Shown here: positions 1-35,220 of the stretch, piece after piece
How the letters are laid out: each line of letters begins with the position of its first letter
Numbering within the stretch: the first letter of the stretch is position 1
Assembly (NCBI GenBank): GCA_009925925.1
Contig: RFQA01000009.1
Span: 1-35,220 of the forward strand
From: Betaproteobacteria bacterium
GTDB taxonomy: Bacteria > Pseudomonadota > Gammaproteobacteria > Burkholderiales > Burkholderiaceae_C
Reading direction: 5' to 3'
Length of the DNA: 35,220 nucleotides
Program-made: the position numbers and the translations under genes
The notes under the pieces: generated by a model
What the model was told of the DNA's origin: nothing
The model's input: the letters and a program-made list of their open reading frames with translations, nothing else
Databases searched by the model: none

Positions 1-660
1 ATCGAAGCTGGGCGGGGCGCCCGCCACCACAAAGCGGTGCGGCACGCCGAACACCTCGAAGCTGCCGCTCCAGAACGGGCCCATTTCTACGGGGCAGTCC
101 ACCAAGGTGTCGTAGTCCGCGGCGCGGTAGAGGCCGAAGCCGGCTTTGTCGATGCGTACCGGCGCCAGTCCGGTAGCCAGCTGCCAGCCTTGAGTGCCTT
201 CCACCGTCAGCATTTCCAGCGTGTGCGGCAGGGCAGCGGCCTCGGGCACTTGCAAGCATAGGCTGGTGCCATTGAAAAAGCCGCGCTGCGCGTCCAGCCA
301 GGCGGTGCGCACGGAGGCGTCGAAAGCATAGACCTGGTAGCTCGCTTCCAGCGGCAGCTCCGGGCGGCAATTGGCTTGCCAAGTCGCCTTGTCCAGTTGA
401 TCAACTGCGACCCGCTTGCCGCCTTGGCGGCATTCCAACTTTTGCAGGTGCTTGGCAAATTCGCGCAGCAGGTAGCTACCCGGAATCCAGGCCGGCAGGC
501 GCAGCACCTGCTGACTGGCCGGCAACGCCACCGTCATGGTGACCCGGTAGAGGTGGGCATGCAGATCTGCCACTTCCACCCGGTAGTGCACTGCAGCCTG
601 AGGGGCAGGGGTCTTTGCCAAGGATTTGGCGGTCTGGGGGAACTTGGAGGAAGTTTTCAT
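1..660 (-). CDS. M61-family peptidase (PDZ-containing glycyl aminopeptidase type), N-terminal part only
   Basis: The reverse strand reads open from an ATG at 658-660 to the window edge, 220 codons without a stop. The ORF track misses it because the gene is cut. The protein starts MKTSSKFPQTAKSL and contains LRLPAWIPGSYLLREFAKHL, which matches the N-terminal beta-rich domain of peptidase family M61 (COG3975, predicted proteases with a C-terminal PDZ domain). The catalytic HExxH region and the PDZ domain would lie beyond position 1, so activity cannot be judged here. It is third in a same-strand series after the Ubi-type hydroxylase and dsbC, separated from dsbC by 100 bases that hold a dispersed repeat, so it may have its own promoter. 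The family call rests on the N-domain only. Confidence 0.8.
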   Translation of the reverse strand, partial: MKTSSKFPQTAKSLAKTPAPQAAVHYRVEVADLHAHLYRVTMTVALPASQQVLRLPAWIPGSYLLREFAKHLQKLECRQGGKRVAVDQLDKATWQANCRPELPLEASYQVYAFDASVRTAWLDAQRGFFNGTSLCLQVPEAAALPHTLEMLTVEGTQGWQLATGLAPVRIDKAGFGLYRAADYDTLVDCPVEMGPFWSGSFEVFGVPHRFVVAGAPPSFD

Positions 661-686
661 GCCAAAACACCAGTTTGCGCCCGCCG

Positions 687-718
687 TATATTCGCGAGCA
701 GCTATGAATTCAGGAGCG
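687..718 (+). repeat. Dispersed intergenic repeat, copy 1 (GCGAGCAGCTATGAATTCA type)
   Basis: The segment reads TATATTCGCGAGCAGCTATGAATTCAGGAGCG. A near-identical copy lies at 13835-13867, and a related inverted copy lies at 33407-33426. It sits in the 100-base gap between dsbC and the M61 peptidase gene. A second TTCAGGAGCG follows at 723-732, so the right end carries a 10-base direct repeat. Function is unknown; from memory such elements are abundant between genes in Comamonadaceae. Confidence 0.7.
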
Positions 719-760
719 TTTGTTCAGGAGCGGCTGTGAAAGGGCGGATGCTTGGGCGCC

Positions 761-1489
761 TCAGCCCTTGGCGTCTTTCAGATGCTTTTCAATTTGCTGG
801 GCGTCGATGGCACCCGGCACGCGGTTGCCGTCTTCAAACAGCAGGGTGGGCGTGCCTTGGATGCGGTAGGTCTTGCCGAACTCCACGTTGCGGGCCAGTG
901 GCGTGGTGTCGCACATAGCGGCAGCAGCTGGTGCGGGTTGGTCGCGCAGCATCCAGTCTTGCCAGGCGACCGCCTTGTCTTTGCTGCACCAGAGGGCCTT
1001 GGCCTTTTCGTTCGAGTCTGGTCCCAGGATGGGGTACAGGAACATGTAGACCGTCACGTTGTCGATCTTCTGCAGGTCACGCTCAAAGCGCTTGCAGTAG
1101 CCGCAGTTGGGGTCTTCAAACACAGCGAGCTTGCGCGAGCCGTTGCCCCGCACGATGGTGAAGGCGTCCTTGAACGGCAAGGTGTCGAACTTGATCGCTG
1201 TGAGCTTGTTGATGCGCTCTTCGGTCAAGTTGCGCAGGCCCTTGGTCTCAAACATGTTGCCCTGAATGAGGTAGTTGCCTTTGGCATCGGTGTAATAGAT
1301 CTCGGCGCCGTTGACGCGGACTTCGTACAGGCCCGGAATCTTGGAGGGGCGCACCTCATCAATCGCTTTGAGCTGGGGCACGCGTTTGGAAATGGCTTCA
1401 CGGATGGCGGCCTCTTGGGCGGTTGCGCCGGTGGTGAGGGCGGCCAAGGCCAAACCCAGGGTGACGGGGAACAAGCGGGTGAAATGCAT
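761..1489 (-). CDS. dsbC: Thiol:disulfide interchange protein DsbC
   Basis: Periplasmic disulfide isomerase, 242 residues, close to the family length. A signal peptide is visible at residues 1-25 (hydrophobic LFPVTLGLALAALTTG, then ATAQ). The N-terminal dimerisation domain follows, then a thioredoxin fold with the active-site pair CGYC at residues 129-132 and the cis-proline loop GTPTLLF near the C-terminus. Two further cysteines (ALWC and AMCD) fit the structural disulfide of DsbC. In the family it reshuffles wrong disulfides in exported proteins and is kept reduced by DsbD. The gene lies 38 bases downstream of the Ubi-type hydroxylase on the same strand, so the two are probably co-transcribed. 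The ATG is preceded by AGGAGG-like bases (tttcctcc on the plus strand). Confidence 0.93.
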   Translation of the reverse strand: MHFTRLFPVTLGLALAALTTGATAQEAAIREAISKRVPQLKAIDEVRPSKIPGLYEVRVNGAEIYYTDAKGNYLIQGNMFETKGLRNLTEERINKLTAIKFDTLPFKDAFTIVRGNGSRKLAVFEDPNCGYCKRFERDLQKIDNVTVYMFLYPILGPDSNEKAKALWCSKDKAVAWQDWMLRDQPAPAAAAMCDTTPLARNVEFGKTYRIQGTPTLLFEDGNRVPGAIDAQQIEKHLKDAKG

Positions 1490-1527
1490 AGGAGGAAAGT
1501 TCCGTTCAGAAAAGTTGGACTAAGGCC

Positions 1528-2655
1528 TTACAGGCCCATCGCGCGGCGGGCCACCCAGCGCTTCAAGGGCAGAAGGTTGTCAAAGCCCCGCATGCCCCAG
1601 CTGCGTGCACTTTGCACCAGTCCATGGGGATGTGAAAACAGTTGTTGCAAGGAATCGCCACTGCCCCCCACCATCGCGAACTCGGCTTTGCGGGCCCGCT
1701 CGTAGTGGCGCAGCAGGCGCATGTCGTCCACCGTGCGCCAGTAGCCGCGGCCATCCAGCACCTTCACCAGCTCGGCCACGTCGCCCAATCCGAGGTTCAG
1801 GCCTTGGCCCGCCAAGGGATGTACGTTGTGCGCAGCGTCACCGGCCAGCACCCAGGCACGTGATGCGCCCGCGATAGTGGCCATGCCTGCCCAGCGCCGT
1901 GCCACAGCATGTTGCAGGGACCAGCTGGCCCGGCGACTGGTCAGGCGCAAGCTGCCCACGGCCATGCGGGTGGCGGTTTGCAATGCGTCGGTAAATTCCA
2001 TGTCAAGGCTGTTCAGCAGGTGTTGTGCACGCTCGGGACTGACTGACCACACCAGGGCGTGGAAGTTCCCCTGTGCTCCGCCCATCGGCAATAGTGCGGT
2101 AATTTCGCCTTCACTGAACCACTGGCGCGCAGTCTGTCCGTGAGGGAGCTCGCTCTCCAAGCGGGCAGCGACTGCCCATTGGTCATAACGGTGCACGTCG
2201 AATTCGACGCCGAATTCATCGCGCGTGGTGCTAGAGCGGCCTTCACATACGACGGTGAGGGTGGCGGGCTGGGGCGTGTCGACGACAGTGATCAGGGGCT
2301 GAAACTGCACGGCTTGCGCCAGTTGCTGCTCCAGCACGGGCACATCGACAATCCAGTTAAGTGCCTCAGCCCCTTGGTCTGCTGCCGCAAAGTTCACTTG
2401 GGCTTGGGCATCCGCTTCGATCTGCATGTGCAGGACAGGGGTGGCGCTGTCTCCTGCGGGCCAGCAACGCACCGCTTCCAACAGTGCGCAAGATTGTTGA
2501 TTGAGTGCGTAGGCACGCACATCAGCGTCTGCCGCCGGGTTACCGGCATCGGTCACTACCAGGGCAACCTTCAAGCGTTTGGCCGCCAGATGCAGCGCCA
2601 GCGTGCGCCCCACAATGCCAGCGCCACGGATACAAATGTCATAGGTTTGGGCCAT
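1528..2655 (-). CDS. UbiH/UbiF/VisC-family FAD-dependent monooxygenase (ubiquinone ring hydroxylase type)
   Basis: A 375-residue flavoprotein monooxygenase. The ATG at 2653-2655 is chosen over the longer ORF because the protein then begins MAQTYDICIRGAGIVG, with the dinucleotide-binding GxGxxG at residues 11-16; the 31 upstream residues have no family character and run into the divergent MOSC gene. The second FAD motif, VLAGDAAHNVHPLAGQGLNLG, is typical of the UbiH/Coq6 group. The family adds hydroxyls to the ubiquinone ring at the inner membrane using NAD(P)H and oxygen. Which ring position is modified cannot be told, since UbiH, UbiF, UbiI, UbiL and UbiM share these motifs, so no symbol is given. 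It heads a minus-strand series with dsbC. Only 55 bases separate it from the divergent MOSC start. Confidence 0.88.
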   Translation of the reverse strand: MAQTYDICIRGAGIVGRTLALHLAAKRLKVALVVTDAGNPAADADVRAYALNQQSCALLEAVRCWPAGDSATPVLHMQIEADAQAQVNFAAADQGAEALNWIVDVPVLEQQLAQAVQFQPLITVVDTPQPATLTVVCEGRSSTTRDEFGVEFDVHRYDQWAVAARLESELPHGQTARQWFSEGEITALLPMGGAQGNFHALVWSVSPERAQHLLNSLDMEFTDALQTATRMAVGSLRLTSRRASWSLQHAVARRWAGMATIAGASRAWVLAGDAAHNVHPLAGQGLNLGLGDVAELVKVLDGRGYWRTVDDMRLLRHYERARKAEFAMVGGSGDSLQQLFSHPHGLVQSARSWGMRGFDNLLPLKRWVARRAMGL

Positions 2656-2710
2656 GCGGGCATTGTAGGAGGCTGTGCACAATGCAGGCTCTATGCACCA
2701 GGAAAGCCCC

Positions 2711-3511
2711 ATGACCGACAGTTTCACCCCCGATGTGCACGGCCACATTGCCGCTTTGATGATTTACCCGGTGAAATCACTCGCTGGAATCTCGGTGATG
2801 GAGGCCCGTCTGCTGGAGACCGGCCTGGAGTGGGACCGTCACTGGATGGTGGTGGACGCAGAGGGCCTGTTCCTGACGCAGCGCGAATGCTCGCGGATGG
2901 CTTGGGTGCAACCCCGCATCACAGCCAATGCCTTGGAGCTGCACGGACCAGGATTGGAGCCTCTTGTGGTGCCGCTGCAAGCGCGAGGCCCTTTGTGCCG
3001 CGTGCAGGTGTGGGATGACACGTTGGATGCCATGGACATGGGGGAGGACGCCGCTTTGTGGTTGCAGCAAGTATTGGGCGAGCCCGGTGTACGGCTGGTG
3101 CGCTTTGCTCCGCAGGTGCAACGTCCGTGCAGCACGCGCTGGACAGGCGGTGCACCCAGCCACACCCAGTTTGCCGACGGCTACCCGGTGTTGGTGACTA
3201 CCGATGCTTCCATGGATCCCCTCAACGCCCGACTGGCCGCCGCCGGATTAGCCCCTGTCGGGATAAGCCGCTTCCGACCCAACCTGGTTCTGGGTGGGCT
3301 GGATGCGCATGATGAAGATCACCTCACGGTGCTGGAAGTGGAGATGGACGCAGAGCGTCAAATCCGTCCCCGTCTGGCCTTGGTCAAGCCCTGTGCCCGC
3401 TGCCCGATTCCAAACATTGATCCCGTCACGGCTCAAAGCCATCCGGGCGTCGGTGACGCCTTGATGGCCTACCGGCAGGATGCCCGGGTGAACGGCGCGA
3501 GCACGGAATGA
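2711..3511 (+). CDS. MOSC domain-containing protein with N-terminal MOSC_N barrel, C-terminus short
   Basis: A 266-residue protein. The ATG at 2711 is preferred over ATGs at 2675 and 2693 because AGGAAAG at 2700-2706 lies at good spacing and MTDSFTPDVHGHIAALMIYPVKS gives the usual start of a MOSC_N beta-barrel (YPVKSL). The MOSC domain follows, with SRFRPNLVL and the conserved cysteine in VKPCARCPIPNID. MOSC proteins bind sulfurated molybdenum cofactor and reduce N-hydroxylated compounds or carry sulfur. The protein ends just after MAYRQDARVNGASTE, where relatives continue with an FG.N segment and a final strand, so roughly 25-30 residues seem to be missing (from memory of the family). The last 43 bases overlap the 3' end of the convergent sensor gene. 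Confidence 0.87.
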   Translation: MTDSFTPDVHGHIAALMIYPVKSLAGISVMEARLLETGLEWDRHWMVVDAEGLFLTQRECSRMAWVQPRITANALELHGPGLEPLVVPLQARGPLCRVQVWDDTLDAMDMGEDAALWLQQVLGEPGVRLVRFAPQVQRPCSTRWTGGAPSHTQFADGYPVLVTTDASMDPLNARLAAAGLAPVGISRFRPNLVLGGLDAHDEDHLTVLEVEMDAERQIRPRLALVKPCARCPIPNIDPVTAQSHPGVGDALMAYRQDARVNGASTE

Positions 3512-5307
3512 GGCGTGAGAGGTGCTCTGTCTGAGTTGCCGTCATCTTTGGAGGGCAGGGCTGCAGGCATCGTTGGTGCAGGCTCCAGGAAGCGAATGGG
3601 GCGACGGGTGCGGGGAGACATGCCGTGCAAAACGTCTTGCAGCTCTTGCAGGACTGTGCGCTTGTCGGCGACTACCTCGGTCAACAGGGCACAGCTGATG
3701 TGAAATTGCAGCGTGACTTCCGGGCGCAGTCCGGGCAGTGGGATCAGGCCGGAGGCCACCAGGCGGACCATGCGCTCGGTGAGTTCCTGGCGTGATGCCA
3801 CTCCGTCAAGCACCAAGCCGAAGCGGGCCGTATCGACGCGGCCAGCGGGATCCACGTCGCGCAATACGCGGTGAAGTTTGACGGCCGCACGCAAAAGGCA
3901 TTGTTCGGCAATAGCGTCACCATAAGACTCACGCAAGTAGCTGTAGTTCACCACTTCCACCATCACGATGGCCGATGGCTCCCTGTTCTGGCGCGAACGC
4001 TTTATCGCCAGCTCTACCTGGGTATCGAACAGCGGGCGGGTCAACAGGCCGGTCAGCGCATCCTGCGTGGGAAGCGCATCTGCCCGCTCCTGAACTTCGC
4101 GCCGTTCCCGGGCGCGCAAATGCAGCGCTTGCTGTAACAAGGGAACCGACAAGGCCACCGCTGCCACCATCAGGTAGCGGGACTGCCACCAGGCAGGGAG
4201 CAATTGCAACATTTGCAGCCCGATGTAAACGGTCACTGCGGCGTTAGGGATGTATGCGATCGTTAACCATCGGCCCACCGCATGTCCGCGTCGCCAGGTC
4301 TGTAGAGTCGCCACCAACAGCAGCAATGGGCTGAGGGTGAGGTAGACCGCATTGAATATGTCAGCCACGTTGCGGTCGACGGCAACACCTAGCAGTGCGA
4401 TGGGAATGCCGAAGCCTGCAACCCCATGGACAGCTTGCGACAGACGCGGGAAGCCCGCATCCAACGAGGTGATGTGTCGCACGAAGATAAGTGTCGCACC
4501 CAAGCCCAGAATGGGCATGCTGAAGTGGGTGTAGTTGGACCAGGCGGGGGATTGGGGCCACAACCACAAACCCGAAAGTCCTGTCATGCAGCTCACCACG
4601 ACCGCCATACCTGCGGCATAGAGCGTGTACCAACCATCGTCCGCGCTGCGGCTCTGCAAGTAGTGGATGGCGCACACGCCCACCAGCATGATGAGTGCTC
4701 CAAACAGCCCGCCCAGCAGCAGATGCTCCAGTTCCCTTTGGCTGTTGCGTTTGCTTTCGGTCGCGATCATTAGCGGCATCAGCGTGGGCTTGAAATTGCG
4801 GAGCTCTAAATAGATGTCATAAGCCCCTTCCGCCGGTACGTCGAGCTTGAAGTCGGCGTAGAGCGCAGGCCGGCTCCAGTTGTCGACTGGCAAGGTGTCT
4901 CCGGCCACCTGACGGGTCCAGGCGCCTTGTCCATCAGGTTGGTACAGTGCCGCGAAATCCAGGTAAGGCAGGGGAATGGCCAATGTCCACTTGGCCGTGG
5001 AGCGCGCATCACGCGCAAGACTCAGGCGCACCCAGACAGCATTGCCTTCCCGCAAGGGCAGGCTGCGTGCGGTGCTGGCCGGGCTGAAGCGGTTACGGTC
5101 CCGTTTGAGGATCTCGTCAATATTGCTTCTGCCATCCGGATCCACCAGGAAAGCCAGAGAGTCCTGTAGCCGGAAACTCCCTACGTTGTCGTCCAGTGTG
5201 TAAACGGTTTGCGCGCCCGCGTTGTGGCTGAACAGTGCCGCCCAGCACAGGATGACCATCGCCAGAGCGCGACGGGCGAGAGTGTGTGAGCGGGTGAGGT
5301 GTGTCAT
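3469..5307 (-). CDS. 7TMR-DISM membrane sensor with degenerate GGDEF domain (downstream paralogue)
   Basis: A 612-residue membrane protein: signal peptide at about 1-32 (AMVILCWAALFSHNAGAQ), a periplasmic 7TMR-DISMED2 beta domain at about 40-190 (VWVRLSLARDARSTAKWTL, then LELRNFKP), a seven-helix block at about 195-395, then a GGDEF-type fold at about 415-570 starting TQDALTGLLTR. Active diguanylate cyclases have GGDEF at the catalytic turn; here the aligned bases encode DTARF (residues 492-496), so cyclic-di-GMP synthesis is unlikely. A conserved tail SPRTRRPIRFLEP is shared with the upstream paralogue. Its ATG overlaps that gene's TGA by four bases, so translation is probably coupled. The last codons overlap the MOSC gene on the other strand. 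Inferred role: ligand-sensing partner or regulator rather than enzyme. Confidence 0.88.
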   Translation of the reverse strand: MTHLTRSHTLARRALAMVILCWAALFSHNAGAQTVYTLDDNVGSFRLQDSLAFLVDPDGRSNIDEILKRDRNRFSPASTARSLPLREGNAVWVRLSLARDARSTAKWTLAIPLPYLDFAALYQPDGQGAWTRQVAGDTLPVDNWSRPALYADFKLDVPAEGAYDIYLELRNFKPTLMPLMIATESKRNSQRELEHLLLGGLFGALIMLVGVCAIHYLQSRSADDGWYTLYAAGMAVVVSCMTGLSGLWLWPQSPAWSNYTHFSMPILGLGATLIFVRHITSLDAGFPRLSQAVHGVAGFGIPIALLGVAVDRNVADIFNAVYLTLSPLLLLVATLQTWRRGHAVGRWLTIAYIPNAAVTVYIGLQMLQLLPAWWQSRYLMVAAVALSVPLLQQALHLRARERREVQERADALPTQDALTGLLTRPLFDTQVELAIKRSRQNREPSAIVMVEVVNYSYLRESYGDAIAEQCLLRAAVKLHRVLRDVDPAGRVDTARFGLVLDGVASRQELTERMVRLVASGLIPLPGLRPEVTLQFHISCALLTEVVADKRTVLQELQDVLHGMSPRTRRPIRFLEPAPTMPAALPSKDDGNSDRAPLTPHSVLAPFTRASCR

Positions 5308-7058
5308 GCGGACAACGAGGAGCGCAAGCTCGCGACTTGGGTGGGTACGGGTTCGAGAAAGCGGATGGGTCGGCGGGTGCGGGGTGAGATGCCTGCCAAT
5401 ACTTCAGCCAATTCGTCGAGGGCCTTGGCGGGGGCAATCGGATTTTCCTGGAGCAGTACACAGGCGGCTTGGAACTGCAGCGTCACTTCCGGCTGCAAGC
5501 CCTGCAAGGGTATCAGACCGGATGCCACCAGCTTCACCAAACGCTCTGTGACGGCTTGCCGGGAGGCCACGCCTTCCATCAGCATGGCAAAGCGGGCACT
5601 GCCTACGCGGGCCGCCGGATCCACATCGCGCAGTACCCGGTGCAGCTTGATCACGGCGCGCAAGAGGCACTGTTCGGCGATCGGGTCCCCCATGCTGCTG
5701 CGGATATGTTCGTGGTTTACCACGGTCACCAGCACCAAAGCCACGGGCTCGCGCCCGCTGATCGCCCGCTGGTAGCCATCTTCCAGGTGGGATTGAAATG
5801 CGTCGGGGGTGAGCAAACCTGTCAAAGCATCTTGAGTGGGCAGGTGCTCTGCCCGGGCGGCAATTTCCTTGCGGTCATGGGTAGCACGACCCAATGCATA
5901 GACCAGTGCCGGCACGGAAGCGGCCACGGTGAGCGTCAGCAGATATCGCAATGGCCAGAAGGCAGGCAGGTAGCCCCCGGCCTCCAGGGTCATCCACAAC
6001 ACCATGCCGAACTGCGGGGTGTACGTCCACAACAGCCAGGCCCCCAGTGGAGAGCCGGTGCGCCAATTGAGCCATGTGGCGGCAAGGCCCATGGCGGTGC
6101 CCACCAAGAGTGTCCCTCCGGCAATCAGGTCCGCAGTGGAGCGATCCACCACCACATAGCTGAATACAGAGGCCAACGAAGCCCATGCCATCACCTGTAA
6201 TGCACGATCAAACTGCGGGTGGTGGGTGTTCAGTGCGTAGAGGTGTCGACCGAACAGCAACGCCCCCCCGAGGGCGGTGACCGGTAGCACGCTGTTGGCG
6301 TAATCAGCCCAGGCTGGCGCGTCGGTCCATATCAAGGCATTCAGTACGCCATTGAATTGGCTCAGAGCCGTGACGATCAGCACGCTGTATAGCGCTGCGC
6401 CCAGGTCAGAAATGTTACGGAACTCCGCATACCGCATCAGTGAAAGCACGGTCAGTGTGAGCACCAAGCCGAACACCAGCCCGAGCACGATGCTTTCCAT
6501 CAAGCGTTGCGCTTCGCGCACGCTGGCAGGACTTATGCGCAGTGGCAGGGGGAGCGGTTTGAAGTTGCGCACTTGCAGCAGCAGGTCCTGGGGCTGACCT
6601 GCCGGAAGGTTTAGCTCGAACTCCGGATACAAGCCGCGGATGGCCCAATGGGTTTGGGAATGCGTATCCCCGGCGGTTTGCGGGTACCAGGCTCCATTAC
6701 GCAGCTCGTACAGAGTGACGTAGTCTAGGTAAGGCTGCGGAATGTTGAGGACCCAGCGAGACGTATTCCCGGCTGCCCGCACTACGCGCATCTTGATCCA
6801 CAAGGTGTTGCTCTCGTTCAGGCTAGCGACCTGAGTTGTGGGAATGGTTTCAAAAGGGGCGGTCAGTGCATTCTTGACGTCTGCCGTGCGGCCGTTTTCC
6901 AGCCATTGCAATGTGCGGCCTTGGACTGTCACGCAGGTGGTGCCGTTACCGAGTACCAGTGTGTCTGGGGGAGCGGTTTCCGCGGCACTGGCGCTCCAGC
7001 CACCCACCCCTATCCAGAGTGCCAGCGTCACCAACAGGCGAGGAAACAGGTATGGCAT
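5304..7058 (-). CDS. 7TMR-DISM membrane sensor with degenerate GGDEF domain (upstream paralogue)
   Basis: A 584-residue protein with the same order as its downstream neighbour: signal peptide at about 1-26 (ending WSASAAET), 7TMR-DISMED2 domain (LWIKMRVVRAAGNTSRWVL), seven-helix block, then a GGDEF-like domain beginning TQDALTGLLTP. The catalytic turn is GSARF at residues 486-490 instead of GGDEF. The two proteins share long identical stretches outside the catalytic turn, such as LVASGLIPL and EVTLQF, and the tail SPRTRRPIRFLEP, so they arose by tandem duplication. The start at 7058 is 31 bases from the divergent ychF start; no good ribosome binding site is visible. The pair overlaps as ATGA and should be one operon. 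What it senses cannot be read from the sequence. Confidence 0.88.
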   Translation of the reverse strand: MPYLFPRLLVTLALWIGVGGWSASAAETAPPDTLVLGNGTTCVTVQGRTLQWLENGRTADVKNALTAPFETIPTTQVASLNESNTLWIKMRVVRAAGNTSRWVLNIPQPYLDYVTLYELRNGAWYPQTAGDTHSQTHWAIRGLYPEFELNLPAGQPQDLLLQVRNFKPLPLPLRISPASVREAQRLMESIVLGLVFGLVLTLTVLSLMRYAEFRNISDLGAALYSVLIVTALSQFNGVLNALIWTDAPAWADYANSVLPVTALGGALLFGRHLYALNTHHPQFDRALQVMAWASLASVFSYVVVDRSTADLIAGGTLLVGTAMGLAATWLNWRTGSPLGAWLLWTYTPQFGMVLWMTLEAGGYLPAFWPLRYLLTLTVAASVPALVYALGRATHDRKEIAARAEHLPTQDALTGLLTPDAFQSHLEDGYQRAISGREPVALVLVTVVNHEHIRSSMGDPIAEQCLLRAVIKLHRVLRDVDPAARVGSARFAMLMEGVASRQAVTERLVKLVASGLIPLQGLQPEVTLQFQAACVLLQENPIAPAKALDELAEVLAGISPRTRRPIRFLEPVPTQVASLRSSLSA

Positions 7059-7089
7059 ACACTTGGCACCCAGTTTTTAGAGGTTTGTT

Positions 7090-8181
7090 ATGAGTTTGAA
7101 GTGTGGCATTGTAGGCCTGCCCAACGTGGGCAAAAGTACCCTTTTTAACGCCTTGACCAAGGCGGGCATTGCTGCAGAAAACTACCCGTTTTGCACGATC
7201 GAGCCCAACGTGGGCGTGGTGGAAGTACCTGATCCGCGCCTGCAACAATTGGCGGACATCATCACCCCCGAGCGCATTGTTCCTGCCATCGTGGAGTTTG
7301 TGGACATTGCCGGCTTGGTGGCAGGCGCCAGCACCGGCGAAGGCTTGGGCAACAAGTTCCTGGCGCACATCCGTGAAACAGATGCCACCATCAATGTGGT
7401 CCGTTGCTTCGAAGACGACAACGTGATTCACGTGGCTGGCAAAGTAGACCCGATTGCCGACATCGAAGTTATCCAGACGGAGCTGTGCCTGGCGGACTTG
7501 GGTGCTGTCGAAAAAGCTTTGCACCGTGTGACCAAGCTGGCGCGCTCCGGCGACAAAGAGTCCGTCAAACTGGTGTCTATCCTGGAGCGTTGTCAGGCTG
7601 CATTGAACGATGCCAAGCCCGTTCGCACGATTGATTTCAGCAAAGAAGAGTTGCCTTTGTTGAAGCAGTTCTTCCTGATCACGGCCAAGCCCGCTATGTT
7701 TGTGGCGAACGTATCGGAAGACGGCTTTGAAAACAACCCGCTGCTGGACCGATTGACCGCTTTTGCCAAGGCACAAGGTGCCCCGGTAGTGGCCATTTGC
7801 GCCAAGATGGAAGCGGAACTCTCCGAGATGGATGATGCGGACCGCTTGGAGTTCTTGAAAGAACTGGGTCAGTCCGAGCCAGGCCTGAACCGATTGATCC
7901 GCTCCGCCTACAGCTTGTTGGGCCTGCAGACCTATTTCACAGCGGGCGTAAAAGAAGTGCGCGCTTGGACCATCCATGTGGGAGACACCGGCCCCCAAGC
8001 TGCTGGCGTGATTCACACCGATTTCGAAAAGGGCTACATCCGTGCCCAGACCATCGCGTTTGACGATTTCATCGCTTTCAAGGGCGAACAGGGTGCCAAA
8101 GATGCCGGCAAGATGCGCGCCGAAGGCAAGGAATACGTCGTCAAGGACGGCGACGTGATGAACTTCCTGTTCAGTTCCTGA
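7090..8181 (+). CDS. ychF: Redox-regulated P-loop ATPase YchF (Obg family)
   Basis: A 363-residue protein, the exact usual length. It opens [17 protein letters not shown] with the P-loop GLPNVGKST at residues 9-17, followed by the G2/G3 segments [10 protein letters not shown] and DIAGLV. The usual G4 NKxD is replaced by NVSED, the family trait behind preference for ATP over GTP. The C-terminal TGS domain (about 281-363) ends [16 protein letters not shown]. YchF binds ribosomes and has been linked to translation start selection and oxidative stress response. AGAGG lies 6-10 bases before the ATG. It is followed after 22 bases by a transporter gene on the same strand. Confidence 0.97.
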
Positions 8182-8203
8182 TGCATCTTTTCACGGACAT
8201 CAT

Positions 8204-9100
8204 GTGACCCTGTCGTATGACTGGTTGGCCCTGGGAGCAGCGGCCTGCTGGGCCCTCACCGGGCTGATATCCGCTCCGCAAGCGCGCCATTTGGGCGCGT
8301 TTGCGTTTACGCGCTGGCGCATGGGGCTGGTCTTCGTCATGTTGGCTCCCGTGGTGCTCTTCAATGGCGCGTGGCACAGCATTTCAGGGGCCCAAGCCTT
8401 GGTCTTGATCGCCAGTGGTCTCATAGGCATTTTTGTGGGTGACACCGCCCTGTTTGCCTCCATGAATCGTCTGGGCCCCCGCCGCACGGGCGTTTTGTTT
8501 GCCACTCATGCGCTCTTTAGCGCGCTGCTGGGTTTTCTGGTGCTGGATGAACGCATGGGCACTCAAGCAATATTGGGCGGGGCATTGGTAGTGGGCGGCG
8601 TGATGACAGCCATTGCGCTGGGGTCGCGCAAGGACGAGTCGCATGCGTTGGAGCAGATCCGTGGCCACGTGCCTTCGGGTGTGGCATTGGGGTTGGTTGC
8701 GGCGCTGTGCCAGGCGACCGGGTCTCTGATAGCCAAGCCGGTGATGGCCTCGGGTGTGGACCCTGTGGCTGCTACGGTGCTGAGAGTCGGCGCGACCTGT
8801 GCCGCGCATTTGGTGCTGTTATGGGGAGGGGCCCAGGTGGCTCGCACTCAAAACCCTTTGTCTTGGCCCGTGGTGGCAAAAGTGGCACTGAGCGGGATGA
8901 TCGGCATGGGGCTGGGCATGAGCCTGATCTTGCTGGCCCTGCAGCATGGCAATGTAGGCATGGTCGGGATTTTGTCCTCTGTGTCACCGGTGCTGGTGCT
9001 ACCGTTGCTGTGGTGGCACCTTGGCAGAGCGCCCGCAAAGGGCGCCTGGTGGGGCGCAGGTCTCACCGTGGTGGGCACGATTCTGGTTCTGATCCGTTAA
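8204..9100 (+). CDS. EamA/DMT-superfamily transporter
   Basis: A 298-residue, very hydrophobic protein that fits ten transmembrane helices in two repeated EamA halves. The first half is about residues 5-140 (from LALGAAACWALTGLIS) and the second about 150-298 (from VPSGVALGLVAALCQATGSL). The family exports or imports small metabolites through the inner membrane; the substrate cannot be told. The start is GTG at 8204; an ATG two bases earlier reads straight into TGA. The gene follows ychF by 22 bases and precedes mnmH by 12, so the three may be co-transcribed. There is no clear sign of truncation. Confidence 0.88.
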   Translation: MTLSYDWLALGAAACWALTGLISAPQARHLGAFAFTRWRMGLVFVMLAPVVLFNGAWHSISGAQALVLIASGLIGIFVGDTALFASMNRLGPRRTGVLFATHALFSALLGFLVLDERMGTQAILGGALVVGGVMTAIALGSRKDESHALEQIRGHVPSGVALGLVAALCQATGSLIAKPVMASGVDPVAATVLRVGATCAAHLVLLWGGAQVARTQNPLSWPVVAKVALSGMIGMGLGMSLILLALQHGNVGMVGILSSVSPVLVLPLLWWHLGRAPAKGAWWGAGLTVVGTILVLIR

Positions 9101-9112
9101 AGGAAACATCGC

Positions 9113-10165
9113 GTGACTTCCGTCAACCACACCTTCGCCGATATCGCGCAATTGGGCAGTTTCGATGCCGTGATTGATGCGCGTTCTCCCGGCGAGTTTG
9201 CCTTGGACCATATTCCCGGTGCCATCAACTGCCCGGTGTTGGATGACGAAGAGCGTATCCGGGTCGGTACGCTGTACAAACAAGTGTCTCCGTTTGAAGC
9301 CCGCAAGGTAGGTGCCGTGTTGGTGGCCAGGAATGTGGCGCGCCATATTGAGACTCTGTTTGCCGCACACCCCAAATCGTGGCGTCCTTTGGTGTACTGC
9401 TGGCGTGGAGGGCAGCGCAGTGGTTCGTTCACCCATATCCTGAATGAAGTGGGTTGGACGGCCCGGCGCCTGAGCGGTGGCTACAAATCCTGGCGGCATC
9501 ATGTACTGACGGAGCTGGAAGTTGTACCGACCCGATTCGATTTTCGGGTGCTGGCAGGGCCGACGGGTTCTGGCAAAACCAAGGTGCTCGAAGCTCTTGA
9601 GGCGCTGGGCGAGCAGGTGCTGAATCTGGAGGCCATTGCCGTCCATAAAGGTTCTGTGCTGGGGGGGCTGCCGGATCAAGTGCAACCGTCTCAGAAAATG
9701 TTTGAAACCCGGGTGTTGCAAGCTTTGTCAGGTTTTGACCCGGCACGCCCGGTCTACGTGGAGGCAGAAAGCAAGCGCATCGGTCTCTTGCGTCTCCCGG
9801 ATGCGGTGTACCAAGGCATTCAGCAAGGCCAATGGATGGGCTTGCATGTGCCTGTCCAAGCGCGGGTGCGGTTTTTGCTGCAGGACTACGCCTATTTTGT
9901 GCAAAGCCCGGTATTGATAGCGCAGTTGGAGCGCTTGAGCGCAACTTGCGGCAAGGCCCAAGTGGAGGCGTGGAAGAGCCTGATTGCGAATGGTCAATAC
10001 GAGGAGCTTGTGCAGGACCTGCTCGTCAAGCACTACGACCGCTACTACGACCGCTCCATGCAGCAACTGCAATCTGCTGAGGCCCAGGGGAATGCTTTGG
10101 GCACGGATGATGTGAGTGACGCCGGGTTCATGGAACTTGCTTGCCGTATCGCACAGCAGAAGTAG
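9113..10165 (+). CDS. mnmH: tRNA 2-selenouridine synthase (SelU/MnmH)
   Basis: A 350-residue two-domain enzyme that acts on the wobble uridine of tRNAs for Lys, Glu and Gln, first geranylating 2-thiouridine and then exchanging it for selenium from selenophosphate. The N-terminal rhodanese domain carries the catalytic cysteine C96 in VYCWRGGQRSGSF. The C-terminal half has a P-loop GPTGSGKT at residues 149-156 and the family signature YVEAESKRIG. The GTG start at 9113 has AAAGGAAA just upstream (9099-9106). It follows the DMT transporter by 12 bases. Its stop is one base from the stop of the convergent yqaA-like gene. The enzyme needs SelD, which is not in this window. Confidence 0.93.
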   Translation: MTSVNHTFADIAQLGSFDAVIDARSPGEFALDHIPGAINCPVLDDEERIRVGTLYKQVSPFEARKVGAVLVARNVARHIETLFAAHPKSWRPLVYCWRGGQRSGSFTHILNEVGWTARRLSGGYKSWRHHVLTELEVVPTRFDFRVLAGPTGSGKTKVLEALEALGEQVLNLEAIAVHKGSVLGGLPDQVQPSQKMFETRVLQALSGFDPARPVYVEAESKRIGLLRLPDAVYQGIQQGQWMGLHVPVQARVRFLLQDYAYFVQSPVLIAQLERLSATCGKAQVEAWKSLIANGQYEELVQDLLVKHYDRYYDRSMQQLQSAEAQGNALGTDDVSDAGFMELACRIAQQK

Positions 10166-10166
10166 A

Positions 10167-10640
10167 TCACCAGAGTGATATCAAGCCGATGGCACCGGCT
10201 GTCATCGTGATGTAGCGCAGGCATTTGCCCACCGCCATGTAGGCCACGCATTGCCAGAAAGGCAATTTGAGCCAGCCGGCCACCGCGCACAGGGGGTCGC
10301 CTACGATCGGCAGCCAAGCCAGCAGGCAGGCCTTGGGCCCCATGTGGCGGAGCCAGTGCAGGGCGCGCACATGGCTGGAGGAGCCGCCGAATTTGTCAGC
10401 GACATCGCATGCCGCCTTGCCCATCCACCAGGTGATTGCACCTCCCAGGGTGTTGCCCACTGTCGCCACTGCTATGACGGGCCAGAACATGTCGGGCTGC
10501 AGGTGCACCAGGCCCAGCACCACCGGCTCCGAGCCCATGGGCAACAAGGTGGCTGATATCAGCGACACGGCGAACACGGTGCTCAGGCTGTACTCGGGCA
10601 AAGCAAGCAGGTGCAAAAGGTGGGTGAGCCAGGCGTCCAT
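10167..10640 (-). CDS. YqaA-like membrane protein of the DedA/VTT superfamily
   Basis: A 157-residue membrane protein. The ATG at 10638-10640 is chosen because it gives MDAWLTHLLHLLALPEYSLS, the usual YqaA-type start; the longer ORF adds 50 residues from the promoter region of dusB. It holds SNARE-associated/VTT features: an amphipathic re-entrant segment followed by GNTLGGAITWWMGK and a C-terminal helix pair around AWLPIVGDPLCAVAGWL. DedA-related proteins are thought to move or scramble lipids or support membrane energetics, but YqaA itself has no firm role. It is divergent from dusB across a 148-base control region and meets mnmH tail to tail with one base between the stops. Confidence 0.85.
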   Translation of the reverse strand: MDAWLTHLLHLLALPEYSLSTVFAVSLISATLLPMGSEPVVLGLVHLQPDMFWPVIAVATVGNTLGGAITWWMGKAACDVADKFGGSSSHVRALHWLRHMGPKACLLAWLPIVGDPLCAVAGWLKLPFWQCVAYMAVGKCLRYITMTAGAIGLISLW

Positions 10641-10699
10641 GGTGAGCCCAGTATAGGGAGCCGGGCATAGTCTCTCGGCATCGAGGCTGCATTTCAATT

Positions 10700-10714
10700 G
10701 CTGAAATTTTGAGC
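10700..10714 (+). promoter_or_regulatory. Near-consensus Fis binding site upstream of dusB-fis
   Basis: GCTGAAATTTTGAGC fits the 15-base Fis core (G at position 1, C at 15, A/T-only centre, YR step at 11-12); the YR step at positions 4-5 is the only departure. It lies about 75 bases before the dusB ATG, in the only AT-rich stretch of the yqaA/dusB gap, and overlaps an inverted repeat ATTTCA-N5-TGAAAT (10691-10707). Possible promoter hexamers nearby are TTGCTG (10698-10703) and GAATAT (10720-10725), a weak match. Negative autoregulation of dusB-fis by Fis is known in enteric bacteria; its presence here is inference. Confidence 0.4.
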
Positions 10715-10731
10715 AGTTAGAATATGCGCCG

Positions 10732-10763
10732 GGCCCGCAGCAGTGCGGGCCTTCACGCTTTTT
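10732..10763 (+). promoter_or_regulatory. Stem-loop in the dusB leader
   Basis: GGCCCGC (10732-10738), loop AGCAGT, then GCGGGCC (10745-10751) is a perfect 7-base stem. A run of five T (10759-10763) follows after seven other bases, so it is a poor intrinsic terminator. It lies between the AT-rich promoter region and the dusB ATG, which lacks a clear ribosome binding site, so an effect on leader stability or early termination is possible but unproven. Confidence 0.4.
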
Positions 10764-10788
10764 ACCGCCTCCCGCTCCCACACTACCC

Positions 10789-11841
10789 ATGCAAATCGGC
10801 CAGTTCGCTTTGGCGAATCACCTCTTTGTCGCCCCTATGGCTGGGGTGACTGACAGGCCTTTCCGCCAGTTGTGCAAAAAGCTGGGTGCCGGTTATGCGG
10901 TGAGCGAAATGGTGACGTCCCGCAAGGATTTGTGGAACAGCCTCAAGACCTCGCGCCGCGCGAACCACGATGGTGAGCCCGGGCCGATTGCGGTGCAGAT
11001 TGCCGGCACCGAAGCGGCCATGATGGCCGAAGCCGCGGTGTACAACATCGACCGGGGCGCGCAGATCATCGATATCAACATGGGCTGCCCCGCCAAAAAG
11101 GTGTGCAACAAATGGGCAGGCTCCGCCCTGATGCAGGACGAGCAACTCGCCATCGAGATCGTGGACGTGGTTGTCAAAGCTTGCGCGCCGCGCAATGTAC
11201 CGGTGACCTTGAAGATGCGCACCGGTTGGTGCCAGGCTGAGAAGAATGCGATGGTGCTGGCCCGCGCTGCCGAGGCCGCAGGCGTGCAGATGGTGACGGT
11301 GCATGGCCGCACCCGCGAACAGGGCTACAAAGGCGCGGCCGAATACGACACCATTGCTGCCGTCAAAGCGGCCTTGCGCATTCCGGTGGTAGCCAACGGC
11401 GATATCACCACCCCCGAGAAGGCACGCGAGGTGCTGGCTGCTACGGGTGCAGACGCCATCATGATCGGCCGTGCGGCCCAAGGCTACCCGTGGATATTCC
11501 GGGAGGTGGCGCATTTTCTGGCCACTGGCACACACCTTGCACCCCCTCTGGTGAGTGAAGTGAAAAAGCTGTTGGTCGAACACCTCTACGACCATTACAG
11601 CTTGTACGACGAATTCATAGGCGTGCGCTCTGCGCGCAAGCACATTGGCTGGTACCTGGAAGACCTGCCGGGTGGCGAAGACTTCCGTCAGCGCATGAAT
11701 CTGTTGGAAGACAGCGCCTCCCAAGTGGCGGCGGTGGAAATGTATTTGGATGAGTTGAATGAAAAAATGGATCGCATTCCCGCCAGGGAAGCAGCGACCG
11801 GTCAGGCAAGGGGACATGACATGATGGAATTGGCAGCATGA
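10789..11841 (+). CDS. dusB: tRNA-dihydrouridine synthase B
   Basis: A 350-residue FMN- and NADPH-dependent enzyme that reduces uridines in the tRNA D-loop. The TIM barrel starts FALANHLFVAPMAGVTDRPFR. The catalytic cysteine is C100 in INMGCPAKKV, and the FMN-phosphate loop is near VANGDI and IMIGRAAQGYPW. The C-terminal helical tRNA-binding domain begins near LLVEHLYDHYSLYDEF. Gene order dusB-fis, with the fis ATG overlapping the dusB TGA by four bases, supports DusB rather than DusA or DusC. Upstream lie a candidate Fis site and a stem-loop. No strong Shine-Dalgarno sequence precedes the ATG. Confidence 0.96.
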   Translation: MQIGQFALANHLFVAPMAGVTDRPFRQLCKKLGAGYAVSEMVTSRKDLWNSLKTSRRANHDGEPGPIAVQIAGTEAAMMAEAAVYNIDRGAQIIDINMGCPAKKVCNKWAGSALMQDEQLAIEIVDVVVKACAPRNVPVTLKMRTGWCQAEKNAMVLARAAEAAGVQMVTVHGRTREQGYKGAAEYDTIAAVKAALRIPVVANGDITTPEKAREVLAATGADAIMIGRAAQGYPWIFREVAHFLATGTHLAPPLVSEVKKLLVEHLYDHYSLYDEFIGVRSARKHIGWYLEDLPGGEDFRQRMNLLEDSASQVAAVEMYLDELNEKMDRIPAREAATGQARGHDMMELAA

Positions 11842-12074
11842 GCAAGAAGCACTTGGATGAGTGCGTGCGCACCAGTCTGGAATCGTATTTCGCGGATTTG
11901 GACGGCACGGAGCCCGGCGGCATGTACGACATGCTGGTTCGGGCGGTAGAGAAACCCTTGCTCGAAGTGGTGATGGCACAGGCGGACAACAACCAGTCCA
12001 AAGCCGCCCAATGGTTGGGCTTGAACCGCAATACGCTGCGTAAAAAATTGGTAGAGCACAAGTTGCTCTCGTAA
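11838..12074 (+). CDS. fis: Fis-family nucleoid-associated DNA-binding protein
   Basis: A 78-residue protein with the Fis C-terminal helix-turn-helix [24 protein letters not shown] at the end, and the dimer helices before it ([10 protein letters not shown]). It is about 20 residues shorter than the enteric protein and lacks the N-terminal beta-hairpin region used there to contact recombinases, which is usual for betaproteobacteria. It bends DNA and tunes growth-phase transcription. The start overlaps the dusB stop as ATGA, so production is coupled to dusB. purH follows after 71 bases on the same strand. Confidence 0.94.
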
Positions 12075-12145
12075 GTGTCCCCGCCGGCTCCCGCCATGGT
12101 GCGGCGTCCGGTGAAACGTTTTCTGGTTTTACTTTACCCCGCACT

Positions 12146-13756
12146 ATGAACGCACAAAAAACTGCACTGTTGTCGGTCTCCGACAAGACCGGCATCGTCG
12201 AACTGGCCCAGGCGCTGCACGCCCAGGGCGTCAAGCTCCTGTCCACCGGCGGCACCGCCAAACTGCTGGCCGACAAAGGTCTGCCCGTGACTGAAGTGGC
12301 CGAGATGACCGGCTTCCCCGAAATGCTGGACGGCCGTGTGAAGACGCTGCACCCCCGCGTACACGGTGGCTTGTTGGCACGTCGCGACTTTCCTACCCAC
12401 ATGGCCGCATTGGCCGAGCACAAAATTAACACCATCGACTTTCTGGTGGTGAACCTGTACCCGTTTGAAGCCACCGTGGCCAAGGCCGGCTGCACACTAG
12501 AAGACGCGATTGAGAACATCGACATCGGCGGCCCCGCCATGGTGCGCAGCGCGGCCAAGAACTGGAAAGACGTGGCGGTGCTCACCGATGCGGCCCAGTA
12601 CGACACCGTGATTGCCGAACTGAAGGCCAAGGGCGTGGTGAGCGACAAGACCAAGCTGGGCCTGTCCATCGCGGCGTTCAACCGCATTAGCCAGTACGAC
12701 GGCGCCATCAGCGACTACCTGTCTGCCATCCAAATCGGTGACGAGGTGCCCGCAGGCGACAAGGCTCCGGTGTTGGACCTGTTCCCTGGCCAAAGCAACG
12801 GCCGTTTCGTCAAAGTGCAAGACCTGCGCTATGGCGAAAACAGCCACCAGCAAGCCGCGCTGTACCGCGACCTGTTCCCCTCCCCTGGCTCGCTGGTCAC
12901 AGCCAAGCAGTTGCAGGGCAAGGAACTGAGCTACAACAACATTGCTGACGCGGACGCCGCCTGGGAATGTGTGAAGAGCTTCGACACTCCAGCCTGCGTG
13001 ATCGTCAAGCATGCCAACCCTTGCGGCGTGGCTGTTGGCGCAAATGCCTTGGAAGCCTACAGCAAGGCCTTCCAGACTGACCCCACCAGCGCGTTCGGCG
13101 GCATCATTGCCCTGAACACCGAGCTGGACGAAGCCGGTGCGCAACAAATCTCCAAGCAGTTCGTGGAAGTGCTGATGGCACCCAGCTTCACAGCCGCAGC
13201 GCTGGAAGTGTTCAAGACCAAGGTCAATGTGCGCATTCTGCAAATCGACCTGCCCAAGGGCGGTACTACGCCATGGGACCAAGGCCGCAACCTGATGGAT
13301 ATGAAGCGCATAGGCTCGGGCATCCTGCTGCAAACGGCCGACAACCATGAGTTGGCGCTGAGCGACCTGAAAGTCGTAACGACCAAGCAGCCTACTGCTG
13401 AAGAGCTGAACGACTTGCTTTTCGCTTGGAAGGTGGCCAAGTACGTCAAGTCCAACGCCATCGTCTTCTGCAAGGGCGGCATGACCATGGGCGTGGGCGC
13501 CGGCCAGATGAGCCGCCTGGACTCTGCCCGAATTGCCTCCATCAAAGCCGGCCACGCCAATCTGTCCTTGGCGGGCACGGTCGTAGCGAGCGATGCGTTC
13601 TTCCCCTTCCGCGATGGTTTGGATGTGGTGGTGGACCATGGCGCGACCTGCGTCATCCAGCCCGGTGGCTCCATGCGCGACCAGGAAGTGATCGACGCGG
13701 CCAACGAGCGCGGCGTGTCCATGGTGTTCAGCGGCGTGCGCCACTTCCGCCACTAA
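12146..13756 (+). CDS. purH: Bifunctional AICAR transformylase / IMP cyclohydrolase
   Basis: A 536-residue enzyme for the last two steps of IMP synthesis in the cytoplasm. The N-terminal MGS-like cyclohydrolase domain (about 1-200) has [39 protein letters not shown] and NLYPFEATV. The formyltransferase domain that follows has [14 protein letters not shown] and the catalytic [12 protein letters not shown], and ends [12 protein letters not shown]. Full length, no defects. It has 71 bases to fis upstream without a clear terminator, so it could share a transcript with dusB-fis or have its own promoter. It ends in a strong intrinsic terminator at 13781-13807. Confidence 0.97.
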
Positions 13757-13780
13757 ACCATCGATTCCGGACGCCAGTGC

Positions 13781-13807
13781 AAAAAGCCGCCTCCGGGCGG
13801 CTTTTTT
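13781..13807 (+). terminator. Rho-independent terminator after purH
   Basis: GCCGCC (13786-13791), loop TCCG, GGCGGC (13796-13801), then six T. Five A precede the stem, so it extends to an A-T pairing and could also work on the opposite strand. It begins 24 bases after the purH stop and isolates the purine transcript from gmhA. Confidence 0.92.
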
Positions 13808-13834
13808 GTGCCAAATCATGCCTTGGCACTCATG

Positions 13835-13867
13835 GAATATGCGCGAGCAGCTATGAATTCAGTAGCG
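13835..13867 (+). repeat. Dispersed intergenic repeat, copy 2
   Basis: GAATATGCGCGAGCAGCTATGAATTCAGTAGCG matches copy 1 (687-718) over almost its whole length and copy 3 (33407-33426, inverted) over GAATATGCGCGAGCAGCTAT. It lies between the purH terminator and gmhA. No ORF or protein is encoded by it. Confidence 0.72.
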
Positions 13868-13900
13868 ACGTCCGCTTCTTTGCAATGGTAGTACCCGGGC

Positions 13901-13919
13901 TTGTTCTGCAGTTGTTCTG
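13901..13919 (+). promoter_or_regulatory. Tandem 8-base repeat in front of gmhA
   Basis: TTGTTCTG occurs at 13901-13908 and again at 13912-13919, an 11-base period that places both copies on the same DNA face. It lies directly before the gmhA ribosome binding site AGGAGG (13925-13930). An operator or part of a promoter is possible; no known binding motif is recognised. Confidence 0.25.
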
Positions 13920-13942
13920 GACACAGGAGGGTTTGCGCGAAA

Positions 13943-14545
13943 ATGGGCGCCATGCAAAACCACATCACCTCCAGCCTGCAAGAGGCGCATACCGCATTGA
14001 CCAAGCTGCTGGCCAACCCGGCTGCATTGGCGACCATCGAGCAGGCTGCCCAACTGCTGATCTCCACGTTTGAGAATCAGGGCCGTGTGTACTCCTGCGG
14101 CAACGGCGGCTCCATGTGCGATGCCATGCACTTTGCCGAGGAGCTGACCGGCCGCTACCGCAAAGACCGCAAAGCCTTGGGCGCCACCGCCATCAGCGAC
14201 GCAGGCCACCTGACCTGTGTGGGCAATGATCACGGCTACGAGCAAGTGTTCGCCCGCTATGTCGAAGGCCACGGCCGTCCCGGCGATTGCCTGGTGGCGC
14301 TCAGTACCAGCGGCACCAGCAAGAACGTGATCAAGGCCGCCGAGGCGGCCAAAGCACTGGGCATGAAAGTCATTATCCTCAGCGGCAAACGCAGCGAAAA
14401 GCTGGAGCCCCTGAGTGATGTGTACATCTGCACCCCCGGCGGCACGTATGCAGACCGGGTGCAGGAACTGCACATCAAGGTGCTGCACATCCTGATTGAG
14501 CTTATCGAGCGCCACTTCTTTCCAGAGAACTACGTCGACGAATAA
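13943..14545 (+). CDS. gmhA: Sedoheptulose 7-phosphate isomerase
   Basis: A 200-residue SIS-domain enzyme that converts sedoheptulose 7-phosphate to heptose 7-phosphate, the first step to the ADP-heptose of LPS inner core. The signature SCGNGGSMCDAMHFAEELTG matches GmhA (DiaA is related but differs here), with the glutamate of AEELTGRYR and the histidine of QELHIKVLHI as likely catalytic residues. STSGTSKNV is the phosphate loop. The ATG at 13943 fits AGGAGG (13925-13930) better than the later ATG at 13952 or the 5' extended ORF. The following ORF starts four bases after the stop. It sits between the purH terminator with its repeat and the disturbed hemL junction. Confidence 0.93.
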   Translation: MGAMQNHITSSLQEAHTALTKLLANPAALATIEQAAQLLISTFENQGRVYSCGNGGSMCDAMHFAEELTGRYRKDRKALGATAISDAGHLTCVGNDHGYEQVFARYVEGHGRPGDCLVALSTSGTSKNVIKAAEAAKALGMKVIILSGKRSEKLEPLSDVYICTPGGTYADRVQELHIKVLHILIELIERHFFPENYVDE

Positions 14546-14548
14546 ATC

Positions 14549-15271
14549 ATGCGGCGTGTAGTGTTGGGTGCTATTGGCGCGCTGCTTATTGTTGGTGGTC
14601 TCGCCGAATGGCGGGTGCATGCTCTGCGGGCGGACTACCAGGAAGTGCGGCTGAGTAGCGCGAGTTCCGTTCGAATGCTTTCGCTCTATTTGCCTGCGAG
14701 GCAGAAACTAATCGCCGATCCTGGACTTGCTATCGCAACAGCTTTTCAAATCTCCCGGCAACCTGGCCCGAAAGACTATGTTTCGTCCATGCGCCAAGCG
14801 GGGATAGGATTTGGATTGTTAAGGCAAGTATTCCTCGACCCTGATTCGCAAAGTGAGTGGAAAAACGAGGCGGCATTTCAGGCATTAACTCTCCTAGTGC
14901 GTATGCCTTGGGATGACAAGTTAGTGAGAGAGGCTTCAGGCCTGTCAATGCATTTGCGCGAAGCACTTGCCCGAGACGCTACCGCAACCCCTGACGAGCG
15001 CCGGATGGTTGAGGAGCTGCAGGAACTGGTCGCCATGCGGCAAGAAGGCGTGTCTGCGTTGCGAAAAAGCGTGACAGCCAAGCCGCTTGGTGAGCGTGAT
15101 GGCTGGCAAATGGGGTTGCACGACCTACGCTTGGGTTTGGCAGGCTGTTTGAAATTTCCGGAACCAGAGCTGGATGTTGCCTGGAGTGCCATCGAGCGTG
15201 GGTTTGGTCGCAACTGGCTGCAAAGGGAATGGATTTCAGGGTGGGATGCCGGACTGCTGCAAACGGTTCAA
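14549..15271 (+). CDS. Unknown membrane-anchored protein, 3' end lost at the hemL junction
   Basis: I do not recognise this gene. The frame opens with ATG three bases after gmhA and gives [21 protein letters not shown], one N-terminal helix likely to anchor it in the membrane, followed by a soluble helical segment with charged heptad-like stretches ([23 protein letters not shown]). The frame stays open to 16441, but everything after about 15271 is antisense to conserved hemL, so the native end is probably missing. Several 60-base lines here count 48-57% GC, against 67% in gmhA nearby, which suggests a different origin. There is no good ribosome binding site; translation would rely on coupling to gmhA. 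It could also be a decaying fragment. Confidence 0.5.
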
Positions 15272-16456
15272 GCCGCGGTCCAGCAGGCCGTGGAACAGGG
15301 TGTTGAAACGCGCGTTGTCGGTGGTCATGACTTTGGCGTAGTTTTGCGGCAGTTCCTTGAAGAAGAAAAAGCCGAACATGCCACCCTCAGAGTCGCCGCA
15401 GAAGTCGATTCCCGCTTTGTCGGCTTCTGCTTGCAGGCCGCTGATCAAGGACTGTGTTTTGCGGCCCAAGTCTTCGTAGAAGCCGGGTTTGCTGATTTCT
15501 GCCAAGGTCGCCAAGCCGCAAGCGGTAGCCACCGGGTTGCCGGACAAAGTGCCCGCTTGGTACACCGGGCCCAAGGGGGCCAGCTGCTCCATGACCGCGC
15601 GCTTGCCGCCAAAGGCTGCCAAAGGCATGCCGCCGCCGATCACCTTGCCCATGACCGTCATGTCGGGCTCAAAGCCGGGAATGCTGCGGGCATAGACCTG
15701 CTGGGCGCTGCCGGGGGCGACGCGAAAACCCGTCATCACTTCGTCAAACACAAACAGGGCGCCGTATTCCGTGCACAGCTCGCTGCAGCGTTTGATGAAG
15801 GGCACGCTGGCGCGCACGAAGTTCATGTTGCCGGCAATCGGCTCAATCATCACGCAGGCCAGCTCTTTGCCGTGCAGGGCAAAAGCTTCTTCGAGTTGCT
15901 GGATGTTGTTGTACTCCAGCACCAAGGTGTGTTGCACCACTTCGGGCGGCACACCGGCGCTGGTGGGGTTGCCGAAAGTGGCCAATCCGGACCCTGCTTT
16001 GACGAGCAGCGCGTCGGCATGGCCGTGGTAGCAGCCTTCAAACTTCAAAATCTTGCTACGGCCTGTGGCGCCGCGGGCCAGGCGGATGGCGCTCATGCCA
16101 GCTTCGGTGCCGCTGCTGACCAGGCGCACCATGTCCATGCTGGGTACCAGTGCCAGGATGGCTTCGGCCAGTTCTACCTCACGTTCGGTGGGAGCACCAA
16201 ACGAGAAACCGTCGAGCGCTGCCTTTTGCACCGCATCCAGCACCGCAGGGTGGCCATGGCCCAGGATCATGGGACCCCAGGAGCCGATGTAGTCGATGTA
16301 GCGCTTGCCGTCGGCGTCCCAGAAGTAGGCGCCTTGCGCACGTTGCACGAAGCGGGGCGTTCCGCCCACGGCTTTGAATGCGCGCACGGGGGAGTTCACG
16401 CCACCGGGAATCACGCGCTTGGCGCGCTCGAAAAGGTCTAAGTTACGGTCTGTCAC
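15236..16456 (-). CDS. hemL: Glutamate-1-semialdehyde 2,1-aminomutase, C-terminally truncated
   Basis: A PLP enzyme that converts glutamate 1-semialdehyde to 5-aminolevulinate, the haem precursor. Residues 1-395 are fully HemL-like: [18 protein letters not shown] at the start, [36 protein letters not shown], and the PLP lysine K271 in [10 protein letters not shown]. After FHGLLDRG the protein should run about 36 more residues (VY.AP...EAGF...AHT and a final helix); instead it reads [11 protein letters not shown] and stops, giving 406 instead of about 427-433. No remnant of the normal end appears in either strand of the adjacent 700 bases. The start codon is GTG (16454-16456), 14 bases from the thiD stop, so the two form an operon. 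Whether the enzyme is active is open. Confidence 0.9.
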
Positions 16457-16470
16457 AAAATTTCTGCCAG

Positions 16471-17394
16471 TTAGTGTCGGGTGGAATTGGGGGGGACTTC
16501 GAAGTCCGTTTCTACAGAGGACAACGCACCGTCTTCTTCGTCGTCGCTTTCGGGTTGTGCCCAGAACAGCCGGTCAGGCAGTACGTGGCCCATGCCGGGG
16601 CGAAAGCCGTTTTCCAGGCAACGGTCCAGGTAGCTCAGCGCTTCAGTTACGGCTTCGTTGAGTTCTGTGCCGCTGGCGATCAGTGCTGCCAATGCCGCAG
16701 ACAGTGTGTCGCCAGCACCCGTGAAGATGGCTTCAAAGCGCTCGAACTTCTCACTGCACAGCACGGCGGTCGGTGACGCGAGAACGTTGTCTATGAATTG
16801 GTCGGGCAAGGGTATGCCGGTGACCAGGGTGTAGGGCACGCCGAATGCGTTGGCAGCCTTGGCAATGTCGCGGGCAGAGGGACTTTTTTCGGACTCCCAG
16901 TCGGGCAGTAACCAGCGCGAGAGTGTGCTGTGGTTTCCGACCAACAAAGTGGTCTGAGGCAAAAGTAACTCTGTGCAAGCGTCTTGATACAGATCGATCT
17001 TGTCCTCTTCCCACCACGATAAGTCCGGCATGTATGCCACAAGGGGTACATCAGAGTAGTCGGATGCCAGTTCGGCAATGGCCGAAAGGTTCTCTGGCGT
17101 GCCTACAAAACCGACTTTGAAAACCTGCGCGGGCACGTCCTCCAAGATGACGCGCGCTTGTTCGGTCACGGCCTCATCGTCGAAGGGAAAGTGGTCCACG
17201 ATCTCTGTGGTGTCGCGCACGTAGGCGCCGGTGACAACCGGCAAGGCATGTGCGCCAACAGATGCAATGGCAGTCAGGTCGGCCGCTGAGCCAGCGCCGC
17301 CGCTGGGGTCGTTGGCGTTGAACGCCATGACGCAGGCTGAGGGCCCATCATCACCGATGGCATCTTCGATTTCCGGGGAGGGTGTTGCCGACAT
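16471..17394 (-). CDS. thiD: Hydroxymethylpyrimidine/phosphomethylpyrimidine kinase family (ThiD-type)
   Basis: A 307-residue ribokinase-fold enzyme expected to phosphorylate the pyrimidine precursor of thiamine. Motifs visible are [15 protein letters not shown] (substrate-binding start, residue about 26 onward) and the anion-hole/catalytic [12 protein letters not shown] near residue 230. The usual HGTGCTLSA of ThiD is replaced by the GAGD form common in the wider ribokinase family, so a related pyridoxal- or pyrimidine-kinase specificity cannot be excluded. The C-terminal tail is acidic (ESDDEEDGA). The ATG at 17392-17394 is preceded by AAAGG. It leads a two-gene unit with hemL, divergent from rubredoxin across 120 bases. 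Confidence 0.85.
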
Positions 17395-17514
17395 CTAGAG
17401 GCCTTTATTAGGGTAAGTCATCGTGCAGAATGGCGTTCTTTAGTCGGGCGGCGGTCTTTTGGACAAAACCTGCTCTATACAATCGTTGCATTCTATTTGA
17501 AGGCCCTATAAGCT

Positions 17515-17688
17515 GTGACTGATACTAAAACTTGGATGTGCTTGATTTGCGGTTGGATTTATGACGAGGTCGCTGGCGCGCCCGACCACGGCATTGCACC
17601 CGGCACATTGTGGGCAGATGTCCCTATGAACTGGACATGCCCCGAATGCGGTGCCCGCAAAGAAGACTTCGAAATGGTGCAAATCTGA
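17515..17688 (+). CDS. Rubredoxin
   Basis: A 57-residue protein too short for the ORF track, starting at GTG 17515 (MTDTKTWMCLICGWIYDE) and ending DFEMVQI with TGA at 17686-17688. The two iron-ligand pairs are CLIC (residues 9-12) and CPEC (42-45), with the typical tryptophans and GW.Y aromatic packing. It carries a single iron and transfers one electron at low potential in the cytoplasm. GAAGG lies about 11 bases before the GTG, and a TACAAT hexamer at 17478-17483 may be the -10 element. Gene order rubredoxin-pilG is shared widely in Burkholderiales (from memory). A partner is not visible. Confidence 0.93.
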   Translation: MTDTKTWMCLICGWIYDEVAGAPDHGIAPGTLWADVPMNWTCPECGARKEDFEMVQI

Positions 17689-17690
17689 TG

Positions 17691-17707
17691 CCGCACTCCG
17701 GGTGCGG
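17691..17707 (+). terminator. Hairpin between rubredoxin and pilG
   Basis: CCGCAC (17691-17696), loop TCCGG, GTGCGG (17702-17707), starting two bases after the rubredoxin stop. The following bases AATTTGCATG give only a weak T stretch, so it may lower rather than stop transcription into pilG. Confidence 0.4.
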
Positions 17708-17753
17708 AATTTGCATGTCCTGACCTTCCATGTGAGTACTGGAGCCAAGCCCT

Positions 17754-18152
17754 TTGAGTATGACCGCCCCCACCTTTAAAGTTCTGGTGATTGACGACAG
17801 CAACACCATACGGCGCAGCGCGGAAATCTTTCTCAAGCAGGGCGGGCACGACGTCCTGCTTGCCGAGGACGGGTTCGATGCATTGGCCAAAGTCAATGAC
17901 TACCAGCCTCACATGATCTTCTGCGACATCCTGATGCCGCGCTTGGATGGTTACCAGACCTGCGCCATCATTAAACGCAACGCCAAATTTTCGGGAGTCC
18001 CGGTCGTGATGTTGTCCTCCAAGGATGGTGTCTTCGACAAAGCGCGTGGCCGCATGGTCGGTGCGCAGGACTACCTCACCAAACCGTTCACCAAAGACCA
18101 GTTGCTGCAGGCTGTGCAGCAATTCGGTGCCGCATTGCAAGGAGCAGCCTGA
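17754..18152 (+). CDS. pilG: Twitching motility response regulator PilG
   Basis: A 132-residue stand-alone CheY-like receiver. The acidic pocket is IDD at about residues 13-15, the phospho-acceptor is D58 in FCDILMPRLDG, and the conserved lysine is in YLTKPF. In Pseudomonas PilG receives phosphate from the ChpA kinase and promotes pilus extension and cAMP signalling. The TTG at 17754 is used because GGAG (17741-17744) is nine bases before it; ATG at 17760 would remove two residues and is also possible. The stop overlaps the pilH ATG by one base (TGATG), so the pair is translated together. Confidence 0.92.
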   Translation: MSMTAPTFKVLVIDDSNTIRRSAEIFLKQGGHDVLLAEDGFDALAKVNDYQPHMIFCDILMPRLDGYQTCAIIKRNAKFSGVPVVMLSSKDGVFDKARGRMVGAQDYLTKPFTKDQLLQAVQQFGAALQGAA

Positions 18153-18517
18153 TGCCTATCCAAAAAGTACTGATCGTTGACGATTCCAAGACAGAGCTCC
18201 TCTACCTGACAGAGATTCTGCAGAAGAACGGATATACCGTCCGTGCGGCAGAGAACGCGGATGAAGCTTTCAAGCGTTTGGCTGAAGAAAAGCCCCAGTT
18301 GATATTGATGGACGTGGTGATGCCTGGCCAAAACGGCTTCCAGCTGACCCGCGCCATTAACCGCACCCCCGAGTACGCAGACATTCCTATCATCATGTGC
18401 ACCAGCAAGAGCCTGGAGACTGACCGGGTGTGGGGCATGCGCCAGGGTGCCAAGGACTACATCACCAAGCCGGTGGATGCATCCGAGCTGCTGGCCAAGA
18501 TCAAGGCTTTGGGTTAA
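18152..18517 (+). CDS. pilH: Twitching motility response regulator PilH
   Basis: A 121-residue CheY-like receiver beginning MPIQKVLIVDDSKTE, with phospho-acceptor D54 in LMDVVMPGQNG and the lysine of YITKPVD. In the Chp/Pil system PilH acts opposite or as a phosphate sink to PilG. Position second after pilG and before the CheW-type pilI matches the Pseudomonas order. The start overlaps the pilG stop by one base; pilI follows after 11 bases. There are no output domains, so it works by protein contact. Confidence 0.92.
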   Translation: MPIQKVLIVDDSKTELLYLTEILQKNGYTVRAAENADEAFKRLAEEKPQLILMDVVMPGQNGFQLTRAINRTPEYADIPIIMCTSKSLETDRVWGMRQGAKDYITKPVDASELLAKIKALG

Positions 18518-18528
18518 CGCAGCGCCCC

Positions 18529-19059
18529 ATGGCCAATAGAGAAGCACTTCGAGAACTACAGGCCCGGCTCGCCAGCCGGTTACAGGCCGCTCGTGCCGAA
18601 GGTATGTCGGTGGCATGGCTTGCGGTGCAGGCGGCGGGCCGGAAATACCTTTTTCCACTTAGCCAGTCTGGTGAGATCGTTCCGCTCACCCATGTCCAGC
18701 CCGTGCCCTATGCGGTGAATTGGTTCAAGGGAGTGGTGAACATCCGTGGCGGACTTTACGGTGTGGTGGATCTCGCTTCCTTTATGTCTGCAGAAACCGG
18801 GGAGCCGGTCCTGACCCCTGCTTCTCCAGAGCCCAGTGTCGTGACGCTGAACGCAGCTTTGGATGTGAACTGTGCCTTGCAGGTTGATGTTCTGTCCGGC
18901 TTGCGTGGTGCTGATGCGTTTTCCCAATCGCACGGCCCTGCAGAAGGTTCTCCTGCGTTTTTTGGTAATGTTTTTGTCGACAGTGCTGGAGAAGCCTGGC
19001 AAGAAATCAACTTGCGTATTCTTTCCCAGTCTCCACAGTTTTTGAGCATCAGCGCTTAG
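18529..19059 (+). CDS. pilI: CheW-like adaptor PilI
   Basis: A 176-residue protein with one CheW domain (about residues 25-170), which links the PilJ receptor to the PilL kinase. The ATG at 18529 gives MANREALRELQARLASRLQ, the normal start; the ORF track's extension at 18430 is an out-of-frame reading of pilH. The typical fold bases LFPLSQSGEIVPLTHVQPVP and WFKGVVNIRGGLYGVVDLA (the conserved N.RG turn) are present. It ends SQSPQFLSISA. It lies 11 bases after pilH and 20 before pilJ in the same operon. Confidence 0.9.
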   Translation: MANREALRELQARLASRLQAARAEGMSVAWLAVQAAGRKYLFPLSQSGEIVPLTHVQPVPYAVNWFKGVVNIRGGLYGVVDLASFMSAETGEPVLTPASPEPSVVTLNAALDVNCALQVDVLSGLRGADAFSQSHGPAEGSPAFFGNVFVDSAGEAWQEINLRILSQSPQFLSISA

Positions 19060-19079
19060 TTCATCCGTAAGGTCCCACC

Positions 19080-21341
19080 ATGTCCGTCGTCGATCAATTG
19101 AAAAATATTTTTTCCAAGAAGCAGCCTGAATCGGAGCTGGACTCGCGCCTGAGCCTTGCGATGCCTGATGCGACGGTCAACAGTGCCGAGCACGAAACAT
19201 TGCAAGAGTCGCAGAACGCGCCCCTTCAAACTCCGGCTCCCAGTTTGGCGGATGATCCTGTGGTGCCTGAAGGGGAGTTGATTTCAATTCCAATTTTGGG
19301 TCGGCGTACCGTGGTTCAGCACCAGCGTACGCTGTTTGTGCTTCTGGGCGGTGCTTTGGTGGTGCTGGCGGGTGTGACTTTCTATGCCTTGAACCAGTCG
19401 GATCGGGTTGCTCAGCAGCTGGGTGCGACAGGCCAGTCACTGATGCAGTCGCAGCGTTTAGCGAAATCGGTCTCCCAGGCGGTGGTGGGAAGCGCCCAGG
19501 CGTTCCCTGACGTGTCTGACAGCTCGGGCATTCTTTCCAAATCCGTCAAAGGTTTGCAGTCTGGCGATGACGAGATGCGCATCAACGCACTGAACGAAGA
19601 CTTCGCGCCTGAACTCGGGAAGGTGATTCCCTTGGTTGAGCGTGCTGACAAGAATGCGAAGGCCGTTATTGCGCAACAGAAAATGCTGACCCAAATCGGA
19701 TCTGCGTTGCGTTTGATCAATCGGCAGTCTTCTGATTTGCTGGAAGTAGCCGAAACCGTTGCTTCCCTCAAGCTGCAGCAAAATGCGCCCGCCGCTGAAA
19801 TTTCTGCGGTCGGCCAGTTGGTGATGTTGACCCAGCGTATCGGCAAGTCATCCAATGAGTTCTTGACTGCAGAAGGCGTGAGCCCCGAAGCCGTGTTCTT
19901 GCTGGGTAAGGACTTGAATACATTCAAGGAAATCTCGGAGGCGCTTCTTTCCGGTAGCACTGAGCTGCGTTTGACCGCGACCAAAGATGCTGCGACCCGC
20001 GAGCAACTCGAGGCGTTGATCAAGATGTACGAGGAAACCCGTGTTCAAGCGGGTGCGATTCTGGGTAACTTGCAAGGCTTGGTCTCTGCACGTGAGGCGC
20101 AGGGTGCGATCATTGCGGACAGCGAGCCATTGCGCCGCAACTTGGAGGATTTACAGGCCAAACTCTCAGGTCAAGCTGGTATTGGTGGGGCTTCTTTGGC
20201 TTTGTTGGTGGTTGCCGCATTGTTCGCTTTGGTTTGTGCTGGCGGTTTGTCTTACGTGCAGTTGCAAGACAGCCGTAAACGCCAGGTGGTTGCGGAAGAT
20301 CAGCGATTGGAAGCGGAGCGTCAGGAGCAGGAAGCCAAGCGTGTCAATGACGCCAACCAGGCTGCGATTTTGCGACTGATGAACGAATTGCAAACCGTTG
20401 CGGAGGGTGACCTGACCCAGGAAGCCACGGTGACCGAGGACATTACCGGCGCTATTGCCGACTCGGTGAACTACACGGTGGAAGAGCTGCGCTCGCTGGT
20501 GTCCAACGTACAGAACACAGCGGCCCGAGTCGCCCAAACAACCGCAGATGTGGATGCGACCTCTACCGAACTGCTTGCCGCTTCCAACGAGCAACTGCAC
20601 GAGATTCGTGAAACCGGTAAGTCCGTTCTGGATATGGCGGGTCGTATTAACGAAGTGTCGGCTCAAGCGCAGGAGTCTGCGACGGTAGCCCGCCAGTCGC
20701 TCCAGGCGGCGGAATCAGGTTTGCAGGCGGTGCAAAACGCGATCGGTGGTATGAACTCCATCCGTGACCAGATCCAGGAAACCTCCAAACGCATCAAGCG
20801 ACTTGGTGAATCGTCCCAAGAGATTGGTGAAATTACAGAGCTGATTTCTGACATTACCGAACAGACTAACGTTCTGGCGTTGAACGCAGCTATCCAGGCG
20901 GCATCTGCCGGTGAAGCCGGTCGAGGCTTCTCAGTGGTGGCGGAAGAAGTGCAGCGTTTGGCCGAGCGCTCTGCCGACGCGACGCGACAGATTGCGGCAC
21001 TGGTGAAAGCCATTCAGACCGACACCCAAGATGCTATCGGCGCGATGGAGCGTTCTACACAGGGTGTAGTGGAGGGGGCTAAGCTCTCCGATAACGCCGG
21101 TACCGCACTGACAGAAATTGACCGGGTGTCCCGTCAAGTGGCGGATCTGATTGAACAGATTTCGAATGCTGCGTCCCGTGAGGCCGGCCTTGCCAACGTG
21201 GTGGCGGACAACATCCAGCACATTTTCGCGGTGACCGAGCAGACCGGAGAAGGTACCCGTGCCACTGCAAACCAGGTGCGGGAACTGTCTCGCATGGCGG
21301 AAGAGTTGCGTCAGTCGGTTTCCCGATTCAAGATTTCCTGA
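19080..21341 (+). CDS. pilJ: Methyl-accepting chemoreceptor PilJ
   Basis: A 753-residue transducer. A soluble 80-residue N-terminus precedes TM1 (about 78-98, VLLGGALVVLAGVTFYAL); the ligand-sensing PilJ-type four-helix region follows to TM2 (about 365-390, LALLVVAALFALVCAGGLSY), then HAMP and the cytoplasmic signalling coil. The hairpin tip is near residues 595-635 (TNVLALNAAIQAASAGEAGRGFSVVAEEV). It forms arrays with PilI and PilL and reports surface contact or pilus state. Methylation would need PilK and ChpB, which are not in this cluster. Fifty-two bases separate it from pilL. Confidence 0.93.
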   Translation: MSVVDQLKNIFSKKQPESELDSRLSLAMPDATVNSAEHETLQESQNAPLQTPAPSLADDPVVPEGELISIPILGRRTVVQHQRTLFVLLGGALVVLAGVTFYALNQSDRVAQQLGATGQSLMQSQRLAKSVSQAVVGSAQAFPDVSDSSGILSKSVKGLQSGDDEMRINALNEDFAPELGKVIPLVERADKNAKAVIAQQKMLTQIGSALRLINRQSSDLLEVAETVASLKLQQNAPAAEISAVGQLVMLTQRIGKSSNEFLTAEGVSPEAVFLLGKDLNTFKEISEALLSGSTELRLTATKDAATREQLEALIKMYEETRVQAGAILGNLQGLVSAREAQGAIIADSEPLRRNLEDLQAKLSGQAGIGGASLALLVVAALFALVCAGGLSYVQLQDSRKRQVVAEDQRLEAERQEQEAKRVNDANQAAILRLMNELQTVAEGDLTQEATVTEDITGAIADSVNYTVEELRSLVSNVQNTAARVAQTTADVDATSTELLAASNEQLHEIRETGKSVLDMAGRINEVSAQAQESATVARQSLQAAESGLQAVQNAIGGMNSIRDQIQETSKRIKRLGESSQEIGEITELISDITEQTNVLALNAAIQAASAGEAGRGFSVVAEEVQRLAERSADATRQIAALVKAIQTDTQDAIGAMERSTQGVVEGAKLSDNAGTALTEIDRVSRQVADLIEQISNAASREAGLANVVADNIQHIFAVTEQTGEGTRATANQVRELSRMAEELRQSVSRFKIS

Positions 21342-21393
21342 TCGCACTTTGCCACGTTCGATTGCCCCGTGATTTCCTGGAGAGCCTGAACCC

Positions 21394-24300
21394 ATGTCGT
21401 CAAACCTTGTCGCTCCCGGAGACAATGAGCTTTCAATCACCGATCTCGGGCCATTGGCTTGGGTTTTGGATGAACTGCGCAAGTCACTTGATGGCGCAAC
21501 CAAGGCCATGCGCCGTTTCGTTCGCGACGCGGAACTCGCACGTGGATCTGATTTGACGGAGTTGGATGCAAGCCATTTGCGTATCGCCCGCCAGCAATTG
21601 CATCAGGCGGTGGGCGCGCTGGAAATGGTGGGCTTGGAGGCCCCGGCCAAATTTCTGAGGGCTATGGAGTCTTTGGCCCAGCGCTTTGTGCAGCGGCCCG
21701 AGCAGTGCAGTGATGAGGCAGCTAACTGCATGGAGCGCGCAAGCTTCGCCTTGACCGAATATCTTGATGGTGTCTTGAAAGGCAAGGCCGCTTCGTCTGT
21801 CGCCTTGTTCCCTCAGTACAAGACCTTGCTGGAAATGGCGGGTGCAGAGCGCATCCATCCAGCGGATCTTTGGCCACCAGCTTGGCAATGGATTTCTATT
21901 CCTGTTCCTGCAGGAACAGCGCCCCGGGCTATAGGGCCGGACTTACGCCGTGAAATGGATCACGCTGTTTTGCGTCTGGTGAAGTACGGCGATGAAAAAG
22001 CTGCCAGACGCCTTCAGGCAATTAGTCTGGGTTTGGCGGCTTCCGCGCATTCGGCCGAAGAGCAGACGTTCTGGATGGTGAGCGCCGCCTATTTTGAAGG
22101 CATGGCCTTGCGCCTGTTTGACGGTGATGTCTATACCAAGCGCGCTGCGTCCCGCATTCTTCAGCAATACGTCGCCTTGGCAAAAGGGCAGCATTCGGTC
22201 TCTGAGCGGCTGGCGCAAGATATCGTTTTCTTTTGTTCGCGTGCCATCCCGTCCGAAGGGTCTGAAGCTCCGGTGTTGGCGGCTGTCCGAAAGGCTTATG
22301 GACTCAACCGTAGCAAGCCGGTTGACTATGTCCATGAGCAGTTCGGGCGTTTTGACCCTGCCATGTTGGTGCTGGCCCGCAAGCGGATTGCTGCGGCAGC
22401 AGAAACGTGGTCTGCCCTTGCGGGTGGAGATGTCAATCGCTTGAAGCCAGCAGCCGAGCAGTTTGCTACGGTCGCCGATGCTGTGACCAAGCTGCATGCC
22501 GAAAGCGGCGAATTGGCCAAGGCATTGTCACGTGCGATTGAAGCTACCGCACGCACGGGAGCGGCACCATCACCGGCGGTGGCGATGGAGGTGGCAACCT
22601 CAGTGCTGTACCTTGAAGCAGCGTACGAAGACCTCGATCCCACTGACAACCAAATGGCAGATCGCAGCGCGCGTCTGGCCCAGCGACTGCAACATGTGAC
22701 TGACGGTGGTGAACCTGAGCCACTGGAGGGGTGGATGGAAGATCTGTACCGTCGGGTCAGCGACCGGCAGACCATGGGCAGCGTCGTTGATGAGTTGCGG
22801 ACTACCCTTGCGGAAGTGGAGAAATCGCTGGATCAGTTTTTCAGGGACCCCCGCGACAAAGGCCCTCTGCGTGAGGTGCCCAGCCAGCTGGCGCAAATGC
22901 GCGGCGTTTTTTCTGTGTTGGGCTTGGATCAACCTTCGGTCGCGGCGCTGCGCATGCGCGCAAGTGTCGAGCAGTTCCTTGTTGACGATGTAGATGAGGT
23001 CAGTGCGCGCAGCGGCATCTTTGAAAAGCTGGGGAATAGCTTGGGGGCGATGGGTTTTCTCATTGACATGCTCAGCTATCAACGCTCGCTTGCCAAAACC
23101 TTGTTCGTCTATGACGAAGAGCTTGGTGAGTTCAAGCCCCTGATGGGCCGCGAGCGGTCTGTATTGCCGGAGGCTTCGGCGACTTCTACAGATGGCATCG
23201 AAGATGACATGGCTGCCTTGGTCGCATTGACGGGCCAGTCTTTGCCTGAATCCATTGGCAATGCTGAGAAAACCCAACCGGTGGCGATACCTTTAGCGGC
23301 TGTAGCGGAAGCTGATGACAGCGCTGAACTGCTGGACATTTTTCTGGAAGAGGCTCGTGAAGTCGTTGTCCGTGGACGGGAGGCGATTGCCGCACTGCAG
23401 GTTGATCCAACCAATCTCGCAGACCAAACCACTCTGCGGCGTGCTTTTCACACCTTGAAGGGCAGTTCACGGATGGTGGGTTTGAATGACTTTGGCGAGG
23501 CAGCATGGTCGTTCGAGCAACTTCTGAATACATCGCTGGCAGAGCAGCGTCCGGCCAGCGAAGCACTGATTGCAACGTCGACCGAAGCGATGTCTGCTTT
23601 CGAGCGGTGGGTACACGATATTGAATTCGGCGACGCCAGCGCCTGGAGCGCTGCGGAGTTCCGCAAAACTTCCGATGCATTGCGTTTGCACGACCAATGG
23701 ATACCTTTGGAAATGCCTTTGGAATCTCCGGTGGAGTCGGCTGCACTGTTGCAGACAATTGAACAAAAGGCTCAGGAACCTCGGTCAGCATTGGAGCAGC
23801 CTCAGTTTGTTGAAGAGACCAAAGAGCTGATGGCGGATACGCAGGACTTCAGTCGTGTGGAGTTCGCCGCAACAGAAATCGGTGCCCTCGATATGCTAGA
23901 AACCGTGCCGGTGCAAGACTTTGAGCCCACGCAGTTGGCGGGCGAGCTTGCGCTTGTATCGACGGAGCCGTTGGGGCAAGCGGACTTTGCATCTACCCAG
24001 TTGTTTGACTTTGAGCAAACGAATGCGCTGGATTCACGTGTATCTTCTGTAGAAGTCCCCTTGGAACCTTTGCCGGAGCCCGAAGAGTTGGAGCTGGGTG
24101 ACTTCGATTTTGGGGACTTTGAGTCACCTGCAAAAACAGAACTGGCGCCCTTGGAAACCCGCTTGGCGGAAATGTATGTCGAAGAGCCGCTCCCGCCCAC
24201 GGATTTGGTCGCGATGGAGGATATGGAGCACCGCGAGTCTGCGTTGGTGTTGGAGTTTCCAGAGCCGTTGGCGGTTGCACCGACGCCGCCTGCTGAAGAG

Positions 24301-27261
24301 GTCGTAATCGCTGACACGGACGAGGGCATGAAAGTCGTCGGCTCCTTGCGCATGAGTATTCCGCTGTACAACGTCTATCTCAATGAGGCTGACGAGTGGT
24401 CGCGTCGCTTGCAAACGGAGCTGGGTGAATGGGCAATGGAGCTCAGAGATCCCATTCCGGACTCTGTGATTTCCCTGGCGCACTCCCTCTTGGGCAGTTC
24501 TGCAACAGTGGGTTTCATGGCGCTTTCCAATATGGCCAAGGCGCTGGAGCAAGCCCTGCAGCACGTGCAGTTGCACCGTCAAGTGCAGTCTGCACATGCG
24601 GCCGTGTTTTGCGATGCCGCCGAAGACATACGGCGCTTGCTTCACCAATTTGCCGCTGGCTTTGTGAAGGAAGCCGATGCCGAAGTGCTGCACTCTTTGC
24701 AGGTCATCATTGATACCGAGTTTCCCGCACCAGTGATAGAGGATTCCTCCGTCACTGAGCCAGAGCTTGAGCCGTTATCTGAGTCCATGGATGCTCCTGT
24801 AAATGAGGCCTCGCCCGTACTGGAGTCATTCGATATTGATGTGCCGGATGTTTTGCCGGCCGTGGTGGCAGAGGCTGCACCCCTCGTGATCCTAGATGAT
24901 CAGGATGACGATCTGGACGCTGAAGACCATCTGGATGCGGATTTACTGCCGATTTTTGAAGAAGAAGCTACGGAACTCATGCCCCAACTGGGTTCCGCTT
25001 TACGCCAATGGGTTGCCAGACCGGACAACCTCGGAGCCCGCAGCGAAGTGCTGCGCTTGTTGCACACACTAAAGGGTAGTGCGCGTTTGGCCGGTGCCAT
25101 GCGTATGGGTGAAATGGGCCATCGCATGGAGTCTTCCATCGAGCAGCTCGGAGCCGAAGGATTGCAGTCCATTCAGCTGGAGCCATTGCTGGGCCGCTTC
25201 GATTCGCTGCAAGCCGCGTTTTCCTCGCTTGGAGAGTTGCCGGAATCTGAAGCAGAAGGTGTGCCGGAAATACAAGGTTCCGCGCCCCTGGAAGCGGTGC
25301 CTGTGACGAATGACACGTCTGTTGTCGCTCCGCTGCCAAAAACGCTACCCGCTATCCAAGCGCCAGCGATGCCTATGCCGCGCGCGCAGGGTAACCAGTC
25401 CGTGCGGGTTCGCTCGCAATTGCTGGATCGGCTGGTGAATCAAGCCGGCGAGGTCATGATTACCCGCTCGCGGATGGATGAGCGTCTGACTCAGTTGCGG
25501 ACCTCTCTTGGTGAGCTCACCGGAAACCTGGATCGTCTGCGTCAGCAATTGCGTGACGTCGAGCTGCAGGCCGAATCTCAAATGCAATCGCGCCTCGCGC
25601 AGACCAAGGATTCTGCACAGGCGTTTGACCCCCTGGAATTCGACCGGTTCACCCGTGTTCAGGAGCTGACCCGCATGATGGCGGAGTCAGTCAACGACGT
25701 GGCGACTGTTCAGCGTAATTTGCAGCGCTCTGTCGAAGGTACGGAGGACGATCTGATTGCGCAGGGTCGGCAGGCGCGCGAGTTGCAAAAGGACTTGTTG
25801 CGTACTCGCATGGTGGAATTCGACGGAATCTCTGACCGCCTGTATGGTGTTGTTCGGCAGGCTTCCAAAGATGCAGGCAAGCAGGTAAAACTGGATATCT
25901 CCGGTGGCGCCATTGAAATCGACCGCGGTGTATTGGAACGGATGGCACCGGCGTTTGAGCACTTGCTCCGTAACGCGGTGGCGCACGGTATTGAGTCACC
26001 GGCCGACCGAACAGCCAGTGGAAAAGCGGCTTCGGGCAACATCGCTATCCAGGTCCATCAGGAAAGTAACGATGTGACTGTGAGTTTTACGGACGATGGT
26101 GCCGGACTGCACTTGGATCGCATCCGCGCAAAAGCAGAAGCCAAAGGCCTGATTGGCGTTGGTGATTCCATGAGCGATGCCGATGCTGCCAACCTGATCT
26201 TTATGCCAGGTTTCTCCACGGCAGACGAAGTCACTGAACTCTCGGGGCGTGGAATCGGGATGGATGTGGTGAGGGCAGAGGTGCATGCCTTGGGCGGACG
26301 TATCGAAACCCAAACCCAGCCGAATGTCGGTACAACCTTTAAATTGGTGCTCCCCCTGACGACCGCGGTGACTCAGGTGGTGATCTTGCGTATGGGTGAG
26401 TTTTCCATCGGCGTACCCGCCAACATCATGGAAACTGTCCTGCGCGTTCCAGCAGCCCAGCTGGATGCTGCGTATGCCCAGCAAGCATTCAGCTTCGGTG
26501 AGGAGCAGGTTCCCTTCTTCTGGGGTGGCGCCTTGTTGCAGGTCTCTGCCAAGAGTCTGGATGCGGGTGGCAAAACACTGCCACTTGCCATTTTTCGCAG
26601 TGCGGGCCAGCGCCTGGCTGTGCACATCGACGAAGTCTTGGGCAACCGCGAAGTGGTTGTGAAGAACTTGGGTCCGCAACTCGCTCGTTTGCCGGGGCTG
26701 GCCGGCATGTCGGTGCTGGCATCCGGTGCGGTGGTGCTGATATACAACCCCGTGGCACTGGCATCCGTGTACGGTGACCAGGCCCGTGGGCTTGGCGCTG
26801 AAGCGATTCCGGTAAATGCCTTGTTGGAAGCAACTTCAGATGTACCGGCAAAAGCTGCTGCAACGGCCGCGTCCGGAACCTCGCTGCCCTTGGTGTTGGT
26901 GGTAGATGACTCCATCACCGTACGGCGCGTGACCCAGCGCTTGCTCAAGCGTGAAGGTTACCGGGTAGCTCTGGCCAACGATGGTTTGCAGGCACTGGAA
27001 AAGCTACAGGAAGAAATTCCGGCAGTCGTACTGTCCGATATAGAAATGCCTCGCATGGATGGCTTCGACCTGGCCCGCAACATCCGCGCAGATGCCAAAC
27101 TGCAAGGGCTTCCCATCATCATGATCACCTCCCGCATCGCAGAGAAGCACCGTGAGCACGCCCGTGAGTTGGGCGTGGACCACTACCTTGGCAAGCCCTA
27201 CTCGGAAGACGAGTTGCTGGGTCTGGTGCGGGGTTATTGCTCAGTTGCAGCGCCCGCTTGA
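21394..27261 (+). CDS. pilL: CheA-like hybrid kinase with several Hpt domains and a receiver (PilL/ChpA)
   Basis: A 1955-residue histidine kinase of the twitching system. Three Hpt modules keep a histidine: H686 (FHTLKGSSRMVG), H1030 (AHSLLGSSATVG) and H1224 (LHTLKGSARLAG); two or more N-terminal Hpt-like stretches (LHQAVGALEMVGLEAP, VPSQLAQMRGVFSVLGL) lack one. Acidic linkers with DFEPTQL-like and ELGDFDFGDF motifs separate the modules. Then come the dimer and HATPase domain (LLRNAVAHGIESP, DDGAGL, GRGIGMDVV), a CheW domain, and a receiver with D1882 in LSDIEMPRMDGF. It phosphorylates PilG and PilH. GGAGAG lies before the ATG. Its last 28 bases overlap the convergent photolyase gene. Confidence 0.93.
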   Translation: MSSNLVAPGDNELSITDLGPLAWVLDELRKSLDGATKAMRRFVRDAELARGSDLTELDASHLRIARQQLHQAVGALEMVGLEAPAKFLRAMESLAQRFVQRPEQCSDEAANCMERASFALTEYLDGVLKGKAASSVALFPQYKTLLEMAGAERIHPADLWPPAWQWISIPVPAGTAPRAIGPDLRREMDHAVLRLVKYGDEKAARRLQAISLGLAASAHSAEEQTFWMVSAAYFEGMALRLFDGDVYTKRAASRILQQYVALAKGQHSVSERLAQDIVFFCSRAIPSEGSEAPVLAAVRKAYGLNRSKPVDYVHEQFGRFDPAMLVLARKRIAAAAETWSALAGGDVNRLKPAAEQFATVADAVTKLHAESGELAKALSRAIEATARTGAAPSPAVAMEVATSVLYLEAAYEDLDPTDNQMADRSARLAQRLQHVTDGGEPEPLEGWMEDLYRRVSDRQTMGSVVDELRTTLAEVEKSLDQFFRDPRDKGPLREVPSQLAQMRGVFSVLGLDQPSVAALRMRASVEQFLVDDVDEVSARSGIFEKLGNSLGAMGFLIDMLSYQRSLAKTLFVYDEELGEFKPLMGRERSVLPEASATSTDGIEDDMAALVALTGQSLPESIGNAEKTQPVAIPLAAVAEADDSAELLDIFLEEAREVVVRGREAIAALQVDPTNLADQTTLRRAFHTLKGSSRMVGLNDFGEAAWSFEQLLNTSLAEQRPASEALIATSTEAMSAFERWVHDIEFGDASAWSAAEFRKTSDALRLHDQWIPLEMPLESPVESAALLQTIEQKAQEPRSALEQPQFVEETKELMADTQDFSRVEFAATEIGALDMLETVPVQDFEPTQLAGELALVSTEPLGQADFASTQLFDFEQTNALDSRVSSVEVPLEPLPEPEELELGDFDFGDFESPAKTELAPLETRLAEMYVEEPLPPTDLVAMEDMEHRESALVLEFPEPLAVAPTPPAEEVVIADTDEGMKVVGSLRMSIPLYNVYLNEADEWSRRLQTELGEWAMELRDPIPDSVISLAHSLLGSSATVGFMALSNMAKALEQALQHVQLHRQVQSAHAAVFCDAAEDIRRLLHQFAAGFVKEADAEVLHSLQVIIDTEFPAPVIEDSSVTEPELEPLSESMDAPVNEASPVLESFDIDVPDVLPAVVAEAAPLVILDDQDDDLDAEDHLDADLLPIFEEEATELMPQLGSALRQWVARPDNLGARSEVLRLLHTLKGSARLAGAMRMGEMGHRMESSIEQLGAEGLQSIQLEPLLGRFDSLQAAFSSLGELPESEAEGVPEIQGSAPLEAVPVTNDTSVVAPLPKTLPAIQAPAMPMPRAQGNQSVRVRSQLLDRLVNQAGEVMITRSRMDERLTQLRTSLGELTGNLDRLRQQLRDVELQAESQMQSRLAQTKDSAQAFDPLEFDRFTRVQELTRMMAESVNDVATVQRNLQRSVEGTEDDLIAQGRQARELQKDLLRTRMVEFDGISDRLYGVVRQASKDAGKQVKLDISGGAIEIDRGVLERMAPAFEHLLRNAVAHGIESPADRTASGKAASGNIAIQVHQESNDVTVSFTDDGAGLHLDRIRAKAEAKGLIGVGDSMSDADAANLIFMPGFSTADEVTELSGRGIGMDVVRAEVHALGGRIETQTQPNVGTTFKLVLPLTTAVTQVVILRMGEFSIGVPANIMETVLRVPAAQLDAAYAQQAFSFGEEQVPFFWGGALLQVSAKSLDAGGKTLPLAIFRSAGQRLAVHIDEVLGNREVVVKNLGPQLARLPGLAGMSVLASGAVVLIYNPVALASVYGDQARGLGAEAIPVNALLEATSDVPAKAAATAASGTSLPLVLVVDDSITVRRVTQRLLKREGYRVALANDGLQALEKLQEEIPAVVLSDIEMPRMDGFDLARNIRADAKLQGLPIIMITSRIAEKHREHARELGVDHYLGKPYSEDELLGLVRGYCSVAAPA

Positions 27262-28730
27262 TCCGTTGATTTTTTGAGGAAGCCATAGCGCGTGAGCGTG
27301 CGTGCTCTGGCTTGTGCATGATCGACGACAGGCGCCGGGTAGTTGCTACCGATCTGAACTCCCGCAGCCGCCAGTTCCATGGGTTTCGCGAGCCAAGGCG
27401 CATGGATGGCCTTGTCAGAAAGGCCCGCCAGTTGTGGGAGGTAGCGCTTGATGAATTTGCCTTGTCCGTCAAACTTTTCACTCTGGGTCACCGGGTTGAA
27501 AATGCGGAAGTAGGGCTGCGCATCACACCCGCTGGAGGCTACCCATTGCCAACCGCCATTGTTGGCGGAGAGGTCAAAGTCGTTGAGTTTGAGAGCGAAG
27601 TACTTCTCGCCCCAGCGCCAATCCAAGCCGAGGTGCTTCACCAAAAAGCTGCCTGCCACCATGCGCAGGCGGTTGTGCATATAACCTGTCTGATTGAGCT
27701 GGGCCATGGCCGCATCCACGATCGGGTAGCCGGTTCGTCCTTCGCACCACGCCTCGTATAAAGCTTCAGCTTCCTTGCCTTGCTCCCATGCAATGGCATC
27801 GTATTCCGGCTTGAAAGCCTGCGTTGCCACGTGTGGAAAGTTTGCCAAGATCTGAAAGTAAAAGTCGCGCCATGCGAGCTCTGCCAACCATACAGAAGCG
27901 CCCTCGCTCCCGGTGCGAACCCGCTGGAGGGCCAGGTTCACTAGCTTGCGGATGGAGACGGTGCCAAAGCGCAAATGGACTCCCAGATAGCTAGGGCCTT
28001 TGACACTGGGAAAATTGCGGGCTTCACTGTACCGGTCCATACGCCCCACAAAGTCCTGCAACATCGCTTCGCCTGCAGCACTGCCCCCATGCATGCCGAG
28101 CGCTCGCAGGTTAGTGGCTTCGAACCCTAAGTCCGCCAACGAGGGCAATGGCTGGGCGAGGGCGCCCGGCGCAGCAGCCAATTCTGCATGGCCACGAACG
28201 AGGTCATGGCTCGGTACCGCCTCAAAGCCGATCCGTGCCAGCCAAGCGCGGTGATAGGGCGTAAAAACTCCGTAAGGCTTGCCGGTCTGGGTCAATACCT
28301 CCCGTTCCTCAAAAATGACTTGGTCTTTCACCAAAATGAGCTGCCTGCCCTCCTTCAAAAGCTGCTGCTGTACCGAAGTGTCGCGGGCCACGGCAACGGG
28401 TTCGTAATCGCGGGCTGCGAATACGGCACCCGCCTGCAGCCTCTTGGCCAGCTCCGGAATCGCGGACTGGGCCGCATCATGCAAAGTGATCAGCGTGCGG
28501 GAAGCTTGTCCTCGCAGGGACTGCAGTGAAGCCTCCAAGGCAGCGACAGATTCATGGATAAATTCCACGCGGCGATCCTGGCGCGGCAGATTGTCCAGAA
28601 TGGCCTTGTCGTACACAAAAACGCAATAAACGGTGTTGCAGCATGCCAAGGCACGCGCCAGGGCCGCGTTGTCGTCGGTGCGCAGGTCGCGCCGGAACCA
28701 GACCAGCCCGGTAGAGAAATGAGATTGCAT
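27234..28730 (-). CDS. phrB: Deoxyribodipyrimidine photolyase
   Basis: A 498-residue light-driven repair enzyme for pyrimidine dimers. The ATG at 28728-28730 gives MQSHFSTGLVWFRRDLRTDDN, the usual start; the longer ORF enters the algH gene. The N-terminal Rossmann antenna domain is followed by the FAD domain with RNFPSVKGPSYLGVHLRFG, ELAWRDFYFQIL, GRTGYPIVDAAMAQL, MHNRLRMVAGSFLVKHL and NNGGWQWVASSGCDAQPYFR. These are the class I CPD photolyase signatures. The C-terminal tail KKSTDQAGAATEQ overlaps pilL by 28 bases. Its start is 21 bases from algH, so the two divergent promoters must overlap coding sequence. Confidence 0.93.
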   Translation of the reverse strand: MQSHFSTGLVWFRRDLRTDDNAALARALACCNTVYCVFVYDKAILDNLPRQDRRVEFIHESVAALEASLQSLRGQASRTLITLHDAAQSAIPELAKRLQAGAVFAARDYEPVAVARDTSVQQQLLKEGRQLILVKDQVIFEEREVLTQTGKPYGVFTPYHRAWLARIGFEAVPSHDLVRGHAELAAAPGALAQPLPSLADLGFEATNLRALGMHGGSAAGEAMLQDFVGRMDRYSEARNFPSVKGPSYLGVHLRFGTVSIRKLVNLALQRVRTGSEGASVWLAELAWRDFYFQILANFPHVATQAFKPEYDAIAWEQGKEAEALYEAWCEGRTGYPIVDAAMAQLNQTGYMHNRLRMVAGSFLVKHLGLDWRWGEKYFALKLNDFDLSANNGGWQWVASSGCDAQPYFRIFNPVTQSEKFDGQGKFIKRYLPQLAGLSDKAIHAPWLAKPMELAAAGVQIGSNYPAPVVDHAQARARTLTRYGFLKKSTDQAGAATEQ

Positions 28731-28751
28731 GTCAGCCGTTAAAATCGAACA

Positions 28752-29351
28752 ATGTCCGGCGATTCTGCACCTTTCAATCTCACCAATCATTTCCTGATCG
28801 CAATGCCCGGACTGGACGATGCCATGTTCGGCAAAAGCGTGGTGTATGTGTGCGAACACTCCGCGCGCGGGGCATTGGGCTTAGTCATTAACAAGCCAGC
28901 CGACATGCCGCTGCCTGCCCTTTTTGACAAAATAGATCTGCCTCTGCACCGTTCGGACTTGGTCAGCCAGCAAGTGTTTCAAGGTGGTCCGGTACAAACC
29001 GAGCGTGGCTTTGTATTGCATGAGTCCGTGGTGGCTGAGGGCCAGGGCAGCGACGAGTCGCTTTACTCCTCCACCATGACCATTCCCGGCGGGCTGGAAA
29101 TGACCACCTCCAAAGACGTGCTTGAAGCCTTGTCCATGGGCTCCGGCCCCAAGCGGGTACTCGTGTCTTTGGGCTACTCAGCGTGGGGCGAAGGTCAGTT
29201 GGAAACCGAGTTGGGTGAAAACAGCTGGCTGACCGTCGCTGCGGACCAGTCCTTGATCTTTGACACGCCGGTGGAGCAACGTTATGACCGGGCTTTGGGG
29301 CTCTTGGGTCTGGAGTCGTGGATGATTTCGCAACAAGCGGGGCACGCATGA
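28752..29351 (+). CDS. YqgE/AlgH family protein (UPF0301)
   Basis: A 199-residue cytoplasmic protein with family motifs: FLIAMPGLDDAMFGKSVVYVCEHSARGALGLVINKP at the start, QVFQGGPVQTERGFVLH in the middle and GYSAWGEGQLETEL near the end. The family's biochemical role is not settled; AlgH has been linked to alginate regulation in Pseudomonas. It opens a very tight run: its TGA overlaps the ruvX ATG by four bases, and ruvX overlaps pyrR the same way. The order algH-ruvX-pyrR-pyrB is widespread in beta- and gammaproteobacteria. Confidence 0.93.
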   Translation: MSGDSAPFNLTNHFLIAMPGLDDAMFGKSVVYVCEHSARGALGLVINKPADMPLPALFDKIDLPLHRSDLVSQQVFQGGPVQTERGFVLHESVVAEGQGSDESLYSSTMTIPGGLEMTTSKDVLEALSMGSGPKRVLVSLGYSAWGEGQLETELGENSWLTVAADQSLIFDTPVEQRYDRALGLLGLESWMISQQAGHA

Positions 29352-29761
29352 GCGACGCTGCGCCCCTTGTGCCTCCTGCCTTCACTACTTTTATTGCATT
29401 TGATTTTGGCTTGAAGCGCACTGGCGTAGCTGTGGGCAACCGGCTCATGCGCACGGCGCAGCCGCAGGGCTCCATCCACGCCGAAGGCAATGCCCGCTTT
29501 GACGGCGTGGCTGCCAAACTCAAAGAGTGGCAGCCCGATGCCATCGTGATCGGCGTGCCCTACCACCCCGATGGCGCACCGCATGAAAACACGGCGCGCG
29601 CCAAGAAATTCGGCCGACAGTTGCAGGGCCGTTTTGGCCTGCAAGTGTTTGAGGTGGACGAGCGCTACAGCACCACCGAGGCGATTGCCAGCGGCGCCAA
29701 GGACGCCGATGCCATGTCCGCCTGCATTATTTTGGAACAATTTTTGAGGAGTCTCGAGTGA
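29348..29761 (+). CDS. ruvX: Putative Holliday junction resolvase RuvX/YqgF
   Basis: A 137-residue RNase H-fold protein. The ATG at 29348 is preferred because it overlaps the algH stop as ATGA, whereas the ORF track start lies deep in algH. Catalytic acid motif DFGLKRTGVAVGN, a middle GVPYHPDG loop and VDERYSTTEA, then a DA..A helix (KDADAMSACI) give the YqgF set. The family is involved in 16S rRNA end processing and possibly recombination. An SD sequence GAGGAG (29746-29751) near its end serves the next gene, pyrR. Confidence 0.9.
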   Translation: MSDAAPLVPPAFTTFIAFDFGLKRTGVAVGNRLMRTAQPQGSIHAEGNARFDGVAAKLKEWQPDAIVIGVPYHPDGAPHENTARAKKFGRQLQGRFGLQVFEVDERYSTTEAIASGAKDADAMSACIILEQFLRSLE

Positions 29762-30339
29762 CCACATTGACGAACGCCGCCGGGCCGTCCCAAGGCGGGA
29801 GCGCCCCCGCGGGGGGCAGCGAAGTACGCGTTGCGACGAGCGTGGGGGCCTTGTTGCTAGATGCAGAGGCGCTGTACCGCGAACTCCTGCGCGGCGTACA
29901 GCAGTTGTGCAATGCAGATACCCGCCTGGTGGGCATCACTTCGGGTGGCGCCTGGCTGGCCGAGCGCCTGCAGGCGGACCTGAAGTTCGCGGGCAAGCAC
30001 GGCACGATTTCGTCCGCCATGCACCGGGACGACTTCGCCAAGAGGGGCCTCTCTTCCGGTGGCCAGACCCAGTTGCCCTTTGATGTGAATGGGGCGGACA
30101 TTCTGGTGCTGGACGACGTGCTCTACACCGGCCGCACCATCCGCGCAGTGATCAACGAGCTGTTTGACTACGGCCGCCCCGCCCAAGTGCGCTTGGCTGT
30201 GCTGGTGGACCGCGGCGGGCGCCAGTTGCCCATCCAGGCCGAATTCGCTGCCGCGCGGGTCAGCCTGGCTGCCAACCAGTCGCTGGCTCTGGCGCGCAGC
30301 GCCGAGGGTGTGTTTTCTTTTGATGTGCAGGAGGCCTGA
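29758..30339 (+). CDS. pyrR: PyrR-type uracil phosphoribosyltransferase / pyrimidine regulator
   Basis: A 193-residue type I PRTase. The PRPP loop is [20 protein letters not shown] (about residues 116-135). GTG 29758 is chosen because GAGGAG lies six bases before it and it overlaps the ruvX TGA (GTGA). The first ~30 residues ([18 protein letters not shown]) are not family-like and are encoded by a GC-rich dispersed repeat. A second in-frame GTG at 29842 would give [15 protein letters not shown], closer to the normal start, but has no SD. In Gram-positives PyrR controls attenuation; no attenuator is visible here, since only two bases separate it from pyrB. It may act mainly as an enzyme. Confidence 0.88.
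29779..29826 (+). repeat. GC-rich dispersed repeat inside the 5' end of pyrR
   Basis: The segment GGGCCGTCCCAAGGCGGG followed by AGCGCCCCCGCGGGGGGCAGCGAAG has the look of a short Comamonadaceae repeat (CCCC.AAGGCGG...GCCCCC.CGGGGGGCAGCGAAG, recalled from other genomes). Its centre GCCCCC-GCG-GGGGGC can fold into a strong hairpin. It is read in frame as [15 protein letters not shown]. No second copy is present in this window, so the family assignment is from memory. Confidence 0.55.
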
Positions 30340-30341
30340 GC

Positions 30342-31304
30342 ATGTTGTACAAGCGCAATCCGCAACTCAACAAACATGGCGAGCTGATCCACCTGCTGTC
30401 CACCGAAGGACTTCCCAAAAACATCCTCACCCATATTCTGGACACCGCCACCAACTTCGTATCGCTCAACGACCGCGAAGTCAAAAAGGTGCCCTTGCTG
30501 CGCGGCAAAAGCGTGTTCAATCTGTTCTTTGAGAACAGCACCCGCACCCGTACCACCTTCGAGATTGCGGCCACCCGCTTGAGTGCGGACGTTATCAACC
30601 TCGACATCGCGCGCTCCAGTGCCTCCAAGGGCGAGTCGCTGCTGGACACCATCGCCAACCTGAGCGCCATGGCCGCCGACATGTTCGTGGTGCGCCACAG
30701 CGAGTCCGGCGCGCCCTACCTGATTGCCCAGCATGTGGCACCCCACGTGCATGTGATCAACGCCGGCGATGGCCGCCATGCCCACCCCACGCAGGGTCTG
30801 CTGGATATGTTCACCATCCGGCACTACAAGAAAGACTTTTCCAACCTCACAGTCGCCATCGTGGGCGACGTGCTGCACTCCCGCGTGGCGCGCTCCGACA
30901 TCCATGCGCTTACCACCTTGGGCTGTGCCGAAGTGCGCGTGGTCGGCCCCAAAACACTGGTGCCCTCCGACATGGCCCAGATGGGCGTGCGGGTGTGCCA
31001 CACGCTGGAAGAGGGCATCAAAGACTGCGACGTCATCATCATGCTTCGCCTGCAAAACGAGCGCATGAGCGGCGCGCTGTTGCCCTCCATGCACGAGTTC
31101 TTCAAAAGCTTTGGCCTCACGCCCGAGAAGCTGCAACTTGCCAAGCCTGATGCCATCGTCATGCACCCTGGCCCCATCAATCGCGGTGTGGAAATTGACT
31201 CGGCGGTGGTGGACGGTGCACAGGCCGTGATCCTGCCGCAGGTGACTTTCGGCATCGCCGTGCGCATGGCGGTCATGAGCATCGTCGCGGGCAACGAAGC
31301 GTGA
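30342..31304 (+). CDS. pyrB: Aspartate carbamoyltransferase catalytic subunit
   Basis: A 320-residue enzyme joining carbamoyl phosphate and aspartate, the committed pyrimidine step. The carbamoyl-phosphate loop [13 protein letters not shown] (residues about 62-74) and the aspartate-side motifs [12 protein letters not shown] and [12 protein letters not shown] are intact. AGGAGG (30329-30334) precedes the ATG by seven bases; the pyrR stop is two bases upstream. The following gene is an inactive dihydroorotase, as in the Pseudomonas-type ATCase, where the two form a dodecameric complex. No regulatory PyrI subunit is nearby, as expected for this class. Confidence 0.96.
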
Positions 31305-31338
31305 TGGCGACTCGCACCCAGATTCAAGGACTGAAGCA

Positions 31339-32634
31339 ATGCAAATTCTGATTCAAGGCGGCCGTGTCATCGACCCCGCCAGCGGCACCGACACCGTGGC
31401 TGATGTGGCCATCTCCAGCGGCCGCATCCTGGCCATCGGCACTGCGCCCGCCGGCTTTGCCCCGCAAACCACCATCAACGCACAAGGCTGCATCGTTGCG
31501 CCGGGCTTGGTCGATTTGTCAGTGCGCTTGCGCGAGCCCGGCCACGAGCACGAAGGCATGCTGGCCAGCGAAATGGCCGCTGCGGTGGCTGGTGGCGTCA
31601 CCAGCGTGGTGTGCCCTCCCGATACCGAACCCGTGCTGGACGAAGCCGGTCTGGTCGAAATGCTGCGCTACCGCGCCGAGCGCCTGCACCAGGCCCGCGT
31701 GTTCCCGCTGGGGGCGCTCACCCGCAATCTGCAGGGCGAAGTGCTCACCGAAATGCTGCAGCTCACCCAAGCCGGCTGCGTGGCCTTCAGCCAGGCCGAA
31801 GTGCCCTTGCTCAACACACAGGTCACCCAGCGTGCCCTGCAGTACGCCAGCACCTTCGGCTACACCGTGTGGCTGCGCCCGCAAGAGGCTTACCTCGGCA
31901 AGGGTGTGGCCGCTAGCGGGCCTTTGGCCACGCGCATGGGACTCTCCGGCGTGCCGGTAGCCGCTGAAACCATCGCCCTGCACACCATCTTTGAGCTGGT
32001 ACGCGCCACCAAGGCCCGCGTTCACCTGTGCCGCATCAGCAGCGCTGCCGGTGTGGATCTGGTGCGCCAGGCCAAGACCGAGGGACTGCCCGTAACCTGC
32101 GATGTGAGCATCAACTCCCTGCACCTGACCGATGTGGACATCGGCTACTTCGATAGCCGCATGCGCCTGAACCCGCCCCTGCGCCAGCAGCGCGACCGCG
32201 ATGCCCTGCGCGCAGCCCTGGCCGATGGCACCATCGATGCACTGGTCTCCGACCACAACCCGGTCAGCGCGGATGAAAAAACACTGCCCTTTGCCGAAGC
32301 TGAGCCCGGCGCCACCGGTCTGGAGCTGCTGCTGAGCCTGGCGCTCAAGTGGGCGCAGGAAAGCGGCTTGGGCGTCGCGGAAGCGGTAGCCACCGTTACT
32401 AGCCGTTCAGCTCTGGTGTTGGGCGGTGCTTTGGGAACCTTTGCCGCGAGCGCAGGGCGCCTGACAGCAGGCGGCGCGGCTGACATTTGCGTGTTCGACC
32501 CCGCCGCCCACTGGGTGGTCGAGCCATCCGCACTCGTCAGCCAGGGGCAGCACACGCCGTTCGGCGGCTACGAACTGCCCGGCCGCGTCAAGGCCACGCT
32601 GGTCGGTGGCCGCGTGGCTTACACCGCAGCCTGA
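31339..32634 (+). CDS. Dihydroorotase-like protein lacking the metal-binding HxH (PyrC', inactive)
   Basis: A 431-residue amidohydrolase-fold protein following pyrB by 34 bases. The active-site strand that reads DLHVHLREPG in catalytic dihydroorotases is DLSVRLREPG here (residues 59-68), so both metal-ligand histidines are gone (S61 and R63). Other parts stay conserved: AAAVAGGVTSVVCPPDTEPV, RMRLNPPLR and SDHNP. In Pseudomonas the equivalent protein is required to assemble active ATCase, and real DHOase activity comes from another gene. The same role is inferred here. It is full length; plsC-like coding begins 22 bases later. Confidence 0.92.
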   Translation: MQILIQGGRVIDPASGTDTVADVAISSGRILAIGTAPAGFAPQTTINAQGCIVAPGLVDLSVRLREPGHEHEGMLASEMAAAVAGGVTSVVCPPDTEPVLDEAGLVEMLRYRAERLHQARVFPLGALTRNLQGEVLTEMLQLTQAGCVAFSQAEVPLLNTQVTQRALQYASTFGYTVWLRPQEAYLGKGVAASGPLATRMGLSGVPVAAETIALHTIFELVRATKARVHLCRISSAAGVDLVRQAKTEGLPVTCDVSINSLHLTDVDIGYFDSRMRLNPPLRQQRDRDALRAALADGTIDALVSDHNPVSADEKTLPFAEAEPGATGLELLLSLALKWAQESGLGVAEAVATVTSRSALVLGGALGTFAASAGRLTAGGAADICVFDPAAHWVVEPSALVSQGQHTPFGGYELPGRVKATLVGGRVAYTAA

Positions 32635-32656
32635 AGCCACACCGGGCCACAAACGC

Positions 32657-33391
32657 ATGCGCCAACTCAAAGCCTTGTGGCGAATCAGCCGGGTACTCCT
32701 GCATGTGCTGGCGGGTGCGTGGCGCATCCGCATGGTGTTTCCTCGGCTGTCGCAACCGGAGCGCGATGTAGAAGTTCAAGCTTGGGCCCAGGCGATGCTT
32801 GGGCGTCTAGCTATCAAATTGGTAGTAAACGGCACACCGCCTACCGGCGGCCCTGTGCTGCTGGCGGCTAACCACATCTCTTGGCTGGACATCGTGGTCA
32901 TCCACGCCGCGCGGCATTGCCGTTTTATCTCCAAGTCCGATATCCAGCACTGGCCCGTGGTGGGCACGCTGGCGACCGGCGCTGGCACGCTGTACATAGA
33001 GCGCGAATCCCGCCGCGACGCGATGCGCGTAGTGCACCACATGGCCGAGCGCCTGAGCTTGGGAGAGGTGCTGGCGGTGTTTCCTGAGGGCACTACGGGT
33101 GATGGCACCCATGTGCTGCCTTTTCACGCCAACCTGCTGCAGGCGGCTATCGCGGTGAATGCGCCCATTCAACCGGTGGCCCTGCAGTTTGCCGACGCCC
33201 AAGGCCAGCAAAGTTTTGCCCCTTGCTACATCGGAGACGACACGCTGCTCGGCTCCCTGTGGCGCACGCTGTGCAGTGACGGTATTCAGGCGGTGGTGAC
33301 GTTCGGAGCCCCGCAAACCGCCGACGGGCGTGACCGCAGGGCGTGGTCGGCCGCGGTGCGGGAAGACATCATTGCGCTGCGCCAGCGCTGA
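32657..33391 (+). CDS. PlsC-family 1-acyl-sn-glycerol-3-phosphate acyltransferase
   Basis: A 244-residue membrane-associated acyltransferase. The ATG at 32657 gives MRQLKALWRISRVLLHVLAG, an N-terminal amphipathic or membrane helix; the ORF track's GTG at 32606 would overlap pyrC' and add a non-family 17 residues. Catalytic HX4D is in NHISWLD (N72, H73, D78) and the glycerophosphate-binding block is FPEGTT (F142 onward). It probably acylates lysophosphatidate or a related lipid; ornithine-lipid acyltransferases (OlsA) share these motifs. It is the last gene of the algH-pyr run. Bases CTAGCTATCAAATTGGTAG (32809-32827) inside it resemble an intergenic repeat. Confidence 0.86.
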   Translation: MRQLKALWRISRVLLHVLAGAWRIRMVFPRLSQPERDVEVQAWAQAMLGRLAIKLVVNGTPPTGGPVLLAANHISWLDIVVIHAARHCRFISKSDIQHWPVVGTLATGAGTLYIERESRRDAMRVVHHMAERLSLGEVLAVFPEGTTGDGTHVLPFHANLLQAAIAVNAPIQPVALQFADAQGQQSFAPCYIGDDTLLGSLWRTLCSDGIQAVVTFGAPQTADGRDRRAWSAAVREDIIALRQR

Positions 33392-33406
33392 TTTGCTCAC
33401 TTTTTG

Positions 33407-33426
33407 ATAGCTGCTCGCGCATATTC
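33407..33426 (-). repeat. Dispersed intergenic repeat, copy 3 (inverted)
   Basis: On the minus strand this reads GAATATGCGCGAGCAGCTAT, identical to the core of copy 2 at 13835-13854. Flanks differ: TCAAAAA follows where the other copies have GAATTCA, and AGCCCCTAGCTCCCGTT precedes. The whole unit probably spans about 33401-33454 between the acyltransferase stop and tRNA-Arg. Confidence 0.65.
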
Positions 33427-33462
33427 AACGGGAGCTAGGGGCTAATTTGATGCAAAAGTGGC

Positions 33463-33537
33463 TGGTGCCCCCGACAGGAATCGAACCTGTATCTGCCCCT
33501 TAGGAGGGGGCCGTTCTATCCATTGAACTACGGAGAC
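33463..33537 (-). tRNA. tRNA-Arg (anticodon CCT), CCA encoded
   Basis: The minus strand folds as a complete cloverleaf: acceptor GTCTCCG pairs with CGGGGGC (with two G-U pairs), D-stem GTTC/GAAC, anticodon stem GCCCC/GGGGC with loop CTCCTAA, T-arm ACAGG-TTCGATT-CCTGT, discriminator A and an encoded CCA. The anticodon CCT lies at 33502-33504 and reads AGG codons. The discriminator A and loop fit arginine identity. It stands alone between plsC and the VWA gene; a TACAAT element precedes it. Confidence 0.96.
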
Positions 33538-33547
33538 CGGACGCGGG

Positions 33548-33553
33548 ATTGTA
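33548..33553 (-). promoter_or_regulatory. Candidate -10 element of the tRNA-Arg gene
   Basis: The minus strand reads GATACAATCCCGCGTCCG just before the tRNA: a TACAAT hexamer ten bases before the mature 5' end, followed by a GC-rich discriminator as seen in stringently controlled stable RNA promoters. No good -35 element is visible at 16-18 bases. Confidence 0.35.
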
Positions 33554-33593
33554 TCGGCCTGCGCGAAGGGCATCCCTCGTTGCAGTGTGATGC

Positions 33594-34808
33594 CTACTTG
33601 GTCAGCTGCCGCATGGCCTCTTCCAGGCCTTTGAGGGTGAGGGGGTACATCTTGTTTTGCACCAGCTGCTGGATGACGGCGATGCTCTGGCGGTACTGCC
33701 AGACGCCCTGGGGCTCGGGGTTGATCCACGCGAATTTGGGGAAGGCGCTCATCAGCCGCTGCAGCCATTCGGCGCCGGGCTCTTCGTTGTTGTATTCCAC
33801 GCTGCCGCCGGGCTGCAAAATCTCGTAGGGGCTCATGGTCGCGTCGCCCACAAAAATCAGCTTGTAGTCCTTGTTGTACTTTCGGATGATGTCCCAGGTA
33901 TCAAACTTCTCCGCAAAGCGGCGGCGGTTGTTCTTCCACATGAAGTCATAGACGCAGTTGTGGAAGTAATAAAACTCCAGGTGCTTGAACTCGGTCTTGG
34001 CCGCGCTGAACAGCTCCTCCACCCGCTGGATGTGGTCGTCCATGGTGCCGCCCACGTCCATCAGTAGCAGCACCTTGACGTTGTTGTGCCGCTCGGGGCG
34101 CATTTTGATGTCCAGAAAGCCGGCATTCGCCGCCGTCTTGCTGATCGTCTCGTCCAGGTCCAGTTCGTCCTCATGGCCTTCGCGGGCGAACTTGCGCAGG
34201 CGGCGCAGCGCCACCTTGATGTTGCGGGTGCCGAGTTCCTGGGTGTCGTCGTAGTCTTTGTAGGCGCGCTGGTCCCACACCTTGACTGCGCTGCGGTTGC
34301 GGCTCTTGTCCTGCCCGATGCGGATGCCTTGCGGGTTTTGTCCGTAGGCGCCAAAAGGGGATGTGCCGCCCGTACCGATCCACTTGCTGCCGCCCTCATG
34401 GCGTTCTTTTTGTTCCTCGAGCCGCTTCTTGAGCGTCTCCATCAGCTCATTCCAGCCCATGGCCTGCAACTTGGCTTGCTCTTCAGGCGTCAAATACTTC
34501 TCGAGATTTTTGCGCAGCCATTCAGCCGGAATGTCTTTGGTGAAGTCGCTGACCTGCTCGATGCCTTTGAAGTAAGCGCCGAAAGCCCGGTCGAACTTGT
34601 CATAGTGCTTTTCGTCCTTGACCAGCGTGGTGCGGGCCAGGAAGTAGAAGTCGTCAATGCTGTAGCCGCTTGCTTCTTCTTCACCATCCGCGGGCCGGGT
34701 GTTCGGTCCCACCACTCCTTTTTGCAGTGCCTCGAGCAGGGTCAGGTATTCCTTGACCGAGACGGGCAGCTTGGCAGAGCGCAGGGTGTAGAAGAAATCC
34801 AGCAGCAT
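33594..34808 (-). CDS. VWA domain-containing protein, CoxE-like (COG3825 type)
   Basis: A 404-residue soluble protein starting MLLDFFYTLRSAKLPVSVKEY. The N-terminal half is helical and charged; the C-terminal half (about 240-404) is a von Willebrand A fold. The MIDAS that should read DxSxS is DVGGT (residues 251-255 in VLLLMDVGGTMDD), so metal binding is altered; this is a known form in the CoxE-like group. Such proteins usually act with a MoxR-type AAA+ ATPase in maturing or inserting cofactors into complexes. No MoxR gene is visible between here and the window edge; the only upstream neighbour is a GNAT gene ten bases away. Confidence 0.87.
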   Translation of the reverse strand: MLLDFFYTLRSAKLPVSVKEYLTLLEALQKGVVGPNTRPADGEEEASGYSIDDFYFLARTTLVKDEKHYDKFDRAFGAYFKGIEQVSDFTKDIPAEWLRKNLEKYLTPEEQAKLQAMGWNELMETLKKRLEEQKERHEGGSKWIGTGGTSPFGAYGQNPQGIRIGQDKSRNRSAVKVWDQRAYKDYDDTQELGTRNIKVALRRLRKFAREGHEDELDLDETISKTAANAGFLDIKMRPERHNNVKVLLLMDVGGTMDDHIQRVEELFSAAKTEFKHLEFYYFHNCVYDFMWKNNRRRFAEKFDTWDIIRKYNKDYKLIFVGDATMSPYEILQPGGSVEYNNEEPGAEWLQRLMSAFPKFAWINPEPQGVWQYRQSIAVIQQLVQNKMYPLTLKGLEEAMRQLTK

Positions 34809-34818
34809 GGCGGTGCCC

Positions 34819-35220
34819 TCAGGTGCGGGGTTTGTCCAGCAGGTACAGCAACTGGGTTTTCACCTCTGGCCACTCGCCGCTGCGCAGGCTGTACATCACG
34901 GTGTCGCGGATGGTGCCGTCGCGGCGCAAGGCGTGGCCACGGATCACGCCGTCTCGTCTGGCGCCCAGGCGCTCGATAGCGGCTTGGGACGCGAAGTTGA
35001 AATTGTCGGTGCGCCAGCCCACCACATGGCAGCCCAAGGTCTCGAACGCGTGGGTGAGCAACAGCAGCTTGGCGGTGGTGTTGACGTGGCTGCGTTGGCT
35101 GCTTTTGGCATACCAGGTCCAGCCGATTTCGACGCGCTTGATGGCCGGCACGATGTCGTGGTAGCTGCTGCAACCCAGTACTTTGCCGGTGGCCGTTTCG
35201 GTCACGGCGAAGGCAAAACG
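34819..35220 (-). CDS. GNAT-family N-acetyltransferase (RimJ/RimL type), 5' end outside the window
   Basis: The reverse frame is open from the TGA at 34819-34821 through the window edge: 133 visible residues beginning RFAFAVTETATGKVLG, so the GTG at 35205 in the ORF track is internal. Conserved features of the RimL-like group are EIGWTWYAKSSQRSHVNTTAKLLLLTHAFE (strand, acetyl-CoA-binding loop and helix) and NFASQAAIERLGARRDGVIRGH. It probably transfers acetyl from acetyl-CoA to a protein N-terminus or small amine; the target is unknown. It precedes the VWA gene by ten bases on the same strand, so they are likely co-transcribed. Confidence 0.88.
   Translation of the reverse strand, partial: RFAFAVTETATGKVLGCSSYHDIVPAIKRVEIGWTWYAKSSQRSHVNTTAKLLLLTHAFETLGCHVVGWRTDNFNFASQAAIERLGARRDGVIRGHALRRDGTIRDTVMYSLRSGEWPEVKTQLLYLLDKPRT

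Follow-up and report, generated by a model that had tools for sequence, protein, structure and literature searches.

Paired 7TMR-DISM receptors with a degenerate GGDEF domain in a Rhodoferax-related genome and their relatives in the Comamonadaceae

The window analysed here is the whole 35,220-nucleotide stretch of DNA. It comes from a genome that has Rhodoferax as its closest named relatives and contains 44 GGDEF matches in total. Two of its genes, which overlap by 4 bp (ATGA), encode the proteins termed here receptor A and receptor B, each composed of a periplasmic 7TMR-DISMED2 domain, a 7TMR-DISM_7TM block, and a C-terminal domain of GGDEF type that is referred to below as the pseudo-GGDEF domain (Table 1). 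The three corresponding Pfam models (PF07696, PF07695, and PF00990) all exceed their cut-offs in A and in B, and by domain content both proteins are 7TMR-DISM receptors. BLASTP aligns the two over 514 aa at 44% identity (E = 1e-137), and coordinates, Pfam domains, and identity thus agree with the initial annotation of this DNA, which had described two overlapping DISM/7TM/GGDEF-fold paralogues with xxARF turns.

Table 1. Positions in the window of receptors A and B, their parts, and the two flanking anchor genes.
Feature	Positions	Strand	Evidence or remark
MOSC-type gene (named from sequence)	2675..3511	+	Convergent, 43-bp overlap with the end of B; second anchor; synteny
Receptor B, 612 aa: 7TMR-DISMED2, 7TM block, pseudo-GGDEF with turn DTARF	3469..5307	-	ORF, Pfam, model, Foldseek
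B conserved tail SPRTRRPIRFLEP, aa 564-576	3580..3618	-	Sequence, alignment
B pseudo-GGDEF, about aa 409-575	3583..4083	-	Pfam GGDEF E=3.7e-17; dN/dS vs G007
B degenerate turn DTARF, aa 492-496	3820..3834	-	Sequence, alignment
B RxxD (RDVD) at I-site position, aa 483-486	3850..3861	-	Sequence, alignment
B 7TMR-DISM_7TM block, aa 194-395	4123..4728	-	Pfam E=2.3e-24
B periplasmic 7TMR-DISMED2, aa 49-181	4765..5163	-	Pfam E=1.1e-17
Receptor A, 584 aa: 7TMR-DISMED2, 7TM block, pseudo-GGDEF with turn GSARF	5304..7058	-	ORF, Pfam, AlphaFold model, Foldseek
A conserved tail SPRTRRPIRFLEP, aa 558-570	5349..5387	-	Sequence, alignment
A pseudo-GGDEF, about aa 403-569	5352..5852	-	Pfam GGDEF E=8.8e-14; dN/dS vs G007
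A degenerate turn GSARF, aa 486-490	5589..5603	-	Sequence, alignment
A RxxD (RDVD) at I-site position, aa 477-480	5619..5630	-	Invariant in 16 aligned members
A 7TMR-DISM_7TM block, aa 188-390	5889..6497	-	Pfam E=5.7e-16
A periplasmic 7TMR-DISMED2, aa 60-175	6534..6881	-	Pfam E=7.6e-15
ychF (named from sequence)	7090..8181	+	Divergent, 31 bp from the start of A; locus anchor; Comamonadaceae synteny

By sequence and fold alike, A and B fall in the GGDEF superfamily. The AlphaFold models, which are single chains without ligands, have a mean pLDDT of 83 for A and 81 for B, and their top Foldseek matches are GGDEF domains throughout, with TM-scores (normalised by target) of 0.86 for B and 0.83 for A in the match to 3ign; on these models the GGDEF fold of both proteins is predicted to be intact. 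The tail SPRTRRPIRFLEP, noted previously in both proteins, is indeed common to A and B. It aligns with the canonical 'AKxxGRNRxxFF' and is what remains of the final strand of that domain, and its interpretation as a newly added motif was rejected on this alignment.

The catalytic residues have fared differently. Five active-site positions (metal/guanine and catalytic/binding) were scored as D327, N335, D344, E370, and E371 in PleD numbering, transferred to the family through alignment, and 45 family members were compared with other GGDEF domains of the window's genome and with five canonical 7TMR-DISM-GGDEF proteins. Neither A nor B retains the residues equivalent to N335, D344, E370, and E371; at the D327 position B has E, and A has lost the residue. 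The replacement of the catalytic turn recorded in the initial annotation therefore stands, but the loss is wider than had been claimed. Among the 45 members, whose rows are related to one another so that motif counts are not independent, none of the five residues is kept in 30, one in 14, and two in a single member, compared with all five in 34 of 42 own-genome GGDEF domains and in five of five canonical DISM proteins. Judged by these residues, the family is without a diguanylate cyclase active site, while R366 and F372 are retained in 45/45 members. The turn itself drifts (GEARF, DEARF, GSARF, DTARF, GTAQF, DTAHF, GTSHF, and others) between neighbouring blocks that are fixed, and xxARF as a strict family signature was accordingly rejected.

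The search for relatives covered the genus, family, and order of the window and gave none outside its GTDB family at a strict threshold. At E <= 1e-40, P0001 matches occur in 31 of 401 sampled family genomes and 18 of 141 genera, counts that include a degenerate sister group. Most core members, in Rhodoferax, Ramlibacter, and other Comamonadaceae, lie at one locus (dsbC, ubiH-like, MOSC, DISM, divergent ychF), and one subclade (L095, L104, L105, and L107) is located away from it. Each syntenic locus examined outside Rhodoferax holds a single copy and two copies are present in 14 of 33 positive Rhodoferax genomes, so that pairing, which the initial annotation had proposed to check, was rejected as a family rule on copy counts. 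A and B form two clades inside the Rhodoferax lineage, in which genomes with A alone are frequent, and this topology indicates that the pair arose in that lineage from a gene inherited vertically at one locus. Degeneracy extends to an older sister group, which is found at other loci. Because every member outside Rhodoferax is already degenerate, catalytic loss is ancestral and preceded the A/B duplication, as had been surmised. No operon partner was found at the A/B locus, where the neighbours (ychF, MOSC, ubiH-like, and dsbC) look housekeeping and unrelated, and a comparison of neighbourhoods revealed no common partner near the sister paralogues beyond the second syntenic locus. One sister pseudo-GGDEF 7TMR-DISM paralogue (L198, L202, L203, L205, L206, and L211) occupies another conserved locus, where it adjoins an rpoH-like gene (assigned by eye from the beginning of its sequence).

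Despite its lost active site, purifying selection acts on the pseudo-GGDEF domain with the same strength as on active cyclases. In simple pairwise NG86 estimates between the window and genome G007, its dN/dS is 0.011-0.013 in A (dN 0.0065) and 0.016 in B (dN 0.0115), no other part of the locus giving lower values, against 0.12-0.14 in the A and B sensor parts and 0.005-0.119 in 22 other GGDEF orthologue pairs from the same two genomes. The domain thus evolves within the range of intact GGDEF domains and far more slowly than its own sensors, in line with the selection for a non-enzymatic role that the initial annotation had suggested. A similar asymmetry separates the paralogues: within each of six genomes, A and B are 56-61% identical in the pseudo-GGDEF domain versus 32-35% in their N-terminal parts. 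No GGDEF gene conversion between A and B was seen, each forming one clade in both GGDEF-only and N-terminal trees. This identity pattern is as would be expected for two inputs feeding one output. With inputs that have diverged and an output surface that has been kept, the two receptors probably act on a common partner or on each other; an A/B heterodimer is possible and compatible with the data.

We propose that A and B are 7TM receptors with a pseudo-diguanylate-cyclase output that acts through conformation or partners and that neither makes nor generally needs c-di-GMP, an account that may equally well prove right or wrong. A periplasmic ligand bound to DISMED2 would alter the conformation of the 7TM block and signalling helix, and the pseudo-GGDEF domain would relay the signal by rearranging its dimer or by docking onto a partner whose gene lies elsewhere. 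That the A/B locus itself encodes no partner counts against this account. Duplication in Rhodoferax would then have yielded two receptors with different inputs and one conserved output surface. A broader version of this proposal, offered tentatively and with more doubt than confidence, is that the Comamonadaceae possess a set of 7TM receptors, expanded and specific to this lineage, in which the dead GGDEF domain serves as a c-di-GMP-independent output, with its basic site remodelled for another ligand or a dedicated partner, and that these receptors persisted in several genera after the entire network of c-di-GMP enzymes had been lost.

A credible though unlikely alternative is that the pseudo-GGDEF domain binds dimeric c-di-GMP at its I-site, through RxxD and a secondary arginine, and reports either inside-out to the 7TM and periplasmic parts or to a partner, in the manner of CdgA and PelD. 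An RxxD motif precedes the degenerate turn in A and B (RDVD in both) and is present in 39 of 45 members (R359 and D362; R359, counted separately, in 44/45). An arginine aligned with PleD R313 occurs in 40/45 members compared with 8/33 own active GGDEF domains, and the full set of RxxD and R313 occurs in 36/45. Within Rhodoferax, the gene is found in 0 of 43 genomes with <=12 first-look GGDEF candidates and in 32 of 45 with >=45, a co-occurrence with larger GGDEF complements that could mean a tie to c-di-GMP, with genome size and phylogeny as confounders. Retention of RxxD and R313 together with this co-occurrence would, taken alone, favour a c-di-GMP receptor. Set against it, D362 is replaced by N in some lineages that do have c-di-GMP enzymes (G456 and G160), and the enzymes of c-di-GMP metabolism that co-occur with the gene in Rhodoferax do not do so in seven other genomes that carry an orthologue.

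These seven genomes (G193, G184, G174, G108, G225, G195, and G096) are 96-100% complete; of the genomes used throughout the analysis, several are MAGs. No canonical GGDEF domain was detected in them, with no match better than 8e-20 where full-length canonical GGDEF domains of the window's genome match at about 1e-29 or better, and searches for EAL and for HD_5 (HD-GYP-type) domains found none. In six of them (all but G108), none of 47 GGDEF-like ORFs contains GG[DE]EF. Each of the seven has 4-13 degenerate GGDEF-like matches, several of the proteins being 7TMR-DISM pseudo-GGDEF receptors (loci L178-L233). All 19 genomes examined for PilZ have it, in most cases in the form of a single short protein. 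The seven genomes appear to have lost c-di-GMP signalling, although a divergent cyclase may have been missed. More than one genome shows this pattern: a family-wide scan found 14 of 400 genomes in which GGDEF matches are present but none is better than 1e-25. Six further genomes (G125, G213, G269, G116, G166, and G892), with best GGDEF matches of 1e-9 to 1e-23, are possibly cyclase-free too.

The orthologues of six of the seven cyclase-free genomes nevertheless keep an exact RxxD (the exception, G174, has RDVE), and the domain is still under purifying selection there. Between the cyclase-free genomes G225 and G108, dN/dS is 0.068 in the pseudo-GGDEF domain against 0.253 in the sensor and 0.214 in the 7TM block; in the more distant pair G195 and G225 the contrast is weaker (0.252 against 0.382 and 0.260, respectively). 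With RxxD conserved and the domain constrained in genomes of this kind, binding of c-di-GMP would not be the general reason for the motif. The suggestion of c-di-GMP sensing in the initial annotation, which had also called for inspection of the I-site, is therefore weakened: RxxD is retained in A, in B, and in most members, but gene and motif persist under selection where no c-di-GMP enzyme is detected.

It is distinctly improbable that the remodelled pocket binds some other ligand, such as (p)ppGpp or a further nucleotide, or has acquired another catalytic activity, with the recurrent basic residues at the N335 and E371 positions contributing to the new site. The substitutions are recurrent rather than random (N335 to K/R in 42/45, D344 to E in 44/45, E370 to A in 38/45, and E371 to R in 32/45), and structures of PleD with ppGpp and pppGpp (9g85 and 9g86) are among the Foldseek matches, but as general GGDEF folds; moreover, the E371 position is variable in the A clade (R in eight, Q in four, H in two, and E and N in one each). 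The GTP sensing considered previously fared worse still. FimX, a degenerate GGDEF protein with the motif GDSIF, senses GTP (review PMC8846402), and a degenerate site that still binds GTP and acts allosterically would follow that example. It is highly improbable here because guanine- and metal-binding residues are gone: nearly all members have other residues at the guanine contacts N335 and D344, E370 is replaced too, the core family has T, A, or S in place of the LxNR asparagine, and no member of the A clade keeps D327. GTP sensing of the FimX type was rejected on this basis. Plain decay, with the domains as leftovers of active cyclases, is barely credible and was rejected on substitution rates, since the turn does drift between members but no relaxation of dN/dS was found (0.011-0.016), reading frames are open, and synteny extends across many genera.

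No description of the pseudo-GGDEF 7TMR-DISM family was found in the literature covered, most subscription journals lying outside that coverage, but several known proteins resemble it in part. RgsP of Sinorhizobium meliloti shares with A and B the combination of 7TMR-DISMED2, 7TMR-DISM_7TM, and a degenerate GGDEF domain with RxxD; this domain (GGDQF) makes no c-di-GMP and keeps RxxD, and the growth function of RgsP is c-di-GMP-independent and resides in its N-terminal part (PMC6107284). RgsP differs, however, in adding PAS and an active EAL phosphodiesterase, in having an only mildly degenerate turn, and in belonging to the Rhizobiales, whereas in A and B the pseudo-GGDEF domain is the sole output and the best conserved part. 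A 7TMR-DISM protein with GGDEF output is also seen in NicD, which is an active cyclase, whereas the active site of A and B is gone. This GGDEF-containing 7TMR-DISM protein of Pseudomonas aeruginosa acts in biofilm dispersal (PMC6107284). Bdellovibrio CdgA (PMC3271064) and PelD (PMC7112168) each have an inactive, RxxD-bearing GGDEF domain, as do A and B, and bind c-di-GMP through it; their hosts make c-di-GMP, whereas the A/B family persists also where no c-di-GMP enzyme was found.

Two further proteins bear on a c-di-GMP-independent output. CsrD of E. coli, like A and B a membrane protein with a degenerate GGDEF domain, appears not to synthesize, degrade, or respond to c-di-GMP and works via protein partners (PMC5876332), but it is a GGDEF-EAL protein without a DISM sensor and its known partner contact is on its EAL domain. 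GdpS of Staphylococcus is a GGDEF protein with c-di-GMP-independent action in genomes without EAL, HD-GYP, and PilZ (PMC9714401); the A/B family is likewise kept in genomes in which no EAL or HD_5 domain was detected, although GdpS is a single gene with a conserved GGDEF motif, whereas degenerate GGDEF-like matches number 4-13 per genome for the A/B family. RgsP, CsrD, and GdpS are precedents for single steps of the conformational output proposed for A and B, and CdgA and PelD for its c-di-GMP-binding rival.

GGDEF domains are commonly annotated as diguanylate cyclases and tallied as a gauge of c-di-GMP signalling. The Pfam GGDEF model calls the A/B family above its cut-off although the active site is absent, and some genomes appear to have only such degenerate domains. 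A conserved RxxD likewise need not imply c-di-GMP sensing, and the family offers a natural setting for asking what the GGDEF fold does when c-di-GMP is absent.

Elsewhere on the plus strand of the window, positions 18152-27261 contain type IV pilus chemosensory (Pil-Chp-like) genes, including one for a PilJ/MCP protein (19080-21341) and another for a multi-Hpt CheA/ChpA-like kinase of 1955 aa that also has CheW and receiver domains (21394-27261). A 630-aa ORF on the same strand (14549-16438) has no Pfam match at E <= 1e-5 and may or may not be a gene.
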